Assembly (NCBI GenBank): GCA_022340805.1
Contig: JAJDNF010000030.1
Span: 62,001 to 126,000 of the forward strand
DNA: 64,000 bases
From: Chromatiaceae bacterium
GTDB taxonomy: Bacteria; Pseudomonadota; Gammaproteobacteria; Chromatiales; Chromatiaceae
Reading direction: 5' to 3'
Shown here: positions 1 to 64,000 of the stretch, piece after piece
Layout of the letters: every line of letters begins with the position of its first letter
Numbering within the stretch: position 1 is the stretch's first letter
Notes under the pieces: generated by a model
Told to the model about the DNA's origin: nothing
What the model saw: the letters and a program-made list of their open reading frames with translations, nothing else
Database searches by the model: none
Translations under genes and position numbers: made by a program

Positions 1-2
1 GT

Positions 3-86
3 CGCGCGATGATGAAGAAGCTGCGCATCTTCGCCGGCCCCGAGCACACCCACCAGGCGCAGCAGCCCAAGCCGCTGGATATCTGA
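3..86 (+). CDS. rplM: 50S ribosomal protein L13, C-terminal fragment
   Basis: The window opens inside this gene; 27 residues and a TGA stop remain. They end in the motif LRIFAGPEH followed by QQPKPLDI, the usual tail of bacterial L13, an early-assembling protein of the large ribosomal subunit. rpsI starts 14 bases downstream, reproducing the rplM-rpsI operon. The start lies outside the window. Confidence 0.9.
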
Positions 87-100
87 GAACGGAACTGAGC

Positions 101-493
101 ATGGCACAACAGATGAATTACGGCACCGGCCGCCGCAAGACCTCCACGGCCCGTGTTTTCCTCAACAGCGGCAATGGCAACATCACCGTAAATGGTCGCC
201 CGCTGGACAAATTTTTTGGTCGTGAGACGGCCCGCATGGTGGTCCGCCAGGCGCTGGTGGTGACCGACATGGCCGACAAGGTCGACATCAACGTGACTGT
301 CCTCGGCGGCGGCACGACCGGCCAGGCCGGTGCGATCCGTCACGGCATTGCGCGCGCGCTGGTCGAACACGACGAGGGTATGCGGTCCACGCTGCGCCGC
401 GCCGGCTTCCTGACCCGTGACGCGCGAATGGTCGAACGCAAGAAGGTCGGCCTGCACAAGGCGCGCAAGCGTCCGCAGTACTCGAAGCGCTAA
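101..493 (+). CDS. rpsI: 30S ribosomal protein S9
   Basis: 130 residues, the normal length for S9, which sits in the head of the small subunit with its C-terminal tail reaching toward P-site tRNA. Family signatures are visible: [13 protein letters not shown] near the N-terminus, [19 protein letters not shown] near residues 69-87, and the basic tail [11 protein letters not shown]. It follows rplM by 14 bases and is surely co-transcribed with it. The ATG at 101 gives the standard N-terminus. Confidence 0.98.
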
Positions 494-545
494 TCCGCAG
501 GGTGGGCCTGGGGTCGATACAGACCGACTGGCCACCCTGATCCCT

Positions 546-621
546 TGGGGCGTAGCTCAACTGGCAGAGCGACGGACTCTGACTCCGTAGGTTCGAGGTT
601 CGACCCCTCGCGCCCCAGCCA
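546..621 (+). tRNA. glnX-like: tRNA-Gln (anticodon CTG)
   Basis: A 76-base cloverleaf with encoded CCA. The acceptor stem TGGGGCG pairs with CGCCCCA, with discriminator G and CCA at 619-621. The D stem is GCTC/GAGC, the anticodon stem ACGGA/TCCGT, and the T stem CGAGG/CCTCG with loop TTCGACC. The 7-base anticodon loop CTCTGAC puts CTG at 579-581, reading CAG. The U1-A72 first pair with G73 is typical of glutamine tRNA. A strong terminator follows directly. Confidence 0.95.
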
Positions 622-641
622 ACTCGGAAAAATCATACAAG

Positions 642-662
642 AGCCCCGCAAGGGGCTTTTTT
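642..662 (+). terminator. Rho-independent terminator after tRNA-Gln
   Basis: Six-base stem AGCCCC/GGGGCT with a GCAA loop, followed by six T residues. It lies 20 bases past the tRNA and would end the tRNA transcript, and possibly read-through from rplM-rpsI. Confidence 0.85.
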
Positions 663-851
663 GTTGCGCCACGCGGCCGGCCCGCAACAGGCAGTCCCGC
701 TGGATCACCCGCAAAGATTCGGAAAGCGCTTTAGCATCTGCGCGTAACACGCCATTTTATAAATGTTTTTGTATTTCAAGCATTTGCCGACTGGCGTAGT
801 GTATTGTTTTTGCCACAGGAACCCAATGTGTCGATTTTTTACAAAAAAGAC

Positions 852-880
852 TTGCTTTGTCTCATCGGGACCACTAGTAT
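852..880 (+). promoter_or_regulatory. Probable sigma-70 promoter of the porin gene
   Basis: TTGCTT at 852-857 and TAGTAT at 875-880 are separated by 17 bases. This leaves a leader of about 45 bases before the porin ATG at 932, whose GGAG ribosome site is at 921-924. The surroundings (about 740-900) are AT-rich compared with the rest of the window. Inferred by consensus match only. Confidence 0.5.
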
Positions 881-931
881 TCTCTCCGCACAGCTTTTCT
901 TTCCAACCTAACCTTTTACGGGAGTTCTCAA

Positions 932-1987
932 ATGAACAAAAAGCTTCTCGCCGCAGCCATCGCTGCCGCCGTTGTCGCTGCCCCGGCCGCTTTCGCTGAA
1001 AGCGTCGTGTACGGCAAGATCCATACCTCGTTCGACACCACCGACATGGAAAGCTACGACGTCGATAACAACGAGCTGAACAGCCGCGCCTCGCGTCTGG
1101 GCTTCAAGGGCTCGGAAGACCTGGGCAACGGTCTGAAGGCCATCTACCAGATCGAGCTGCAGGTCAACTCTGACGGCGGTGGCAAGGGCCAGAGTGGCGC
1201 CAACAGCGGCCTCGGCAACTCCTCGCGTAACACCTTCGTCGGTCTGTCGAGCGACTGGGGTACCGTGCTGGCCGGTCGTCATGACACCCCGATGAAGGTC
1301 GCGTTCTACGCCTCGGGCAACGAGATCCTGGGTGACTCCGTGCTCGACCTGAACCTGGGCAACAACCTGAGCTGGTCGCGTTCCAAAGGCGCCCCGATCG
1401 GTGTGTTCCACGAGTACCGTGCCAGCAACGCTGTCGCCTACATATCGCCGAGCTTCGCCGGCTTCACCCTCGCCGGTGCGATCATCCCGGGTGAGGACAC
1501 CAAGTCGCAGAATGCCGAAGGCGACGGCCCTGCTGACCACTACTCGGTGGGTGCCATGTGGGGTGCCAGCGGCCTGAAGGCCAGTGGCGGCTACACCATG
1601 TACAACACCGACAGCAACGATCCGGGCACAGATGACATCGACGTCTGGCAGGTAGGTGCTAGCTGGACCGGCAACGCGTTCCACATCGGCGCCGAGTACG
1701 AAGACACCAGCAACGCGGGCTTCGTCGATGGCCAGGACTACAGCGCCTGGGCCGTCACCGGCAAGTTCACCTTCGGCAACAATGCAGTTGGCGCCGTGTA
1801 CACCGATGCCGAGATGGACAATCAGTATGATTCCAGCGGCTGGGGCGTGAGTGCTGAGCACAACTTCAGCAAGCGTACCAAGGTCTATGCTGCCTATGCA
1901 GACAACACCCTGGACTACGATAGTAAGGTCGGTGGTGGCAGCGACGACGACCAGGTCTTCTCGCTGGGTATGATCCACGACTTCTAA
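932..1987 (+). CDS. General porin, outer membrane beta-barrel
   Basis: 351 residues. A clean signal peptide occupies residues 1-22, ending APAAFA before ESVVYGKIHTS. The mature protein is rich in alternating polar/hydrophobic strands and acidic loops and ends in phenylalanine (MIHDF), the usual C-terminal signal of outer-membrane barrels. It contains SRLGFKGSEDLGNGLKAIYQ, a hallmark of the Gram-negative trimeric porin family (Porin_4). Likely role: diffusion of small hydrophilic solutes or anions; specificity cannot be read from sequence. Monocistronic, with its own promoter and a strong terminator. High expression is suggested by the good ribosome site and C-ending codons. Confidence 0.92.
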   Translation: MNKKLLAAAIAAAVVAAPAAFAESVVYGKIHTSFDTTDMESYDVDNNELNSRASRLGFKGSEDLGNGLKAIYQIELQVNSDGGGKGQSGANSGLGNSSRNTFVGLSSDWGTVLAGRHDTPMKVAFYASGNEILGDSVLDLNLGNNLSWSRSKGAPIGVFHEYRASNAVAYISPSFAGFTLAGAIIPGEDTKSQNAEGDGPADHYSVGAMWGASGLKASGGYTMYNTDSNDPGTDDIDVWQVGASWTGNAFHIGAEYEDTSNAGFVDGQDYSAWAVTGKFTFGNNAVGAVYTDAEMDNQYDSSGWGVSAEHNFSKRTKVYAAYADNTLDYDSKVGGGSDDDQVFSLGMIHDF

Positions 1988-2014
1988 TCGCTGATCAGAA
2001 GATTGTGATCTTGA

Positions 2015-2038
2015 ACGGGGCCTTCGGGCCCCGTTTTT
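2015..2038 (+). terminator. Rho-independent terminator of the porin gene
   Basis: Eight-base stem ACGGGGCC/GGCCCCGT capped by a TTCG tetraloop and followed by TTTT, 27 bases past the porin stop. Confidence 0.9.
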
Positions 2039-2110
2039 CGTTGAGGATCTTTCGGCGGCCGGCGGAATGGTGCCGTCCGCGCGGCGCAGACCGGCTTGCG
2101 CCGCGGCGCG

Positions 2111-2770
2111 TCAGGGCTTGATGATTCTCGCGCCGTTCGGGGTGCCGAGAACCAGCACATCGGCCGGGCGATGCGCGAATATGCCGACGGTCACCACGCC
2201 GGCGAGCTGGTTGATCTGCGACTCCAGCTTCATCGGTTCCATGATCTCGAGGCCATGCACGTCCAGGATCAGGTTGCCATTGTCGGTGACGAAGTTCTCG
2301 CGCAGCACCGGGGTGCCGCCCAGGGCCACCAGCTCGCGCGCGACATAGCTGCGTGCCATCGGGATCACCTCGACCGGCAGCGGAAACTTGCCCAGCACGT
2401 CGACCAGTTTGGTCTCATCTGCGATGCAGACGAACTTCTTGCTCGCGGCAGCGACGATCTTCTCGCGGGTCAGCGCGCCGCCACCGCCCTTGATCAGCTG
2501 CAGCTGCCGATTGGATTCGTCGGCACCGTCCACGTAGACCTCCAGGCCGCCGGTCGCGTTCAGGTCGAGTACCTGGATACCGAGCTTTTTCATGCGCTCG
2601 GTCGAGGCCTCGGAACTCGATACCGCGCCGTCGAAGCGGCCCTTGACGGCCGCAAAGGCGTCGATGAAGTGATTCACCGTCGATCCGGTGCCAACCCCGA
2701 TGATGCCGCCTTCCGGCAGAAATTGAATGGCCGCCTCGGCCGCCTGTCGTTTCAGTTCATCCGCGTTCAT
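2111..2770 (-). CDS. rpiA: Ribose-5-phosphate isomerase A
   Basis: 219 residues, the standard length. RpiA interconverts ribose-5-phosphate and ribulose-5-phosphate, in the pentose phosphate pathway and, in an autotroph, the Calvin cycle. Visible motifs are the phosphate-binding GTGST at residues 27-31, DGADE at 81-85, and [11 protein letters not shown] at 94-104 with the catalytic-base Glu at 103. A GAGGG ribosome site precedes the ATG. It is transcribed away from ilvA, with a 231-base shared upstream region in which I found no convincing promoter. Confidence 0.96.
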
Positions 2771-3001
2771 TTGTGCCCTCGTTTGTTCCGGCGCTTGTCG
2801 ACCGTGTGATTGTGGCCGCAGAAGTTATCACCGATTCAGCGCCCGCGGCCACCGCTGCGGGCACGGGCACATCAGGCGCCCGGGGCGCGTGCCGGCCGGT
2901 ATGCGACGCACAACACAATGCTGCCGTAAACTAGTAGGCTGGCCCCAGGCCACGGCGATCCCCCATGTCCGGGGCGCCGTCATCATCCACGCGAGGACCC
3001 A

Positions 3002-4522
3002 ATGTCGCGCACCTATGTTGAAAAGATCCTGCGGGCTCGTGTCTACGACGTCGCCATCGAGTCCGCGCTGGTGCGCGCGACGCGACTGTCGACCCGCACT
3101 GGCAACGAGGTCCTGCTCAAGCGCGAAGACTTGCAGCAGGTGTTCTCGTTCAAGCTTCGCGGCGCCTATAACAAGATCTTCCATTTGCCCGCGGAACAGC
3201 GAGCCAAGGGCGTGATCGCGGCCTCGGCCGGCAATCATGCACAGGGTGTGGCATTGGCGGGCCAGCGTCTCGGTGTAGCGGCCTCGATTGTGATGCCGGT
3301 GACGACGCCGGCCATCAAGGTGGAGACGGTCCGCCACCTTGGCGGAAAGGCCATCCTGCAGGGCGATTCCTATGACGATGCCTACGCACACGCGATGCAG
3401 CTCGCGACAGCGCGCGGACTGACCTTCATTCATCCGTTTGACGATCCTGACGTCATCGCCGGTCAGGGAACGATCGGGATGGAGATCCTTCGCCAGCACG
3501 CCGATCCGATTCACGCGGTCTTTGTCCCGGTCGGTGGCGGCGGCCTGATTGCGGGCGTCGCTGCATATATCAAGCACGTCCGCCCGGAGGTCAAGGTCAT
3601 CGGTGTGGAACCGGACGACGCGCCGACGCTCGAACGCGCGCTGGCTGCCGGGCGGCGGGTCACGCTGCCGCGTGTTGGCCTGTTCGCGGATGGCGTAGCG
3701 GTCAAGCAGATCGGCCAGGAGCCCTTCCGCATCGCACGCAATACGGTAGACGAGGTCATCCTGGTCAGCACCGACGAGATCTGCGCGGCGATAAAGGATG
3801 TGTTCGACGACACGCGCAGCGTTGCCGAGCCTGCCGGGGCATTGGCGATAGCAGGGATCAAGAAGTATGTGGCGCGTGAGCAAGTCAGCGGCGCGACGCT
3901 GATCGGGATTCTGAGCGGTGCGAATGTCAATTTCGATCGTCTGAGGCATATCGCCGAGCGTGCCGAGGTCGGTGAACAGCGCGAGGCGCTTCTGGCGGTG
4001 CAGATTCCGGAGAAGCCGGGCAGTTTTCTCGCGTTCTGCCGGGCGCTCGGCAAGCGCAGCATCACCGAGTTCAACTACCGGTTTTCCGACCAGGTGAGCG
4101 CCCAGGTGTTCTGTGGGGTGGAACTGCGCAACGGTAACGCCGAGCGCGCAGAACTGTTCAAGCAGCTGGCGGAAAAGGGCTTCGAGGTGGTCGACCTGAC
4201 CGACAACGAAACAGCCAAGCTGCATATACGCTATATGGTGGGTGGGCATGCGCCACAGGCCCTGAACGAACGGCTGTTCCGTTTCGAATTTCCGGAGAGA
4301 CCCGGTGCGCTGTTGGACTTCCTCAAGGGCCTGTCGCGTGGATGGAACATCAGCCTGTTTCACTATCGCAATCATGGCGCAGCGTACGGCCGGGTCCTGG
4401 TCGGTATGCAACTCGATCGCAAGGCGGCGCGTGAATTTCGCGCTTATATGGAAAGCGCGGGCTATGTATTCAGTGAAGAGACCGAGAATCAGGCCTACCA
4501 GCTGTTTGCCAAGGGGGGGTGA
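3002..4522 (+). CDS. ilvA: Threonine ammonia-lyase (dehydratase), biosynthetic
   Basis: 506 residues, matching long allosteric IlvA. It deaminates threonine to 2-oxobutyrate, the first committed step to isoleucine. The N-terminal PLP fold-type II catalytic domain covers about 1-320: Schiff-base lysine 51 in FSFKLRGAYNK, SAGNHAQG at 75-82, and a glycine-rich PLP-phosphate loop GGGGL near 178. About residues 325-505 form two ACT-like regulatory repeats, each opening with a PE(K/R)PG motif (PEKPGSF, PERPGAL), so isoleucine/valine feedback is expected. GAGGA lies just upstream of the ATG. A bidirectional terminator follows. Confidence 0.96.
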   Translation: MSRTYVEKILRARVYDVAIESALVRATRLSTRTGNEVLLKREDLQQVFSFKLRGAYNKIFHLPAEQRAKGVIAASAGNHAQGVALAGQRLGVAASIVMPVTTPAIKVETVRHLGGKAILQGDSYDDAYAHAMQLATARGLTFIHPFDDPDVIAGQGTIGMEILRQHADPIHAVFVPVGGGGLIAGVAAYIKHVRPEVKVIGVEPDDAPTLERALAAGRRVTLPRVGLFADGVAVKQIGQEPFRIARNTVDEVILVSTDEICAAIKDVFDDTRSVAEPAGALAIAGIKKYVAREQVSGATLIGILSGANVNFDRLRHIAERAEVGEQREALLAVQIPEKPGSFLAFCRALGKRSITEFNYRFSDQVSAQVFCGVELRNGNAERAELFKQLAEKGFEVVDLTDNETAKLHIRYMVGGHAPQALNERLFRFEFPERPGALLDFLKGLSRGWNISLFHYRNHGAAYGRVLVGMQLDRKAAREFRAYMESAGYVFSEETENQAYQLFAKGG

Positions 4523-4633
4523 GCCGCTGCGCCTGGCCGTCCTGGCGGGGAAGGGCGTGCGTGGCCGGCATGCATGCAGCTGAGCCGTGCACGATCAGGG
4601 TGCCGAGCCGCAGTGTGACTTGCGGCACATGTG

Positions 4634-4663
4634 AAAAAGCCCGACCAGTTGGTCGGGCTTTTT
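4634..4663. terminator. Bidirectional terminator between ilvA and the H1-like gene
   Basis: Near-perfect palindrome: AAAAAGCCCGACC, AGTT loop, GGTCGGGCTTTTT. It has a T-tract on both strands, so it can stop ilvA transcripts and transcripts of the convergent H1-like gene, whose stop lies 19 bases away. Confidence 0.9.
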
Positions 4664-4681
4664 CATCAAGCTGATACTACA

Positions 4682-5065
4682 TCAGACCTTCTTGCGCGGC
4701 GTGACCTTACGGGGTCTCGCCGCTACCTTCTTTTTTGCCGCGGCCTTCTTCCTGGGTGCTGCCTTTTTCTTTGCAGCGGCCTTCTTCTTAGGCGCTGCCT
4801 TTTTCTTTGCAGCGGCCTTCTTCTTAGGTGCTGCCTTTTTCTTTGCAGCGGCCTTCTTCTTAGGTGCTGCCTTTTTCTTTGCAGCGGCCTTCTTCTTCGG
4901 CGCTGCCTTTTTCTTTGCAGCGACCTTCTTCTTGGGTGCTGCCTTCTTCTTTGCAGCGACCTTCTTCTTGGGTGCTGCCTTTTTCTTTGCAGCGACCTTC
5001 CTCGATACCGTGGCCTTCTTGGTCACGGTTTTCTTTCTGGCGGATGCCTTCTTCTTGACTGCCAT
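4682..5065 (-). CDS. Histone H1-like lysine/alanine-rich DNA-binding protein
   Basis: 127 residues, nearly all Lys, Ala and Pro, resembling the C-terminal tail of eukaryotic H1 and bacterial H1-like proteins (AlgP/Hc1 type). After a short lead (MAVKKKASARKK) it consists of about seven tandem 12-residue units, AAKKKAAPKKKV or the same ending in A. It probably binds DNA non-specifically and shapes the nucleoid or tunes transcription. I chose the ATG at 5065 over an in-frame ATG at 5092 because GGAGG lies 6-7 bases before it. The composition would be very basic. The repeat number may vary between strains. Confidence 0.85.
   Translation of the reverse strand: MAVKKKASARKKTVTKKATVSRKVAAKKKAAPKKKVAAKKKAAPKKKVAAKKKAAPKKKAAAKKKAAPKKKAAAKKKAAPKKKAAAKKKAAPKKKAAAKKKAAPRKKAAAKKKVAARPRKVTPRKKV
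4742..4995 (-). repeat. Tandem 36-bp repeat within the H1-like gene
   Basis: About seven direct copies of a 36-base unit encoding 12 residues, with near-identical nucleotide sequence in the central copies. Such in-frame repeats expand and contract by slippage without frameshift. Confidence 0.85.
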
Positions 5066-5105
5066 ATACCCCTCCGGTTGAACAGCTGACATAGACTATG
5101 GCTTG

Positions 5106-5142
5106 AGTATAAACAAGGATAACGAAAATACTAGTTTGTCAA
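5106..5142 (-). promoter_or_regulatory. Possible promoter of the H1-like gene
   Basis: On the minus strand TTGACA (5142-5137) is followed by TATCCT (5121-5116) at a short 15-base spacing, and by TATACT at 5111-5106. The stretch 5090-5220 is notably AT-rich. The exact pairing of elements is uncertain. Confidence 0.35.
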
Positions 5143-5374
5143 CGGCTGTATCGACGTTTGCATTCAAGGCTTTAGAAAAATTTTGCACTTTGTTTTTTGC
5201 GCGCCTTAACGCAGACACGATGTATAGCGTGTGAATCGCATCTACATGGCATTAGATGAAACGTGCGCAAGGTACATGTATGACGACGTGCCAGACATGC
5301 GGCGAGTTGATCGAAGGTGCGCTGTTCGCTGCATACAGCGCGCCTCCACAGTGCAGCCGGTGTCGGTACTCGGG
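5143..5374. other. Gene-free stretch between the H1-like gene and fau
   Basis: Together with the promoter, about 310 bases without a supported gene. The left part is AT-rich; the right part shows only non-conserved open frames. I see no terminator for fau here. Confidence 0.6.
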
Positions 5375-5974
5375 TCAGTGCGTTGGGGTAACCGAATAGA
5401 GATGGTGATCGGTTGCCACGGCGTCGAGCGCGACGTCCCATGGCTCACTGTGCAACTTGTCGACGCGCTGCGATTCGTGCGCCAGTCCGAGCAGGAAGGG
5501 TCGCTTCACGTGTCTGAATCGCCGCACGAACGCGAAGCTGCGGTCGTAGTAGCCGCCGCCCATGCCAAGGCGACGACAGCTGGTGTCGAACCCGAGCAGC
5601 GGGACTATGACCAGGTCGAGCCGGCGTGCTGCGAGTAGCGTACTGCCGCGTGGGACCGGTTCCGGGATGCCGAAGCGGTTGCGAATCAGGGCGTCGCCCG
5701 GACGCCAACGCACAAACCACAATAGACCTGGGCGTAGCGGGTGCAGGACCGGCAGATAGCACGCCTTGCGCATGCGCGCGGCCTGCTCGAGGAGCGGCAT
5801 CGGGTTCAGTTCGCCGTCAGTGCCGAAATACCCGGCAATGCGCCTGGCTCGTCTGAATTTCGGGTGGCGTCGAATCCTGCTCAGTGCGGCCTTGGCTGCC
5901 GCGGCCTGCTCGCGCGAGGAAAGGGCGAGCCGAATCTTTCGCAGTTGCCGGCGCAGTGTCTTTTGATCGCTCAT
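5375..5974 (-). CDS. fau: 5-formyltetrahydrofolate cyclo-ligase
   Basis: 199 residues, the family norm (YgfA/Fau). It uses ATP to convert 5-formyl-THF to 5,10-methenyl-THF, recycling a folate that inhibits glycine/serine enzymes. Motifs: N-terminal basic helix RRQLRKIRLAL, the central GYFGTDGELNP, and the signature GMGGGYYDRSF near residue 145. The ATG at 5974 (MSDQKTLRRQL) is preferred; 44 further in-frame residues upstream lack family character. It follows the 6S RNA gene on the same strand, the conserved ssrS-ygfA arrangement, and may be co-transcribed with it. Confidence 0.93.
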   Translation of the reverse strand: MSDQKTLRRQLRKIRLALSSREQAAAAKAALSRIRRHPKFRRARRIAGYFGTDGELNPMPLLEQAARMRKACYLPVLHPLRPGLLWFVRWRPGDALIRNRFGIPEPVPRGSTLLAARRLDLVIVPLLGFDTSCRRLGMGGGYYDRSFAFVRRFRHVKRPFLLGLAHESQRVDKLHSEPWDVALDAVATDHHLYSVTPTH

Positions 5975-6193
5975 CGATTTGCTGTCTCGCGAATCCTCTG
6001 GGGTACGCGCTGGGCCGCACTGCGGCTCGCGTTGCGGCAAGGGGTGCCCGGATTGTTCAAGCCTAACGCGCATCGGTGGCGATGCAATCAACGCGTACCT
6101 CGGCAATTGCGAGCGCGGCTCGGGTCGATGTGGCTTTTGAGCAGGGTGTCAGTCCGAACGGCGCGGTGCCGAGGGCGAACGAGGGAAGGGAGC

Positions 6194-6382
6194 GGTATCC
6201 CCCGCCTGTGCCGGTGCCTGCCGTCGTCCTTGAACCGTGAGGTTCAAGTGGGACCAAAACGGGCCTTAGGCTTTCCGCTACGAGGCGGACATGCACACTG
6301 GAATCCGTGACTTGGCCCCGAGGTGCGTAAGCATAGGCTCAAGGGAACATCGGGCCTGCTGTCGGACACTGCAGGGGATACC
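6194..6382 (-). ncRNA. ssrS: 6S RNA
   Basis: About 189 bases between zapA and fau, the conserved position. The ends pair as a closing stem: GGTATCCCCTGC (6382-6371) with GCGGGGGATACC (6205-6194), only one G-U pair. Internal landmarks match gammaproteobacterial 6S: a GTTCCCTTGAGCC segment, GCATGTCCG, AAAGCCTAAGGCCCGTTTTGG, and the 3'-proximal hairpin CTTGAACC/GGTTCAAG. 6S RNA mimics an open promoter and sequesters the sigma-70 RNA polymerase holoenzyme, mainly in stationary phase. End positions are from the stem and are approximate. Confidence 0.87.
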
Positions 6383-6407
6383 TGCATACAGGCTAAACCC
6401 AAACGCC

Positions 6408-6722
6408 TCAAAGTTCCAGCTGGGTGCTATCGTTGAGCGCGATTTCGATACGCTCGCGCAGAGAGCGGATTCGCTTGTTGGCCGAACTGGCCGCAGAATC
6501 CTGATCGGACTTTTCCCTGATCAATTCGTGTGCCAGGTTGAGCGCCACCATCACGGCGATGCGATCGGTGCCGATCACCTTTCCGCTGCCGCGTACCTCG
6601 CGCATGCGCGCATCGAGGAAGCGTGCCGCGCTGACCAGTTCGTCTTCGGCGCCAGGGTCGCAGGCGATCCTGTACTCCTTGCCCAGGATGCTCACCGCTA
6701 TCGGTTGATTGACATTGCTCAC
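6408..6722 (-). CDS. zapA: Cell division protein ZapA
   Basis: 104 residues, typical ZapA. It binds FtsZ and bundles protofilaments in the Z-ring. The N-terminal globular part opens VSILGKEYRIACDPG, followed by RFLDARMREVR and GTDRIAVMVALNLAHEL; a C-terminal coiled coil follows (about 70-100). Its ATG overlaps the stop of the upstream zapB-like gene by ATGA, so the two are translationally coupled. The 6S RNA gene follows 25 bases after the stop. Confidence 0.93.
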   Translation of the reverse strand: MSNVNQPIAVSILGKEYRIACDPGAEDELVSAARFLDARMREVRGSGKVIGTDRIAVMVALNLAHELIREKSDQDSAASSANKRIRSLRERIEIALNDSTQLEL

Positions 6723-6952
6723 GCCTCGTCCTCCAGACGCTTGAGCCGGGCAATCATGTCCTCGACCCGATTTTTCGCGTGGTCATTTTTTTCGCTGAGT
6801 CGGTCGCGCTCCGTCAACAGCTCCTGTTCCCGCGCGCGCAGGGTCTTGTTTTCGTCCTTCAGGTGGGTGCAGGCGCGAATCAATTCCTCTACCCGCACCT
6901 CGAGTGCGCGCAGATCCTGCTCCTGAATGCCTTGTTTCTCATGGGTGCTCAT
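6719..6952 (-). CDS. ZapB-like coiled-coil cell division protein
   Basis: 77 residues, almost entirely predicted coiled coil with heptad Leu/Ile/Val positions from about 15 to 75. It matches the small ZapB-like family (TIGR02449) found directly upstream of zapA in many gammaproteobacteria. It probably bridges ZapA/FtsZ with other divisome or chromosome factors. It shares the ATGA junction with zapA. Function is from family and neighbourhood. Confidence 0.8.
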   Translation of the reverse strand: MSTHEKQGIQEQDLRALEVRVEELIRACTHLKDENKTLRAREQELLTERDRLSEKNDHAKNRVEDMIARLKRLEDEA

Positions 6953-7045
6953 GGGTTTGCCGACTATAGAGTCGTCAGCTCAGCCGGGTCAATGGCGCTG
7001 CATGCTACGATTAGCCGCTACCCAACAAAGTTGTGAAATCATCTG

Positions 7046-7618
7046 ATGGTTGTCCCTGATCAAGACACCCTGCCTGACTACGCGACTCTGGCTGCGACGC
7101 TGCGCCGTTGTGGCCTGGTGCAGGGTCCTGCCGAGGTACACGGATTCGCGCTCGGCATGTCCGTGGCCGGCGTTTCGGATCCGCTGAAGGTCTGGCATAA
7201 GGAACTGTATTCGGAGTTCGACGCTGCGGACGTGCTGGCCGGCGAGTGCAGGGCCGCGCTCGATCGCCTGTTCGCCAGCGTGTTCACGCCCCGCGATGCC
7301 GGGGCGCTGCAACTTGCTCTGCTATTGCCGCAGGACATCCTGGTCGACGCCGCGCGCCTCGAGGCGGTGCGCGATTGGTGCCAGGGGTTCCTGTTTGGCT
7401 TCGGGCTCGGCGGCGAGACGGTGAGCAGCAGGCTGTCGGCGGCGGCACAGGAGCTGCTGCGCGATATTGCGGAGTTCACGCGGCTGGATACCGAGGGTGT
7501 GGAAAACAATCCCGAGAACCAGTCCGCCCTGATCGAGATCGAAGAATATCTGCGTGAGGGTGTGATGTTGATCCGCGACGAGATTGGCGATACACGGGGT
7601 GGCGATGAATCTGACTGA
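7046..7618 (+). CDS. ygfB: UPF0149 / YgfB family protein
   Basis: 190 residues. All-helical UPF0149 family with N-terminal LPDYATLAATLRRCGL, VHGFALGMSVAG and central WCQGFLFGFGLGG, a typical YgfB signature. Its biochemical role is not settled; in Pseudomonas YgfB has been linked to control of beta-lactamase expression. It heads the plus-strand ygfB-pepP-ubiH-ubiI operon and overlaps the start of pepP by 14 bases. It is divergent from the zap genes with a 93-base spacer. Confidence 0.9.
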   Translation: MVVPDQDTLPDYATLAATLRRCGLVQGPAEVHGFALGMSVAGVSDPLKVWHKELYSEFDAADVLAGECRAALDRLFASVFTPRDAGALQLALLLPQDILVDAARLEAVRDWCQGFLFGFGLGGETVSSRLSAAAQELLRDIAEFTRLDTEGVENNPENQSALIEIEEYLREGVMLIRDEIGDTRGGDESD

Positions 7619-8912
7619 ATTCAGGCGTCGGCGTCGGCAGCTGATGGGCATGATGGGGCCGGGCAGTGTGGCGATCCTGCCGACCGGCCGCGAGACGATT
7701 CGCAACCGCGATGTGCACTACCCGTTTCGGCCAGACAGTGACTTCTATTACCTGACCGGATTCTCCGAACCCGAGGCCGTGATGGTGCTGGTGCCCGGCC
7801 GGGCGCACGGTGAGTACATCCTGTTCTGCCGCGAGAAGGATCCGACCAAGGAGCTCTGGGACGGTTACCGGGCAGGACTCGAGGGTGCAGTGGCCGCCTT
7901 TGGCGCAGACGACGCCTTCCCGATCGCCGATCTCGATGACATCCTGCCGGGTTTGCTCGAGGAGCGGGAACGGGTGTTCTTCGCGATGGGCTCGGACCCG
8001 GAGCTGGATAAACGGGTATCGGACTGGGTGAGTCAGGTGCGCGCCCGGGCTCGCGCCGGTGTGCATGGGCCGATCGAGTTCCTTGCCCTCGATCACTTTT
8101 TGCACGACATGCGCCTTTACAAGAGCCGCGCCGAGGTCACGGTGATGCGCCACGCGGCGCGCCTGTCGGCGCAAGCGCATTGCGAGCTGATGCGTCGTTG
8201 CGAGCCGGGCATGCACGAATACCAGCTGGCCTCCCTGTTCAGCCATCATTGCCAGATGAACGGCACGGCGCACCTGGCCTACCCGTCGATCGTTGGCGGC
8301 GGCAACAATGCCTGTGTACTGCACTACGTGGAAAACAGCGCCCCGCTTATGGACGGTGACCTTGTGCTGGTCGATGCCGGCTGTGAATTCGGGTGTTACG
8401 CCTCCGATATCACCCGTACCTTTCCGGTCAACGGACGCTTCAGCGACGCACAGCGCGCACTGTACGAGCTGGTCCTCGACGCGCAGCTTGCGGCGATCGA
8501 CAAGGTGCGTGCCGGCAATCACTGGAACGACCCTCACCAGGCTGCGGTGCGCGTGCTCACCAAGGGGCTGCTCAAGCTTGGGCTGCTGCGTGGCACCCTG
8601 GCCAAGGCCCTGAAGGCCGAGGCGTACAAGCGTTTCTACATGCACCGTACCGGGCACTGGCTGGGCATGGATGTGCACGACGTGGGCGATTACAAGGTGG
8701 ACGGCCATTGGCGCGAACTCGAGCCAGGCATGGTCCTGACCGTCGAGCCGGGTCTGTATATCCCGCGGGGCGCCAAGGGTGTGGCGAAGAAGTGGCAGGG
8801 TATCGGCATCCGTATCGAGGATGATGTCCTGGTCACGCGCGCTGACCCGGACGTGCTCAGCCGCGATGTACCCAAGGGCGTCGAGCAGATCGAGGCAATG
8901 ATGGCGCGATGA
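7605..8912 (+). CDS. pepP: Xaa-Pro aminopeptidase
   Basis: 435 residues, typical of PepP. It removes an N-terminal residue when proline is next. The N-terminal domain (about 1-170) carries RNRDVHYPFRPDSDFYYLTG. The C-terminal pita-bread domain has the dimetal ligands: two Asp in DAGCEFGCYASDITRT (about 256 and 267), His in HRTGHWLG (about 350), Glu in TVEPG (about 380) and Glu in IRIEDD (about 404). I chose the ATG at 7605, overlapping the ygfB stop, over a TTG at 7584. Its stop overlaps the ubiH ATG (ATGA). Confidence 0.95.
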   Translation: MNLTEFRRRRRQLMGMMGPGSVAILPTGRETIRNRDVHYPFRPDSDFYYLTGFSEPEAVMVLVPGRAHGEYILFCREKDPTKELWDGYRAGLEGAVAAFGADDAFPIADLDDILPGLLEERERVFFAMGSDPELDKRVSDWVSQVRARARAGVHGPIEFLALDHFLHDMRLYKSRAEVTVMRHAARLSAQAHCELMRRCEPGMHEYQLASLFSHHCQMNGTAHLAYPSIVGGGNNACVLHYVENSAPLMDGDLVLVDAGCEFGCYASDITRTFPVNGRFSDAQRALYELVLDAQLAAIDKVRAGNHWNDPHQAAVRVLTKGLLKLGLLRGTLAKALKAEAYKRFYMHRTGHWLGMDVHDVGDYKVDGHWRELEPGMVLTVEPGLYIPRGAKGVAKKWQGIGIRIEDDVLVTRADPDVLSRDVPKGVEQIEAMMAR

Positions 8913-10138
8913 GCACGGCGGTCGAATACGATCTGATCATCGCCGGCGGGGGCATGGTCGGTGCGAGCCTGGCGATCGCGCTGGCCGGCCGCGGTCTGCG
9001 TATCGCGCTGATCGAGGCGCATACGCCCGGCGCGGACAGCCAGCCCAGCTATGACGACCGCGCGATTGCGCTTGCCTATGGAAGTCGACGTATCTTCGAG
9101 GCGGTCGGGGTATGGCCGACGCTGCACGAGCGCGTCGAGCCGATCCTCGATATCCATGTCTCGGACCGTGGGCATTTTGGTTGCACTCGTCTGCATGCCA
9201 GCGACGAAGGTGTCCCGGCGCTCGGCTATGTGGTCACTGCGCGTGAACTCGGCCGGGTGCTGCTGGATCGTCTCGCGCAGGATGCGGCGCTCGAGGTGAT
9301 CGCGCCGGCGCGCGTCGTCAGCTTTTTCGATCATGGCGACCGGGTGCGTGTCGAGATCGAGCGCGCGGGGGTGATGAGCTCGCTCGAATGCCGGCTGCTG
9401 GTGGCCGCAGACGGTGGTCAATCGGCGATTCGCGAACAATTGGATGTCCCGGTCGTGCGCTGGCAGTACGCGCAGTCGGCCATCGTCACCAATGTCACAC
9501 CTGCCCAGCCGCACCACAACGTGGCCTACGAGCGTTTTACCGATACCGGGCCGGTCGCGCTGCTGCCGATGAGCGAACGGCGGTGTGCGGTAGTGTGGAC
9601 GGTGCGCGACGCGCAGGTCGACGAGGTGCTGGCGCTCGACGACGCGGCGTTTCTGGCCGCCTTCCAGCAGCGCTTCGGTTATCGGCTCGGCCGCTTCCAA
9701 CGTGCAGGCCGACGGGCCGCCTATCCGCTGAACCTGCTGCGCGCCCGCGAGTCGGTGCGCGGTCGTGTCGCGATCATCGGTAACGCCGCGCATACCCTGC
9801 ACCCGATTGCCGGTCAGGGATTCAATCTCGGTATCCGCGACGTGGCAGCACTGGCCGAGGTCGTCGACAGTGCGTTTGCGATCGGCAATGACATTGGTGC
9901 TGCCGAGGTGCTCGATCGTTACGAACGCTGGCGCAGCGCAGAACAACGCAATGTCGCGCTGGCTACCGACGGCTTGGCGCGATTGTTCAGCAACCCGCTC
10001 GCCGTGGCGCGCATCGGCCGTAACCTGGGCCTGCTGGCGATGGAGTTTCTGCCGGCCGCCAAGCACCCGTTGGCACGCGCTGCGATGGGTCAGCTCGGTC
10101 GCCAGCCGCGCCTTGCGCGGGGGGTGCCGCTTGGCTGA
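8909..10138 (+). CDS. ubiH: 2-octaprenyl-6-methoxyphenol hydroxylase
   Basis: 409 residues, FAD monooxygenase of the UbiH/COQ6 family in ubiquinone biosynthesis. Residues 9-35 form the dinucleotide fold (GGGMVGASLAIALAGRG ending IE). A second FAD motif lies near 165 (AADGGQS). Near 290-310 is GNAAHTLHPIAGQGFNLG; the Asn in place of the usual GD Asp is characteristic of UbiH, which supports this assignment over UbiF/UbiI. It is coupled to pepP and to the next hydroxylase by overlapping codons. Confidence 0.93.
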   Translation: MSTAVEYDLIIAGGGMVGASLAIALAGRGLRIALIEAHTPGADSQPSYDDRAIALAYGSRRIFEAVGVWPTLHERVEPILDIHVSDRGHFGCTRLHASDEGVPALGYVVTARELGRVLLDRLAQDAALEVIAPARVVSFFDHGDRVRVEIERAGVMSSLECRLLVAADGGQSAIREQLDVPVVRWQYAQSAIVTNVTPAQPHHNVAYERFTDTGPVALLPMSERRCAVVWTVRDAQVDEVLALDDAAFLAAFQQRFGYRLGRFQRAGRRAAYPLNLLRARESVRGRVAIIGNAAHTLHPIAGQGFNLGIRDVAALAEVVDSAFAIGNDIGAAEVLDRYERWRSAEQRNVALATDGLARLFSNPLAVARIGRNLGLLAMEFLPAAKHPLARAAMGQLGRQPRLARGVPLG

Positions 10139-11351
10139 ACGGGGCTACGATGTCGCGGTGGTCGGCGGCGGTATGGTCGGTGCCGCGCTGGCGCTGGCGC
10201 TCGCGCAACGCGACTTTTCCGTGGTCGTGCTCGAGGCTCGTGCTCCGCAGATGGAGTGGGACGATGCGGGATACGATCTGCGCGTTTCGGCGATCACGCG
10301 CGCTTCCCAACAGTTGCTGGACAACCTCGGCGTATGGCCGACGCTGGCCGCGGACCGGGTCACGCCGTATGAGCACATGCATGTGTGGGATCGCGCCGGT
10401 TTGGGTGAGATACACTTCGATGCCGCCGACCTGGCGGAGCCCGATCTCGGCCACATCATCGAGAACCGGGTGATCGTGCGCGCCTTGTGGCAGGCGTTCG
10501 GTGCGTCGGGCGTGACGGTCCGGGTACCGGCACAGCTTCGCAGTCTGCAGGCCGACGAAGACGGTGTGTCGCTGCAACTGGCCGACCGCAGCCGACTGCA
10601 GGCCGGGCTCGTGATCGGTGCCGACGGCGCCCGTTCCCAGGTGCGTGAGCTGGTCGCTATCAAGTCGCGCAGCGAGCCCTATGACCAGCACGCGGTGGTC
10701 GCGACCGTGCACGCCGAGCTTGGCAATCAGTCAACCGCCTGGCAGCGTTTCATGCGCGATGGGCCTCTGGCCCTGCTGCCAATGGGCCGAGAGCTTTTTT
10801 CGATCGTCTGGTCCAGCACGCCGGACGAGGCAGAGCGCTTGTGTACGCTGTCCGAGGCCGAGTTCAATGTGCTGCTCACGCAGGCCAGCGAGTCGCGCCT
10901 GGGTGCCTTGACCGTGCAGGGTGCACGCGCCGCCTTCCCGCTGCGCCTGCAGCATGCGGAGCAATACGTCCGGCCGGGAGTCGCGCTGGTTGGCGATGCG
11001 GCGCACGTGATTCATCCGTTGGCAGGGCAGGGCGTGAACCTCGGTTTTCTCGATGCCGCGGCGCTGGTCGACGCGCTGCTCGCCGGGCGTGCGGCCGGGC
11101 GCGTGCCCGGTGCATTGCGCACCCTGCGGCTCTACGAGCGGGGCCGCAAGGGCCACAACCTGGCCACCCAGCTGGCGATGGATGGCTTCAAGCACCTGTT
11201 CAGCAACGATTCGGCACCGCTGTCGGTGGTGCGCAACCTGGGCCTGGGCGCGGCCGGGCGGTTCGCGCCACTGCGTCGCCTGTTCGAAAAGGTAGCGCTG
11301 GGTTACGGCCTGGAACTGCCGACCCTGAGCCGGCCGCCGCAGCGACGTTAG
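10131..11351 (+). CDS. ubiI: Ubiquinone C5-type hydroxylase (UbiI/UbiF/VisC family)
   Basis: 406 residues, a second FAD monooxygenase. The FAD fold is at residues 7-32 (VVGGGMVGAALALALAQRD), with GADGARS near 162 and GDAAHVIHPLAGQGVNLGFLD near 285-305, the canonical UbiI/VisC/UbiF form. In E. coli the homologue directly after ubiH is ubiI (visC), so C5 hydroxylation is likely, but UbiF-type C6 activity cannot be excluded. The start is probably TTG at 10131, overlapping the ubiH stop, with GGGGG just upstream. An open frame extends further upstream without family similarity. Confidence 0.88.
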   Translation: MAERGYDVAVVGGGMVGAALALALAQRDFSVVVLEARAPQMEWDDAGYDLRVSAITRASQQLLDNLGVWPTLAADRVTPYEHMHVWDRAGLGEIHFDAADLAEPDLGHIIENRVIVRALWQAFGASGVTVRVPAQLRSLQADEDGVSLQLADRSRLQAGLVIGADGARSQVRELVAIKSRSEPYDQHAVVATVHAELGNQSTAWQRFMRDGPLALLPMGRELFSIVWSSTPDEAERLCTLSEAEFNVLLTQASESRLGALTVQGARAAFPLRLQHAEQYVRPGVALVGDAAHVIHPLAGQGVNLGFLDAAALVDALLAGRAAGRVPGALRTLRLYERGRKGHNLATQLAMDGFKHLFSNDSAPLSVVRNLGLGAAGRFAPLRRLFEKVALGYGLELPTLSRPPQRR

Positions 11352-11467
11352 CGCCTGTTGCCGAGCCCGGGGCGCGGCAGTCCGCCGCACATCGCGGCTA
11401 CAAACCCTATAGATGAAACCTCGAGCGCACCGCACCGCGCTGGCATGCGGCGGCGTATATCCGCCTA

Positions 11468-11495
11468 TTGACAGGATGAGAAATCGAAATACAAT
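11468..11495 (+). promoter_or_regulatory. Sigma-70 promoter of the iron transporter operon
   Basis: Perfect -35 TTGACA (11468-11473) and good -10 TACAAT (11490-11495) with a 16-base spacer. Transcription would start near 11502, inside the Fur-box-like site described next, giving a leader of about 35 bases. Confidence 0.6.
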
Positions 11496-11526
11496 CACGA
11501 ATCATTCGCATTCGTATCGTTATCGA
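11488..11526 (+). promoter_or_regulatory. Fur-box-like operator
   Basis: An AT-rich array of NAT-type hexamers overlaps the -10 and start site. The core CACGAAT-C-ATTCGCA (11496-11510) is a 7-1-7 imperfect palindrome of the Fur type, followed by TTCGTATCGTTATCG. Placement on the promoter of a ferric-iron uptake gene fits iron repression. The match to the classical consensus is partial. Confidence 0.45.
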
Positions 11527-11535
11527 GGTGGTCGC

Positions 11536-12534
11536 ATGAAGAGATACCTGTTGTCCGGTCTGTTGTTTGCTGTGCTGCTGGCGCCGCTGCCTGCGGTTGC
11601 CGAGGAGGTCGTGGTCTATTCGGCGCGCAACGAGCATCTGATCAAGCCGCTGTTCGATCGCTATACCAGTGAGACCGGGGTCGAGATCCGCTATATCACG
11701 GACCAGGAAGGACCGCTGCTGCAGCGCCTGAAGGCCGAGGGTCAACGCACGCCGGCCGATATGCTCATTACAGTCGATGCCGGCAACCTGTGGCATGCGG
11801 CCGAGACCGGCGTGCTGGCCGAGATCCGGTCCGCGGTGCTCGAGGCCAATGTCCCGGCCAATCTGCGTGACCCGCAGGGCCGCTGGTTCGGCCTGTCCGA
11901 GCGCGCCCGGACGATCGTTTACAGTACCGAGCGGGTCAAACCGGCAGACCTCAGCAGCTACGAAGACCTGGCCGATCGCAAATGGAAGGGCCGGCTGTGT
12001 CTGCGTACCTCGAAGAAGGTCTATAACCAGTCGTTGGTGGCAACATTGATCGCACGCCACGGCGAGGACAAGGCGGAGCAGATCGTGCGTGGCTGGGTCG
12101 ATAATCTGGCTGCCGCGCCGTTCTCCAACGACACCAAGGCGATGCAGGCGGTCGCCGCGGGCCAGTGTGACGTGACAGTCGTGAACACCTACTACTTTGG
12201 CCGTTTGCAGAAGGACACACCGGACCTCAAGCTGGCCATCTTCTGGCCCAACCAGGACAGCAGCGGTGTGCACATCAATGTCTCGGGCGCCGGCGTGACC
12301 CGCTATGCCAAGCATCCCGAGGCCGCACAAAAATTGCTTGAATGGCTGTCTTCCGAGGAGGCGCAGGGGGATTTCGCCGGCCTCAACATGGAGTATCCGG
12401 TAAATCCGAAGGTCGCGCCGGACGCGATGGTTGCGGCCTGGGGCAGCTTCAAGGCCGACGAGCTCAACGTGAACGAGGCCGGTCGCCTGCAGACCGCGGC
12501 GATCCGCCTGATGGATCGCGCCGGTTATCGCTAG
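11536..12534 (+). CDS. fbpA: Ferric iron ABC transporter, periplasmic binding protein
   Basis: 332 residues. Signal peptide about 1-22 (KRYLLSGLLFAVLLAPLPAVA), then EEVVVYSARNEHLIKPL, the classic opening of FbpA/FutA proteins that bind Fe3+ or a small chelate. A tyrosine pair in NTYYFGRL near residue 217 matches the iron-ligand tyrosines of the family. GAGGTGG precedes the ATG at 11536; the open frame extends 41 residues further upstream but that part lacks family character. The permease follows after 171 bases. Regulation by Fur is suggested by the operator-like site. Confidence 0.9.
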   Translation: MKRYLLSGLLFAVLLAPLPAVAEEVVVYSARNEHLIKPLFDRYTSETGVEIRYITDQEGPLLQRLKAEGQRTPADMLITVDAGNLWHAAETGVLAEIRSAVLEANVPANLRDPQGRWFGLSERARTIVYSTERVKPADLSSYEDLADRKWKGRLCLRTSKKVYNQSLVATLIARHGEDKAEQIVRGWVDNLAAAPFSNDTKAMQAVAAGQCDVTVVNTYYFGRLQKDTPDLKLAIFWPNQDSSGVHINVSGAGVTRYAKHPEAAQKLLEWLSSEEAQGDFAGLNMEYPVNPKVAPDAMVAAWGSFKADELNVNEAGRLQTAAIRLMDRAGYR

Positions 12535-12705
12535 TGTGGTGCGCCGCAGTTAACGGCGTATTGGATGCCTCGGCGATGACCGTGGCGTGCAATAGCGCAG
12601 CGTGTTGCGGCGGATGTGCGATGATCTGGTGCACTACGGCATTACACTTGACGCACGCTACGCGAGTTGCAGGACCGCTCTCCCACATGGCCCCGCCGAC
12701 GATAA

Positions 12706-14364
12706 GTGACAAACACAAGCACGCACTACACTAGCGGGGCGCTGCCGCGGGCCGGACGGTCCGACCAGGCTACCCCGTGGCGCTGGGCCGCACGCCTGCT
12801 GGCGGTCAGCGTGCTGGTGCCGCTGGCGGTGATTCTCGGCTCCTGGCTGTTCTTCGACCCGCAGATCTGGTCGCATCTCGGCGGCACCATCCTGCCGCGA
12901 TTGATGATCAACACCTTCTGGCTGCTGTTCGGTGTCGCGGTCGGTACCCTACTGCTCGGGGTGTCGCTGGCCTGGTTGACCGCCACCTGTGATTTCCCCG
13001 GCCGACGCGTGCTCGATTGGGCGCTGATGCTGCCGTTCGCATTGCCGGCCTACGTGCTGGCGTTCGTGTTCGTGGGCGTACTGGACTTTTCCGGTCCCCT
13101 ACAGGCTGGTGTGCGCGGACTGCTCGGGCTGCCGCCGGCCTGGTCGTTCGAGGTGCGCAATACCTTCGGCGTGATCGTCGTGATGACGCTGGTGCTGTAT
13201 CCCTATGTCTACATGCTGGCCCGGGTGTCCTTTCTAGGCCAGGGGAGGAGCGCCTATGAGGCCGCGCGCAGCCTCGGTCTCGGGCCCTGGGCCGCGTTTT
13301 TTCGCATATCGCTGCCGATGGCGCGACCTGGGATCATTGCTGGGCTGAGCCTCGCGTTGATGGAGGCGTTGGCCGATTTCGGGGCTGTCTCGGTATTCAA
13401 CTTCGATACCTTCACCACCGCGATCTACAAGGCCTGGTTCGGCTTCTTCGATCTGCACAGCGCCGCGCAGCTTGCCTCCATCCTGCTCACCATCGTATTG
13501 CTGGCGCTGCTCCTGGAACGCCACTATCGCAAAGGTGCCCGCTTTGCCGACCTCGGGCGCGGTGGTGCTGCACGCCGTATGCGCCTGAGCGGTTGGGCTG
13601 CGCTGGCAGCCAGCCTGTTCGGCTGGTCGGTCCTGCTGCTCGCCTTTGCCGCCCCCGTCGTACGCCTGGCCACCTGGGCCTGGGCGGTACGCGACGATCT
13701 CGATCCACGCTACCTCGACCTGTTCCTGCACACCCTGTCACTTGGGGCGATGGCCGGGGTGTTGACCGTGACTGCGGCGTTCGTACTGGCCTATGCGCAT
13801 CGCTACCATGCGGATCTCGGTACCGCGTTCAGCGTGCGTGTCGGCACGCTGGGTTATGCGCTGCCCGGTTCGGTGCTGGCGGTGGGCGTGATGCTGTCGT
13901 TGACCTGGCTGGACAACCGTGTCGCCGACGCTGTCGAATGGCTGACCGGCAGAGACATCGGGCTGGTGCTGTCTGGCACGGTGATTGCACTACTGATGGC
14001 CTACTTCGCGCGCTTCCTTGCGGTGGCGTACGGTCCGGTGGACAGTGGCCTGGAGCGTATTCGCCCGAGCATCCGCGATGCGGCACGCAGCCTCGGCGCG
14101 GGGCAGTGGGAGACCGTTTGGCGGGTGTACCTGCCAATGCTGCGCCCGGGGCTGCTGACTGCCGGCCTGCTCGTGTTGGTCGACGTGATGAAGGAGATGC
14201 CCGCAACCCTGCTGCTGCGCCCGTTCGGTTGGGACACTCTGGCGGTGCGCATCTACGAGCTGACCTCGGAGGGCGAGTGGGAGCGTGCCGCTCTGCCGGC
14301 GCTGGCGCTGCTCGCGGTCGGCCTGCTGCCGGTCATCGTGCTGGTGCGCAAATCGGCGCACTGA
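12706..14364 (+). CDS. fbpB: Ferric iron ABC transporter, double-domain permease
   Basis: 552 residues with about 12 membrane segments in two homologous halves (about 25-275 and 300-545). Each has a BPD_transp_1 core and an EAA loop (EAARSLGLGPWAAFFRISLPMARPG near 185-210; DAARSLGAGQWETVWRVYLPMLRPG near 460-485). This is the FbpB/ThiP-like fused permease of the iron family. The start is GTG at 12706 with no strong ribosome site, so the N-terminus is uncertain. No ATP-binding subunit gene follows; the next gene is on the opposite strand. Confidence 0.9.
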   Translation: MTNTSTHYTSGALPRAGRSDQATPWRWAARLLAVSVLVPLAVILGSWLFFDPQIWSHLGGTILPRLMINTFWLLFGVAVGTLLLGVSLAWLTATCDFPGRRVLDWALMLPFALPAYVLAFVFVGVLDFSGPLQAGVRGLLGLPPAWSFEVRNTFGVIVVMTLVLYPYVYMLARVSFLGQGRSAYEAARSLGLGPWAAFFRISLPMARPGIIAGLSLALMEALADFGAVSVFNFDTFTTAIYKAWFGFFDLHSAAQLASILLTIVLLALLLERHYRKGARFADLGRGGAARRMRLSGWAALAASLFGWSVLLLAFAAPVVRLATWAWAVRDDLDPRYLDLFLHTLSLGAMAGVLTVTAAFVLAYAHRYHADLGTAFSVRVGTLGYALPGSVLAVGVMLSLTWLDNRVADAVEWLTGRDIGLVLSGTVIALLMAYFARFLAVAYGPVDSGLERIRPSIRDAARSLGAGQWETVWRVYLPMLRPGLLTAGLLVLVDVMKEMPATLLLRPFGWDTLAVRIYELTSEGEWERAALPALALLAVGLLPVIVLVRKSAH

Positions 14365-14393
14365 GCGACTGCATTGAAAGGCTCTCGGGTCAG

Positions 14394-15551
14394 TCAGGCC
14401 GGACGATCCGGGATCGCCGGGGCGGGTGGCAGCTTCGCCTCCGCGCGGCTGCGGTATTCGAGATTGCTGTTCTCGAAGCCGGTGCTCTGGGGCGCGACGA
14501 TGATGTTGTCGCTGATGTCCGGTGTCATCCCGCTGGCCTTGCTGCGCAGCAGCTGGTTCGAGCCATTGCGCTCGAGGATGATGACGTTGCGCTTCACGCT
14601 CAGCGAGTTCTGTTTGTGACGGCCTTTCTCGAGCGCAAAGCCAATCACGTCCAAGTTGGCCGACCGCGGACCCTGCTGCAGCGTGCAGTCGGTGATCGAG
14701 ACCACGCCGCCGTTGGAGATATCGATCAGGCGGCTGTCCCTGCCGTTGAGTGAGGCAATCACGCTATGCGAGATAGTGGTGCGCGTCGCGCGAGACTTGA
14801 CCTCGTGGCCCTCGCTCTTCGAACCGAGGACGTAGCTGCGGTCGATGGTCAGTGTCCCGCCGCCCTGGTAGATGCCGTGCGCCTGCCCACGGTTACCGAG
14901 GCGTTCCAGAAAGCTGTGCCGGATGCTCACGTCGCCGGGCTTCCTGCCGGTGAGCAGGCCCTGCTGGGAGGAGTGGAAGTAGACGTGCTCGAGGGTCAGA
15001 TTGCTACCCTCCAGGCGGACGCAGGCACCATTGCCGTCGCCCACTGCGACGTTGCGGCACTCGATGTTCTCGATGGTCGTATTCTTGCCCTTGACCACGA
15101 AGGTGGCCTTGCCTTCGGCCACCGCGCCGTCGAAGATCGCATGTCCGCGGCCGATCACGCGCACACCGTTGGCGCGGATGACCAGTGGTGCCTTATAGGT
15201 ACCCGAGCCGATCTCGAGCAACGAGCCGTCGCGCAGCTGGCGGACGGCGTCCTTCAGATTGCCGACCTCGCGCCCGTCGACAAGGATCCGGCCCTCGCCG
15301 ATGGCTGCCGCCATTTCCGGGGTCCATTTCCGCAACGAGGCCCGCGCCTCGTCCCAACTGATGGCGGGTGCCGCCTCGGCATCGGGCATCACGATGGCAA
15401 GCTTGCCGGCCGAGATCTCGCGGACCTTGTCGGTGAGCTTGTGCACCAGGCCGGGTGCGAACACCAGCGCGCCGACCGCGGCGAGGTGGGCAAGCAGCCC
15501 GGTGAGTGCGAGGTATCGTACGAGCAGCGTCTTGAACATCCTGACCGCCAT
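14394..15551 (-). CDS. Membrane-anchored parallel beta-helix protein, function unknown
   Basis: About 385 residues. An N-terminal hydrophobic segment (about 8-30) suggests an uncleaved anchor or signal. Residues about 125-365 show the stacked repeat pattern of right-handed beta-helices: short strands such as [47 protein letters not shown] and [11 protein letters not shown] at intervals of roughly 20-25 residues. Such folds occur in pectate lyase-like and surface proteins, but no catalytic site can be assigned. Starts at 15551 or 15539 are both possible. Its 5' end faces the glycine riboswitch promoter. Confidence 0.65.
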
Positions 15552-15565
15552 GGCATTGCCGCCGG

Positions 15566-15594
15566 TTGGCAAGCGTGGCATCACTATATATAGT
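15566..15594 (+). promoter_or_regulatory. Promoter of the glycine cleavage operon
   Basis: TTGGCA (15566-15571), 17-base spacer, TATAGT (15589-15594). A start near 15601 would put the first riboswitch aptamer at about +12. Confidence 0.6.
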
Positions 15595-15612
15595 CCCGAG
15601 TCCAATCCCAAG

Positions 15613-15822
15613 TCCTGCGGGAGAGGCTGCCGGCGATCGCGGATCGCCACGGCAGGGCCGAAGGCGCAATTCCCGCCCGGAATCGCTCAGGCAAAAGGAC
15701 CGCAGGACCGAGCCGGCTGTTGCCGGTTCGGATTGGCTCTGGAGAGCGGCACCAATGCAAGGTGTCCACCGATGGGGCAGGGGGCGCGGGGCGCTTTCAA
15801 ACTCTCAGGTTTCTGGACAGAG
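15613..15822 (+). promoter_or_regulatory. Tandem glycine riboswitch
   Basis: Two consecutive glycine aptamers upstream of gcvT. Aptamer 1 (15613-15707) has P1 TCCTGC/GCAGGA, the GGGAGAG entry, GCCGAAGGCGCAA and CTCAGGCAAAAGGAC. Aptamer 2 (about 15737-15822) has CTCTGGAGAG, ACCGATGGGGCA (family usually GAAGGGGCAA), ACTCTCAGG and GGACAGAG. They are joined by a linker of about 30 bases. In this class glycine binding usually switches the gcv operon on so excess glycine is degraded. Confidence 0.92.
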
Positions 15823-15870
15823 GGGCGGTATGGTCTTCGCCGAATGCGGATGCCATACCGCCCCTTTGTC
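15821..15870 (+). terminator. Expression-platform hairpin of the glycine riboswitch
   Basis: A 13-base stem AGGGGCGGTATGG/CCATACCGCCCCT (15821-15833 with 15853-15865) is followed by a weak T-tract (TTGTCTTG). Its first bases are part of the aptamer 2 P1 strand, so aptamer closure and this hairpin compete. That fits a glycine-on attenuator. Confidence 0.7.
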
Positions 15871-15894
15871 TTGCTGCAATCGCCGGAGCCATTG

Positions 15895-16986
15895 ATGGAT
15901 AAGAAGACCGTTCTGAACGCGACCCACCGCGATATGGGTGCCCGCATGGTGCCGTTCGGCGGCTGGGACATGCCGGTGAACTACGGTTCCCAGATCGAGG
16001 AGCACCATGCCGTGCGGCGCGACGCCGGGATGTTCGATGTCTGCCATATGACCGTGGTCGACCTGCGCGGCGCGCGCGTCCGCCCATTCCTGCGCCACCT
16101 GCTGGCCAACGACGTGGACAAGCTCAAGACCGCGGGCAAGGCATTGTATTCCTGTATGTTGCAGCCGGATGGTGGCGTAATCGACGATCTTATCGTCTAC
16201 TTCGTCTCGGACGACTGGTTCCGGATGGTCGTGAACGCGGCCACCACGGACAAAGACCTGGCCTGGATTGGCGAGCAGGCCAAGGGGTTCGAAGTTGCGG
16301 TCGAGCCGCGCTTCGACCTCGGCATGGTCGCCGTACAGGGGCCGCAGGCGCGCGCCAAGGCCGGGCCCCTGCTGCCCGCGGATCTGCGTGAGGCCGCGAT
16401 GGCACTCAAGCCGTTCAGCGCCGCGACCTCGGGTGCCTGGTTCGTGGGACGGACCGGTTACACCGGCGAGGACGGCTTCGAGGTGATGCTGCCCGAGTCG
16501 GATGCCCCGGCCTTCTGGCGTGCACTGGCCGCCGCCGGGGTTCGCCCCTGCGGACTGGGCGCGCGTGACACGCTGCGCCTCGAGGCAGGCATGAATCTGT
16601 ATGGCAGCGACATGGACGAGGGGCAGTCGCCACTCACCTCGGGGCTGGCCTGGACGGTGGCCTTCGAGCCGGCCGAACGCGAATTCATCGGCCGCGCGGC
16701 GCTTGAAAAGCAGAAGGCAGCGGGCAGCCTTCCCAGATTCATAGGCCTGGTGCTCGAGGGCAAGGGCGTGCTGCGCGGCCACCAGAAGTTGTACGACGGC
16801 GAGCGCGAGGTTGGTGAGATCACCTCCGGGGGCTTTTCACCGACGCTCGACCGCTCGATTGCAATGGCCCGCGTGAATGCCGACGCGGCCGATATCCTGA
16901 TGGTGGATATACGCGGCAAACGCCTGCCGGTGCATCGTGTGAAGATGCCTTTTGTCCGCAATGGCAAGGCCTGTATTGAATTGTGA
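15895..16986 (+). CDS. gcvT: Glycine cleavage system T protein (aminomethyltransferase)
   Basis: 363 residues, normal length. GcvT transfers the methylene group from aminomethyl-lipoyl GcvH to tetrahydrofolate and releases ammonia. Motifs: [23 protein letters not shown] at the N-terminus, MFDVCHM near 47, [13 protein letters not shown] near 183-195, and [13 protein letters not shown] near 220 in the folate site. Cys in FDVCHM stands where most homologues have Ser (FDVSHM). GGAG at 15885-15888 supports the ATG at 15895. First gene of the operon under riboswitch control. Confidence 0.95.
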
Positions 16987-17073
16987 GGGGTGCGCCGCGG
17001 CGCGCCTTGGATGAAGATATGGGTCGCCGATCGTGATCGGCAACCTGACGAGAGCCCGAGAGGAATGAGCAAC

Positions 17074-17472
17074 ATGAGTAATGACGTCCCAACCGATCTG
17101 AAGTACACCAAGTCGCACGAGTGGGTGCGGATGGACGACGATGGCATCGCTACCGTGGGCATCACCGATCATGCGCAGGAGCTGCTCGGCGACCTGGTGT
17201 TTATCGAGTTGCCAGAGGTCGGCACCGAGCTGGGTGCCGGTGCCGAGTGTGCCGTGGTCGAGTCCGTGAAGGCGGCGTCCGACGTGTACAGCCCGTTGAC
17301 CGGTGAGGTGGTCGAGGTCAACGAGGTGTTGGCCGATGCGCCCGAGACGATCAACCAGGACGCCTACGAGGAGGGCTGGATCTTCCGTATGCGCCTGGCC
17401 GCCCCGAATGAGCTCGATGCACTGATGGATGCCGACAGCTACGCGGAACACGCAGAATCCGACGAACACTGA
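17074..17472 (+). CDS. gcvH: Glycine cleavage system H protein
   Basis: 132 residues. GcvH carries the aminomethyl group on a lipoyl arm between the P, T and L proteins. The lipoylated lysine is K66 in [14 protein letters not shown]. The N-terminal [12 protein letters not shown] is the family start. I chose the ATG at 17074 because AGAGGA lies 9 bases upstream; an ATG at 17065 is directly against that site. It follows gcvT by 87 bases. Confidence 0.95.
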
Positions 17473-17543
17473 CCGCCTGCCGGCCGTGCGCAGCGCGGCC
17501 GGTATCGTCAGCCAAAGCAACCAGACCACGCACGGACCCCGTT

Positions 17544-18944
17544 ATGCCGTTTATCCCGCACACCGAAGAAGACGTCCGCCGCATGCTCGAGGTGATCGGC
17601 GTCGCCCGCATCGACGATCTGTTCGATGAAATCCCGGCGGACCTGCGTGCGCAGCCGTTGCAGCATGTCCCCGAAGGGATGTCGGAGATGGAGGTAACGG
17701 CGCTGCTGCAGGCGCGTGCCCGGGAGGATGGCCTGCCGGTGTGCTTCATCGGTGCCGGTGCCTACGACCACCATATACCCGCGGCGGTCTGGCAGATCGC
17801 CACCCGCGGCGAGTTCTACAGTGCCTATACCCCCTACCAGGCGGAGGCGAGCCAGGGCACCCTGCAGTTGCTGTACGAATATCAGTCGATGATGACGGCG
17901 CTGATGGCGATGGACGTGTCGAACGCCTCGTTGTACGACGGGGCCTCCGGCCTGGCCGAGGCCGTGCTGATGGCGGTGCGGGTCAATCGCAAGTCCAAGT
18001 CGAGGCGCATCCTGGTGCCGCGTTCGCTCAACCCGGCCTACCGCCAGACCGTGCATGCGATCGTGCGCAACCAGCAGATCGAGTTGGTCGAGGTGCCGTT
18101 CGATGCAGCGACCGGGCGCACCGACATGGCGGCGCTGGAGGCGCACGCGGGCACGGACTGCGCGGCGCTGGTGATCCCGCAGCCGAACTTTTTCGGCGTG
18201 CTCGAGGACGTCGATGCGCTGACCGCGTTCGCGCATGCCAACAACATGCTGGCGATCGCGGTGGTCAACCCAGTGGCGATGGCGGTGTTGAGGCCGCCCG
18301 GCGAATGGGCGGGGCAGGGTGCCGACATCGCCTGCGGTGAGGGTCAGCCGCTGGGCGCCCCTTTATCCTCTGGTGGGCCGTATTTCGGCTTCATGTGCTG
18401 CAAGCAGGAGATGGTGCGCCAGATGCCGGGCCGCATCATCGGCAAGACCGTCGACCTGGAGGGCAAGGCCGGTTACACCTTGACCCTGCAGGCGCGCGAA
18501 CAGCACATCCGGCGCTCCAAGGCCACGTCGAACATCTGTACCAACCAGGGGCTGCTGGTGACCGCCGCGACTATTCACATGGCATTGCTCGGCGGCGAGG
18601 GCCTGGCGCGCGTCGCGGCAAGTTGCCACGCCAATACCGTCGACCTGCTCGGCCGCCTCACTACGATCGACGGCGTCGAGCGCCTGTTCGACGGTCCGGT
18701 GTTCCACGAGGGGGTATTGCGTCTGGCCGCGCCGGCGCCTGACATATTGCGGTCGCTTGCCGCGCACAATGTGCTTGGTGGTTACGACCTCGCGCATGAC
18801 TATCCCGAACTCGGCAGCGCCATTCTGGTGTGCGCTACCGAACTGCGCACATCGTCCGACCTGGACGAATACGCGACCAAATTGGCACGCATAATGGCGG
18901 CGCGCAGCCAGGCGAAATGCCCGGTCGAGCCCAAATTCAACTGA
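17544..18944 (+). CDS. gcvPA: Glycine dehydrogenase (decarboxylating) subunit 1
   Basis: 466 residues: the N-terminal half of the P protein, encoded separately (two-subunit form). With GcvPB it decarboxylates glycine and transfers aminomethyl to lipoyl-GcvH. Family motifs: [18 protein letters not shown] at the start, [21 protein letters not shown] near 95-115, and [11 protein letters not shown] near 323-333. The start ATG matches the family N-terminus. The two-subunit layout differs from the single long GcvP of E. coli. Confidence 0.95.
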
Positions 18945-19006
18945 GCCGGAGCGAGACCGGCCCCGCGCAAGCGGCAAACCCGAACAGACCCAACAGGAGA
19001 AGCGAG

Positions 19007-19507
19007 ATGGCACAGGTAACCCTGCAAGGATCCCCGGTGAACACCAACGGCGAGCTGCCGGCGGTGGGCAGTGTGGCGCCCGATTTCCGCCTGGTCGATG
19101 GCGAGCTCAATGACGTCGGCCTGGCCGACTTTGCCGGCAAGAAGAAGCTGATCAGCATCGTGCCCAGCCTGGATACCCCGACCTGCGCCACCTCGACCAA
19201 GGTGTTCAACCAGCGCCTCGGCGGGCGCAGCGACGTGGTGGTGCTGGTGGTGTCGGCCGACTTGCCGTTCGCCCAGGGCCGTTTCTGCCAGGCGGAGGGC
19301 ACCGCGGACGTGAAGACCCTGTCGATGATGCGCTCGCGCAACTTCGCCAAGGACTACGGGATGCTGATCGTGGACAGCCCGCTGGCCGGCATCACCGCGC
19401 GTGCCGCGCTGGTCCTGGATGCCGACAACAAGGTGCTGTACACCGAGCTGGTCGGCGAGATCGGTGACGAGCCGGACTACGACGCGGCGATCGCGGCACT
19501 GGGCTGA
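19007..19507 (+). CDS. tpx: Thiol peroxidase (atypical 2-Cys peroxiredoxin)
   Basis: 166 residues, the normal Tpx length. It reduces lipid and organic hydroperoxides using thioredoxin. Peroxidatic Cys60 lies in [15 protein letters not shown] and resolving Cys94 in GRFCQAEG, the Tpx pattern. AGGAGA at 18995-19000 supports the ATG at 19007. It sits between gcvPA and gcvPB on the same strand with a 62-base gap before it and 130 bases after, so it is probably read from the gcv transcript. Confidence 0.95.
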
Positions 19508-19637
19508 ACGCCGGGAAAGCGAAGCGCTTCTTACGCCAGGCTCCGCAAGCCGGCGCGGCCGATTCCGTGCGGAACCGGCAGTGGCCGCTGCGATGCGGGG
19601 CGTCCATCGCGTTGCAACCTCGAGGCAGATTGAGACC

Positions 19638-21083
19638 ATGCTGATTTACGAACAATCCCGGCCCGGTCGGCGGGCCTTCGCCCAGGCGCCGAAGCAGCGG
19701 CCGGCACTCGACGGTATTCCGTCCGAGCTGCTGCGCGGTGCGCCGCCGGCACTGCCCGAGGTGTCGGAGATGGACGCGGTCCGTCACTATACGCGCCTGT
19801 CGCAGAAGAACTTCTCGATCGATACTCAATTCTATCCCTTGGGCTCGTGCACGATGAAGTACAACCCGCGCGCCTGCAATTCGCTGGCGATGCTGCCCGG
19901 CCTGATCGGCCGCCACCCGCACGCGCCCGCCTCGCACAGCCAGGGCTTCCTGGCCTGCATGTTCGACCTGCAGGAGATGCTCAAGGACGTGACCGGCATG
20001 CGGCGGGTATCGCTGGTGCCGGCGGCGGGGGCACAGGGCGAGTTTGCCGGCGTGGCGATGATCCGCGCCTATCACGAGGCGCGGGGCGACAAAGGGCGTA
20101 ACGAGATCATCGTGCCGGATGCGGCCCACGGTACCAATCCGGCGACCGCGGTAATGTGCGGCTACAAGGTGCGCGAGATTCCGACCCTGGACGACGGGGA
20201 TGTCGACGTCGAGGCGCTCAAGGGCGTGCTTGGTCCGCAGACTGCCGGGATCATGCTGACCAATCCGTCGACGCTGGGCGTGTTCGAGCGCAAGATCACC
20301 GAGATCGCGCGTCTGGTGCATGAGGCCGGCGGCCTGTTGTACTACGACGGTGCCAACCTGAATGCGATTCTCGGCAAGGTACGGCCCGGTGACATGGGCT
20401 TCGACGTGATCCACATGAACCTGCACAAGACCTTCTCCACCCCACACGGCGGTGGCGGGCCGGGTGCCGGCCCGGTAGGTGTCAGCGAACGCCTGGTGCC
20501 GTTTCTGCCGGTGCCGATGGTCGGGTTCGACGGCCACGACTATAACTGGCTGACCGCAAAGGAATGCCCGCAGACGATCGGTAAGCTGTCGGCCTTTGCC
20601 GGCAACGCCGGGGTCCTGTTGCGTGCCTATATCTATGCCCGCATGTTGGGCCGCGAGGGCATGGCACGGGTAGCGGAGTATGCAACCCTGAATGCGAACT
20701 ACCTGGCCAAGCGACTGAGTGATGCAGGCTTCGATCTGGCCTACCCGCGGCGGCGCGCGACGCACGAGTTCATCGTGACGCTCAGGCGCCAGGCCAAGGA
20801 GCTCGACGTCTCGGCGATGGATTTCGCCAAGCGCCTGCTCGACCTTGGCTACCATGCGCCGACCACCTATTTCCCGCTGCTGGTGCCCGAATGCCTGCTG
20901 ATCGAACCTACCGAGACCGAGGCGATGGATGCCCTGGACGGTTTTGTCGAGGCAATGGTCAGGATCAAGGGCGAGGCCGAGGCCACCCCCGAGGTGGTCA
21001 AGACCGCGCCGCACACGCTGCCGGTGCGGCGTCTCGACGACGTGCGCGCGGCGCGCGAGCTCGACCTGCGCTGGCAGGCGTGA
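19638..21083 (+). CDS. gcvPB: Glycine dehydrogenase (decarboxylating) subunit 2
   Basis: 481 residues: the PLP-bearing half of the P protein. The PLP lysine is K264 in [17 protein letters not shown]. Other motifs: [19 protein letters not shown] near 56-74 and [12 protein letters not shown] near 128. The ATG at 19638 gives the expected N-terminus ([12 protein letters not shown]); the frame extends upstream over the tpx end without meaning. Last gene of the gcv cluster; no lipoamide dehydrogenase gene (gcvL/lpd) is in the window. Confidence 0.95.
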
Positions 21084-21173
21084 ACGGGCGGTGGTCGCCC
21101 GTGCGGCCCCGGCCGCTGCCGCATCGAGTGGTCGGTCCCGCGACTGCGCCGGACGTGTGGCCGATCGGTCCAG

Positions 21174-21548
21174 ATGTCTGAGTTCAATCAGACTGGTGGT
21201 CTGATCCGGATCCTGCGGGCCGTCGGTTATTCGCTCGCCGGATTTCGTGCCTGCTATCGGCACGAGGCCGCGTTTCGCCAGGAGGTCCTGCTCGCGCTGC
21301 TGCTGATTCCGCTGGGTCTGTGGCTCGGTGACGGCGGTGCCGAGCAGGCACTGCTGGTCGGCAGCTGGATCCTGGTGATGATCGTCGAGCTGCTCAATTC
21401 GGCGATCGAGGCCACGGTCGACCGCTTCGGTCCGGAACACCACAAGCTATCGGGCCGGGCCAAGGACATCGGCTCGGCCTCGGTATTCCTGGCGATCAGC
21501 CTGGCGGCCGCGGTGTGGGCGCTGATCCTGTTGCCTCCGCTGATCTGA
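21174..21548 (+). CDS. dgkA: Diacylglycerol kinase
   Basis: 124 residues with three transmembrane helices (about 35-50, 55-75, 97-118). DgkA phosphorylates diacylglycerol to phosphatidic acid, recycling lipid released during envelope glycan synthesis. Catalytic-region motifs are visible: N-terminal FRACYRHEAAFRQE and VELLNSAIEATVDR with the key Glu residues. It stands alone on the plus strand between gcvPB and the YedI-like gene. Confidence 0.95.
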   Translation: MSEFNQTGGLIRILRAVGYSLAGFRACYRHEAAFRQEVLLALLLIPLGLWLGDGGAEQALLVGSWILVMIVELLNSAIEATVDRFGPEHHKLSGRAKDIGSASVFLAISLAAAVWALILLPPLI

Positions 21549-21683
21549 CAGACCCGGCGGCAGACGCGAGCGGCCGCGATCGCGCACCTCCACAGGGCCG
21601 CGCGGCGATGCGCGGGGCCAGGTCCCACGGCCCTGCCGGTTCGTTCTATCATGCCAGGCGTAACCATCTTCGGAACGGAACTC

Positions 21684-22637
21684 ATGGCCGGCTCAAGTCT
21701 GCTCGCGCTGATCGACGATATCGCCACGGTGCTGGACGATATTTCCATGATGACCAAGCTCGCCGCGAAGAAGACGGCCGGCGTGCTCGGCGACGATCTG
21801 GCCCTCAACGCCCAGCAGGTTTCCGGGGTGCGCGCCGAGCGCGAACTGCCGGTGGTGTGGGCAGTGGCGCTGGGGTCGCTGAGGAACAAGGCGATACTGG
21901 TTCCGGCCGCGCTGGCCATCAGCGCCGTGGCGCCCTGGGCCATCACGCCATTGCTGATGCTGGGTGGCGCCTACCTGTGCTTCGAGGGCTTCGAGAAGCT
22001 GGCCCACGGGTTTCTGTCCCGGGACACGGAAGACGAGCAGCACCACGCGCAACTGACCAGCGCCCTGCGCGACCCTAGCGCCGATATGAAGGCGCTGGAG
22101 CGAGACAAGATCCAGGGCGCCATCCGCACCGATTTCATCCTCTCTGCCGAGATCATCGTGATCACGCTGGGCACGGTGGCCGATGCGGCTTTTGGCGCCC
22201 GGCTCGCAGTGTTGGTCGGCATCGCAATCGTAATGACGGTTGGGGTCTATGGCCTGGTCGCCGGGATCGTGAAGCTGGACGATGCCGGACTCTGGCTCAT
22301 TGCACGCGACGGGGAGGGTCGCTGGCGCGACCTGCAGCGTTGGCTGGGTCGGCAGATACTGGCGGCTGCACCGCGATTCATGCGCGCACTGTCGGTCGTC
22401 GGTACCGCCGCGATGTTTCTGGTCGGCGGTGGCATCCTGGTCCACGGCCTGCCGTGGATGCACCAGTTGGTTCAGGGATTCACCGATGGGGCGCACGCGA
22501 TTCCGGGCGTGGGCGCGGTGCTCGCGGGTATCACACCGACCTTGCTGAACGGTTTGACGGGGGTGCTCGCCGGCGCGCTGGTGCTGGTGGTCGTGACCGG
22601 TGGGCAATGGATATGGCAGCGCGTGCGGTCCGACTAG
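21684..22637 (+). CDS. YedI-like inner-membrane protein (DUF808)
   Basis: 317 residues with several predicted membrane helices. The N-terminus [20 protein letters not shown] and [20 protein letters not shown] closely follow E. coli YedI (DUF808). Function is unknown; the family is widespread in proteobacteria. I chose the ATG at 21684, which matches YedI, over an ATG at 21651. It converges on the SoxXA-binding-like gene, with a perfect palindrome between them. Confidence 0.9.
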
Positions 22638-22757
22638 ATCAACGAGTCCCAGGCACGGCCGTGGTCCCGCCGGCAGTCCTGGCGCACACCGGACGGCAGA
22701 TGATTTGCAGCGCAGATGGCCGCTCGGTCGGGTCGACCGCTACAGCAGCCGGCCACG

Positions 22758-22789
22758 AGACAGCCCCGCTGTGCACAGCGGGGCTGTCT
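22758..22789. terminator. Perfect 32-bp palindrome between convergent genes
   Basis: AGACAGCCCCGCTGTG is followed at once by its exact reverse complement. It lies between the ends of the YedI-like gene (plus) and the SoxXA-binding-like gene (minus). A strong hairpin on either strand could end both transcripts, but neither side has a good T-tract. Confidence 0.6.
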
Positions 22790-22807
22790 GGCGAACCGCC
22801 GGCGCAC

Positions 22808-23122
22808 TCAGTTATAGAGGTATTTCGGATTGCCGGCGTTGATCTGGCTGGCGGCCTGCTCCTTGCCGAGCATGCCCTGGGCCTCGGCCTTTTTCGCCAG
22901 CTCGACGGCATTGCCGAAATTGCCCTCTTCCGCGGCCTTCTCGGCAGCGCCGATCATGTCGCCGGTGTCACGCCATTCGCCACCCACGGCGGCAGCCTCC
23001 TTCTGGGCAGCCTTGGCGGCGCCGATCGCGGCCTCGGCTTCGGCCTTGTCGGCCGCGGACACCGTGCCCACGACCATAAGGCCCCCGATCAGGATGGCCA
23101 GCATCGATTTCTTGATTAGCAT
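22808..23122 (-). CDS. SoxXA-binding-like periplasmic protein
   Basis: 104 residues. Signal peptide 1-23 (KKSMLAILIGGLMVVGTVSA). The mature part is Ala/Glu/Lys-rich and helical, with GGEWRDTG at 47-54 followed by EEGNFGNAVELAKKAEAQG, the pattern of SoxXA-binding (SoxK/SAXB-type) proteins in thiosulfate oxidisers. Such proteins bind and stimulate the SoxXA cytochrome that starts thiosulfate oxidation. No sox genes are in the window, so the assignment rests on family resemblance. GGAGG lies just before the ATG. Confidence 0.6.
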   Translation of the reverse strand: MLIKKSMLAILIGGLMVVGTVSAADKAEAEAAIGAAKAAQKEAAAVGGEWRDTGDMIGAAEKAAEEGNFGNAVELAKKAEAQGMLGKEQAASQINAGNPKYLYN

Positions 23123-23335
23123 GGGATTCCTCCACTTCTCTGGTTTTGTTTATGAATTGGCGGCAGCAGTCCGCGACGCACCCGGGTGGCTGGTCAGCCT
23201 GCGACTTGGCCAGATAAAGTGCGCTTACGGTACCATCTCGCTGCACTTCGCGCACCAGGCCATCGGGCCCGCTCGCGGTCGGGGTCAACAGCGCAGATAT
23301 GGCGCAAAAATTCGAAAAACTCAAGGATCCGTCCG

Positions 23336-24268
23336 ATGTCAGCATTGATCTGCGGTTCGATGGCCTTCGACACCATCATGGTGTTTCAGGACCAGTTCAA
23401 GAATCATATCCTTCCCGACCAGGTACATATCCTGAACGTGTCCTTTCTGGTCCCCGAGATGCGGCGCAACTTCGGCGGTTGCGCCGGCAATATCGCGTTC
23501 AACCTGCACCTGCTGGGTGGTGACGGGCTGCCGATGGGCACCGTCGGCAGCGATTTCGGCCCCTATGCCACGTGGCTGGACCGGCATGGCATCCGCCGCG
23601 ATGGTCTGCGCGAGATCGGCGGCAGCTACACTGCGCAGGCGTACATCACGACCGATCAGGACGACAATCAGATCACCGCTTTTCACCCGGGGGCGATGAA
23701 TTTTTCGCACGAGAATCGCGTCGACGACATCGATGGCGTGAAAATCGGCATGGTCTCGCCGGATGGACGACAGGGCATGATCGACCATGCCGAGCAGTTC
23801 GCCGAGGCGGATATCCCGTTCATCTTCGATCCGGGCCAGGGCATGCCGATGTTCGACGACACGGACCTCAACCGTTTCGTCGCGCAGGCCACCTGGTTGG
23901 CGTTCAACGACTACGAGGCCAAGCTGATGCAGGAGCGCACCGGCAAATCGCCGCAACAGCTTGCACGTGAGGTCGAGGCCGTGATCGTCACCCGCGGCGG
24001 TCAGGGCTCCACCATCTATGCTGAGGGCAAGGAGATCGAGATCCCGCTGGCGCCGGCCAAGCATCTCGCCGACCCCACCGGCTGTGGCGATGCCTACCGC
24101 GCAGGGCTGCTGTACGGGTTGCAGAACGGGCTGGACTGGGAACTGACCGGGCGCATCGCCTCGCTGCTGGGCGCGATCAAGATCGAGCACGCCGGCACAC
24201 AGAACCATGCGCTGAACCGTGCCGATTTCGACGCGCGTTTCCGCGAGACCTTCGGATTCTCTCTGTAG
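23336..24268 (+). CDS. PfkB-family sugar/nucleoside kinase
   Basis: 310 residues. Ribokinase fold: N-terminal ALICGSMAFDTIMVF, the glycine-rich NFGGCAGNIAFNLHLLGG (41-58), and the C-terminal signature DPTGCGDAYRAG, with the catalytic Asp in GCGD. The closest annotated type is the adenosine kinase/carbohydrate kinase group; the substrate cannot be fixed. AAGGA at 23322-23326 supports the ATG at 23336. It precedes moeA by 27 bases and may share its transcript. Confidence 0.88.
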   Translation: MSALICGSMAFDTIMVFQDQFKNHILPDQVHILNVSFLVPEMRRNFGGCAGNIAFNLHLLGGDGLPMGTVGSDFGPYATWLDRHGIRRDGLREIGGSYTAQAYITTDQDDNQITAFHPGAMNFSHENRVDDIDGVKIGMVSPDGRQGMIDHAEQFAEADIPFIFDPGQGMPMFDDTDLNRFVAQATWLAFNDYEAKLMQERTGKSPQQLAREVEAVIVTRGGQGSTIYAEGKEIEIPLAPAKHLADPTGCGDAYRAGLLYGLQNGLDWELTGRIASLLGAIKIEHAGTQNHALNRADFDARFRETFGFSL

Positions 24269-24295
24269 ACCGCATCCTTACCGAGGAGGTCAAGG

Positions 24296-25537
24296 TTGTC
24301 TGAGTTGAGTTGTACACCGACGTTGGACGGGTTGCTGTCCTACGAAGACGCAGTGGACCAGCTGGTCGCTGCCGCGCGGCCGATCACGGAGCGGCAAAAG
24401 GTCGGTCTGCGCGATGCGCTTGGCTGGGTGCTGGCCGAGCCGGTGGTGAGTGCTATCGACGTACCGGGCTGGGACTACAGCGCGATGGACGGTTACGCGG
24501 TGCGCGCAGCTGAGTGTGCTGTGTCGGGCACGCTCCTGCCGGTGTCGCAACGCCTGCCCGCAGGGGTGTCGCCGCAGCCGCTCCGGCCGGGTACCGCGGC
24601 ACGCATCTTCACCGGGGCGCCGATACCCGAGGGTGCCGACGCGGTGGTCATGCAGGAGGTCTGCGAGGCGCTGGACGGGCAGGTGCGCATCAATGCCCGG
24701 GTACCGTCCGGCGATAATATCCGCCGGCGTGGCGAGGACATCCGCGCCGGCGTCGAGGTGATCGCGTCCGGCACGCGCCTGCTGCCGCAGCATCTCGGCC
24801 TGGCCGCCTCGGTCGGCGTCGCGGGATTCAGCGTTTGCCGCAGGCCGCGGGTCGCGCTGTTTGCCAGCGGCGATGAGCTGATCATGCCCGGCCAACCGCT
24901 TGCGCCGGGCAAGATCTACAATTCCAACCTGTTCACCGCGACCGGCCTGCTGCAGGCGCTCGGCTGCGAGGTGATCGAACTGGGCATCGTCGAGGACACC
25001 CTCGCGGCGACCGAGGCGGCGCTTGCCAGCGCCGCGGCACAGGCCGACCTGGTGCTGGCCTCCGGTGGAGTCTCGGTCGGCGAGGAGGACCACGTCAAAC
25101 CCGCGGTGGAGGCGCTCGGCTCGTTGGACCTGTGGAAGATCGCGATCCGCCCGGGCAAGCCGGTCGCGTTCGGCCATGTCGATGGCACACCGTTCATCGG
25201 CTCGCCCGGCAACCCGGTGTCGCTGTTCGTGACCTTCCTGCTGTTCGTTCGGCCGTTCCTGCTGCGCCTGCAGGGCAGGCCGGACTGGCGTATCCAGCCG
25301 ATGCTGGCGAAGGCCGATTTCGACTGGCCAAAGCCTGACAAGCGGCGTGAGTTCCAGCGCGCGCGCATCGATTTCGACGCGCGCGGCGCAGGCCGGCTCA
25401 GTGTTCATCCGAGTCGATCTTCGGGTGTCCTGAGCTCGGTAACCTGGGCCAATGGTCTGGTCGTGATCCCGGAGGGTGGTGTGCTGCGGCGCGGCGACGA
25501 GGTGGCCTTCCTACCCTTTAGTGAGCTGCTGACATGA
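24296..25537 (+). CDS. moeA: Molybdopterin molybdenumtransferase
   Basis: 413 residues. MoeA inserts molybdate into adenylylated molybdopterin. Motifs: the N-terminal SYEDAVDQLVAAARPI, AMDGYAVRA near 64, GDNIRRRGEDI near 140, ASGDELIMPG near 184, ASGGVSVGEEDHVKPAV near 245 and GSPGNPVS near 302. The start is TTG at 24296 with an excellent GAGGAGGT site (24282-24289); no ATG is suitable. Its stop overlaps the moaD ATG. Confidence 0.94.
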   Translation: MSELSCTPTLDGLLSYEDAVDQLVAAARPITERQKVGLRDALGWVLAEPVVSAIDVPGWDYSAMDGYAVRAAECAVSGTLLPVSQRLPAGVSPQPLRPGTAARIFTGAPIPEGADAVVMQEVCEALDGQVRINARVPSGDNIRRRGEDIRAGVEVIASGTRLLPQHLGLAASVGVAGFSVCRRPRVALFASGDELIMPGQPLAPGKIYNSNLFTATGLLQALGCEVIELGIVEDTLAATEAALASAAAQADLVLASGGVSVGEEDHVKPAVEALGSLDLWKIAIRPGKPVAFGHVDGTPFIGSPGNPVSLFVTFLLFVRPFLLRLQGRPDWRIQPMLAKADFDWPKPDKRREFQRARIDFDARGAGRLSVHPSRSSGVLSSVTWANGLVVIPEGGVLRRGDEVAFLPFSELLT

Positions 25538-25782
25538 TCCGGGTACTGTATTTTGCGAGTCTGAGGGATCGCCTGGGGCGGGCCGACGAGACGCTGTCCG
25601 AACGCCCCGCCACGGTGGCCGAATTGCGCGCCGCATTGGTCGCACGCGGCGGCATCTGGGGCGATGTGTTCGCCGATGGCCAGCGCGTGCTCGCGGCGGT
25701 CAACCAGGAGATGGCCAGCGCCGAACAGGTTCTCAACGAGGGCGACGAGGTCGGGTTTTTTCCACCGGTGACCGGTGGCTGA
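25534..25782 (+). CDS. moaD: Molybdopterin synthase sulfur-carrier subunit
   Basis: 82 residues, ubiquitin fold, ending in the required Gly-Gly (PPVTGG) that is thiocarboxylated to donate sulfur to the pterin. The N-terminal IRVLYFASLRDRLGRADE is typical. The ATG overlaps the moeA stop (ATGA); moaE follows after 19 bases. Confidence 0.94.
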   Translation: MIRVLYFASLRDRLGRADETLSERPATVAELRAALVARGGIWGDVFADGQRVLAAVNQEMASAEQVLNEGDEVGFFPPVTGG

Positions 25783-25801
25783 GTCGATGCGGGGGTAACT
25801 T

Positions 25802-26266
25802 ATGGACGTCGAGATCCGGGTGCAGGACACTCCGCTGGATGCGCTGGCCGAGACAGCGCCGGTGTTCGCGGGCCGCCCCTCGGTGGGCGGCGTGGTCAGT
25901 TTCATCGGCCTGATGCGCGATATCAACCACGGCGATGCGGTCAACAGCATGACCTTGGAGCACTATCCCGGGATGACCGAGAAGGCATTGGCGGCGATCG
26001 TCGACGAGGCGGGCCGGCGCTGGGATCTTCAGGGCGTGCGCGTGCTGCATCGGGTCGGCGAGATCAGGCCGCAGGATCCGATCGTGTTGGTCGCGGTGGC
26101 CAGCGCGCATCGCGGCGAGGCATTCCGCGCATGCGAGTTCATCATCGACTACCTGAAGACCCGGGCCCCGTTCTGGAAGCGCGAGCAGACCGCGGACGGT
26201 GGCACGCGCTGGGTCGAGGCGCGCGCCAGCGATGAGCATGCCGCGGCCGGTTGGGGTGAACCGTAA
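25802..26266 (+). CDS. moaE: Molybdopterin synthase catalytic subunit
   Basis: 154 residues. MoaE with two MoaD converts precursor Z (cPMP) to molybdopterin. Motifs: VGGVVSFIGLMRD, the MTLEHYPGMTEKAL region and AVASAHRGEAFRACEFIIDYLK, with the conserved lysine segment TRAPFWKRE. Third gene of moeA-moaD-moaE; a molybdoenzyme elsewhere in the genome (for example sulfite dehydrogenase or nitrate reductase) is implied. Confidence 0.94.
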   Translation: MDVEIRVQDTPLDALAETAPVFAGRPSVGGVVSFIGLMRDINHGDAVNSMTLEHYPGMTEKALAAIVDEAGRRWDLQGVRVLHRVGEIRPQDPIVLVAVASAHRGEAFRACEFIIDYLKTRAPFWKREQTADGGTRWVEARASDEHAAAGWGEP

Positions 26267-26323
26267 CGTGACTCAAGGGAGCCGCATGCCCGGCCGCCAC
26301 AAAGGCTGGGAGGGGTGCAGTAG

Positions 26324-26512
26324 ATGACCTGGATTACGCGCAAGCGGGTTTGTCGAATATGCGGGGGCAGCGAACTGACCCGTTATCACCGCAGCCTGTG
26401 GATGCGCCTGTTCAAGCGTAGCCAGCTACTGCGCTGCCGCCAGTGCCGCTCAACCCTGCTTTGGCTGAGCGATGCGCAGCGCGGCGAGGATGTCAGTCCC
26501 GACCAGACCTGA
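26324..26512 (+). CDS. Small zinc-ribbon protein, function unknown
   Basis: 62 residues. Two CxxC pairs (C10/C13 and C38/C41) separated by a basic, aromatic stretch predict a zinc ribbon. GGGAGGGG about 10 bases upstream supports translation from the ATG. Its last 63 bases overlap, in antisense, the 3' end of the anti-sigma gene on the other strand. No family recognised. Confidence 0.6.
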   Translation: MTWITRKRVCRICGGSELTRYHRSLWMRLFKRSQLLRCRQCRSTLLWLSDAQRGEDVSPDQT

Positions 26513-27247
26513 GCCTGCGTCGCTGACTGCGGCCGCGGCCTGTGGCCACTGCACCGCCTCGGCGAGTCGCGCACCCATCCCTTCCAGCGGTTCGCCTTTT
26601 TCACCCACCACTGCGACGCTGCCCCAAGATGTCGGTACGATCTGTCCGGCGAAGCGTGCCGAACTGATCGGCACGACGTCGTCGATCATCTCGCCGGGCA
26701 TGTAGAACACCGTGATGGGGCCCGTCTTACCGGGCATCACCAGGTGCACGCCGGTGCGGTGGCGCATCAGGCACTCGGCGGCGAAGTTCACGGGGCCGAT
26801 ATTGTCGGCCAGTTGTGCGCCAAAGCGCTGGAATACCCATTTCACCCGTCCGCTCGACGCCGGCCCGGCCGCGCGCAGGTGTACCGCCTCGTCCTCGATA
26901 TGGTTGAGGACTGATTGTGCCAGCGTCTCCTGTTCGCGCTCGACCGAGGTCGTCCACAAGGAAACCATGCTGGCGCCGACCGCCAGCAGCACCGCTGCCG
27001 CCGCGCTGTACCACCAGCGGCGCTGGCTGGTCGCACGCTGATCAAGACGCCCGGCCAGCTGGATGCGTTCGGTCATCCCCTGCGGAGGGGTGGCGCTGTG
27101 CAGCAGCCGGCGCAGTTCCAGCTCCTGGGTGCGCATGTCGCGGGCAAACGGGGCGCAGCTCGGGCAGTCGGCCTCGTGTGCCTGCAGGTCGTTCTCAGTG
27201 GCCAGCGGGTCGGCCATGGTCCTGCGACGAAAGTCTAAACAATTCAT
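26450..27247 (-). CDS. Anti-sigma factor, DUF3379-like
   Basis: 265 residues. The N-terminal cytoplasmic part carries Cys3 and HEADCPSC (a ZAS-type zinc anti-sigma motif). One membrane helix lies near 82-100 (WWYSAAAAVLLAVGASMVSLW), followed by a periplasmic domain of about 160 residues. It resembles DUF3379 proteins paired with ECF sigma factors. Its ATG at 27247 overlaps the stop of the sigma gene (ATGA), so they are translationally coupled. The signal sensed is unknown. Confidence 0.8.
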   Translation of the reverse strand: MNCLDFRRRTMADPLATENDLQAHEADCPSCAPFARDMRTQELELRRLLHSATPPQGMTERIQLAGRLDQRATSQRRWWYSAAAAVLLAVGASMVSLWTTSVEREQETLAQSVLNHIEDEAVHLRAAGPASSGRVKWVFQRFGAQLADNIGPVNFAAECLMRHRTGVHLVMPGKTGPITVFYMPGEMIDDVVPISSARFAGQIVPTSWGSVAVVGEKGEPLEGMGARLAEAVQWPQAAAAVSDAGSGLVGTDILAALRIAQPKQG

Positions 27248-27747
27248 TGGCTTGCCTCCCACTGGGTGGCGCCGCCGAGGCGCTCGCGCATGCTCTTGCG
27301 GGCGCGAAACAGGCGGGTCAACACGGTATTGGTATTCAGACCCAGCATCTCGCCGATCTCGTTGCAGCTGAACCCGCCGATCACTTGCAGCAACAGCGGG
27401 TCGCGATACTCCGGCTCCAGCTGCGCCAGCGCCCGGCGCATTACAAAGGCCTCGGCGCTGGTGTCGTAGCCGCGCACACCGATTTCGGGGAGCTCGTTCG
27501 GGTCGCAGATGTCGGGGCGCTGGCGCTCGTACAGGCGCGCATGCTCGTTGCGCAGGATGGTGTAGAACCAGGCCCGTGCAGCCCTCGCATCCCGCAGATC
27601 GGTACGCGCACGCCAGCCGCGCAGCAGGGTTTCCTGTACCAGGTCTTCAGCGGTGGCAGCGTTGTGACACAGGCCCATCGCATAGCGGAACAGCTCGGGC
27701 GCGAGCGCACTTACCAGGGTGTCGAAATCTGTAGGTAACTTTGCCAT
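27244..27747 (-). CDS. ECF sigma factor (unit 1)
   Basis: 167 residues. Region 2 (about 10-75) contains AEDLVQETLLRGWRA and ARAWFYTILRNEHARLYER. Region 4 (about 105-160) contains LAQLEPEYRDPLLLQVIGG and the helix-turn-helix LNTNTVLTRLFRARKSMRERL. It directs RNA polymerase to stress promoters when released from the coupled anti-sigma factor. The ATG at 27747 is preferred to an adjacent GTG. Upstream lies a GGAAT element (27791-27787), a common ECF -35 core, suggesting autoregulation. Confidence 0.92.
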   Translation of the reverse strand: MAKLPTDFDTLVSALAPELFRYAMGLCHNAATAEDLVQETLLRGWRARTDLRDARAARAWFYTILRNEHARLYERQRPDICDPNELPEIGVRGYDTSAEAFVMRRALAQLEPEYRDPLLLQVIGGFSCNEIGEMLGLNTNTVLTRLFRARKSMRERLGGATQWEASQ

Positions 27748-27812
27748 CACACTGAAGACCGGAAAAGCGTGTCATTTATTGCGTCGATTCCTTACCTACG
27801 CGACGTGGACGG

Positions 27813-27838
27813 AAAAAGGCCCGCAGCTGCGGGCCTTT
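27813..27838 (-). terminator. Terminator after the sigma/DsrE operon
   Basis: The perfect palindrome AAAGGCCCGCAG/CTGCGGGCCTTT (27815-27838) is followed on the minus strand by further T residues. It separates the upstream operon (29707-27881) from the downstream ECF unit on the same strand. Confidence 0.85.
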
Positions 27839-27880
27839 GCGTCCATCCCCGTGCCCTCTGGCAGGGCGACCGGAGCCGCC

Positions 27881-28363
27881 TCAGGGCTTGATGTATGCGT
27901 AACCCTGCGATTGCAGGATCGCCAGTTCGGCAACACCGCTGGGCACGATGTCGGCACTGTCGACCATGTACAGGTCGCGTTCCCGGTCCACCTGGCGGCC
28001 CTTCAGCGTATTTGCGCATACCTCGAAACGCACGCCCTGGTTCTTAAGGCCGTCGATCCTGGCCTCCATCTCGGCGGTTGCGTTGGCATTCTTGAAGCCC
28101 TTCACCTTGTCCAGCGCCTCAGGCAGCAGAACCATCGAGACACCGTTACCATGCATTACCACGCGAAGGTCAAGGTTATCCTTGCCCACCGCATTAATGT
28201 GATTCTGGATATTGCGCAGCGCTCCGGCCTGCTGCTTCGCGTCGTCACCATTGATGTGATAGACGACTTTTTGTTTGGTGTCGGCCGGTGCCGCCGCGGC
28301 GGCACCGGTAAACGCCATCAGGCCAACCAAACCTGCGAGTACTGCATTAATCAGCTTCTTCAT
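27881..28363 (-). CDS. Secreted DsrE-family protein
   Basis: 160 residues. Signal peptide about 1-25 (KKLINAVLAGLVGLMAFTGAAAAA), so periplasmic. The mature part has the DsrE/DsrF-like alpha/beta pattern: KVVYHINGDD, LDLRVVMHGNGVSMVLL, and a single cysteine, C116, in VRFEVCANTLKG, where DsrE-fold sulfurtransferases place their reactive Cys. The C-terminal half is similar to the periplasmic domain of the anti-sigma factor encoded just upstream. GAGGAG precedes the ATG at 28363. Likely role: binding or relaying sulfane sulfur, possibly the ligand or regulator of that anti-sigma factor (inference). Confidence 0.82.
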   Translation of the reverse strand: MKKLINAVLAGLVGLMAFTGAAAAAPADTKQKVVYHINGDDAKQQAGALRNIQNHINAVGKDNLDLRVVMHGNGVSMVLLPEALDKVKGFKNANATAEMEARIDGLKNQGVRFEVCANTLKGRQVDRERDLYMVDSADIVPSGVAELAILQSQGYAYIKP

Positions 28364-28412
28364 CTCTAACTCCTCTATTACTGCTCGGCGGCAGTTTGCT
28401 GGTGGGACCGGG

Positions 28413-29147
28413 CTAGCCGCGGATATACGACCAGCCCTGTTGTTGCCGATTGACAACATGGTTGACACCGGAATCGATGATTTCGGCGTCAGGGATCAGT
28501 TGCACCTCGATACCGCGCTCGACCTTCAATCGGTCGATGGTGTTCTTGCAGGCCACGAAGGTGAGATTGGAAAATTCTTCGGCCAGGCGATGGATGCGAG
28601 CCTTGTGCTGTGACAGGCCCTCGCGCAGCAGGTCCAGACCGTCGCTGTTACTTACTATCTCGACGCGCAGCCGGCGGTGATCCGCCTGGTACGCCTTCAG
28701 CATGCCCTCGACGTCGTCCAGCAGCTCACCAGCCACGGTCTGATCCGCATTGGTCAGGTGAAACACGATGCGGGTCTCGTCCCCGCTGGCCAGGGCCGGT
28801 GCCTGTCCGTGGCCGTCGGGATCGAGCACCACGAAGCGGCTGGTGTCCACGCGCCACGCCGGGCCGCCGGCATGCAGCAGCCAGCCACTCACGATCCCGG
28901 TCGCAAGCAGTGCGGCACCGGCCGCGAACGCGCGCCACGACGCTTTTACCTTGCCAGCCATGCGCCGTCGCGGTTGGGGCGGGTTGGCATACGCCACCCG
29001 AAGCTGTGCCTTGAGCTGCCCAAGTTCGCAAATCCGGCGTGCCAGCTCGGGATCCTCACGCATGGCCTCGAGCAATTCGGCCTGTTGATCGGGACTCAAT
29101 TCACCGTCCACAAAGGCATTCTGTTCAAGCTCGTCACTGGGACTCAT
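28413..29147 (-). CDS. Anti-sigma factor fused to a periplasmic DsrE-like domain
   Basis: 244 residues. Residues 1-65 resemble anti-sigma domains of the RsiW type (AFVDGELSPDQQAELLEAM, DPELARRI), but without a zinc HxxxCxxC. One membrane helix is at about 73-92. Residues about 100-244 form a DsrE-like domain: TRIVFHLTNAD, LRVEIVSNSDGLDLL, and one cysteine, C200, in FVACKNTIDRL. It aligns with the neighbouring secreted DsrE protein, including the tail (GVNHVVNRQQQGWSYI versus GVAELAILQSQGYAYI). GAGGAGG and an ATGA overlap couple it to the sigma gene. A sulfur-sensing membrane anti-sigma factor is my inference. Confidence 0.8.
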   Translation of the reverse strand: MSPSDELEQNAFVDGELSPDQQAELLEAMREDPELARRICELGQLKAQLRVAYANPPQPRRRMAGKVKASWRAFAAGAALLATGIVSGWLLHAGGPAWRVDTSRFVVLDPDGHGQAPALASGDETRIVFHLTNADQTVAGELLDDVEGMLKAYQADHRRLRVEIVSNSDGLDLLREGLSQHKARIHRLAEEFSNLTFVACKNTIDRLKVERGIEVQLIPDAEIIDSGVNHVVNRQQQGWSYIRG

Positions 29148-29707
29148 TTGGGCCTCCTCAGCGGTATCACATCGGCATGCCCTATACCCTGCTGTTCAAG
29201 GATCTCGCGCATCCGGCGCCTGGCGCGTGACAGCCGGCTCATTACCGTGCCGACCGGAACACCGAGGATCGCTGCGGTATCCGCATAGTTGAATTCGGCC
29301 AGATCGACCAGGGTCAGCACCTGGCGCTGGTCATCGGTAAGCATCGCGATCGCCGCGCGCGTGCGGACGACCAGTTGAGAGCTGTTTGCAGACTGCTCCG
29401 GATCATCCGGCGCCGCCAGCGCATCTGTCTCGAGCCCGGTCTGCGGCGGTGGGCGGCGAAAATGATCACGGTAGAGGTTGGCCAGAATCTGGGTCAGCCA
29501 GACCTGTAGCCGGCCTTCCTCGCGCAGACCGTCGAGCTTGGCGAGCGCGCGCGCGATGCTCTCCTGCACCAGGTCGTCAGCTAAGTGGCTGTCGTGGCAC
29601 CAGGACCAGGCGATACGGTAGAGCCGGTCGCGCTCCGCGCAGATCTGGTCGCGCAGCCTGCGGCGGCGGCCGAAACCGGCGAAAAGATTGGCGTGATGGT
29701 CGCTCAT
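29144..29707 (-). CDS. ECF sigma factor (unit 2, with DsrE anti-sigma)
   Basis: 187 residues. Region 2 motifs: DRLYRIAWSWCHDSHLADDLVQESIARAL and LQVWLTQILANLYRDHFRR. Region 4: AIAMLTDDQRQVLTLVDLAEFNYADTAAILGVPVGTVMSRLSRARRRMREIL. The ATG at 29707 is preferred to a GTG at 29713. First gene of the operon sigma, anti-sigma/DsrE, secreted DsrE. No Shine-Dalgarno sequence is visible; the putative ECF promoter would start transcription almost at the ATG. Confidence 0.92.
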   Translation of the reverse strand: MSDHHANLFAGFGRRRRLRDQICAERDRLYRIAWSWCHDSHLADDLVQESIARALAKLDGLREEGRLQVWLTQILANLYRDHFRRPPPQTGLETDALAAPDDPEQSANSSQLVVRTRAAIAMLTDDQRQVLTLVDLAEFNYADTAAILGVPVGTVMSRLSRARRRMREILEQQGIGHADVIPLRRPK

Positions 29708-29716
29708 AAACACTTA

Positions 29717-29741
29717 GACGCCGCGCGCGGCTGTCTATTCC
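29717..29741 (-). promoter_or_regulatory. Candidate autoregulatory ECF promoter
   Basis: On the minus strand GGAAT (29741-29737), 16 bases, CGTC (29720-29717), the classical -35/-10 pattern of many ECF sigma factors. Transcription would begin near 29709, leaving almost no leader before the ATG at 29707. Confidence 0.5.
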
Positions 29742-29785
29742 ACCAGGTGGTGGATCGGGGTGGGGTCCGCGACAGCCGGTTCATC

Positions 29786-31810
29786 CTAGAGCCGCTCGAT
29801 CTGATCGATCGGTGGCTCGCAGTGCGTGCCGCGGCAGCGGTAGGCGAGTGTCCTGCCCGGCTCGGCACGCTTGTCGGCCAGCGCCGATGGTAGGTCGGCA
29901 GTGAGTTCCGGGATCGCGAATACGCTGCGATCGGGCCTGTACCCTGAGTTGGCGGTCCGCTGCCAGGCCGCTAATTCGGCGGTCGCGCCGCGGATCACCA
30001 GCTGTTCGGGTGGGTCGAGATGCCGGCGCAGTCCCTCCAACAGGCCTAGGTGCGCATATGGCGCGCGCTGGACGGCCGACCAGGCCGCACGCAGGGCCCG
30101 TTCAGCGCCTGCATGCAGGGCGCTGTCCCCGGTCAGCAGGGCCAGCGTCTGGAGCGCCTCGACTGCGACCGCGTTGCCGCTGGGCATCGCATCGTCGGTC
30201 AGGGGCCTGGGTCGGTGCACCAGGGTCTCGTGGTCATCCGAGGTAAAGAAGAAACCACCATTATCCGGGTCTTCGAAGTGGCTCAGCAGGCGCCCGGCCA
30301 GTTGCCGGGCGAAGGTCAGCCAGGTGCTGTCCCAGCGTGCCTGCAGCAGCTCGAGCAGCGCGTCGATCAGGTAGGCATAGTCGTCCAGGTAGGCATTCAG
30401 TCGTGCACTGCCGTCGCGGCTGCTGGCCAGCAGCCGGCCATCGATCCAGTGGTGGTCGTAAAGGTATTGCACGGCGCGCACCGCCGAGTCGATCCATTCG
30501 GGCCGCTCGAGCTGGCGTCCCGCCGCGGCCATGCCCCTTATCGCCAGGGCGTTCCAGCTGGCAAGGATCTTTTCGTCGCGCGCTGGGCGCACGCGCAATT
30601 CGCGTGCGGCGAGCAGTTTGTTGCGCGAGCTGAGCAACAGCTTGCGGATCGCGGCCGGCTCCAGGCCGGTAACCGCCTGGATGCGAGCCGTGTCAGTGTA
30701 GGTGTGCAGGTGCCAGCGGCCCTCGAAATTGGCCGCGCGATCGAGACCGTAGCGCGCGGCGAAGACCCTGTATTCAGCAGCGCTCAGCAGCGCAACGACC
30801 TCGGCCGGTGTCCACAGGTAGAAGCGCCCCTCCTCGCCTTCGCTGTCGGCGTCCAGGCTGGCGTAATAACCGCCCAGCGGCGACTGCATCTCGCGCATCA
30901 GCCACTCCGCGGTTCGCTCGCAGATGTGCCTAAACAACGGGCGTTGTCCGCTCGCGGTCCAGGCCTCGGCATACAGCGCGAGCAACTGGCCGTTGTCGTA
31001 CAACATCTTCTCGAAGTGCGGGATCATCCAGCGTTCGTCGACCGAGTAACGGCAGAAGCCGCCGCCGAGATGGTCGTTGATGCCGCCGTTGGCGATCTGC
31101 TCGAGCGTATGCAGCGCCATGTGACGCGCGGTCTGGTCATCGCCGCGCGCGCCCTCGCGCAACAGGAAACGCAGCGTTCCGGGGTGTGGAAATTTCGGTG
31201 CGCCGCCGAACCCGCCATGCAGCGCGTCATATTGGCCGGCCAGCTGGCCCAGTGCCTGGTGGATCGGTTCATCGTCGGGTTCACCTGTGGCCTGGGGCGT
31301 GTCGAGTTGCCGGAGCGCAGCGCGCAGCTGACCGTTCTGCTCGTCGATCGCGTGGTGCTGCTGCCGGTAGGCGTGCGCGATCTGGCGCAGCAGGTCGCGA
31401 AACGCCGGCAGGCCGTGGCGCGCCTGCGGCGGAAAATACGTGCCGGCGAAAAACGGCGCTTGGTCCGCAGGGGTGAGAAACACGGTCAGTGGCCAACCGC
31501 CCGGTCGGCGGGCGAGGAGTTGGTGGGCCGTCTGGTAGATCCGGTCGAGGTCCGGGCGCTCCTCGCGATCCACCTTGATATTGACGTACAGCGCGTTCAT
31601 CAGCTCGGCGGTGACCGGGTCCTCGAACGACTCGTGCGCCATGACGTGGCACCAGTGACATGCCGAATAGCCGATCGACAGCAGGATCGGCCGGTCCGTC
31701 TGGCGGGCGAGTTCGAGGGCCTCGTCGCACCATGGCCACCAGTCGACCGGGTTGTCGGCGTGCTGCTGGAGATAGGGGCTGGTCGCGTCGTGCAGGCGTC
31801 TGGCGGTCAT
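29786..31810 (-). CDS. YyaL-type thioredoxin-domain protein (DUF255)
   Basis: 674 residues, the usual family length (SPATA20/YyaL). The N-terminal thioredoxin-like domain (about 1-160) has RPILLSIGYSACHWCHVM with a CxxC at C51/C54. The remainder forms an (alpha/alpha)6-barrel like those of glycan epimerases/hydrolases. Conserved from bacteria to humans, but the reaction is not established. The ATG at 31810 fits the family start (RRLHDATSPYLQQHADNPVDW); a long in-frame extension upstream (to 32308) lacks similarity and is discarded. Confidence 0.9.
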   Translation of the reverse strand: MTARRLHDATSPYLQQHADNPVDWWPWCDEALELARQTDRPILLSIGYSACHWCHVMAHESFEDPVTAELMNALYVNIKVDREERPDLDRIYQTAHQLLARRPGGWPLTVFLTPADQAPFFAGTYFPPQARHGLPAFRDLLRQIAHAYRQQHHAIDEQNGQLRAALRQLDTPQATGEPDDEPIHQALGQLAGQYDALHGGFGGAPKFPHPGTLRFLLREGARGDDQTARHMALHTLEQIANGGINDHLGGGFCRYSVDERWMIPHFEKMLYDNGQLLALYAEAWTASGQRPLFRHICERTAEWLMREMQSPLGGYYASLDADSEGEEGRFYLWTPAEVVALLSAAEYRVFAARYGLDRAANFEGRWHLHTYTDTARIQAVTGLEPAAIRKLLLSSRNKLLAARELRVRPARDEKILASWNALAIRGMAAAGRQLERPEWIDSAVRAVQYLYDHHWIDGRLLASSRDGSARLNAYLDDYAYLIDALLELLQARWDSTWLTFARQLAGRLLSHFEDPDNGGFFFTSDDHETLVHRPRPLTDDAMPSGNAVAVEALQTLALLTGDSALHAGAERALRAAWSAVQRAPYAHLGLLEGLRRHLDPPEQLVIRGATAELAAWQRTANSGYRPDRSVFAIPELTADLPSALADKRAEPGRTLAYRCRGTHCEPPIDQIERL

Positions 31811-31935
31811 CGCGCATCCCGGCTGTGGTGTGTAGCGGCCAACATAAGCGCTAATGCGCCGCGGGCCAAGGACCTGGGCATCCGATACGTGCAAGAATGC
31901 GACGCTCCGTCCGCCTCTTGACCTGGAGTCTATCG

Positions 31936-32160
31936 ATGAAACCTTGGATGATTGCATTGACTGCCGTCGGCATCCTGCTCGCGGCGCAGTTCGCCCGGAC
32001 CCAGCCCGCCGAGCCGGCAGCGGAGCTGCGCGGCAAATACGAGGGCATCGGTGCGTCGGCAAACGCGGTCTGGGTGCTCGACACCCACACCGGCAGGGTG
32101 CGCAAGTGCACCCAGGAGTTTGCCGATCAGGCCCCGGCGTGTTCGGCCATGTCCAACTGA
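31936..32160 (+). CDS. Small secreted protein, function unknown
   Basis: 74 residues. A hydrophobic N-terminal segment (3-22) resembles a signal peptide. The mature part contains ASANAVWVLDTHTGRVRKC and a second Cys near residue 69, so a disulfide is possible. The VWVLDTxTGxVR motif is common in small periplasmic proteins that look like a single beta-propeller blade. GGAG precedes the ATG at 31936. Divergent from yyaL, convergent with the HerA-like gene. Confidence 0.6.
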   Translation: MKPWMIALTAVGILLAAQFARTQPAEPAAELRGKYEGIGASANAVWVLDTHTGRVRKCTQEFADQAPACSAMSN

Positions 32161-32204
32161 GCGACCGCCTGCCGGCGTGCGGCGCGCACACCGCAGGCAC
32201 GCCC

Positions 32205-33713
32205 TCAGCGGCGCCCGGTAATCGATCCCAGGATGCCCCGGATGATCTGCCGGCCGAGGCTCGAGCCGAGTGTCCGTGCGACCGACTTGGCCAGCGTTTC
32301 GCCGACACTCTGGCGGTTGCTGCTGCGCCGCTGCGCCGCCTTTTGCTCTTTCTCCGCCTGGCGGCGGCGCTCTTCCTCGGCCTTTGCGCGCTCAGCCTCC
32401 TCGGCTTCGCGCTGGCGTCGCGCAGCGAGCTCCGCGTCGCGCTTTTTCAGTAGCTCATAGGCCGACTCACGGTCGACCATCTGCGCATAGGCGGTCTTCA
32501 GCGGAGAGCGGTCGATCAGTTCACTACGGCGCGCCGCGTCGATCGGTCCGAACTGTGAGCGCGGCGGCGCGATGAGCGTGCGCTCGACTACGCTCGGCAC
32601 GCCCTTCGCGTCCAGCGTCGAGACCAGCGCCTCGCCGACCCCGAGTTGGCCGATCACCTCCTCGGTGTCGAATGCCGGGTTCTCGCGGAAGGTCTCCGCG
32701 GCGGCCTTGACCGCCTTGCGGTCGCGCGGGGTGAAGGCGCGCAGTGCGTGCTGGATGCGGTTGCCGAGCTGGCCGATGACCTGGTCCGGCACGTCGTTGG
32801 GGTATTGGGTAATGAAGAACACGCCCACTCCCTTGGAGCGGATCAGGCGCACCACCTGGGTGATCTTTTCGAGCAGCGCCTTGGGTGCGTTGCTAAACAG
32901 CAGGTGGGCCTCATCGAAGAAGAACACCAGGCGCGGAAGGTCCGCATCGCCGCGCTCGGGTAGCTGCTCCATGAGTTCCGACAGCAGCCACAGCAGGAAG
33001 GTCGCGTAGATGCGCGGCGAGTGATAGAGCGTGGTGGCATCGAGGATGCTGATCACCCCGCGGCCTGAGAAATCGTTCTGCATCAGGTGTTCGATACGGA
33101 TTGCCGGCTCGCCGAAGAAGATCTCCCCGCCAGCCTCTTCGAGCACCAGCAGGCGGCGCAGGATGGCGGTTACGCTGGCGCTGGAGATGCGGCCGTAGGC
33201 GCGCTCCAGTTCGGCGGCATGGTCGCCGATCCAGTTCAGCATCGCGCGCAGGTCCTTCAGGTCGAGCAACAGCAGGCCCTGATCGTCGGCAACGCTGAAG
33301 GCGATCTGCAGGATGCCTTCCTGGGTTTCGTTGAGTTCCAGCAGGTTACTGAGCAGGATCGGCCCCATCTCCGAGATGGTGGTCCGCACCGGATGGCCCT
33401 GCTTGCCGAATACATCCCAGAACACGGTCGGGCTCGCCTCGAAGACATGGCCCGCGAGGCCGATGAACTCGAGCCTTTCATCCACCTTCGGGTGCGATTT
33501 GCCGGCACCCGCGAGGCCGGACAGGTCGCCTTTGACGTCGGCGGTGAACACCGGCACACCGAGGCGCGAGAAGGATTCAGCGAGCACCTGCAGGGTGACC
33601 GTCTTGCCAGTACCGGTCGCACCCGTGATCAGGCCGTGTCGGTTGGCCATGCCGGCGTTGAGGACGATCTGTTTCTCGCCGGTACCGCCGAGCAGGATGT
33701 CATTGTCCGCCAT
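32205..33713 (-). CDS. HerA-like ATPase (DUF853)
   Basis: 502 residues. Walker A GATGTGKT is at 31-38 and Walker [13 protein letters not shown] near 262-273, with an arginine-rich sensor region [19 protein letters not shown] after it. The C-terminal 100 residues are highly charged with an Ala/Arg/Glu coiled coil. It belongs to the bacterial DUF853 group of HerA/FtsK-type ATPases, presumed DNA or macromolecule translocases with unknown substrate. GGAGAG precedes the ATG. Confidence 0.9.
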
Positions 33714-33993
33714 TGATCTCTCCGCTTGTCTGCGCGCACTTTAACCCGAAAGCACGGCGTGCGGCACGGCGTCGGGAGCGGTCATGCGCATGCCTGGCGG
33801 GCATGCCGGGAGGCATGCATACGGGGCGCAAAGAGTTACACTCGGCTTCCCACCGCGCGCCTCCGGCGCGGACGCGGTGGCTGCAAGGTTGGCCGGTGGG
33901 TTTGGCTGGGCCGGGTCTGTGCTGTGCCGGTGGTGGTCATAAACAAGGGCGCCAGACCTGTGGTCGGAGCGCATATTCAGGAGGAGACGATCA

Positions 33994-34926
33994 ATGCGTT
34001 GGAAGGGTAGACGACAGAGCAGCAACATCGAGGATCGGCGTAGCTCGTCGGCCGGCGGACTGGGTGGACTCGGCGGCAGCAGTGGCGGCGGCCTGCTCCG
34101 CCTGTTGCCGGCAGTATTCCGCCTGCTCGGTGTAAAGGGCACGATGGTCGCGCTGCTGGCCCTCGGTGCCTACAGCTACTACAGCGGCGGCGGCTTCGGC
34201 GACCTGCTCGGGGGCATGACCGGCGGCAGTGCATCGACCACGCAGGGTGCACCGCAAGGCGATGTCCAGCAGACGGCACAGGAACAAGAGCTCAGCGAAT
34301 TCGTGTCGGTGGTGCTGGCCGATACCGAGGAGACCTGGCATCAACTGCTGGAGGCCCAGGGGACCACTTACAAGGAGCCCCGCTTGGTATTGTTTCGCGG
34401 CGCGGTGAACACAGCCTGTGGTATGGGCCGGGCAGCCATGGGTCCGTTCTATTGCCCGGGCGACCAGAAGGTCTATCTCGACCTGAGCTTTTTTGATGAC
34501 CTGGCGCGGCGTCATGACGCCCCAGGGGATTTCGCCCAGGCCTACGTGATTGCGCACGAGGTTGGCCATCACGTGCAGACCCTGCTGGGCATCTCGGACG
34601 AGGTACAGAAGGCCAGGCGCGGGCTCGGTGAGGCGCAGGCCAATCAGCTGTCGGTCCGCCAGGAATTGCAGGCCGACTGCTTTGCCGGGATCTGGGGCTA
34701 TCATGCCAGCCGCAGCCGGCAGCTGCTCGAGCGGGGCGACATCGAGGAGGGCCTGAATGCGGCGAGCGCGATCGGCGACGATCGGCTGCAGAAGGAAACT
34801 CGCGGTTATGTGAACCAAGAGTCCTTCACCCACGGCAGTTCAGCTCAGCGCGTGCACTGGTTCAAGACCGGCCTTGAAAAGGGCACCCTGTCGGCCTGCA
34901 ATACCTTCGCCGCGGATGCGTCGTAA
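33994..34926 (+). CDS. Neutral zinc metallopeptidase, YpfJ family
   Basis: 310 residues. N-terminal RWKGRRQSSNIEDRR is typical of YpfJ. A membrane helix lies near 45-62, with the rest outside. The zinc motif HEVGHH (residues 188-193) lies in AYVIAHEVGHHVQTLLG, and the third ligand region ELQADCFAGIW is near 225-236. The family is annotated as a putative metalloprotease; substrates are unknown. CAGGAGGAG precedes the ATG. rlmI follows 36 bases later. Confidence 0.92.
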   Translation: MRWKGRRQSSNIEDRRSSSAGGLGGLGGSSGGGLLRLLPAVFRLLGVKGTMVALLALGAYSYYSGGGFGDLLGGMTGGSASTTQGAPQGDVQQTAQEQELSEFVSVVLADTEETWHQLLEAQGTTYKEPRLVLFRGAVNTACGMGRAAMGPFYCPGDQKVYLDLSFFDDLARRHDAPGDFAQAYVIAHEVGHHVQTLLGISDEVQKARRGLGEAQANQLSVRQELQADCFAGIWGYHASRSRQLLERGDIEEGLNAASAIGDDRLQKETRGYVNQESFTHGSSAQRVHWFKTGLEKGTLSACNTFAADAS

Positions 34927-34962
34927 TCGAATTGAGCGTGACCTTCCGTCAGAGGATGAGCG

Positions 34963-36156
34963 ATGAATGATGTGCTGCGGCTTGACAAGAATCAGGACCG
35001 GCGTCTGCGCGCTGGCCACCTGTGGGTCTACTCGAACGAGGTGGACAACGGCGCAACCCCGCTGAAGGGTTTCGCGACGGGGCAGTTGGTGAATATCGAG
35101 AGTGCCCAGGGCAAATGGCTCGGGCTCGGCTATGTCAATCCGAACTCATTGATCTGCGCCCGCGTGGTCACGCGCAACCAGGGTGTTGCGCTGGACAGTT
35201 CGCTGCTGGTGCATCGCATCAATGTTGCATTGGCGTCGCGCGAGCGCCTGTATGCCGCACCCTACTACCGCGTGCTGTTTGGTGAGGCTGACGGCGTGCC
35301 TGGCGTGGTGGTCGACCGCTATGGCGACTATCTCGCGGTCCAGATAACAACCGCCGGCATGGAGACTCAGCGCGAGGCGCTGATCGATGCGCTCGTTAAG
35401 GTGCTGAAGCCGGCCGGTATCATGCTGCGCAACGACAGCTCGGTACGCGAGCTGGAGGGTCTGACCCGGTACGTCGAACTCGCATACGGCAGCGTCCCGG
35501 AAAGGGTTGCCCTCGATGAGGGCGGTTGTCGCTTCGAGGTATCACTGGCACAGGGACAAAAGACCGGTTGGTTCTATGATCAAACGGCCAATCGCGATCA
35601 ATTCATCCGCTATGTTGCGGGCAGGCGCGTGCTGGACGTGTGCAGCTATGTTGGTGCCTGGTCGGTGCGGGCGGCGCGGGCCGGCGCCGACCGGGTGACC
35701 GCGATCGACGTCTCAGTTCAGGCGCTTGAGCAGGCTCGGCGCAATGCGGAACTCAACCAGGTCAGCGAGCAGATAGAGCTCTTGCAGGGGGATGCCTTTC
35801 AGATACTGCGCGACCTGCGCGCGCAGCGTGAGCGGTTCGATGTGGTAGTGCTGGATCCACCGGCGTTCATTAAGCGCAAGAAGGACCTCAAAGAGGGCAC
35901 CCTGGCGTACCGTCGGTTGAATGAGGCGGCGCTGGGCTTGCTGCAGCGCGATGGCCTGCTAGTGACGGCGTCGTGCTCGTTTCACATGCAGGGGGACCAG
36001 CTCCTGCGTACGGTTCAGCAGGCGGCACGGCACAGCGATCGCAGCCTGCAGTTGCTGCAACAAGGTCAACAGAGTCCAGATCATCCCATTCACCCCGCGA
36101 TTCCGGAGACGGCCTATCTCAAGGCCTTCTATCTGCGTGTGCTCCCGACGCTGTAA
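34963..36156 (+). CDS. rlmI: 23S rRNA (cytosine-1962-C5) methyltransferase-like
   Basis: 397 residues, the length of E. coli RlmI. N-terminal PUA domain (about 1-75, starting LDKNQDRRLRAGHLWVYSNEV), then a SAM-dependent methyltransferase domain: GQKTGWFYDQTANRD near 197, LDVCSYVGAWSVRAA near 222 and the active-site LDPPAFIKRKKDLKEG near 300. It likely methylates 23S rRNA with SAM. Paralogues with other rRNA cytosine targets exist, so the exact base is by homology. Confidence 0.88.
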   Translation: MNDVLRLDKNQDRRLRAGHLWVYSNEVDNGATPLKGFATGQLVNIESAQGKWLGLGYVNPNSLICARVVTRNQGVALDSSLLVHRINVALASRERLYAAPYYRVLFGEADGVPGVVVDRYGDYLAVQITTAGMETQREALIDALVKVLKPAGIMLRNDSSVRELEGLTRYVELAYGSVPERVALDEGGCRFEVSLAQGQKTGWFYDQTANRDQFIRYVAGRRVLDVCSYVGAWSVRAARAGADRVTAIDVSVQALEQARRNAELNQVSEQIELLQGDAFQILRDLRAQRERFDVVVLDPPAFIKRKKDLKEGTLAYRRLNEAALGLLQRDGLLVTASCSFHMQGDQLLRTVQQAARHSDRSLQLLQQGQQSPDHPIHPAIPETAYLKAFYLRVLPTL

Positions 36157-36164
36157 GTGCCGCC

Positions 36165-36518
36165 TCAGGAGGACATGCGACGGCTGGCGAGCAGGCGGAT
36201 CTCGCTGCGCACGCGCTCTCGCTCACCTTCGCTGAGGGTCATCCAGATCTCTGCGACCTCGCGCGCCTCATCGGTCAGCGGCGTGGCTTTTTCGTCGCCG
36301 AACATCAGCCAGGCGGGGTTGACGTCGAGTACCGCGGCGATCTCGTCGATCTTGCGCGGACGCAGGCTCTTGCCGTTCTCGATCTTCTGAATGACTGCTT
36401 GATTCGTGCCGGCCTGTACCGCGAGTTGTTCCTGGGTCCAACCCATCTGACGGCGCCGATAGCGCAGACGCTCACCGAGCGTACGCAGATGATGCGGTAT
36501 TACCTTCGTTCCATTCAT
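36165..36518 (-). CDS. XRE-family helix-turn-helix regulator
   Basis: 117 residues. The HTH_3/Cro-C1 domain lies at about 14-70: LGERLRYRRRQMGWTQEQLAVQAGTNQAVIQKIENGK, then RPRKIDEIAAVLDVNPAWLMFG. The C-terminal helix region (75-117) is rich in Glu/Arg. The ATG at 36518 has GAGG about 9 bases upstream and is preferred to an ATG 15 bases earlier. Target genes are unknown; it converges on rlmI with an 8-base gap. Confidence 0.85.
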   Translation of the reverse strand: MNGTKVIPHHLRTLGERLRYRRRQMGWTQEQLAVQAGTNQAVIQKIENGKSLRPRKIDEIAAVLDVNPAWLMFGDEKATPLTDEAREVAEIWMTLSEGERERVRSEIRLLASRRMSS

Positions 36519-36651
36519 GCCTATCAGCCTCATAGCCAACTCTCGCCAAAAAGGTTGTTGGATTGTGTTGTGGATTAGCTAACGGCGCGCCTGATCGAAA
36601 CTTGAGAAAAGGGCGAAAGTCAGGAATTTAGCGCAGATTGGGTCTGCGGCC

Positions 36652-37905
36652 TCAGCCACGGTACAGACTGCAGGCATCGATACGGCGCTCTATCTCGTCC
36701 ATCACGCGCTGGTAGGCGGGGCTGCCGACGTGATCGTATAACGCCTTGAAGGATGTTGAATTGAGGTGCTCGGGCAGGTCTTTGGCTGGTGGCATCAGAT
36801 CGGTCTCTGCGACGCTGGCGGCCAGCCGCTGCTGGACTCGGCGTGCATCTTGTTCGGAGCGCGCAGCCAGCGCGCCGAAGCGCGTGCCGGCACGGTCTGC
36901 GGCGATGTCGGTGAAGCTGAATCCCGAGCCGCGCTGTGTATCGGAGAGCTCCTTGAACAGGCCGACCGCGTCGGACAATGCGCTGTCGCCGCGCGCAGCC
37001 AGCGCGGCGGAGGCCAGAAAGTGTTGCGCGAAATCTCTGCGGCCTTCGATCTTGAGGCGAAAGCCCTGTGGCCGTCGAGAACTCTCGGGGACCAGTCTGG
37101 CCAGGTCCTGGCGGCTTGCCCAGGCCCCGAGCACGCTGAGCAGCGCGATGTTCTCCTCCACCGGGTCGCGCTCGCCGGAACGCGCCATGGCCATTGCGAA
37201 CAGGGGTTCGAGCAGATCGACAAGCGAGCCGCTGATGCCGACCCCCTTCGCCTGTAGATCGATCAGGCTCTCGTGGTAGAAGTACAGCGCCTCGCGGTCG
37301 CTTCCGGTCAGCAGCGTCGTGCGCGCCTGTTCTATCAACGCCGGATCCCACTGGTAAATCAGGCGCACGCGGTCGGGAAATACCTTCAGCCCCTTGACCG
37401 GGTTTGCGGCCGAGCCAAGCAGTGTCCCACTGTGGTTGGCGGCCAGAATCCGGTGTGCGATCCAGCTGGCGACTTTGCCAGGGATCGGCAGACGGCCGAT
37501 GTGCCAGAGGCCGAGTTGCGGTTGGCCGTGCACTGATTCGATGGTGCCGTGCAGGTTGAGATGGTTTCGCCAGGGCAGATGCGCAATCCGGAACGTGAAG
37601 GCCACATCCACATGATCTCCGACGATGGCCAGTTGCGCATGCCCGTCGGCGAATTTCTGCACCAGGTAGTTGGCACCGAGGTTGAGGTCCTGCGCGCCGA
37701 TCTCGATCACATGGAACGCGCCGCGAGCCATGTTGCGTGGATCGTTCTGTTTCAGGATCGCCTTTGCGCGCGCGATGTCGCCCGGAGATAGCGATGTCCG
37801 CTGCGTTACCAGGGCGTTGTCCGACAGCGCCACCCAGGCGGCAGCCAGGAGCATGAATGAGGTCACCAGCAACAGCAGGGACAGCAGCTTGATTAGCAGA
37901 CGCAT
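36652..37905 (-). CDS. Conserved envelope protein, function unknown
   Basis: 417 residues. A single N-terminal membrane segment (about 4-27) is followed by a long soluble region that should lie in the periplasm, with helical segments (about 195-290 and 300-415) and no recognised catalytic motif. GGAG is 6 bases before the ATG at 37905. It stands alone, downstream of a 333-base gene-free stretch and upstream of the XRE regulator on the same strand. I do not recognise the family. Confidence 0.6.
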   Translation of the reverse strand: MRLLIKLLSLLLLVTSFMLLAAAWVALSDNALVTQRTSLSPGDIARAKAILKQNDPRNMARGAFHVIEIGAQDLNLGANYLVQKFADGHAQLAIVGDHVDVAFTFRIAHLPWRNHLNLHGTIESVHGQPQLGLWHIGRLPIPGKVASWIAHRILAANHSGTLLGSAANPVKGLKVFPDRVRLIYQWDPALIEQARTTLLTGSDREALYFYHESLIDLQAKGVGISGSLVDLLEPLFAMAMARSGERDPVEENIALLSVLGAWASRQDLARLVPESSRRPQGFRLKIEGRRDFAQHFLASAALAARGDSALSDAVGLFKELSDTQRGSGFSFTDIAADRAGTRFGALAARSEQDARRVQQRLAASVAETDLMPPAKDLPEHLNSTSFKALYDHVGSPAYQRVMDEIERRIDACSLYRG

Positions 37906-38238
37906 GCAGGCTCCGTGGAAAGCGGCGGTGCACCCCAGGCCGGTTCACGCAGGCGTATCGACACCTGTCCCATGCCTGTGCCCTGTCGGCAGGACCCGTG
38001 CAGTATAGGCTGCGCCAGGAGGTTTCTTCGATGCCGCGCCTGCATGCCCTGTGGTGCGCGGCGGGGGTGCATCGCCCGCCAATGCTGGGCCGAGGGGTGC
38101 CGGCCAGTACCACGCGGCCTGCGGCCGTTTGCCGAGCCCTGGGTGCTTGGGGCAGGTCTCCCGTCCGGGCGAGCACCAGCCGTGATCAGTCTATCTGCCG
38201 AATCGCGGATGCGGGAATAGCTGATAAACTCGCGCGCC
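37906..38238. other. Gene-free stretch upstream of lgt
   Basis: 333 bases, GC-rich, shared by divergent genes. Open frames are short and unconserved; no clear promoter or hairpin found. Confidence 0.5.
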
Positions 38239-39075
38239 ATGGTGTATCCCGAATTTGATCCTGTCGCGCTGTATCTCGGCCCCCTCGCCATCCGCTGGTA
38301 CGGATTGATGTACCTGGCTGGCTTCGCGGCCGCCTGGTGGCTTGGGCGGCAGCGCGCACGCCGACCGGGCGCGGTGATCGATCCGCAGCAAATGGACGAT
38401 CTGCTGTTTTACGCCGCATTGGGGGTTATTCTCGGTGGCCGCCTCGGCTACATCCTGTTTTACGGCGCCGACACCTGGCGCGTGGACCCGCTGCAAATAT
38501 TGCGTGTATGGGAGGGCGGAATGTCCTTTCATGGCGGCTTCCTGGGGGTGCTGGTTGCGGTCTGGTGGTACGCGCGGCGCACCGGCAAGGCATTTTTCGC
38601 GCTCACCGATTTCATCGCGCCACTGGTCCCTCTGGGGCTGTTTGCCGGACGTGTCGGCAATTTCATCAATGGCGAGTTGTGGGGCGCGCCCGGCAGCGTG
38701 CCCTGGGCGATGCAGGTGTCCTGTGCGCGTCACGCGGGGCTCTGCTGGGACAAGCTGCAACTTGCCGGGTCGAGTGCGATGACGCCGCCACTGCATCCGA
38801 CGCAGCTATACGAGGCAGCCCTTGAGGGCGTCGTTTTGTTTGCGTTGCTGTGGATTTTCAGTGCTAAACAGCGCCCGACGATGGCCGTCTCGGGTCTGTT
38901 TCTATTGGGATATGGGCTGTTCCGCTTCCTGATCGAATTCCTGCGCCTGCCGGACGTGCAGCTCGGCTACCTCGCGCTGGGATGGGTTACCATGGGCCAG
39001 CTGTTATCGGCGCCGATGCTGCTCGCCGGCATCGCCATGTTGTCCATTGCATATGCCAGGCAGGGTAGGGCATGA
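38239..39075 (+). CDS. lgt: Prolipoprotein diacylglyceryl transferase
   Basis: 278 residues with about seven membrane helices. Lgt transfers diacylglyceryl from phosphatidylglycerol to the lipobox Cys of prolipoproteins, the first lipoprotein maturation step. Signatures: [23 protein letters not shown] at the N-terminus, [11 protein letters not shown] near 93-104 and [13 protein letters not shown] near 136-148 (the Lgt signature). Its stop overlaps the thyA ATG. Confidence 0.96.
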
Positions 39076-39905
39076 AACAGTATCTGGACCTGTTATATCG
39101 GGTTCGCCAGTTTGGTGATTTCAAGGGTGATCGCACTGGAACCGGGACTTGGTCGCTGTTTGGTCACCAGATGCGCTTCGACCTGCGGCAGGGCTTCCCG
39201 CTGGTGACGACCAAGAAGGTTCACCTCAAGTCGGTGATCCACGAGTTGCTGTGGTTCCTCAAAGGCGATACTAACGTTGGCTATCTTCGGGAGCACGGCG
39301 TGAAGATCTGGGACGAGTGGGCAGACGAAGGCGGCAATCTGGGCCCGGTATACGGTTACCAGTGGCGCTCCTGGCCGGCGCCTGACGGCCGTCATATCGA
39401 TCAGGTCAGCCAGGTCATAGAGCAGATCCGGAACAACCCGAATTCGCGCCGGCTCATCGTGTCAGCCTGGAATCCTGCCGACCTCCCCGATGAAAGCGTT
39501 TCACCCCAGGCCAACGTGGCCGCGGGTCGCATGGCACTCGCTCCTTGCCACGCCTTTTTCCAGTTTTACGTGTGTGATGGGCGCCTGTCCTGCCACCTGT
39601 ATCAGCGCAGTGCGGACATCTTCCTCGGCGTACCGTTCAACATAGCCAGTTACGCCCTGCTCACCATGATGATCGCGCAGGTCTGCGAGCTTGAGCTTGG
39701 GGAGTTCATTCACACGCTGGGTGATGCCCACCTGTACACGAACCATCTCGATCAGGCGGACGAGCAACTCAGCAGAACGCCCTACGAGCTGCCCCGGGTG
39801 GAGCTCAATCACGAAGTAAAAGACCTGTTCGGGTTTCGCTACGAAGATGTGTCGTTGTCCGGTTACCAGCACCACCCACATATCAAGGCCCCCATCGCGG
39901 TTTGA
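39072..39905 (+). CDS. thyA: Thymidylate synthase
   Basis: 277 residues. It methylates dUMP to dTMP using methylene-THF. The catalytic cysteine lies in [12 protein letters not shown] (about 159). Other motifs: [47 protein letters not shown], and [19 protein letters not shown]. It is slightly longer than E. coli ThyA because of an insertion before the catalytic Cys ([14 protein letters not shown]), a known long subtype. Coupled to lgt by overlapping ATGA. Confidence 0.97.
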
Positions 39906-39999
39906 GTCCTGGTTGCGCAGGGGAGACGGACGAGGCCTTTGACCCAGGTCACGCACCTTCCACCCAGCGGCTTGCCAGGGTATTGGTTATGTAGTATAT

Positions 40000-40019
40000 A
40001 AGTATTTAACAAAATACTT
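40000..40019. repeat. AT-rich inverted repeat upstream of a small acidic ORF
   Basis: AAGTATT, TAACAA loop, AATACTT. It lies in a conspicuous AT-rich island (about 39980-40035) in otherwise GC-rich DNA. It could be an operator or part of a promoter for the small ORF at 40035; it is not a terminator (no T-tract after a GC stem). Confidence 0.4.
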
Positions 40020-40034
40020 TATGAGGCATAAGTC

Positions 40035-40169
40035 ATGAGTGGCGAATTGGCAGTAAACGGTCGCGAACTCCTTGAGATGGCCGAAGAGGCTCCCGATCAG
40101 GTCGAGGCGATCATCGAGATGATGATCGATGCCGACGAAGACTTGCTCGGCGACGACGAGGAAGAGTAG
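40035..40169 (+). CDS. Very small acidic protein, function unknown
   Basis: 44 residues, strongly acidic, with a methionine-rich helix core (EAIIEMMIDADEDLL) and tail GDDEEE. GAGG at 40023-40026 is 8 bases before the ATG. It sits between thyA and folA on the same strand and has its own AT-rich upstream region. The amphipathic acidic profile suggests a protein-binding or DNA-mimic helix, but no family is recognised. The reading frame and ribosome site are the only support. Confidence 0.5.
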   Translation: MSGELAVNGRELLEMAEEAPDQVEAIIEMMIDADEDLLGDDEEE

Positions 40170-40251
40170 CCAAGATCCGCGTGCGGGTCCGCTGCGTTGG
40201 TGGCGGGCCTGCATTGTTCGGTGGGCATGCGGCGCCTGCTAATATGCGCGA

Positions 40252-40764
40252 ATGACGCCTCTGCCGAACCTTTCCATCATCGCGGCCCTCGCCGACAACC
40301 GGGTCATCGGCCGCGACAACGCATTGCCTTGGCGAATGCCCGCCGACCTGGCGCATTTCAAACGCATCACCATCGGCAAGCCGATCGTGATGGGGCGGTG
40401 CACTTGGGAATCGCTCCCCGGCTTGCTGCCACACCGGACGCATATCGTCGTCACCCGCGACCGGGACTATGACGCGCAGGGTGGGCTGGTTGTGCATTCT
40501 CTCGAGCAGGCGATCGCCATTGCCGGTGATGTGCCGGAAATGATGGTGGTGGGTGGCGCCAATCTTTATGCGCAGGCAGTGCCGATCGCGTCGCGGATGT
40601 ATCTCACTTACATACATGCGGATGTAGACGGGGACGCGCTATTCCCGGACTTCGATCCGGTGGACTGGGTCGAAGTGTCATGCGAGCGACATGCAGCGGA
40701 CGCGCGCAACCCACATCCATACAGCTTCGTGGTGCTCGAGCGCCGGACGCCGGGGAGAGCGTGA
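40252..40764 (+). CDS. folA: Dihydrofolate reductase
   Basis: 170 residues. DHFR regenerates tetrahydrofolate consumed by ThyA just upstream. Motifs: SIIAALADNRVIGRDNALPWRMPADLAHFKRITIGKPIVMGRCTWESL and HIVVTRD, with the active-site Asp in PADLAHFK, and VVGGANLYAQAV near 98-109. The lgt-thyA-folA arrangement is common in gammaproteobacteria. Confidence 0.96.
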   Translation: MTPLPNLSIIAALADNRVIGRDNALPWRMPADLAHFKRITIGKPIVMGRCTWESLPGLLPHRTHIVVTRDRDYDAQGGLVVHSLEQAIAIAGDVPEMMVVGGANLYAQAVPIASRMYLTYIHADVDGDALFPDFDPVDWVEVSCERHAADARNPHPYSFVVLERRTPGRA

Positions 40765-40766
40765 AG

Positions 40767-43745
40767 CTATTCCTGCCGGTGCGCCTTTAGCTCACGGTTT
40801 TCCGCCTGCAGTTTCTTGTAGGCCTTGGCCAGGGCGCGGACCTTGGCGGGATCACGGCTTGACCTGGAAGAAGCCCCGCCCAGGGCCTCGCTGATGCCCT
40901 TCTCTGCGGTGGCGAGCCATTTTGCCAGCTCGGCCTCGGGGACGGAATATGCTTTTGCGGCCGCCGCGAGCGTTGCCTTGCCCGAGATGATCTCCCTCAC
41001 CAGTGAGACCTTGCGCTCGGTTGTCCAGTAGGCCTCGTCGAGTCCGGGATCGGGCTCGTCGAAGCCCGTCTCGCTAAATGGCTGCCTTCCGTTTAGCCTG
41101 CGTATCCAGTTCGCAACGGGGCTCTTGTCACCGTAGAAGACGATGAGCAGGGCTGGCAGCAGCAGCAGATCGAACAGCAAAGCGGACACCAGGCCGACGG
41201 TGGTCAGCAAACCGAAGTTCCTGGTTGGCACGAAATCCGACCATACGAGTATCAGGAACTGCGCGCTGAGGATGATGGTTGTCACAACCACCGCGCGCCC
41301 CGCTTCGCGGTATGACCTGGCGAGCGCGACAACAGGCCTCACCCCACGGGCGAGCCGCTGCCTGAATCCATGGAAGACGTGAATGGTGTCGTCAACGGCA
41401 ATACCGACTGCGACGCTGGCTATCATGGCAGTGGCCATATCAAGCCAGATTCCAAAAACACCCATTGCGACGAAGATCAGGAGGATGGGGGAGAGGTTGG
41501 GTATCATGCATAGCAAGGCTCCCCACGGTGAGCGCCACAGGATCAGCATAAAAAGGAAAATAAGAAACAAGGCTCCCCATAGGCTGTAGACTTGGCCCGC
41601 GACCAGCAACTCTTCCATGTCGGCGAACAGTCGGCCTGCACCTGCGATCTCCCAGTGCATTTCATTACCCACATGCAGTGCGAGATACTCTCGCATCTGA
41701 TCCATCAGGGCCGCAATTTGATTGGCGCTGTGGATGTTGAGATTGAGTACTACATGAGAGTGCTGGAAATCACGATCAACAAAGTCGTACAAGTCATCCC
41801 CGTCGTAAACTAGGAGATACTGGCTGATAAGGTCATTATCAGTTGGCAGTTTGCGAAAGTCGGATTTCTCGGCATTGAATGCCCAATGCATTTCTTCGAT
41901 GAAATCGACCATGGAAAAGGTTCTATCGACCTGCGGCAGTGACTCGACCCAATGCTGAAACTCGCGAATTTGTCCCAACAGCTTATAGTCGATCAATCCG
42001 TCCCTTTTCTCGGAGTCAAAGATCACTTCGAGTGGCATTGTGCCTACGAAATTCTCGTCAACGAATCGTGTGTCCCGACGAACTGGATGGTCGTAAGAGA
42101 AGTACTTCTGAAAGTTGGTTTCGACTCGGACCTGCCATAGCGCGGGAATTCCTGCAGCCAGAAACGCAGATAGAATCAACAACACCGTCAATGGTTGGCG
42201 CATGCCGAAATGTGACAACTTTCGAACAAGGGCATCCATGGCGGAAAGGCCACTCGTAACCCGAGGCCATGGTTTCCGGTCCCACCGTATAAAAACATTC
42301 GGCAGAACTCGATAGACCACCAGATAAATAAATCCCACTCCACAGGCAGAAATAAGGCCGAAAGCCTTAATCGGCACTATCGGGCTGGTCCCGAGAGATG
42401 CCAATCCCGCCGCTGTCGTCAGCGCCGCAAAGAGTGCGGGCTTGCTCACCTCGTGGATGGCACGCTCAACGCGCTCTCGCCCTTTGTACCCCCTTTGCGA
42501 TGCCTGGTAGAGCGCATTGAATAAGTGGACCAGGGCTGCGATGGTGAGTGCAGAGAGCATCGGGGAGATGATGCTAGAAATAAGCGTAAAAGGTTGGTCG
42601 AGCAGCACATAAATGGCAACCGTCGTATCGACCACCACGCTGACCGCAACCCCAGTCAATACAACTGCCAACCAGCGTCTGAACAGCCACCATATCAATA
42701 GCAGTCCGGTAATTACAGTCGCCGGTATGAATAACGAATTGTCGCTCAACATCGATTGCAACTCGGCCACATCGAGTGGAACCCATCCTGCGACCGCGGT
42801 CAGATAACCGCGGAGCTTGGCTTGATCGACCGCTGCTAAAATATCCTCCTGCAGCTGAAGTCGCTCCAGGCTGTTTCCGCTTTTGCTGGGAATGGCAATC
42901 ATTGCCAGCGCCGAGCCATCCTTTGACACCAGCGCGCCTTTGCTAAAACGGTCGCTAGAGACTCTCTCGCGCCTGTCCTTAACTTGGCTCTCGGCAAGTT
43001 TGCGCACATCGATCAATCGTTCAACGATGAATGCGTCCTGACTGCCGCGAATGTGATCTTGGGCGGTAACAGATACCACGTCGCGGATTAATGGTAGCTT
43101 GTGGATTTCTTTGCCGAGGCCGTCATAGGCTTCCAGAAATCCGTCTGAGAATAGCGCGACACCTTGAAAAACCAGCACGAATACCTGATCACTAGGGAAG
43201 TGCGACCTGAGTTGTTTGTCGAGAATTACCGCCGGCTCATCATCGGGGAAATAGACATGCGGCGAGTTGTCGATATTCAGATTCAGCAGTAGTGCAGAAG
43301 GTAGAACAGAGAACAGCACCAAGAAAGCAAGGCTGAGATACAGTCGCCAAGGGAGTCGGCGAACGAACTCATCAATACTGTCATCTGCGCGTGTTCTCAG
43401 GTTGATTTGGATACAATCTTCGCCACCATAGCGCGTGCGAAACGAGATGCAGTCCGCTAGCAACGGAAGACCGTCCGCGCGCCGGAGGGTAAGTCTGGAT
43501 TCCGGATGATGCTTGTCTGTTCCCGCGGCCTTCTTGGCAGCGTCCAAGTGCTCACGCAGGCGCTCGTGGTCCCGATCTTCAACAAGATCCAGAAGTGGGA
43601 TGGCTTGAAGGTCTTCGAGTGATTTGTAACCTAAGCGATCGACCAGTGCCGGGTTGGCATAGACAAAGAATCCCTCATGAACGATCGCCGTCGCGTGTCG
43701 TGAGTTCTCCAGTCGAGTCGGACGCGTGCTTGTCTCTTCAGTCAC
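40767..43745 (-). CDS. RND-family transporter with N-terminal PAS and C-terminal HTH-like domains
   Basis: 992 residues. Residues about 1-118 resemble a PAS sensor (EGFFVYANPALVDRLGYKSLEDL, then RLTLRRADGLPLLADCISF). About 130-890 form an RND/MMPL-type membrane core with roughly 12 helices and two large periplasmic loops; AVGIAVDDTIHVFHGF is the charged transport motif of the second half. The C-terminal 90 residues carry a helix-turn-helix-like segment (KVSLVREIISGKATLAAAAKAYSV, EAELAKWL) resembling DUF1153/IS-type HTH, then a coiled coil. The start is GTG at 43745. Base composition is less GC-rich than the neighbours. Last gene of a three-gene operon; likely hydrophobe/lipid export (inference). 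Confidence 0.85.
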   Translation of the reverse strand: MTEETSTRPTRLENSRHATAIVHEGFFVYANPALVDRLGYKSLEDLQAIPLLDLVEDRDHERLREHLDAAKKAAGTDKHHPESRLTLRRADGLPLLADCISFRTRYGGEDCIQINLRTRADDSIDEFVRRLPWRLYLSLAFLVLFSVLPSALLLNLNIDNSPHVYFPDDEPAVILDKQLRSHFPSDQVFVLVFQGVALFSDGFLEAYDGLGKEIHKLPLIRDVVSVTAQDHIRGSQDAFIVERLIDVRKLAESQVKDRRERVSSDRFSKGALVSKDGSALAMIAIPSKSGNSLERLQLQEDILAAVDQAKLRGYLTAVAGWVPLDVAELQSMLSDNSLFIPATVITGLLLIWWLFRRWLAVVLTGVAVSVVVDTTVAIYVLLDQPFTLISSIISPMLSALTIAALVHLFNALYQASQRGYKGRERVERAIHEVSKPALFAALTTAAGLASLGTSPIVPIKAFGLISACGVGFIYLVVYRVLPNVFIRWDRKPWPRVTSGLSAMDALVRKLSHFGMRQPLTVLLILSAFLAAGIPALWQVRVETNFQKYFSYDHPVRRDTRFVDENFVGTMPLEVIFDSEKRDGLIDYKLLGQIREFQHWVESLPQVDRTFSMVDFIEEMHWAFNAEKSDFRKLPTDNDLISQYLLVYDGDDLYDFVDRDFQHSHVVLNLNIHSANQIAALMDQMREYLALHVGNEMHWEIAGAGRLFADMEELLVAGQVYSLWGALFLIFLFMLILWRSPWGALLCMIPNLSPILLIFVAMGVFGIWLDMATAMIASVAVGIAVDDTIHVFHGFRQRLARGVRPVVALARSYREAGRAVVVTTIILSAQFLILVWSDFVPTRNFGLLTTVGLVSALLFDLLLLPALLIVFYGDKSPVANWIRRLNGRQPFSETGFDEPDPGLDEAYWTTERKVSLVREIISGKATLAAAAKAYSVPEAELAKWLATAEKGISEALGGASSRSSRDPAKVRALAKAYKKLQAENRELKAHRQE

Positions 43746-43763
43746 ACATATTTCTCGAGAGGA

Positions 43764-45254
43764 TTAGAACTTTGCGCGCCAGCCGAGGTTGATCGAGGAA
43801 TGGTCCTCGTGGAATCCGCCTAGTGTCTGTTCGGCACCGTCAAAGTAGTGCAGCGCCAAATAAACCTCATGTGGTTCCCAACCCAGGAAGGCAATCTCCG
43901 GGTTCACATAGATGTCCTTGTCGTTTAGCCCAGCATAGAAATCTAGCTTCGCACGCCAACGTTCGCGGTCAAATGGAATTTCGATTTCACCATTTATGTT
44001 GTAAATCTCTCTGCGGTCAATGACCCCAGCCGAATCGAGAAGTTTCATCCCCATGAGCTGAAGATTGACTCTCGTGTTGCCGTCTCCGGGGTTAAACTCC
44101 ACACCTCCACCCCAAGCGATTGATGGCGTTGTAGTATAAGTCAGGTCTTCGCGGGTGACCGGATTGTCGCTGCTGTAGATGGCCTCCACCCGCCATGTCG
44201 CCCCTGCTGCATCCATCGCGGCATCGGCACCGTACGCCCAAGATCGGGGGTACTCAGCCTCAATCACCCCAGGTCCGGCCGATCGGAAATAGGGGATCGA
44301 TTGTCGGGTCCGAGCGATCGTTACTCCAATATCGGCGTAAGAATGGTTGAGTGTGTATCGGGCCCCAAACCCACCATCACCTCCAGGTGCATGTTCAGAA
44401 ATCTGCGAATTCTTCACCGCATCGGGCGGTACATCTTGTGGGTCGAAACCAAGTACGCGGCCTGTGTGGCGATTTATTGGATACCAGATGCTGTCTTTAT
44501 CGGGCATTTCCGCGGGCCGAAAGTCGATAAGCCAGACTAAGTCAAGTTTTCCAGATCCAACATAGGTCTCGGCGCGTACCATAGGATTTGCGCGTCGCCG
44601 ATCTTCCAGGTCATCCAGGACCATTCGTGAAAGATCTGCAGTGCTAACGCGGTCGGAGAGCGGTATCTCGTCGAGCCGCCCCCAGATGACGGTCTGTGTC
44701 CCTACAGTTAGGCGAAGATTGTCGCCGCGGTAGCGGACAAAGCTATCGCCGTAGTCGGCCTTAACCGTGGAGAAATCGCTGAATCCGTCTTGCTCATTGC
44801 CATCGAGTCGGCCTGAGATTTGGAATTCCCAGGCCGGAACCGGCTGCCAGTTGGCGACCGCTGAAACCTTACCGTAAACGGTACGATCAGCTTCCGAGTC
44901 CGAAGAGAAGAAGTGCGAATATTCCGCCCAGATGTCGTCAATCCGAACCTCGAGTTTCCCTAGACCGCCACCTTCTGCCGATGCTGCGTCAACACGTGGC
45001 TCAGGTTCCTCAACTTCGTCAGCAATACCCGGATTCGTTTCTTCGATAATAATGTCCCCGGGCGAGGGAATTGCTTCAGCGGAGCTGTCCTTAATTAAAA
45101 TCTCTTCGCCGGTTTCTGGTGCGGCGTCACCAATGTCAATGATCACCTCGTCCTGGGCTTTTAGGTCAAGGTCAGAAGCGGAGGCGCCGACCGTATGCGC
45201 GCAGCAGATAGCTAAAGAAATCAGGGGCAGATATCGGGGGCAGTGGTGAGACAT
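43764..45254 (-). CDS. Outer-membrane beta-barrel protein, DUF1302-like
   Basis: 496 residues. Signal-like N-terminus (about 1-28), then an acidic, low-complexity linker (about 30-90) and a barrel-like C-terminal region with repeated alternating strands (for example VRIDDIWAEYSHFF, WEFQISGRLDGNE, LRLTVGTQTVIWGRLDE), ending LGWRAKF with a terminal Phe. It resembles DUF1302-type proteins that accompany RND transporters. GAGGA lies 9 bases before the ATG at 45254. It sits between the LolA-like and RND genes, with short gaps to each. Confidence 0.75.
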   Translation of the reverse strand: MSHHCPRYLPLISLAICCAHTVGASASDLDLKAQDEVIIDIGDAAPETGEEILIKDSSAEAIPSPGDIIIEETNPGIADEVEEPEPRVDAASAEGGGLGKLEVRIDDIWAEYSHFFSSDSEADRTVYGKVSAVANWQPVPAWEFQISGRLDGNEQDGFSDFSTVKADYGDSFVRYRGDNLRLTVGTQTVIWGRLDEIPLSDRVSTADLSRMVLDDLEDRRRANPMVRAETYVGSGKLDLVWLIDFRPAEMPDKDSIWYPINRHTGRVLGFDPQDVPPDAVKNSQISEHAPGGDGGFGARYTLNHSYADIGVTIARTRQSIPYFRSAGPGVIEAEYPRSWAYGADAAMDAAGATWRVEAIYSSDNPVTREDLTYTTTPSIAWGGGVEFNPGDGNTRVNLQLMGMKLLDSAGVIDRREIYNINGEIEIPFDRERWRAKLDFYAGLNDKDIYVNPEIAFLGWEPHEVYLALHYFDGAEQTLGGFHEDHSSINLGWRAKF

Positions 45255-45291
45255 GTCCAATGGTCCTCGTGTGAGGCGTTTTATGGTCCGC

Positions 45292-46104
45292 TTACGGCCT
45301 GTATCGGGTTTCCGCACTTTCGTCGGACAGTGCTTGGCTAGTAAACAGTTGGTCAGGAATTTTCTGATTATACTTGACTGCGGAAATCGCTATGCGGGTG
45401 ACGTGGCCGGTATCGAGATCCTCCATCATGCTCTCGAGTACAGTCCAGAATCCCTGAATTCGTTTGATTTTCTTGACGGTTAAGCGCTTTGTCGGCTTGT
45501 CCGCGTTGCCCTGATATAGGTCGATTCGCAGTGGAGTCAAAGTGCCTGGATGGATCCAGCTGATTCTTTTCGAGTACACCGAGTTACCCGGATCAATGGG
45601 TTCGCTGATCAAAACCTTGCAGTTGAGCCCCCCCACTTTGTCTTCGCCAGAAAGCCGATGTCGGTCCATGCCGACCTTTCGGTCGAGCAAGTCTTCGAAA
45701 AACAGATCGGAACCGACGAACCGGCCACCCTTTCGCGATGATGACACTCTACGCACACGATCAAGCGCGGGGAGATACAACCATTGATCGCTTTCACCGC
45801 TAGGGTGATCCCTTGTGAGGAGCCCTACGCCTGAGATATCAGAGGGGCTCGTAAAGCGGGTAAATGACCACTGCTCACCGCCACCCTTGTCGACCCGCAT
45901 TGTGTACATCTCCCGCTTCCTGGTCGAACGCCCCTTCTCGATCAGGGTCATCACGGCACGGGAGGCGAAGTCGTCTCCGTTGGGTGCGTCGTACACGGCC
46001 TGGGCGAGTTTGCGTCCGGCATCTTCGGCATCGTCCGCCACCGCGGAAGCAACGGGGACAAGTCCGATCAGGAGAGCAGAAAGCAGGTTTAGCAGCAATT
46101 GCAT
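45292..46104 (-). CDS. LolA-like outer membrane lipoprotein-sorting protein
   Basis: 270 residues. Signal peptide about 1-22 (QLLLNLLSALLIGLVPVASAVA). The mature part matches periplasmic lipid carriers of the lipoprotein-sorting family: MYTMRVDKGGGEQWSFTRFTSP, DQWLYLPALDRVRRVS, FVGSDLFFEDL and SWIHPGTLTPLRIDLY. CGGAG lies 6 bases before the ATG at 46104. First gene of the operon LolA-like, barrel, RND; such proteins could carry a lipid between the RND pump and the outer membrane. Confidence 0.82.
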   Translation of the reverse strand: MQLLLNLLSALLIGLVPVASAVADDAEDAGRKLAQAVYDAPNGDDFASRAVMTLIEKGRSTRKREMYTMRVDKGGGEQWSFTRFTSPSDISGVGLLTRDHPSGESDQWLYLPALDRVRRVSSSRKGGRFVGSDLFFEDLLDRKVGMDRHRLSGEDKVGGLNCKVLISEPIDPGNSVYSKRISWIHPGTLTPLRIDLYQGNADKPTKRLTVKKIKRIQGFWTVLESMMEDLDTGHVTRIAISAVKYNQKIPDQLFTSQALSDESAETRYRP

Positions 46105-46439
46105 ATCTGGCTCCGGAAGACATTGCCATGCGGTTGGAGCGGCGCGCCTTTTTCCGCGTGGCGGCAGCGTAGCACAGGGCTGATTCGGCGGTTCGCGGGA
46201 TGTTTTCGTCCCGTGTGGCACGTCTGGGGGATTAAATCGGCCCGCGACGCGGCGACTTTAGCGCACGGGGCGGTGCGCCGGTCCGTATTGATCACCGTTG
46301 TTTCATCCAAAGGCAAGGAGCGGACCAGGTCCCCATCGACCCGCCTGGTGGATCGGATCTCTCCGGACTGCGGCCTCGCAGTCGGGTAGCGGACCTCGGA
46401 CCGGATACGGACATCGGCAGAAAAGGCGCCGATCGCCGT
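46105..46439. other. Gene-free stretch between the LolA-like gene and speE
   Basis: 335 bases holding the upstream region of the minus-strand operon and the 3' side of speE. No convincing hairpin terminator or conserved open frame. Confidence 0.5.
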
Positions 46440-47303
46440 TCACACGGGCCAGCCCCTGCGCGCCTTGCGAAAGAACTCCGGTTCCGCGAATGCCGCACGA
46501 TGAATCTGGGCGTTGTAGTAGAGGGTTTCGAACGCTTTGGTCGCGACGTCGGACTCGCGAAAATCCCCGAGGCGCGTGTTCTTGGCGCCGATCGTAGCCG
46601 ACCACCACCCGGTTGGGTAGATCGGCTGAGGAAAGAACAGGGTGCGTGCATCCGCAAACCGTGCCGCTTGGAGGCTGCGATACATGCGCTCCAGGATTGC
46701 CATGTGGATCAGCGGTGATTCACTTTGCTGGACGATCAGGCCGCCTTCGTCCAAGGCCCGATGGCATGCGCTGTAGAACTCGGGGCTGAACAGCACCTCA
46801 CCCGGGCCCTTCGGGTCCGTCGAATCCACGATGATTACGTCCAGCAAGCCCGGGCTGACATCCTTCATCCATTGGATGCCATCGATAAACATCAGTTCAG
46901 CCCTGGGGTCACCATTTGATTCGCACAGCTCCGGGAAATGCAGCTCGGCCGCTCGTGTCACCACTTCGTCGATATCGATCTGGATCGCCTTTTCGACCTC
47001 GGGGTGTTTGAGCACCTCGCGGAGGGTGCCGCAATCGCCGCCGCCGATTATCGCGACCCGCCTGGGCGCGCGATGGCTGAACAGCACCGGATGACTCATC
47101 ATCTCGTGATAGAGAAAGTTGTCGCGCGTGCTGACCATGGTGCAGCCATCGATCAGCATCAGCCTGCCGTAGGTCTCGGTTTCGAAGACCTCCACCTTCT
47201 GAAAAGCGGACTGCTGCTCAAATAGCTTACCTTGCCCTTTCAGCGCGAAGGCGGATCCGCCGTCTTCACAGATCTCGGTTATCCATTCGTCGTCCAGGCT
47301 CAT
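46440..47303 (-). CDS. speE: Spermidine synthase
   Basis: 287 residues. It transfers aminopropyl from decarboxylated SAM to putrescine. Motifs: IIGGGDCGTLREVLKHPEV near 87-105, QIDIDEVVTRAAELHFPEL near 108, and the catalytic region DVIIVDSTDPKGPGEVLF near 155-172. GGGAG precedes the ATG. Divergent from speA with a 150-base spacer, so both steps from arginine to spermidine are grouped. Confidence 0.95.
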   Translation of the reverse strand: MSLDDEWITEICEDGGSAFALKGQGKLFEQQSAFQKVEVFETETYGRLMLIDGCTMVSTRDNFLYHEMMSHPVLFSHRAPRRVAIIGGGDCGTLREVLKHPEVEKAIQIDIDEVVTRAAELHFPELCESNGDPRAELMFIDGIQWMKDVSPGLLDVIIVDSTDPKGPGEVLFSPEFYSACHRALDEGGLIVQQSESPLIHMAILERMYRSLQAARFADARTLFFPQPIYPTGWWSATIGAKNTRLGDFRESDVATKAFETLYYNAQIHRAAFAEPEFFRKARRGWPV

Positions 47304-47453
47304 GCTCGGCTCCCGCGATAGGCTGGCTTATGATGCGGCGCACCTTAGCGGTCCGCATGAACACCGGCAACCCTCTGCACGACGCCGGGAGGCCGGTATG
47401 CGCCGCCGCCGAAAAATCCGGATAATCCACGCCCAGTGCACAGTGAGGTCGTT

Positions 47454-49328
47454 ATGCCCGCGAAGGTTTCGCCTGTTCCCCAGACCTACGGTGTCCAGCG
47501 CTGGGGCGACGGCTATTTCGGCATCAATGCCGAGGGCCATGCCACGGTATGTCCCCGCCCGGAGCGCGATGACGAGCTGGACCTTTACGAACTGGCTCGC
47601 GATCTCGCCGCAAGCGGTCTGCGCCTGCCGGTCCTGGTGCGCTTCAACGACATCCTGCGCCACCGCGTGCAGAGCCTGTGTGAGGCATTCAGCAAGGCCG
47701 CCTCGGCCCTCGACTATGCCGGCGGTTATCGCGCCGTCTACCCGATCAAGGTGAATCAGCAGCGCAGTGTGGTGGAGCAGATCGTCAACGGGGGCGGGGA
47801 CTGCGTGGGCCTGGAAGCGGGCAGCAAGCCGGAGTTGATGGCCGTGCTCGCCACGGCGCCGGCCGGCGGAGAGATCGTATGCAACGGTTACAAGGACCGC
47901 GAATACATCCGGCTGGCGCTTATCGGCCGGCGACTGGGCTATCAGGTCTATATCGTGATCGAGAAGCCGAGCGAGCTGGACCTGGTATTCGCTGAATCGG
48001 CCGACTTGGGTATCGAGCCGTTGCTCGGCGTACGCGTCCGCCTGGCCGCGGTAGCGTCGGGCAAATGGCAGAACTCGGGCGGTGCCAAATCGAAATTCGG
48101 CCTGTCCGCGTCGCAAGTGCTCGCCCTGATCGACCGTCTGCAGGGACGTGCCTGTCTGCATTGGCTGGTCCTGCTGCATTCGCACATCGGTTCGCAGATC
48201 CCGGACCTGCGGGATATCCATCGCGGCATCAGCGAGGCGACACGCTATTTCGTGGAACTGCACCGGCTTGGTGCGGCGATCCGGGTCATCGATGTCGGTG
48301 GTGGCCTGGGCATCGACTATGAGGGTAGTCGTTCGCAGCACTATTGTTCGACCAACTACGACATGACCGCCTATGCCGAAGAAGTCCTGCGCCCGATCGC
48401 GCGCGTCTGCGCGGAGCAGGGGCTGCCTCAGCCGATGGTGTTCAGCGAGTCCGGGCGTGCGATGACGGCACACCACGCCGTACTGATTACCGATGTTATC
48501 GAGCGCGAGCCACCTTTCGTCGAACCGGCCGCCGGCAATGCCGATGGCGACGAACTCGTGCAGCGGCTGGATGATCTGTTGGCCGGCGTGAGCAGTGGCG
48601 GAGCGCCGCAGAGCTTGCAGAATGCACGCCACCTGTTGGCCGAGGCCAACGAGCGTTTTGCTCAGGGCGGGATGGACCTGCAACACCGCGCCCTGGCCGA
48701 GACGCATTTCTACGCCATCGCGCGCGCTGTGAAGGGCGTGCTGCGCCTGGAGTCGCGGCGTCACCGCGAGCTGCTCGAAGAGCTGAACGAGATGCTCGCC
48801 GATCGGGTGTTCTGCAATTTCTCCTTGTTCCAGTCGCTGCCCGACATCTGGGCGATCGACCAGATCTTCCCGGTAATGCCGCTGCAGCGACTCGATGAGG
48901 TCCCTGATCAGGCAGCCCTGATGCACGACCTGACCTGCGACTCGGATGGCTGCATCGACAGTTATGTCGACCAGGATGGGGTGGAAAATACCCTGATGCT
49001 GCATGCCGCGCACCGCGGAGAGCCGTATCTGCTCGGTATCTTCCTGGTCGGGGCCTACCAGGAAATCCTCGGCGATATGCACAACCTGTTCGGCGATACC
49101 GACACGGTCAACGTGATCCTGGAGGCGGGCGGAAGGTTCCGGCTGGCCGAGCCCGAGCGCGGCGATTCGGTCGACGAACTGCTGAAATATGTCCACTTCG
49201 ACCCGGAACAGATGCTGGAATCCTACCTGCGCCGATTGCGGGAACAGGGCGTAAGCGAGGCCTTTGTCGACAGCTACTACCGTGAACTCAAGGCCGGGCT
49301 GCACGGTTACACCTACCTCAAGACCTAG
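47454..49328 (+). CDS. speA: Biosynthetic arginine decarboxylase
   Basis: 624 residues, close to E. coli SpeA. It decarboxylates arginine to agmatine, leading to putrescine. The PLP lysine is K99 in AVYPIKVNQQRSVVEQI. Other motifs: GLEAGSKPELMAVL, LHSHIGSQIPD near 242, DVGGGLGIDYEG near 280 and SESGRAMTAHHAV near 330. The ATG at 47454 with GAGG 5 bases upstream is preferred to an in-frame GTG at 47436. No speB is in the window. Confidence 0.95.
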   Translation: MPAKVSPVPQTYGVQRWGDGYFGINAEGHATVCPRPERDDELDLYELARDLAASGLRLPVLVRFNDILRHRVQSLCEAFSKAASALDYAGGYRAVYPIKVNQQRSVVEQIVNGGGDCVGLEAGSKPELMAVLATAPAGGEIVCNGYKDREYIRLALIGRRLGYQVYIVIEKPSELDLVFAESADLGIEPLLGVRVRLAAVASGKWQNSGGAKSKFGLSASQVLALIDRLQGRACLHWLVLLHSHIGSQIPDLRDIHRGISEATRYFVELHRLGAAIRVIDVGGGLGIDYEGSRSQHYCSTNYDMTAYAEEVLRPIARVCAEQGLPQPMVFSESGRAMTAHHAVLITDVIEREPPFVEPAAGNADGDELVQRLDDLLAGVSSGGAPQSLQNARHLLAEANERFAQGGMDLQHRALAETHFYAIARAVKGVLRLESRRHRELLEELNEMLADRVFCNFSLFQSLPDIWAIDQIFPVMPLQRLDEVPDQAALMHDLTCDSDGCIDSYVDQDGVENTLMLHAAHRGEPYLLGIFLVGAYQEILGDMHNLFGDTDTVNVILEAGGRFRLAEPERGDSVDELLKYVHFDPEQMLESYLRRLREQGVSEAFVDSYYRELKAGLHGYTYLKT

Positions 49329-49489
49329 TCCCGTTCGCGGGGGAGAAGTGGGCTTTTTCTATAATTAGAAACGAATTTATCCCGGTAGTTAGCGCTTGCT
49401 AACGATGGGCTGCGGTGCATACCCTGCAAATGTCCCGTTTAAAGGCCCGGATGCCCACTGGACAATTATCACCCGGGAGGGCTCCGCTG

Positions 49490-49831
49490 ATGACGATGAT
49501 CGAAAATCTGTACGGCATGCTCGAGCGCGGCCTCGACAGTGCTCTGGTGCGTTATTCCCTCGGCAGCGAGTTCTTGAAAATCGGTAATGCCGATATCGCG
49601 ATTGCCCATCTGCGCGAGGCCCTGAAGCTCGATGGCGACTATTCGGCAGCCTGGAAGATGCTCGGCAAGGCCTTGGCTACCGCCGGAAATCACGCCGAGG
49701 CGGTGGCTGTACTTGGGCAGGGGATCGCGGTCGCCGAGCGGCGTGGCGATGTGCAGGCTGCGAAGGAGATGGGCGTCTTTCGCAGACGCTCGCAGCGGGC
49801 CCTGGAAACGGACATCCCGGACGTCCCCTAA
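49490..49831 (+). CDS. Small TPR-repeat protein
   Basis: 113 residues with about two tetratricopeptide units in the first 75 residues (RYSLGSEFLKIGNADIAIAHLREALKLDGDYSAAWKMLGKAL and AGNHAEAVAVLGQGI); the tail is basic. TPRs mediate protein-protein contacts. GGGAGG is about 10 bases before the ATG at 49490. No partner is evident in the neighbourhood. Confidence 0.75.
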   Translation: MTMIENLYGMLERGLDSALVRYSLGSEFLKIGNADIAIAHLREALKLDGDYSAAWKMLGKALATAGNHAEAVAVLGQGIAVAERRGDVQAAKEMGVFRRRSQRALETDIPDVP

Positions 49832-50095
49832 GCCCCCGGAAAGCGTTCGCTGAAACTGGCCGGCCCGCGACTGATGCGATCAGGCCCGGCCCCACCCGGG
49901 CCAGCTAGCCGTTGCGGATGGGGCTGGCCTGGCATCGCCTGCGTTCGTACAAGCACCCGCCCCGGCGGCCCGCGGGGTTGGGCGATGACGCCGTTCGATA
50001 TGACCTCGTTGGCACGGAAAGCCTAATGAGCTTGGGGCGCATGCCGAACCAGCAACGGTCGTGAACAGCGGTGCGAATCCACCATCGCCAGCATC
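49832..50095. other. Stretch before the broken REC-GGDEF gene
   Basis: About 264 bases, GC-rich; no gene, RNA gene or riboswitch could be supported. Confidence 0.4.
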
Positions 50096-50545
50096 GTGAA
50101 TACCCTGTCAGCTATTCAGGCCGAAGTGCAATCCGCGTGCGCAGATCATACAAGGCGCGTGCTGCTGGTCGAAGACAGCCGTGCGATTGCGTCGATGCTC
50201 ACCGCCAGTATCGATTCGCTGCAGGGTATCGTCTGCGGCCGGGCCTCCAGCCTGGGCGAGGCAAGGCGGTTGCTTGCGCGAGCCGGAGCCGACAGCGATT
50301 TCGTTACCGTACTCGACCTCAGCCTGCCCGACCCGCCGAACGCTGAGGTCATCGACCTGGTTCAGCAGGCCGGGGTCCCGATCATCGTCCTTACCGCCAA
50401 TGTCGACCTGTAGCACAATGGTCAGCGCGTACCCCTCAGTGCCGGCATCGGGGCGCCCCGTGACCTTGGGGCGGGTATCGACCGGATGCTGGCGTCAGGC
50501 TATGCGGCCAAGAAGGCCGGGCGAAACCGCGTCGCCATACGCCGA
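50096..50545 (+). pseudogene. Degenerate response regulator/diguanylate cyclase (REC ... GGDEF)
   Basis: The frame reads an N-terminal receiver domain (RRVLLVEDSRAIASML, VTVLDLSLPD, VPIIVLTANVD) and then meets a TAG at 50411. In the same frame beyond the stop is VPLSAGIGAPRDLG and IDRMLASGYAAKKAGRNRVA, which match the last strand and helix of GGDEF domains (pattern VxxSIGVA ... ALYxAKxxGRNRV). The intervening 300 or more residues of a normal REC-GGDEF protein are missing, so this is a deletion remnant with a stop. The GTG at 50096 is an uncertain start. Confidence 0.68.
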
Positions 50546-50707
50546 CGCGGGACTGGCTGGGGCCGGGTTTGCCGATCACGCTGCCCGGGGTGGGGGCATG
50601 CGGGTCGATACCATCCGGCACAGCTCCGCTGTCGGTCTCCATGCCGCAGCCGGCGCAAACCGGGGCCGCGCGATTCGGCGTAAAGCGCTGCGATGCGTCA
50701 ACTGGAA

Positions 50708-51640
50708 TCAGCCGCACCGCAACACCCAGCAGCGGTGCGGTGTATGACGCTTGAAGTCGATCGGGATGGTCTGCTGACTGATCTCCTCGACGGCCGCCAG
50801 TTCGGCGATCTTTGGCTCAAGTCTGAAGGCCTGGCGGTTGTTCGAGAAGAACAGCTCGCCGCCAGGTGCCAGCAGGTCGAGCGTCGCCTTCAGCAGGATC
50901 TCCTGGTCGCGTTGGACATCGAAGGTCTCCTGCATGCGCTTCGAGTTAGAGAAGCTCGGTGGGTCGAGCATGATCAGGTCGAAGCGCGCGCGCGCCTGGC
51001 GCATGCGCTCGAGAAACGCGAACACATCGGACTGCACGAAGGTGTGTCGCTGGTCGTCTTGCAGCCCATTGTGCACCATGTTGCGTCTGCTCCATGCCTG
51101 ATAAGTATGAGACATGTCGACTGTCACGGTGCGTTGCGCCCCGCCTGCCGCGGCATATACGGTGAAGCTGCCGGTGTAGGCGAACAGGTTTAGAAATGTC
51201 TCTCCCCGCGCGCGTTCGCGAATCAGCTGACGCGTATCGCGATGGTCCAGAAACAGGCCGGTATCGAGGTACCTGGCCAGGTTGACCTCGAAGCGCAGGT
51301 CGCGCTCGCTGACGGTGAAGGACGGCGCCCTTTGGGCCAGCTTCTCGTATTGCTCGGCGCCGCGCTGGCGGCGACGATGTTTGATCACGACCTGAGCCAG
51401 CGGGACCTCGAGGGTGTCTGCCAGGCCGTTGCGGATCGGCTCCAGCTCAGCGGCGCCCAGCGGGCGCTTTTTTTCGAACACCTGGACGTGCAGCCAGTCC
51501 GCGTAGCGATCGATCGCCAGCGGGAATTCCGGCATGTCGCGGTCGTACAGGCGATAGGCCTCGATCCCCTCGCGTCTGGCCCACTTGGCCAGATGTCGCT
51601 GGTTCTTGAGGACGCGGTTGGCAAGCGCGCTGGGCTGCAT
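50708..51640 (-). CDS. 23S rRNA guanine-N7 methyltransferase domain protein (RlmK-like)
   Basis: 310 residues. SAM-dependent methyltransferase: FLNLFAYTGSFTVYAAAGGA near 172, the active-site LDPPSFSNSKRMQETFDVQRDQ near 243, and the N-terminal NRVLKNQRHLAKWARREGI. It matches the C-terminal half (RlmK) of E. coli RlmL/RlmKL (about 700 residues), here alone. The expected reaction is m7G2069 of 23S rRNA. The ATG at 51640 gives the family N-terminus; an upstream in-frame extension is discarded. Confidence 0.85.
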   Translation of the reverse strand: MQPSALANRVLKNQRHLAKWARREGIEAYRLYDRDMPEFPLAIDRYADWLHVQVFEKKRPLGAAELEPIRNGLADTLEVPLAQVVIKHRRRQRGAEQYEKLAQRAPSFTVSERDLRFEVNLARYLDTGLFLDHRDTRQLIRERARGETFLNLFAYTGSFTVYAAAGGAQRTVTVDMSHTYQAWSRRNMVHNGLQDDQRHTFVQSDVFAFLERMRQARARFDLIMLDPPSFSNSKRMQETFDVQRDQEILLKATLDLLAPGGELFFSNNRQAFRLEPKIAELAAVEEISQQTIPIDFKRHTPHRCWVLRCG

Positions 51641-51657
51641 GGTTGCGCGGCAGTAGC

Positions 51658-52038
51658 CTAGGAAAGGTGGCGCTGCGCATGCCAGGCGAGTGCTCCCCAG
51701 CCAAGCAGGAATGCGGTGCCGCCGAACGGGGTGACCGCGCCCAGCCAGCGGATATCGGTAAGTGCAAGCAGATAGAGGCTGCCTGAAAACAACAGGATGC
51801 CAATCGCAAAAGCCCAACCGGCAAGGCTCAGGGCTCTACTGATGCGGCCGCGGCCCAGCAGGCCGACGACGAGCAGTGCCAGCGCATGGGTCGTCTGGTA
51901 CGCGACCCCGGTCTGGAAGGCCTCGAGCAGCCCGGTGCTTAACAGATCCTTCAGCGCGTGCGCGCCGAACGCGCCGAACGCGACCGCGAGTAGGCCACAG
52001 ATGGCGCCGATGGAGATGAAATGTCGCAGCGGGTTCAT
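51658..52038 (-). CDS. DUF423 small membrane protein (YwdK-like)
   Basis: 126 residues with four membrane helices. N-terminal ICGLLAVAFGAFGAHALKD and the later GVAYQTTHALALLVVG are typical of DUF423. Function unknown. Its ATG overlaps the last base of the upstream stop codon. Confidence 0.9.
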   Translation of the reverse strand: MNPLRHFISIGAICGLLAVAFGAFGAHALKDLLSTGLLEAFQTGVAYQTTHALALLVVGLLGRGRISRALSLAGWAFAIGILLFSGSLYLLALTDIRWLGAVTPFGGTAFLLGWGALAWHAQRHLS

Positions 52039-52589
52039 CAATGCAGGTCCATTTTGCCGAGTTCTTCGAGTATCTGCAGAACCAACTGTTGGCCGCGAAC
52101 GTCCAGGCGCGCACACAGTTTGTCCGGGTCGCGCTCGCCGTTGATCAGCGGTCGGATCACCGCGGCCACGCGACTCATGTCGCCGCCTACCCGGCTCATC
52201 TGTTCGGCCATCTGGCTGACCAGCGACAGCGCCTGCGAGTTGCCGCGTGCCGCAGCGTGAATCATATGGGCGAGCCCCGGCGCGGCCAAGGTCGGATCGG
52301 CCTTTTGCTGCGGGTCGGGCAGGGTGAGCGGGTCCTGCAGGCCGCGCAGGATGGCCTCGGCGATCACCCGGTCTTCCTCGTCGAGGCCGGCAATCCCGGC
52401 CAGGTCGCGCCGGCCGTTCGCGAACTGCCTGACCGCATCCGCCAGCACCTGCCAGCCACTCTCCACGGCCGCGCTCAACAGGCCCTCGAGCTGCCTGCCC
52501 GCTGTCGGCTGGCGGATCAGTTCCACGACCTGGCAAATGAAGGCCGAGTGGGCCTGGATGATCTGTTGTTCGCGATCGGGTATCCGCAT
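52038..52589 (-). CDS. Conserved helical protein, function unknown
   Basis: 183 residues, soluble, mostly helical (for example RQLEGLLSAAVESGWQVLADAVRQF and GLAHMIHAAARGNSQALSLVSQMAEQM). No domain recognised. Its stop overlaps the DUF423 start, suggesting translation coupling. The ATG at 52589 is chosen over an adjacent GTG. Confidence 0.6.
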   Translation of the reverse strand: MRIPDREQQIIQAHSAFICQVVELIRQPTAGRQLEGLLSAAVESGWQVLADAVRQFANGRRDLAGIAGLDEEDRVIAEAILRGLQDPLTLPDPQQKADPTLAAPGLAHMIHAAARGNSQALSLVSQMAEQMSRVGGDMSRVAAVIRPLINGERDPDKLCARLDVRGQQLVLQILEELGKMDLH

Positions 52590-52647
52590 CACACGCTCGG
52601 TTTCGTGGAACTGGTCCGGGGCAGTCTAACCGAGCCCTGCCCGCCCG

Positions 52648-53319
52648 CTAAGCTTCCCGCTGGGGCGTTGCAAGCTGGCCAAGCGACTCGCTGGCGATCT
52701 CGCGTACCTCACGGTCGTCATCGTCGCTCATCCTCGTGAGCAGGGCCTGTGCATCCGCGCCGCCGGTCAGGCCGAGGAAGTGCGCGGCGTCGGCGCGCAC
52801 CTGGGCGTGCGGACTGGCGGCAAGCGGCGCGATATCATCCACCAGTCCTGCCGGCAGGCCGCCGGTGGCCAGGTCCTCGAGTACCGCACCGACCCCGATG
52901 CGCGCGGCAAACGGGGTGTCCAGGTCGCCTGCCAGTGCAATCAGCGGCGGCAGCAACTCCGGGCTGCGCCGGCACGCCGCGATCACCGCGTCGAGCTGGC
53001 CCGTCTGCAGGCTTTCACTCAGATACGCGCGCATTCCCGCCGCGCTGCCGGCCCGCTCAGCCCAACTGGCCAGCTCGCTGTGTGTGTGCGCGCCGCTGAG
53101 CTCAAACGGGCCGATCCGAAACCACGGCACCGCGCGCGCGCCGCGCGTCTGAGCCGCCTCCGGGTGTACCGAGATGTTGTACACGTCCAGACGACCGATC
53201 CGGCCCTGCTTGACCAACTCCGCGAGGCTGGACAGCACGACGGGGCAGTGCACGCAGCCCGGGGCAATCAGCAGTTCGGCGTCCGGAATATCGGTCTTGG
53301 TCATCGGCAGGGTCCACAT
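52648..53319 (-). CDS. Thioredoxin-fold protein with HEAT-like repeats
   Basis: About 223 residues (start at 53319 or 53304). The N-terminal thioredoxin/glutaredoxin-like part has a CxxC in LLIAPGCVHCPVVLSSLAEL, then VYNISVHPEAAQTRGARAVPWFRIG, the usual cis-Pro region. The C-terminal ~100 residues look like HEAT/PBS repeats (IAPLAASPHAQVRADAAHFLGL, DDDDREVREIASESLGQL). Likely a thiol-disulfide or regulatory partner protein. Divergent from aprBA across a 407-base region, a suggestive position for redox control of sulfur oxidation (inference). Confidence 0.75.
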   Translation of the reverse strand: MWTLPMTKTDIPDAELLIAPGCVHCPVVLSSLAELVKQGRIGRLDVYNISVHPEAAQTRGARAVPWFRIGPFELSGAHTHSELASWAERAGSAAGMRAYLSESLQTGQLDAVIAACRRSPELLPPLIALAGDLDTPFAARIGVGAVLEDLATGGLPAGLVDDIAPLAASPHAQVRADAAHFLGLTGGADAQALLTRMSDDDDREVREIASESLGQLATPQREA

Positions 53320-53726
53320 GTCGTCGCCGGATTGTCGCACAGCCGCGGCCGGTAGATACCCTCGATGGCCCACAAAATCGCCGCCGCGGCTTGAAGAAAA
53401 GCGTTTGTAAACAATAGGTTGACTACCTGTATTAGAAAAAGAAATAAGGCTAATTTATGCCTGCCGACCGTAAAACTGTTTGGCGTTTTTCGTGCACTCT
53501 CTCTATGTTTACCCACCCCGAGGCCCTGCCGGGCGCCTGCGCGTGATGACGAGTACGTGCCTGACCTGGCAAATGGTCGGCTATCCGGAGGCCGGGTTGC
53601 CAGACAGGTGGGCCAACTGAATTGAAGCTGCTGGACGGTCCTGACTGAACCCCCGGGTCGCTTCGAAGAGAACTGTCGCCTTCGGGTGACATCAACACTG
53701 CAGTGTAACCTCAGGAGAAATCATCG
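53320..53726. promoter_or_regulatory. Upstream region of aprBA
   Basis: 407 bases between the thioredoxin/HEAT gene and aprB. An AT-rich block (about 53400-53460) contains TTGACT at 53419-53424, but no convincing -10 at the right distance. The last 40 bases hold AGGAGA, the aprB ribosome site. It must contain the aprBA promoter and a long leader, but its elements cannot be fixed. Confidence 0.4.
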
Positions 53727-54194
53727 ATGCCTACATTCGTACGTACCGATAAGTGCGATGGCTGTAAGGGCCAGGACAAGACGGCGTGCATGTATATCTG
53801 CCCGCACGACTTGATGAAACTGGATATGGACGGTTCGGAAACCGGCCACGCCATGAAGTCGTACAACCAGGAGCCGGAGCAGTGCTGGGAGTGTTACTCC
53901 TGCATCAAGATCTGCCCGCAGAACGCAATCGAAGCGCGTCCTTATGCCGACATCGTGCCGCTGGGGGCCTCTGTACAGCCGCTGCGTGGCACGGATTCGA
54001 TCATGTGGACCATCAAGTTCCGCAACGGCACCATGAAGCGTTTCAAGTTCCCGATCCGCACCACCCCGGAAGGCTCGATCGATCCTTATGGTGGCAAGCC
54101 TGCTGCTGACATCAACAAGATCGCCGACAACGGTTTCTTCGTTGAAGCGAATGGCTACCGCGCCGGTAACCCGAGCGAGCTGATCGCGAAGTAA
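53727..54194 (+). CDS. aprB: Adenylylsulfate reductase, beta subunit
   Basis: 155 residues. Iron-sulfur partner of AprA; it passes electrons between the FAD site and the membrane electron carrier. Two [4Fe-4S] clusters are visible: C10, C13, C21, C25 and C53, C56, C59, C63. The C-terminal extension (about 70-150) matches AprB. In sulfur oxidisers AprBA runs toward APS, converting sulfite plus AMP to adenylyl sulfate. aprA follows after 49 bases. Confidence 0.97.
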   Translation: MPTFVRTDKCDGCKGQDKTACMYICPHDLMKLDMDGSETGHAMKSYNQEPEQCWECYSCIKICPQNAIEARPYADIVPLGASVQPLRGTDSIMWTIKFRNGTMKRFKFPIRTTPEGSIDPYGGKPAADINKIADNGFFVEANGYRAGNPSELIAK

Positions 54195-54243
54195 TCGCGA
54201 CCCGCACGGACTGGTAAAGATTGAGAGTAAAGAGGTATTAACA

Positions 54244-56241
54244 ATGGCTGAATTTGGTAAACCAGACGTCGTCGAAGAAGAGGTAGACATCCTCATCATC
54301 GGCGGTGGCATGGCCGCTTGCGGCGCGGGCTATGAGATTGGCCCGTGGCTCGACGCTGCCAAGGCGCAGGGCGTCGACATCAAGGTCAAATTGGTCGACA
54401 AGGCTGCAATGGATCGTTCCGGTGCGGTCGCACAGGGTCTGTCCGCTATCAACACCTACATCGGTTCGGAGCAGGACCCGGCGGACTACGCCCGTATGGT
54501 CTCCAACGACCTGATGGGTATCACCCGCGACGACCTGGCCTACGACCTCGGCCGTCACGTCGACGAGTCGGTGCACCTGTTCGAAGAATGGGGCCTGCCG
54601 ATCTGGAAGATGGACGAGAACGGTGAGCGTCACGACGGTTCCAAGGGCATGACCCCGCTGAAGGATGGCGGCAAGCCCGTGCGTTCCGGTAAGTGGCAGA
54701 TCATGATCAACGGCGAATCCTACAAGTGGATCGTCGCCGAGGCCGCGAAGAAGGCGCTGGGTACCGACCGTATCCAGGAGCGCGTGTTCATCGTCAAGCT
54801 GGTCAACGACAAGAACGACAAGAACCGCGTTGCCGGTGCTGTCGGTTTCTCGGTCCGCGATCACCAGCTGTATGTGTACAAGGCCAAGGCCATCCTGCTG
54901 GTTGCCGGCGGCTGCGTAAACATCTTCCGCCCGCGTTCGGTCGGTGAGGGTCAGGGTCGTGCCTGGTACCCGGTGTGGAACTCCGGTTCGACCTACGCCA
55001 TGGCCGCCGAGGCTGGCGCCGAGCTGACCATGATGGAAAACCGCTTCGTACCTACCCGTTTCAAAGACGGCTACGGTCCGGTTGGCGCGTGGTTCCTGCT
55101 CTTCAAATCGAAGGCCACCAATGCCTTCGGGGAAGTGTACATGGACCGCAACAAGGAAATGCTGAACGACTACCCGCCGTACGGCCAGGCCGCCGTTCCT
55201 GCTTCCTGCCTGCGTAACCACCTGATGCTGAAGGAAATGAAGGAAGGCCGCGGTCCGATCTGGATGGACACCGTCACCGCGCTCGCCAACCTGCGTGAAA
55301 CCCTGTCGCCACGTGAGGTAAAGCACCTCGAGGCAGAGGCGTGGGAAGACTTCCTCGACATGTGTATCGGCCAGTGCGGAATCTGGGCTGGTGAGAACAT
55401 CGAGCCGGAGAAGAAAAATTCCGAACTGATGCCGACCGAGCCCTACCTGCTCGGCTCTCACTCCGGCTGCTGCGGCATCTGGGTTTCGGGCCCGACCGAC
55501 GTCGGCGCTCCGACCGACGAGGCACTTGGCGACGGCATCCCGGATCACCTGCCTTCTGGCTGGAACTGGGGCTACCGCGGTATGACCACCATCAAGGGTC
55601 TGTTCACTGCCGGTGACGGCGTGGGCGCATCCGGCCACAAGTTCTCCTCCGGCTCGCACGCCGAAGGCCGCATGTGCGCCAAGTCGATGGTCAAGTACGT
55701 CATGGACAACAAGGATCTCAAGCCGGAACTCGACACCTCTGTCGACGATCTGATCGAAGAGATCTACCGTCCGGTACGTAACTACCTTGAGCACAAGGAC
55801 TACACCACTGCGATCGACGTGAACCCGAACTACATCACGCCGAAAATGCTGCAGTTCCGTCTGCAGAAGATCATGGACGAATACGTCGCGGGGGTTGCCA
55901 CCTACTACACCACCAACGAGCACATGCTCGCTCTGGCGGAGCAGAAGCTGGAAATGCTGAAGGAAGACGCGCTGAAGATGCGTGCCAAGGACCTCCACGA
56001 GCTGCTGCGCGCGTGGGAGAACTACCACCGCATCCTGACCGCAGAAGCCCACATGAAACACATCCAGTTCCGTGAAGAATCCCGCTACCCGGGCTTCTAC
56101 TACCGCATGGACAAGAACTTCGTCGACGAAGAAAACTGGAAGTGCTTCGTGAACTCGGTCTACGACCGGACCACCAAGACCTGGACCTGCTTCAAGCGCG
56201 CCCACAAGGACCTGGTGGACAAGTCCAAGCTGTTTAAGTAA
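54244..56241 (+). CDS. aprA: Adenylylsulfate reductase, alpha subunit
   Basis: 665 residues, the standard size. FAD-binding subunit of the APS reductase. Motifs: IIGGGMAACGAGYEIG near 18-33, DRSGAVAQGLSAINTYIG near 58-75, and GLFTAGDGVGASGHKFSSGSHAEGR near 448-472, the FAD C-terminal site. Together with AprB it forms the cytoplasmic heterodimer(s) for reversible AMP + sulfite/APS conversion. AGAGGT precedes the ATG. The GC-ending codons and strong terminator suggest high expression. Confidence 0.98.
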   Translation: MAEFGKPDVVEEEVDILIIGGGMAACGAGYEIGPWLDAAKAQGVDIKVKLVDKAAMDRSGAVAQGLSAINTYIGSEQDPADYARMVSNDLMGITRDDLAYDLGRHVDESVHLFEEWGLPIWKMDENGERHDGSKGMTPLKDGGKPVRSGKWQIMINGESYKWIVAEAAKKALGTDRIQERVFIVKLVNDKNDKNRVAGAVGFSVRDHQLYVYKAKAILLVAGGCVNIFRPRSVGEGQGRAWYPVWNSGSTYAMAAEAGAELTMMENRFVPTRFKDGYGPVGAWFLLFKSKATNAFGEVYMDRNKEMLNDYPPYGQAAVPASCLRNHLMLKEMKEGRGPIWMDTVTALANLRETLSPREVKHLEAEAWEDFLDMCIGQCGIWAGENIEPEKKNSELMPTEPYLLGSHSGCCGIWVSGPTDVGAPTDEALGDGIPDHLPSGWNWGYRGMTTIKGLFTAGDGVGASGHKFSSGSHAEGRMCAKSMVKYVMDNKDLKPELDTSVDDLIEEIYRPVRNYLEHKDYTTAIDVNPNYITPKMLQFRLQKIMDEYVAGVATYYTTNEHMLALAEQKLEMLKEDALKMRAKDLHELLRAWENYHRILTAEAHMKHIQFREESRYPGFYYRMDKNFVDEENWKCFVNSVYDRTTKTWTCFKRAHKDLVDKSKLFK

Positions 56242-56271
56242 TCACTGCTTGACAGTCTGAAGACTGATTGA

Positions 56272-56301
56272 CCGGGCGCCGTAAGGCGCCCGGTTTTTTT
56301 T
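56272..56301 (+). terminator. Rho-independent terminator of aprBA
   Basis: Nine-base stem CCGGGCGCC, GTAA loop, GGCGCCCGG, then eight Ts. It is 30 bases after the aprA stop. The following 260 bases to the next ATG hold no gene I can support. Confidence 0.95.
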
Positions 56302-56560
56302 GTGCCGGGCCGACATCTTCAGACGCGCGCAGTAAAGGGTGTGCCGAACCTATTCCGGACTGGCCGCCTTGTGGAGCCGCATAGCCCCTGCCAACCCATT
56401 GCAAGGGGTCGGGGCAGCGCGCACGGCCCGGGCCGGCCGTTTTCTCGGCAAGAAGATCAGAAAAACCTTATAATCCGCAACCTTTGTGTGATTCGGCCAT
56501 GGTTTAGGGTTACTCCATGGTCTGCAGAACGCGGCGTATCGCCACCTGAGGAATGAGCCC

Positions 56561-57460
56561 ATGAGCGACGAAAAACTCGATATCCCGGATCAGTTCGCCA
56601 GCCCGGCAGTGCCGGCATTGTTGTCCGACGACAGCCTCATTCAGTTTAAATGCTACAAGGGTATCTCCTGTTTCAATGCCTGCTGCCGGCATGCCGACGT
56701 GACCCTGGCACCGTATGACGTGCTGCGCCTGCAGCAGCGTCTGGGCATGAATTCCGCCGAGTTCCTGAAGGCGCACACGGTACCTTTCCAGCTGGATGCC
56801 GACGGCGTACCTGGGATCAAGCTGCGTACCGACAATGACGGCGCCTGCCTGCTGCTCGATGGGGACAACGGTTGCAGCGTTTACGAGGATCGGCCCACGG
56901 TCTGTCGCTATTACCCGGTCGCGTTGCTGAATATGCGCGAGAAAGATACCTACCAGTCGAAGCAACAGTACTCCTTGGTGCGCGAAGAGCACTGCAAGGG
57001 TCATGAAGAGGCGCGCGAGATCAGCCTGCGTGACTACCGCAAGGAGCAGGGCGTCGAGCAGTACGACGAGTTCAATCGCAGTTGGTATGAACTGATCCTC
57101 AAGAAGAAATCCGGTGGGCCTGGTGTCGGCAAGCCGAACGAGATGAGCCTGCAGCTGTTCTTCATGGCGTCGTTCAATTTTGACATGCTGCGCAAGTTCG
57201 TGATGAGCGACAACTTCAAGGCCTCCTACAACCTGCCGGATGAGACCTATGCCGAGGTCGCAGAAGACGACATTGCGCTGATGAAGCTCGGCAACCGGCT
57301 GATGCGCCAGGCGCTGTTTGGTGAGAAGACCATCCCGGAGAACAGCGGTGCCTGGGAGCGGCGGGTCGATGTGCGCAAGGAGATCTGGGAGACCCGTGCC
57401 AAGGCCGAGGTCGAGGCGCGCAATGCCAAGGTCGAGGAACAGATGCGCGACGAGACCTGA
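56561..57460 (+). CDS. YkgJ-type cysteine-cluster protein
   Basis: 299 residues. The first half has the CxxxCC...C pattern of YkgJ/Fe-S or zinc-binding proteins: FKCYKGISCFNACCRH near 29-44, CLLLDGDNGCSVYEDRPTVCRYYP near 89-112, and the C-terminal partner Cys in EEHCKGH near 146. Such proteins likely bind a metal or Fe-S cluster; the role is unknown. It lies 320 bases after aprA, between two terminators. Confidence 0.78.
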   Translation: MSDEKLDIPDQFASPAVPALLSDDSLIQFKCYKGISCFNACCRHADVTLAPYDVLRLQQRLGMNSAEFLKAHTVPFQLDADGVPGIKLRTDNDGACLLLDGDNGCSVYEDRPTVCRYYPVALLNMREKDTYQSKQQYSLVREEHCKGHEEAREISLRDYRKEQGVEQYDEFNRSWYELILKKKSGGPGVGKPNEMSLQLFFMASFNFDMLRKFVMSDNFKASYNLPDETYAEVAEDDIALMKLGNRLMRQALFGEKTIPENSGAWERRVDVRKEIWETRAKAEVEARNAKVEEQMRDET

Positions 57461-57485
57461 ACGCAGCATGCTGTGACCCGAAATG

Positions 57486-57512
57486 ACCGCGGCCTGGCCC
57501 GCGGTTTTTTTG
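57486..57512 (+). terminator. Terminator after the YkgJ-type gene
   Basis: Stem ACCGCGG/CCGCGGT with a six-base loop, followed by TTTTTTT. It separates this gene from the convergent MFS gene. Confidence 0.85.
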
Positions 57513-57541
57513 TGCGGCGGCAGGCTCAGGGCCGAGCAGGT

Positions 57542-58963
57542 TCAGGCCTTGTCCGGTCGGTTCTTCTCGGCGCGGCCTGCACGCTCGTCGGTGCGCAAAA
57601 ACGACGCAATATCGAAGCTCACGCCGGAAAACACCGAGAAGCGCGTAAAACGGAAGACGACACGGCGCGGTGAGGCGCGCCGTACCGTTCGCACCTCACG
57701 CAATACCGGCAGGAAGATCAGCGCCACGGCGAGGCGCGCCGCGAACGACAGCAGGAACACCCCGAGCAATGGGTATTCGAACGAAATCGCCAGATCGCTG
57801 TGTTCCCAGTCGGGCATCCATAGAATCGCTGCCGCGCCAAGCTGGGCCCCGATGAATGCCGCCAGGGCGTTGGTGATGTTGGCCGTGGTGATCGGCGCGG
57901 ACATGTCGGTATCGTCGGAAAGGTCGTAGAAGAAACTGCCGGTGCTCAGCGAAAACCCACCCCAGGCCAGGCCCGAGAATGCCTGCACCAGCAACAGATA
58001 GTAGACGTTGTCGGACAACACCCAGAGCAGCGGGACGAACGGGATCAGCCAGCCGGTGATTGCGAGGATCAGGCGGTTGCCAAACGCGTCCGATACCCGG
58101 CCCCACCCGTTCAGGGTGAGAAACTGCGCGAACACCGAGGCGGCCGTCACGGTCATGAACTCCAGATAGCTGAACCGCAGGTCGCGCAGCATGTGCACGG
58201 CAAAAAATGGGGCCGATACCGCCGTCGCGAAACTCATCCCGGCGTAGTAGTAGAGGAACAGCGCGAACGGTGTCTTGCGCTGTCCGGCACGCCACACCGG
58301 TATCAATGGCAGCCAGCCGTGCGCCTGGGTCTCGCCGCGCGGGCTGCGATCTGGCAACAGGTTCAGGTAGTGGCTCGAAACCAGGCGGGCAATGCCGGCC
58401 AGGGAAAACAGGAACAGGAAGCCGTACAAGACCTGATCATGGGTGCGCGCCCACTCGAGCACCCCACCGGCGACGATCAGTGTGCCGAAACTGACCAGTG
58501 TCGTGATCTGCGTGCGGCGCGAAAAATAGCGGCCACGTTCTCTCTGCGGAACCAGTGGCCGCATCAGCGAGGGCCAGTGCGGCGAGATGATGTTGCCGAA
58601 AACGTAGTAGCCGACCACGCAGGCAATTAGGCCGGTGGCCGCATCGTGCGGCAGCAGCAGCGCGACCAGCATGATCGGCAGCCACATCATCGCCTGGCCG
58701 ACGGCGCCGGCGACCACGAGGCGTCCGCGCCCGATTCGCCAGCGACGATGCAGCCAGGTCGAAAACAACTGGGCGACTGCTCCGAGCAGCGGCGGTATCG
58801 ACGCCAGCATGGCCATCTGCGGCTCGGTGAAGCGCAGGTGGATCGCGTAGGCCGACAGGTAGCTCTCGCCGGCCCCGGTCATCACCGAATAGGCGGAACC
58901 GTCCTTGATCGAACGGCTCAGCGCAAGGGCGCGCTCAGAGTCGTTGGCGGTTTCGTTAGACAT
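57542..58963 (-). CDS. MFS transporter
   Basis: 473 residues with about 12 membrane helices (MFS-type). N-terminal LSRSIKDGSAYSVMTGAGESYLSAYAIHL and MAMLASIPPLLGAVAQLFSTWLHRRW are typical of the MFS family that includes permeases for unknown substrates. The ATG at 58963 is used; the in-frame extension to 59161 lacks similarity. The substrate cannot be stated. A convergent terminator (57486-57512) lies past its stop. Confidence 0.82.
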   Translation of the reverse strand: MSNETANDSERALALSRSIKDGSAYSVMTGAGESYLSAYAIHLRFTEPQMAMLASIPPLLGAVAQLFSTWLHRRWRIGRGRLVVAGAVGQAMMWLPIMLVALLLPHDAATGLIACVVGYYVFGNIISPHWPSLMRPLVPQRERGRYFSRRTQITTLVSFGTLIVAGGVLEWARTHDQVLYGFLFLFSLAGIARLVSSHYLNLLPDRSPRGETQAHGWLPLIPVWRAGQRKTPFALFLYYYAGMSFATAVSAPFFAVHMLRDLRFSYLEFMTVTAASVFAQFLTLNGWGRVSDAFGNRLILAITGWLIPFVPLLWVLSDNVYYLLLVQAFSGLAWGGFSLSTGSFFYDLSDDTDMSAPITTANITNALAAFIGAQLGAAAILWMPDWEHSDLAISFEYPLLGVFLLSFAARLAVALIFLPVLREVRTVRRASPRRVVFRFTRFSVFSGVSFDIASFLRTDERAGRAEKNRPDKA

Positions 58964-59117
58964 CCGGATTACTTCGCGATCCGCCTTACGTCGGTGCAGG
59001 TCGGGTTTATGTAACCAGACGTGCGCATCCGCGCAGGTCCTGCCTGTTTTCTGGCAGGCTTCGGCAAAGGTGCCTGACCTCCAGTCGCTGATCCGGCGTG
59101 CCCTCGGGTCAGCGCCC

Positions 59118-59408
59118 TCAGCTCTCGCCGATCTCGCGTCGGTGGCGCCAGATGCGGACAAAGGGTACGCCTATCGACAGCATCAGGAGCAGCATCGCGA
59201 TCGATATCCGGTCATGTTGTGCCAGATAGATAACGACCGCGAAGGCCGCCACCATCGACAGTGTCGAGTCGATCAGCGCACGCCGGATCAGCTGTCTGCG
59301 TACCGCTTCCGTCTCGCTGCCGGTGATGAACAGGACCAGCACCGGCAGCAGATAGTGCAGCGGGGCATAGAACGCGATGATGATCGTCCAGACGATGACG
59401 TCGTCCAT
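59118..59408 (-). CDS. Small membrane protein, function unknown
   Basis: 96 residues with about three membrane helices (VWTIIIAFYAPLHYLLPVLVLFITG; LSMVAAFAVVIYLA; ISIAMLLLMLSIGVPFV). No family recognised. The start at 59408 is supported by MDDVIVW and a weak GGA site. It is downstream of the sulfur globule gene on the same strand, behind that gene's terminator, and upstream of the MFS gene. Confidence 0.65.
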   Translation of the reverse strand: MDDVIVWTIIIAFYAPLHYLLPVLVLFITGSETEAVRRQLIRRALIDSTLSMVAAFAVVIYLAQHDRISIAMLLLMLSIGVPFVRIWRHRREIGES

Positions 59409-59461
59409 GTTCCGGTCCGGTACGGATGGTCGCTGCAAGGGTACTGATACGGCCGGCAAAG

Positions 59462-59491
59462 AAAAACCCCGTACCTCGCTGAGGTACGGGG
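59462..59491 (-). terminator. Terminator of the sulfur globule gene
   Basis: Read on the minus strand: CCCCGTACCTC, short loop AGC, GAGGTACGGGG, then TTTTT. It lies 20 bases past the stop of the gene at 59511. Confidence 0.9.
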
Positions 59492-59510
59492 CAGTACTGC
59501 GGTTATCCCG

Positions 59511-59915
59511 CTATTCGCTCTTGGCCTTTGCCTTCGCAGGGGCCCGCGCCGGGGCTGCGACGACGGGGGCGTAGCGATAGCCGCCGTAGTACGGGTAGCC
59601 GTAGCCGCCCCACGGGCCAGCATAGCGATAGCCGCCGTAATACGGATAGCCATAGCCGCCCCACGGGCCGCCGTAACCGCCGTAGTACGGGTAGCCGTAG
59701 CCACCCCACGGGCCGCCGTAGCCCCACGGGCCACCACCATAGCCCCAGGGGCCGCCGCCATAGCCGCCCCAGCCGCCGCCAAAGAACTCTTCCATCCAGT
59801 AACGGGGATCCCAGGGATCGTACGGGTTCCAACCGCCGCCCCACCACGCAGATACATTGGTCGCTGAGGCAAGGAGCAATCCAGCCAGCAGCGAGAGTGC
59901 GGTACGTTTGTTCAT
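59511..59915 (-). CDS. Sulfur globule protein
   Basis: 134 residues. Signal peptide about 1-23 ending VSA before WWGGGWNPYDPWD. The mature part is Gly/Tyr/Trp/Pro-rich with repeats of about 17 residues (GPWGGYGYPYYGGYRYA twice, with variants), and the tail APARAPAKAKAKSE. This matches Sgp envelope proteins of sulfur-storing purple and other bacteria. Secreted to the periplasm, they coat elemental sulfur globules. GGAGAGG precedes the ATG; a strong terminator follows. High expression is likely. Confidence 0.82.
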   Translation of the reverse strand: MNKRTALSLLAGLLLASATNVSAWWGGGWNPYDPWDPRYWMEEFFGGGWGGYGGGPWGYGGGPWGYGGPWGGYGYPYYGGYGGPWGGYGYPYYGGYRYAGPWGGYGYPYYGGYRYAPVVAAPARAPAKAKAKSE

Positions 59916-60123
59916 TGTCCTCTCCTTACTGCCCTTTAGAATATTCTGGTTCTCTAATGCTTTTTTAACGCTAAGCGGCGATCCGTATTTTGAGTTTGAT
60001 CAAATACTTTCGATGCAGTCGGAGAGCGGCGGGTGCTTGGGTGCCTGCGGATGGCAGAGGAGCGGCTTGCGCAGTGCCGCGGGGAAGCAACGCCTGTGCC
60101 ACGGCGCCGTATACCTGCAAGAA

Positions 60124-60153
60124 AAAAACCCCGCTTCGATGAGCGGGGTTTTT
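60124..60153 (-). terminator. Terminator after hdrB
   Basis: On the minus strand a seven-base stem CCCCGCT/AGCGGGG with a 6-base loop, flanked by A and T tracts (AAAAA...TTTTT). It lies 21 bases past the hdrB stop. The stretch 59916-60123 upstream of the sulfur globule gene holds no other supported gene. Confidence 0.9.
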
Positions 60154-60173
60154 AGCGTCCGAGGGCGTTCGGC

Positions 60174-61073
60174 CTACTTGCCCGCCAGCGCCTCCAGTTG
60201 TTTGGCCGGGATCACCTGGCCGTTCAGGGCCGCATCCTTGGCCGAGCGACCGTAGGCGACCGCCATCAGGGTCGAGTAGTAAACCACCGGCATCTTGAAC
60301 TTGGTGCCGTGGGTGGCGTTGATCTGGTCCTGGTAGACCTCGACGTTCATCTGGCACACCGGACAGGGGGTGACGATCATGTCGGCCCCGTGGTCGTAGG
60401 CGGCCTCGATGATGCCCTTGATCATCACCTGCGACTTCTCCGGCTCGGAGAACGCCAATGCGCCGCCGCAGCATTGCACCTTCTTCTCGTAATCCGGGAT
60501 CGAATCCGCGCCCAGGGTCTCGACCAGCTTGTCCAGGTACTTCGGGTTCTCGTAGCTCTCGCCGGCGATCCCGAAAGGACGGTTGGTCTGGCAGCCGACG
60601 TAGCCGGCGATCTTGATGCCCTCGAGCGGCTTCTTGACCTTGGCGCCGATCGCGTCATAGCCGATATCCTGGATCAGGACCTCGGCCATGTGCTTGATCG
60701 GGGCATCGTTCTTCAGCGTCAGGCCGGCCTCGGCCAGCGCGGTGTTGGTCTCGGCCAGCAGGCCCTGGTCGTGTTGCAGGCGCTCCTGGGTCTCGCGTGT
60801 GGCGAGCCAGCAGGCCGCACAGGTGGCGACGATCTCCTGGCCGGGGTTGTGTTCCTCGGACAGCGCGATGTTGCGTGCCGACAGGGCCAGGCGCGGCAGC
60901 TCGCCGCCGCCGGCATAGCCGATCGACGCCGAGCAGCAGTTCCAGTCCGGGATCTCGTTCAGCTGGATATCCAGCTCTTCGCACATGGTCTGCACCGAGA
61001 CCAGATAGTTCGACGAGGATGCCCCTTTCTGAGAAGAGCATCCGGGGTAAAAAGAATATTCACGTTTTGCCAT
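60174..61073 (-). CDS. hdrB: HdrB-like CCG-domain subunit of the Qmo/Hdr complex
   Basis: 299 residues. Two CCG domains: C12, C46-C47, C85, C88 and C161, C201-C202, C237, C240, the pattern that binds the non-cubane [4Fe-4S] clusters of HdrB. It likely takes part in disulfide or quinone-linked electron transfer. GAGGAG precedes the ATG. Last gene of qmoB-hdrC-hdrB with a terminator right after it. Confidence 0.9.
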   Translation of the reverse strand: MAKREYSFYPGCSSQKGASSSNYLVSVQTMCEELDIQLNEIPDWNCCSASIGYAGGGELPRLALSARNIALSEEHNPGQEIVATCAACWLATRETQERLQHDQGLLAETNTALAEAGLTLKNDAPIKHMAEVLIQDIGYDAIGAKVKKPLEGIKIAGYVGCQTNRPFGIAGESYENPKYLDKLVETLGADSIPDYEKKVQCCGGALAFSEPEKSQVMIKGIIEAAYDHGADMIVTPCPVCQMNVEVYQDQINATHGTKFKMPVVYYSTLMAVAYGRSAKDAALNGQVIPAKQLEALAGK

Positions 61074-61088
61074 GGATACTTACTCCTC

Positions 61089-61715
61089 TTAAGCGCCGTG
61101 CTTGGCGAGGCGGGCCTCTTCAAGCTCCTGGGCCTTCTTGATGACCTTCTGGAAGCCGGACAGGTCCTTGACGGCATGACCACCGAGCATTTCCATCGGG
61201 TTCATGCGCTTGGTCTTGACCATGCCCAGACCGATGTCCTTCATCTTCAACGAGGTCTTGATGCCCTCGCCGAAGCCATTCATGAAGTACAGGCTCAGGC
61301 CCAGTTTCAGTTCGTTGACGCGGCCCTTTTTGATCAGATTGTCCCAGAAAAGCTGGGCAAATTTCGCGGTCGGCTGTCCCTGCGGCACGATACCCAGGCG
61401 TTTCGCGTAGTGCGCCAGGCCATGCATGATATGGGTGATCGGCAGCTCGCGCGGGCAGCGCACGATGCAGTTGTAGCAGGAGGTGCACATCCACATCGAG
61501 TCCGAGGCCAGGACCTCGTCACGCTTGCCGGCACGGATCATCATGAAGATCTTCTGCGGGGTGTGCTCCCAGGCGTCGCCCAGCGGGCACGAGCCGGCGC
61601 ACACGCCGCACTGCATGCACATCTTGACCCATTCGCCTTCCTCGACGTTCGCCTCAACCTCCGACAGGAAGCTGTTGCGATACTTTTCGACCATTGCTTT
61701 GTTCATATCGCTCAT
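61089..61715 (-). CDS. hdrC: HdrC-like iron-sulfur subunit
   Basis: 208 residues. Two [4Fe-4S] motifs: C33, C36, C39, C43 (CMQCGVCAGSC) and C77, C80, C83, C87 (CTSCYNCIVRC), the HdrC pattern. It lacks the membrane cytochrome b part of QmoC, so the electron path ends in a soluble HdrC-HdrB pair. The gap to hdrB is 15 bases, to qmoB 12 bases, giving one operon. GAGG lies upstream of the ATG. Confidence 0.9.
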   Translation of the reverse strand: MSDMNKAMVEKYRNSFLSEVEANVEEGEWVKMCMQCGVCAGSCPLGDAWEHTPQKIFMMIRAGKRDEVLASDSMWMCTSCYNCIVRCPRELPITHIMHGLAHYAKRLGIVPQGQPTAKFAQLFWDNLIKKGRVNELKLGLSLYFMNGFGEGIKTSLKMKDIGLGMVKTKRMNPMEMLGGHAVKDLSGFQKVIKKAQELEEARLAKHGA

Positions 61716-61727
61716 AACGAACCTCGC

Positions 61728-63998
61728 TTAGAACTTGAACGGGCTCATGCCCACTCTTTCGACAACCTCTTCCATGTCCTTGATCAGGCGCGGTGCGCGC
61801 TCGATGTCGGTGATTGCGACCTCGTGCACGATCACGCGCTCGGGTTCGAGGTTGAGGGTGGACAGGGTGTCGCCGACCTTGGCCATGCGCTCGGCGGCCA
61901 TGGTCGAGCCACGCACGAAGTGGCACTGGTAGTCGTCACCGCGCTGACAGCCCATCATGATGATGCCGTCGTAGCCGCTGTTCATCGCATCGGTGACCCA
62001 CGACAGCGAGACCGAACCCAGGCAGCGCACCGGGATGATGCGTGCCCAGGGGCTGATCTCCTGGCCGCTCATCGCGGCCTGGTCGAGTGCCGGGTACGCA
62101 TCGTTCTCGCACGCCATGACCAGGATGCGTGGCTTTTCCGAGAACTCGTCGGGTATGTCCACGGCCTTGATCTGCTGGCCGACGGAGTCGATCGAGTAGT
62201 TCTCGAACGAGATCACGCGCACCGGACAGGCACCCATACAGGTGCCGCAACGGCGGCAGCGCGACTCGTTGAACATCGGGTAGCGCTTCTCATCCTCGTT
62301 GATCGCGCCGAACGGGCATTCCACTGTGCAACGTTTGCACTGCGTGCAGCCTTCCTTGCGGAACGACGGGTAGGACAGGTCGCCGACCCGCGGGTGGGCT
62401 GCCGAGCCCTGGCCGGCGTTGACCGCCGCCTGGATCGCCTTCATCGCCGCGCCGGTGGCGTCGTCCTGGGCCTGCTTGATGTCCATCGGACGACGCACCG
62501 GGCCGGCCGCATAGATGCCGGTGCGCCGGGTCTCGTACGGGAAGCAGATGAAGTGCGAATCGGTGAAACCCCACTTCAGCTGCGGCAGGTCGCTGCCCTG
62601 GCGGTAGTCGAGGTTGAGGATCGAGTCGATCGGCACCGCGATCTCGGCGGCCGCCTTGGCATCGCCCTTCTCCTCGTCGGTCATGCCTTCCTGGGACTCG
62701 TTGGCCGCATACGGATCGGGGCCGGAGTTCGGCACCATGCCCAGGTCCAGCACCACCAGGTCGGCCTCCAGCTTCACCTCTTCATCCAGGATCAGGTCCT
62801 TGAAGCTGACGGTCGCGCCGTTGCCGCCGCTGGTCACCTCGCCGACCTGGCCCTTGGAGAAGATCACCATCTGCTGCTGACCCGAGCGATAGAAGTCTTC
62901 GCCGGCCGCACCCGGGGTGCGCAGGTTGTCAAACAGGATCGTGGTGTCGCAGTCCTTGCCGTTCTGCGCCTTGAAATAAATCGCCTGCTTGATCGCGATC
63001 AGGTCGCCGATGCCGGAGTGGTAGGGCAGATGGCCCTCGGCGGTCGAGGCCTGGCCGGCGTTCTGCACGAACACCACCGACTTGACCTCTTTACCGTCCG
63101 ACGGACGCTTGATCGGGCCGTCGCCGGCCGCCTTGGCCAGCGCCTCCAGTTCGACGTTGCTGACCACGTCGGCGTTGCTCGAGCCGAGTGACGGGATCGC
63201 CGATGCGTCGAATTCCTTCCAGCCGGAGGCCTGGACTATGGCCCCGATGTTCTCGGTGGCGGTGCTGCCGGACTCGGTGGTGATGTCGACCGAGAAGCGG
63301 CCCGGCGCGCCCGAGGTCTTGGTCACGGTGCTGTTCAGATGCACGGTGATCAGCTCGCTGGCCTCGACCGCGGCGACCATCTGCTCGACATCGTTGTCCA
63401 TCGGCATCGGCAGGTCGACGTTGGTGCCGTTGCCGACACCGTCGGCCGCTGCACGACCAGGGATGCGCTTGTGCCACTTGGCGGCCCAGCCGCCGAGCGC
63501 GCCAGTCTTCTCGACCAGGTGGACCGGGAAGCCGGCCGCCGCCGTCTCCAGCGCCGCGGTCATGCCGGTCACGCCGCCGCCGACCACCAGGATGTTCTTG
63601 TTCAGCGCCTGCTCGCCCGACATCTTGGGCTTGTTCATGTACTTGACTTCGGCGCAGGCCATGCGGATGTAGTCGTCCGCCATCTCCTGGGTTGTCTCCT
63701 GATTGTCGTCGTTCTCCGGGCGGGCCCAGATTACGCCCTCGCGCAGGTTGGCGCGCGACATGGCCACGTCGGTGAAGCTGAAGGCCTCGACCTTGGCGCG
63801 GCGCGAACAGGCGGCAATCATCACGTGCGTGGCGCCGTCTTTGTCGATCGCGTCACGGATCAGCTGCACGCCCTCCTTGCTACACAGCATCTCGTGCTGC
63901 TGGCAGGTTGCCATCTTGCCGTCGCGCTTCGCGGTCGTCTCGAGTTGGCCGGCATCCAGGCGCTCGCCGATGCCGCAGCCGGTGCAGATGAAGCCTGC
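61728..63998 (-). CDS. qmoB: QmoB-like HdrA-MvhD fusion subunit (5' truncated by window end)
   Basis: At least 756 residues; the frame runs open to the window edge, so the start lies beyond 64000. In order: CTGCGIGE near the visible N-terminus, MATCQQHEMLCSKEG, HdrA-type FAD fold (VVGGGVTGMTAALETAAAGFPVHLVEK), two ferredoxin clusters (CTQCKRCTVEC, CRRCGTCMGAC), and an MvhD-like tail (CENDAYPALD to the end). These match QmoB, which bifurcates or shuttles electrons from APS reductase. Direct neighbour of hdrC; a qmoA gene is expected just outside the window. Confidence 0.92.
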   Translation of the reverse strand, partial: AGFICTGCGIGERLDAGQLETTAKRDGKMATCQQHEMLCSKEGVQLIRDAIDKDGATHVMIAACSRRAKVEAFSFTDVAMSRANLREGVIWARPENDDNQETTQEMADDYIRMACAEVKYMNKPKMSGEQALNKNILVVGGGVTGMTAALETAAAGFPVHLVEKTGALGGWAAKWHKRIPGRAAADGVGNGTNVDLPMPMDNDVEQMVAAVEASELITVHLNSTVTKTSGAPGRFSVDITTESGSTATENIGAIVQASGWKEFDASAIPSLGSSNADVVSNVELEALAKAAGDGPIKRPSDGKEVKSVVFVQNAGQASTAEGHLPYHSGIGDLIAIKQAIYFKAQNGKDCDTTILFDNLRTPGAAGEDFYRSGQQQMVIFSKGQVGEVTSGGNGATVSFKDLILDEEVKLEADLVVLDLGMVPNSGPDPYAANESQEGMTDEEKGDAKAAAEIAVPIDSILNLDYRQGSDLPQLKWGFTDSHFICFPYETRRTGIYAAGPVRRPMDIKQAQDDATGAAMKAIQAAVNAGQGSAAHPRVGDLSYPSFRKEGCTQCKRCTVECPFGAINEDEKRYPMFNESRCRRCGTCMGACPVRVISFENYSIDSVGQQIKAVDIPDEFSEKPRILVMACENDAYPALDQAAMSGQEISPWARIIPVRCLGSVSLSWVTDAMNSGYDGIIMMGCQRGDDYQCHFVRGSTMAAERMAKVGDTLSTLNLEPERVIVHEVAITDIERAPRLIKDMEEVVERVGMSPFKF

Positions 63999-64000
63999 AA

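Follow-up and report, generated by a model that had tools for sequence, protein, structure and literature searches.

Which signal does an ECF sigma factor answer when its membrane anti-sigma factor carries a DsrE domain, and which genes does it switch on? This question is raised by an operon in a 64,000-nucleotide stretch of a Chromatiaceae bacterium genome (contig JAJDNF010000030.1; hereafter the window), in which genes for an ECF sigma factor, such an anti-sigma factor and a secreted DsrE-family protein lie together (Table 1). Pairs of ECF sigma factors and membrane anti-sigma factors are known from the RseA-RseB-sigmaE type, and the DsrE/DsrF-like proteins closest in structure either carry sulfur or are functionally uncharacterised; to our knowledge, none of these proteins belongs to a sigma/anti-sigma system. 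A preliminary description of this DNA had guessed at a periplasmic sulfane-sulfur sensor controlling the ECF factor, and the analysis presented here strengthens that guess, with Sox most likely being what the sensor switches on.

Table 1 Positions of the operon, its neighbours and the domains and residues discussed (window coordinates).
Feature	Position	Strand	Remarks
ECF sigma factor gene	29144-29707	minus	187 aa, regions 2 and 4; Pfam Sigma70_r2, Sigma70_r4_2
Membrane anti-sigma factor gene, C-terminal DsrE domain	28413-29147	minus	244 aa
Secreted DsrE-family protein gene	27881-28363	minus	160 aa; Pfam DsrE 1.2e-13
Predicted autoregulatory ECF promoter	29714-29741	minus	GGAATA-N15-CGTCTAA; directly before ECF start codon
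Predicted cytoplasmic anti-sigma domain	28992-29138	minus	helices at residues 4-52; pLDDT ~92 for residues 11-50; ECF gene directly upstream
Predicted single transmembrane helix	28869-28937	minus	residues 71-93; model helix and sequence; basic residues precede
Predicted periplasmic DsrE domain	28416-28781	minus	residues 123-244; pLDDT mostly >90; Foldseek and profile matches to 1l1s
Cys200 codon	28548-28550	minus	sole DsrE-domain cysteine of the anti-sigma factor
Cys116 codon of the secreted DsrE protein	28016-28018	minus	aligned with Cys200
Thioredox_DsbH gene	29786-32308		adjoins the operon
Second ECF gene	27244-27750		next to the operon
SoxAX-binding-protein (SAXB)-like gene	22808-23122	minus	~5 kb from the operon; NCBIfam SAXB 8.7e-22

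The three-gene set is a real operon. The open reading frames lie on the minus strand as had been claimed, the sigma and anti-sigma genes share a 4-base overlap, and the set recurs in many genomes, so the arrangement is not a product of chance. A Thioredox_DsbH homologue also adjoins the operon in a relative (G011), and the second ECF gene stands beside it only within the genus, among the loci read. The sigma factor itself consists of regions 2 and 4 only, both above their Pfam cut-offs (Sigma70_r2, 1.8e-11, 44.1 bits against 24; Sigma70_r4_2, 4.7e-16, 58.6 bits against 25.7).

Model, sequence and gene order bear out the architecture first proposed for the anti-sigma factor, that of an anti-sigma N-terminus, one membrane helix and a DsrE-like domain. 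The AlphaFold2 model (overall pLDDT 81.5, 19-sequence alignment) contains helices at residues 4-14, 19-31, 33-52 and 71-93, followed by a mostly low-confidence linker at residues 94-120. With a helical N-terminal domain and one membrane helix encoded beside an ECF gene, the protein shows these features of the class I type of membrane anti-sigma factor. Its N-terminus reaches 13.9 bits against Pfam zf-HC2, below the cut-off of 22.2, and zf-HC2 is matched by five of 19 relatives at E values up to 0.01, including one (L050) above the cut-off with 27.4 bits; the family profile matched no solved anti-sigma structure. Pfam DsrE does not match the window's anti-sigma protein itself, and four of the 19 relatives match it at E values up to 0.01 (best 1e-6). 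The predicted fold is nevertheless that of DsrE: the family profile matches MTH1491 (1l1s) at 5.7e-20 over positions 126-244, and the same structure is the best Foldseek match to the model (E 1.7e-9, TM(target) 0.89), with ST0148 found at E 1.2e-7. The DsrE fold expected for residues 100-244 is thus present in the AlphaFold model and its Foldseek matches, with narrower limits, the domain covering residues 123-244.

The secreted neighbour is likewise DsrE-fold, as its Pfam match (PF02635, 51.7 bits against a cut-off of 22.7) and its AlphaFold2 model (pLDDT 91.6, 19-sequence alignment) indicate, and its N-terminus is signal-peptide-like by eye. The best Foldseek matches to this model are 8uja (7.7e-7), a designed cage on a DsrE-like protein, and DsrE-family entries. 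In VIA-align the model matches 1l1s with Z 18.0 (rmsd 1.4, 111 residues aligned), ST0148 (2pd2) with 17.3, YchN (1jx7) with 13.3, DsrEFH chain B (2hy5) with 12.2 and TusBCD chain A (2d1p) with 12.1, and the first row outside the DsrE family falls to 6.7; MTH1491, ST0148, YchN, TusBCD and DsrEFH thus share the fold of the DsrE proteins described here. A PHROGs search gave two weak matches, to the secreted protein only.

Both DsrE proteins carry an invariant cysteine. The anti-sigma C-terminus resembles the adjoining secreted protein, as had been noted (27% identity over 142 columns, E 6e-13, two-sequence BLASTP), and C200 of the former aligns with C116 of the latter, in agreement with the earlier numbering. 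Cys200 is a cysteine in all 20 aligned fusions of the relatives set (20 loci: that of the window and L035-L053) and in all 28 of a second alignment (27 new loci and the window), in which the DsrE half contains no further cysteine. Cys116 is retained in 24/24 secreted DsrE proteins aligned and is invariant in a separate 19-sequence alignment. The description of a single cysteine therefore holds for the DsrE domain and fails for the whole anti-sigma protein, which has a second one in the portion facing the cytoplasm, C39, shared by 13/20 relatives. The conserved cysteine aligns with one at the same place in MTH1491 (1l1s) and ST0148 (2pd2), and we take it to be the counterpart of the sulfur-carrying Cys78 of DsrE and TusD. 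The DsrEFH and TusBCD sulfur relays are marked by a persulfide on the conserved cysteine and by three kinds of subunit arranged in a ring; of these traits, the invariant cysteine is the one observed in the proteins described here.

The fusion of anti-sigma factor and DsrE domain is widespread. The anti-sigma query finds matches in 25 of 56 genomes, a set made up of 55 relatives plus the genome of the window. Within the relatives set, 18 of 20 loci have an ECF gene ahead of the fusion, the exceptions being L043, which lacks one, and L048, which ends at a contig edge; a secreted DsrE gene stands beside the fusion in 17 (15 codirectional, 2 divergent), the loci without it being L051-L053, with L052 near a contig end. 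Among 274 genomes sampled from the class, 81 match the anti-sigma profile at 1e-10 and at least 56, from 37 families, encode the full-length fusion; two more (G124, which has soxB, and G292) hold fragments at contig ends and are outside the 56. From this sample we read the 27 best-scoring new loci, leaving out L155, L158 and L162, whose genomes were already in the first set. An ECF match lies in front of the fusion on the same strand in all 27, 25 of which pass an automatic distance test that L159 and L184 fail because their longest anti-sigma open reading frame starts too early. A secreted DsrE gene is found in 18 of the 27 (8 codirectional, 10 divergent) and is absent from nine within the flank read (~1.5 kb). 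Joined, the two sets place an ECF gene before the fusion in 45/47 loci and a secreted DsrE partner in 35/47, confirming that fusion and partner co-occur in homologues. Of 299 genomes sampled across the phylum, 11 match at 1e-25, three of them with the full-length fusion, namely the genome of the window and two more from the same class; the remaining eight matches cover the DsrE part, and seven of these loci, outside the class, show no ECF match in the stretch read. A plasmid search gave 21 records, none covering 80% of the query, and a search for related loci gave one weak locus.

Nearly all sampled genomes with the fusion also carry soxB. In the class sample, 55 of the 56 fusion genomes have a soxB (TIGR04486) match, versus 60 of the 218 others (Fisher 4e-24, uncorrected for descent); the soxB matches of G133, G204 and G298 are below the cut-off, and without them the counts are 54/56 versus 58/218. 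G089 has the fusion and no soxB match, and G292, with its fusion fragment, has none either. In three genomes (G189, G300 and G200) fusion and soxB lie ~2 kb apart. The window's genome encodes soxB (870 bits), soxX (89.5 bits) and dsrA (647 bits), which supports the view of its host as a sulfur oxidiser.

The sigma factor gene is predicted from its upstream sequence to drive its own promoter, of GGAA/CGTC type. Using the search pattern GGAA-N15..19-CGTC, we found the motif GGAATA-N15/16-CGTC(T) in common upstream of 15/18 orthologous ECF genes, and a weight matrix built from 16 ECF-promoter sites (L049 left out) scores at least 13 before 24/27 new ECF genes, where 0.13 would be expected from shuffles; the window's own promoter site scores 23.5. 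GGAATA/CGTCT is a motif of a common ECF type, and the second ECF gene has a related one in several genomes (GNAATA-N15/16-CGGTCTT, by eye). The exact motif occurs once in the 3.49 Mb genome, at the operon, as does, once, the reversed control pattern. Across genomes, exact sites outnumber the reversed control in the genus (32 versus 10, nine genomes) and show no excess in 47 relatives outside it (68 versus 65); divided by the fusion, the counts are 55 versus 23 in 17 fusion-bearing genomes and 45 versus 52 in 39 fusion-lacking ones. The relatives compared here and below share descent and do not count as independent cases.

The same motif stands before soxB. It was found there in 10 of 15 fusion-bearing genomes, the window's included, versus none of 19 fusion-lacking ones (Fisher 2.3e-5), the ten sites scoring 14.0-25.4 and all others 7.5 or less, a split that uses the gap between 14.0 and 7.5 noticed after scoring. 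Fusion-lacking here means having no full-length match to the window's anti-sigma query, and two of the 17 fusion genomes fall outside the test (G013, no soxB; G033, a partial soxB at a contig edge). The fusion-bearing genomes without a soxB site are G011, G014, G018, G019 and G035. Seven of the ten positives belong to one genus soxB lineage (82-100% identical to the query) and are not independent; the other three are the window's genome (53%), G017 (53%) and G043, from another family (64%). The window's soxB site, GGAATA-N15-GGTCT, has one mismatch relative to CGTCT and a score of 18.3, and the -10 of the second ECF gene next door is similar to it too. A member of the same genus, G007, is without the sigma and anti-sigma genes, and the profile search finds no fusion in it; the neighbours remain, with a Thioredox_DsbH-like gene adjoining the secreted DsrE gene, the second ECF gene and a DUF3379-like gene (L136, from a look at the sequence), and its soxB has no motif (score 0.2). 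On this evidence we consider it very probable that soxB is regulated by the operon's sigma factor.

Further secreted DsrE genes are predicted targets too. Exact sites precede soxB, with its identity confirmed, in G002, G003, G004, G008 and, by position, G005, and an additional gene for a secreted DsrE protein, flanked by amidase- and mutL-like genes, in G002, G003, G005, G006 and G008; another lies before a secreted DsrE gene in G018, and among the 27 new loci the motif is present at 9 of the 10 with a divergent secreted DsrE gene. In G002, G004 and G006, sites also lie at, or within, the beginning of genes judged deaminase-like by eye. The window's SAXB-like gene reaches 77.7 bits in NCBIfam SAXB, below the cut-off of 95, and its orthologues at L037 (66.8 bits, same model and cut-off) and L040 (by phmmer), from two genomes of the same genus, carry the ECF motif upstream. 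Exact sites before SAXB-like genes were found in G003 and G004 only. We rejected SAXB as a general target, given that the motif precedes it in just two genomes and that no site at the window's gene scores 12.5 or more.

When whole sox regions were scanned, 22 sites scoring at least 15 were found in 20 fusion-bearing genomes (control 5) and three in 20 fusion-lacking ones (control 0). For each sample 20 genomes were drawn, mostly from the head of the list, out of 55 soxB genomes with the fusion and 60 lacking it; G036 and G053 are members of both soxB sets, and in three regions one of the 22 sites is the ECF promoter itself. Several genomes have sites before both soxX and soxB of one cluster (soxX assigned by distance and a look at the sequence), and in G116 a site precedes a Sulf_transp gene (PF04143, 1.7e-70). 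By eye, a site before soxB or soxX is present in 9/20 fusion-bearing versus 2/20 fusion-lacking genomes, a weak difference (Fisher 0.03), and absent from the remaining 11 of the fusion-bearing regions. Control of soxX throughout the genus was not supported: among 19 soxX loci, only those of G017 (23.4), G098 (19.6) and G005 (14.1) score 13 or more, and the soxX of the window's genome has no site. A soxX site also occurs where the fusion is missing, in G098 and, weakly, in G036.

We propose that the operon is probably a periplasm-to-transcription switch for thiosulfate (Sox) oxidation with a DsrE sensor. With its cytoplasmic helical domain the anti-sigma factor would tether the ECF sigma factor to the membrane, and its periplasmic DsrE domain would read reduced sulfur, most likely as sulfane sulfur or a thiosulfate adduct on Cys200, the sulfur reaching this domain alone or being delivered by the secreted DsrE partner through Cys116. 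The signal would change or destabilise the anti-sigma factor. Once freed, the sigma factor would transcribe its own operon, soxB and additional genes for secreted DsrE proteins, its targets in some genomes extending to soxX, SAXB and a sulfur transporter. The parts of this proposal differ in strength. That sulfur is the signal is likely; whether the chemistry takes place on C200 we judge to be evenly balanced, and a transfer of sulfur from the secreted partner to the anti-sigma factor is rather doubtful. A full sulfur relay, in which the secreted protein picks up sulfane sulfur at the periplasmic Sox machinery and passes it on to the anti-sigma DsrE domain, so that the sulfur atom is itself the message, is offered tentatively. 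Binding of sigma to anti-sigma factor, promoter activity and the partner's role as co-sensor or in feedback are what we infer for the remaining steps.

The partner could also act in the opposite sense. The secreted DsrE protein may be the real receptor and a negative regulator whose empty form, bound to the DsrE domain of the anti-sigma factor, stabilises the latter in the manner of RseB, until sulfur loading titrates it away; the sigma factor would then make its own secreted partner, which would provide a feedback shut-off. This is possible, if short of probable. The partner genes share the operon or the motif (15 codirectional and 2 divergent of 20 loci, 8 and 10 of 27), with the motif before 9 of 10 divergent ones, the two DsrE domains are homologous, and the complexes DsrEFH and TusBCD (2hy5, 2d1p) are among the fold matches, all of which fits such a receptor. 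It fits less well that the stretch read holds no partner in 3/20 (L051-L053) and 9/27 loci, and the seven loci outside the class with a secreted DsrE protein and no ECF gene beside it imply that this type of partner has other work too.

Two further explanations were considered. A lone invariant cysteine suits thiol redox sensing, and with the Thioredox_DsbH gene adjoining the operon here and its homologue in G011 one might suppose that envelope redox or electrophile stress from reactive sulfur is sensed, C200 being oxidised or disulfide-linked rather than persulfidated and soxB serving detoxification; this is unlikely, as the soxB co-occurrence of 55/56 and the sites before soxX, soxB and the Sulf_transp gene point to sulfur oxidation over general stress. 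Less probable still, the DsrE domain might be a structural or interaction module without sulfur chemistry, the motif a generic ECF promoter and the soxB sites those of a different ECF factor, for example the second one. The common ECF type of the motif, the related motif upstream of the second ECF gene (by eye) and the soxX site of G098, which has no fusion, would agree with this, but none of the 19 fusion-lacking soxB genomes has a soxB site, G007 keeps the second ECF gene and lacks both the first and the soxB site, among the loci read no genome outside the genus has the second gene next to the operon, and the cysteine is kept in 47 fusion loci (20 and 27).

The proposed sulfur switch resembles RseA-RseB-sigmaE in that an ECF gene is followed by a gene for a one-helix membrane anti-sigma factor, the promoter is, here by prediction, autoregulated and a periplasmic domain has a periplasmic partner protein. 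It differs in that both periplasmic domain and partner have the DsrE fold with an invariant cysteine, and in that its predicted targets belong to Sox rather than to envelope repair. An ECF factor tied to the oxidation of sulfur compounds has a parallel in RpoE1/RpoE4 (ECF26) of Sinorhizobium meliloti, which have few targets, including their own operons, and are activated by sulfite; RpoE4 controls the sulfite oxidase gene sorT, and the anti-sigma factors are described by COG5662 (PMC3511301). Unlike there, the predicted target here is soxB, and the accessible part of that paper describes no DsrE anti-sigma factor (PMC3511301). Sulfane-sulfur-responsive control of sulfur oxidation is known from the repressors SoxR and sHdrR and from SoxT1B of Hyphomicrobium denitrificans (PMC11582611, PMC10451225, PMC12423496). 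The control proposed here is likewise sulfur-responsive and directed at sulfur-oxidation genes; as far as those sources could be consulted, theirs are repressors served by a YeeE-like membrane protein, unlike the anti-sigma factor with a predicted periplasmic sensor. Conserved fused domains have been reported among class I anti-sigma groups in a paper whose main text does not contain the word sulfur (PMC7406223).

We found no description of a DsrE-domain anti-sigma factor with an ECF factor in the open-licence library searched, and the system is apparently undescribed. Three papers that seemed to combine DsrE with anti-sigma were rejected as prior descriptions on the portions available: in two, PMC3511301 among them, the word was DsRed, and the third concerned the anti-sigma-antagonist domain of a sulfate transporter and, separately, the co-occurrence of TusA/DsrE proteins. 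Papers on Arcobacter butzleri, Woeseiales and Congregibacter describe no such system in the portions available.

In the part of the literature available to us, the sensing of external sulfur by regulators is described as poorly understood (PMC11582611), and the Sox regulators met there are repressors in an alphaproteobacterium (PMC11582611, PMC10451225, PMC12423496). The fusion provides a defined periplasmic candidate sensor with predicted target promoters, by which this question becomes directly testable. Should the relay be true, release of the sigma factor and activation of soxB would be triggered by the sulfur atom itself, in sulfur oxidisers from tens of families. Our results suggest that many bacteria control sulfur oxidation through a periplasmic switch.

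The fusion operon encodes the ECF sigma factor, the membrane anti-sigma factor with its C-terminal DsrE domain (the fusion) and the secreted DsrE protein. Molybdenum-cofactor-like genes are retained next to the operon in most of the loci read from the genus of the window's genome, and a second ECF gene with a DUF3379 gene adjoins it, among the loci read, in this genus only. By eye, a related motif, GNAATA-N15/16-CGGTCTT, lies upstream of the second ECF gene in the window and in four relative loci (L035, L036, L037 and L042). On the sigma gene side, a Thioredox_DsbH homologue adjoins the sigma gene also in G011, a genome outside the genus.

Features near the fusion operon in the window and in loci from relative genomes
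Feature	Location	Strand	Remarks
Molybdenum-cofactor-like genes	window 24296-26266	+	moeA, moaD, moaE by eye; strand opposite to fusion operon
DUF3379 protein gene	window 26450-27262	-	4.1e-46; shares downstream stretch 26450-27750 with second ECF gene
Second ECF gene	window 27244-27750	-	directly downstream of fusion operon
Thioredox_DsbH (DUF255) protein gene	window 29786-32308	-	7.1e-71; directly upstream of sigma gene
Outer-membrane-protein-like gene	L049 11138-13126		
	L053 11591-13033		
	L299 2384-4268		
	L300 7494-9660		
	L301 7584-9780		

G098, which has a site before soxX and no fusion, encodes an ECF/anti-sigma pair (L297 2918-4221, minus strand) whose anti-sigma factor has a related N-terminus and a C-terminus that does not look like DsrE. 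In G049, which gave no full-length fusion match, a secreted DsrE gene is followed on its own strand, after about 290 bases, by a soxB gene (L137, G049:C6:13668-16184).

G144 and G260 (L300 and L301) carry two consecutive ECF and DsrE-anti-sigma pairs in tandem, flanked on both sides by a secreted DsrE gene.

An outer-membrane-protein-like gene was located near the fusion operon in five loci, matching Porin_O_P in L299 (7.7e-12) and L053 (0.005), with no such match in L300. In L049, L299, L300 and L301 it follows a secreted DsrE gene in divergent orientation, and it is preceded by the predicted ECF promoter motif (GGAATA-N15/16-CGTCT) in L053, L299, L300 and L301.
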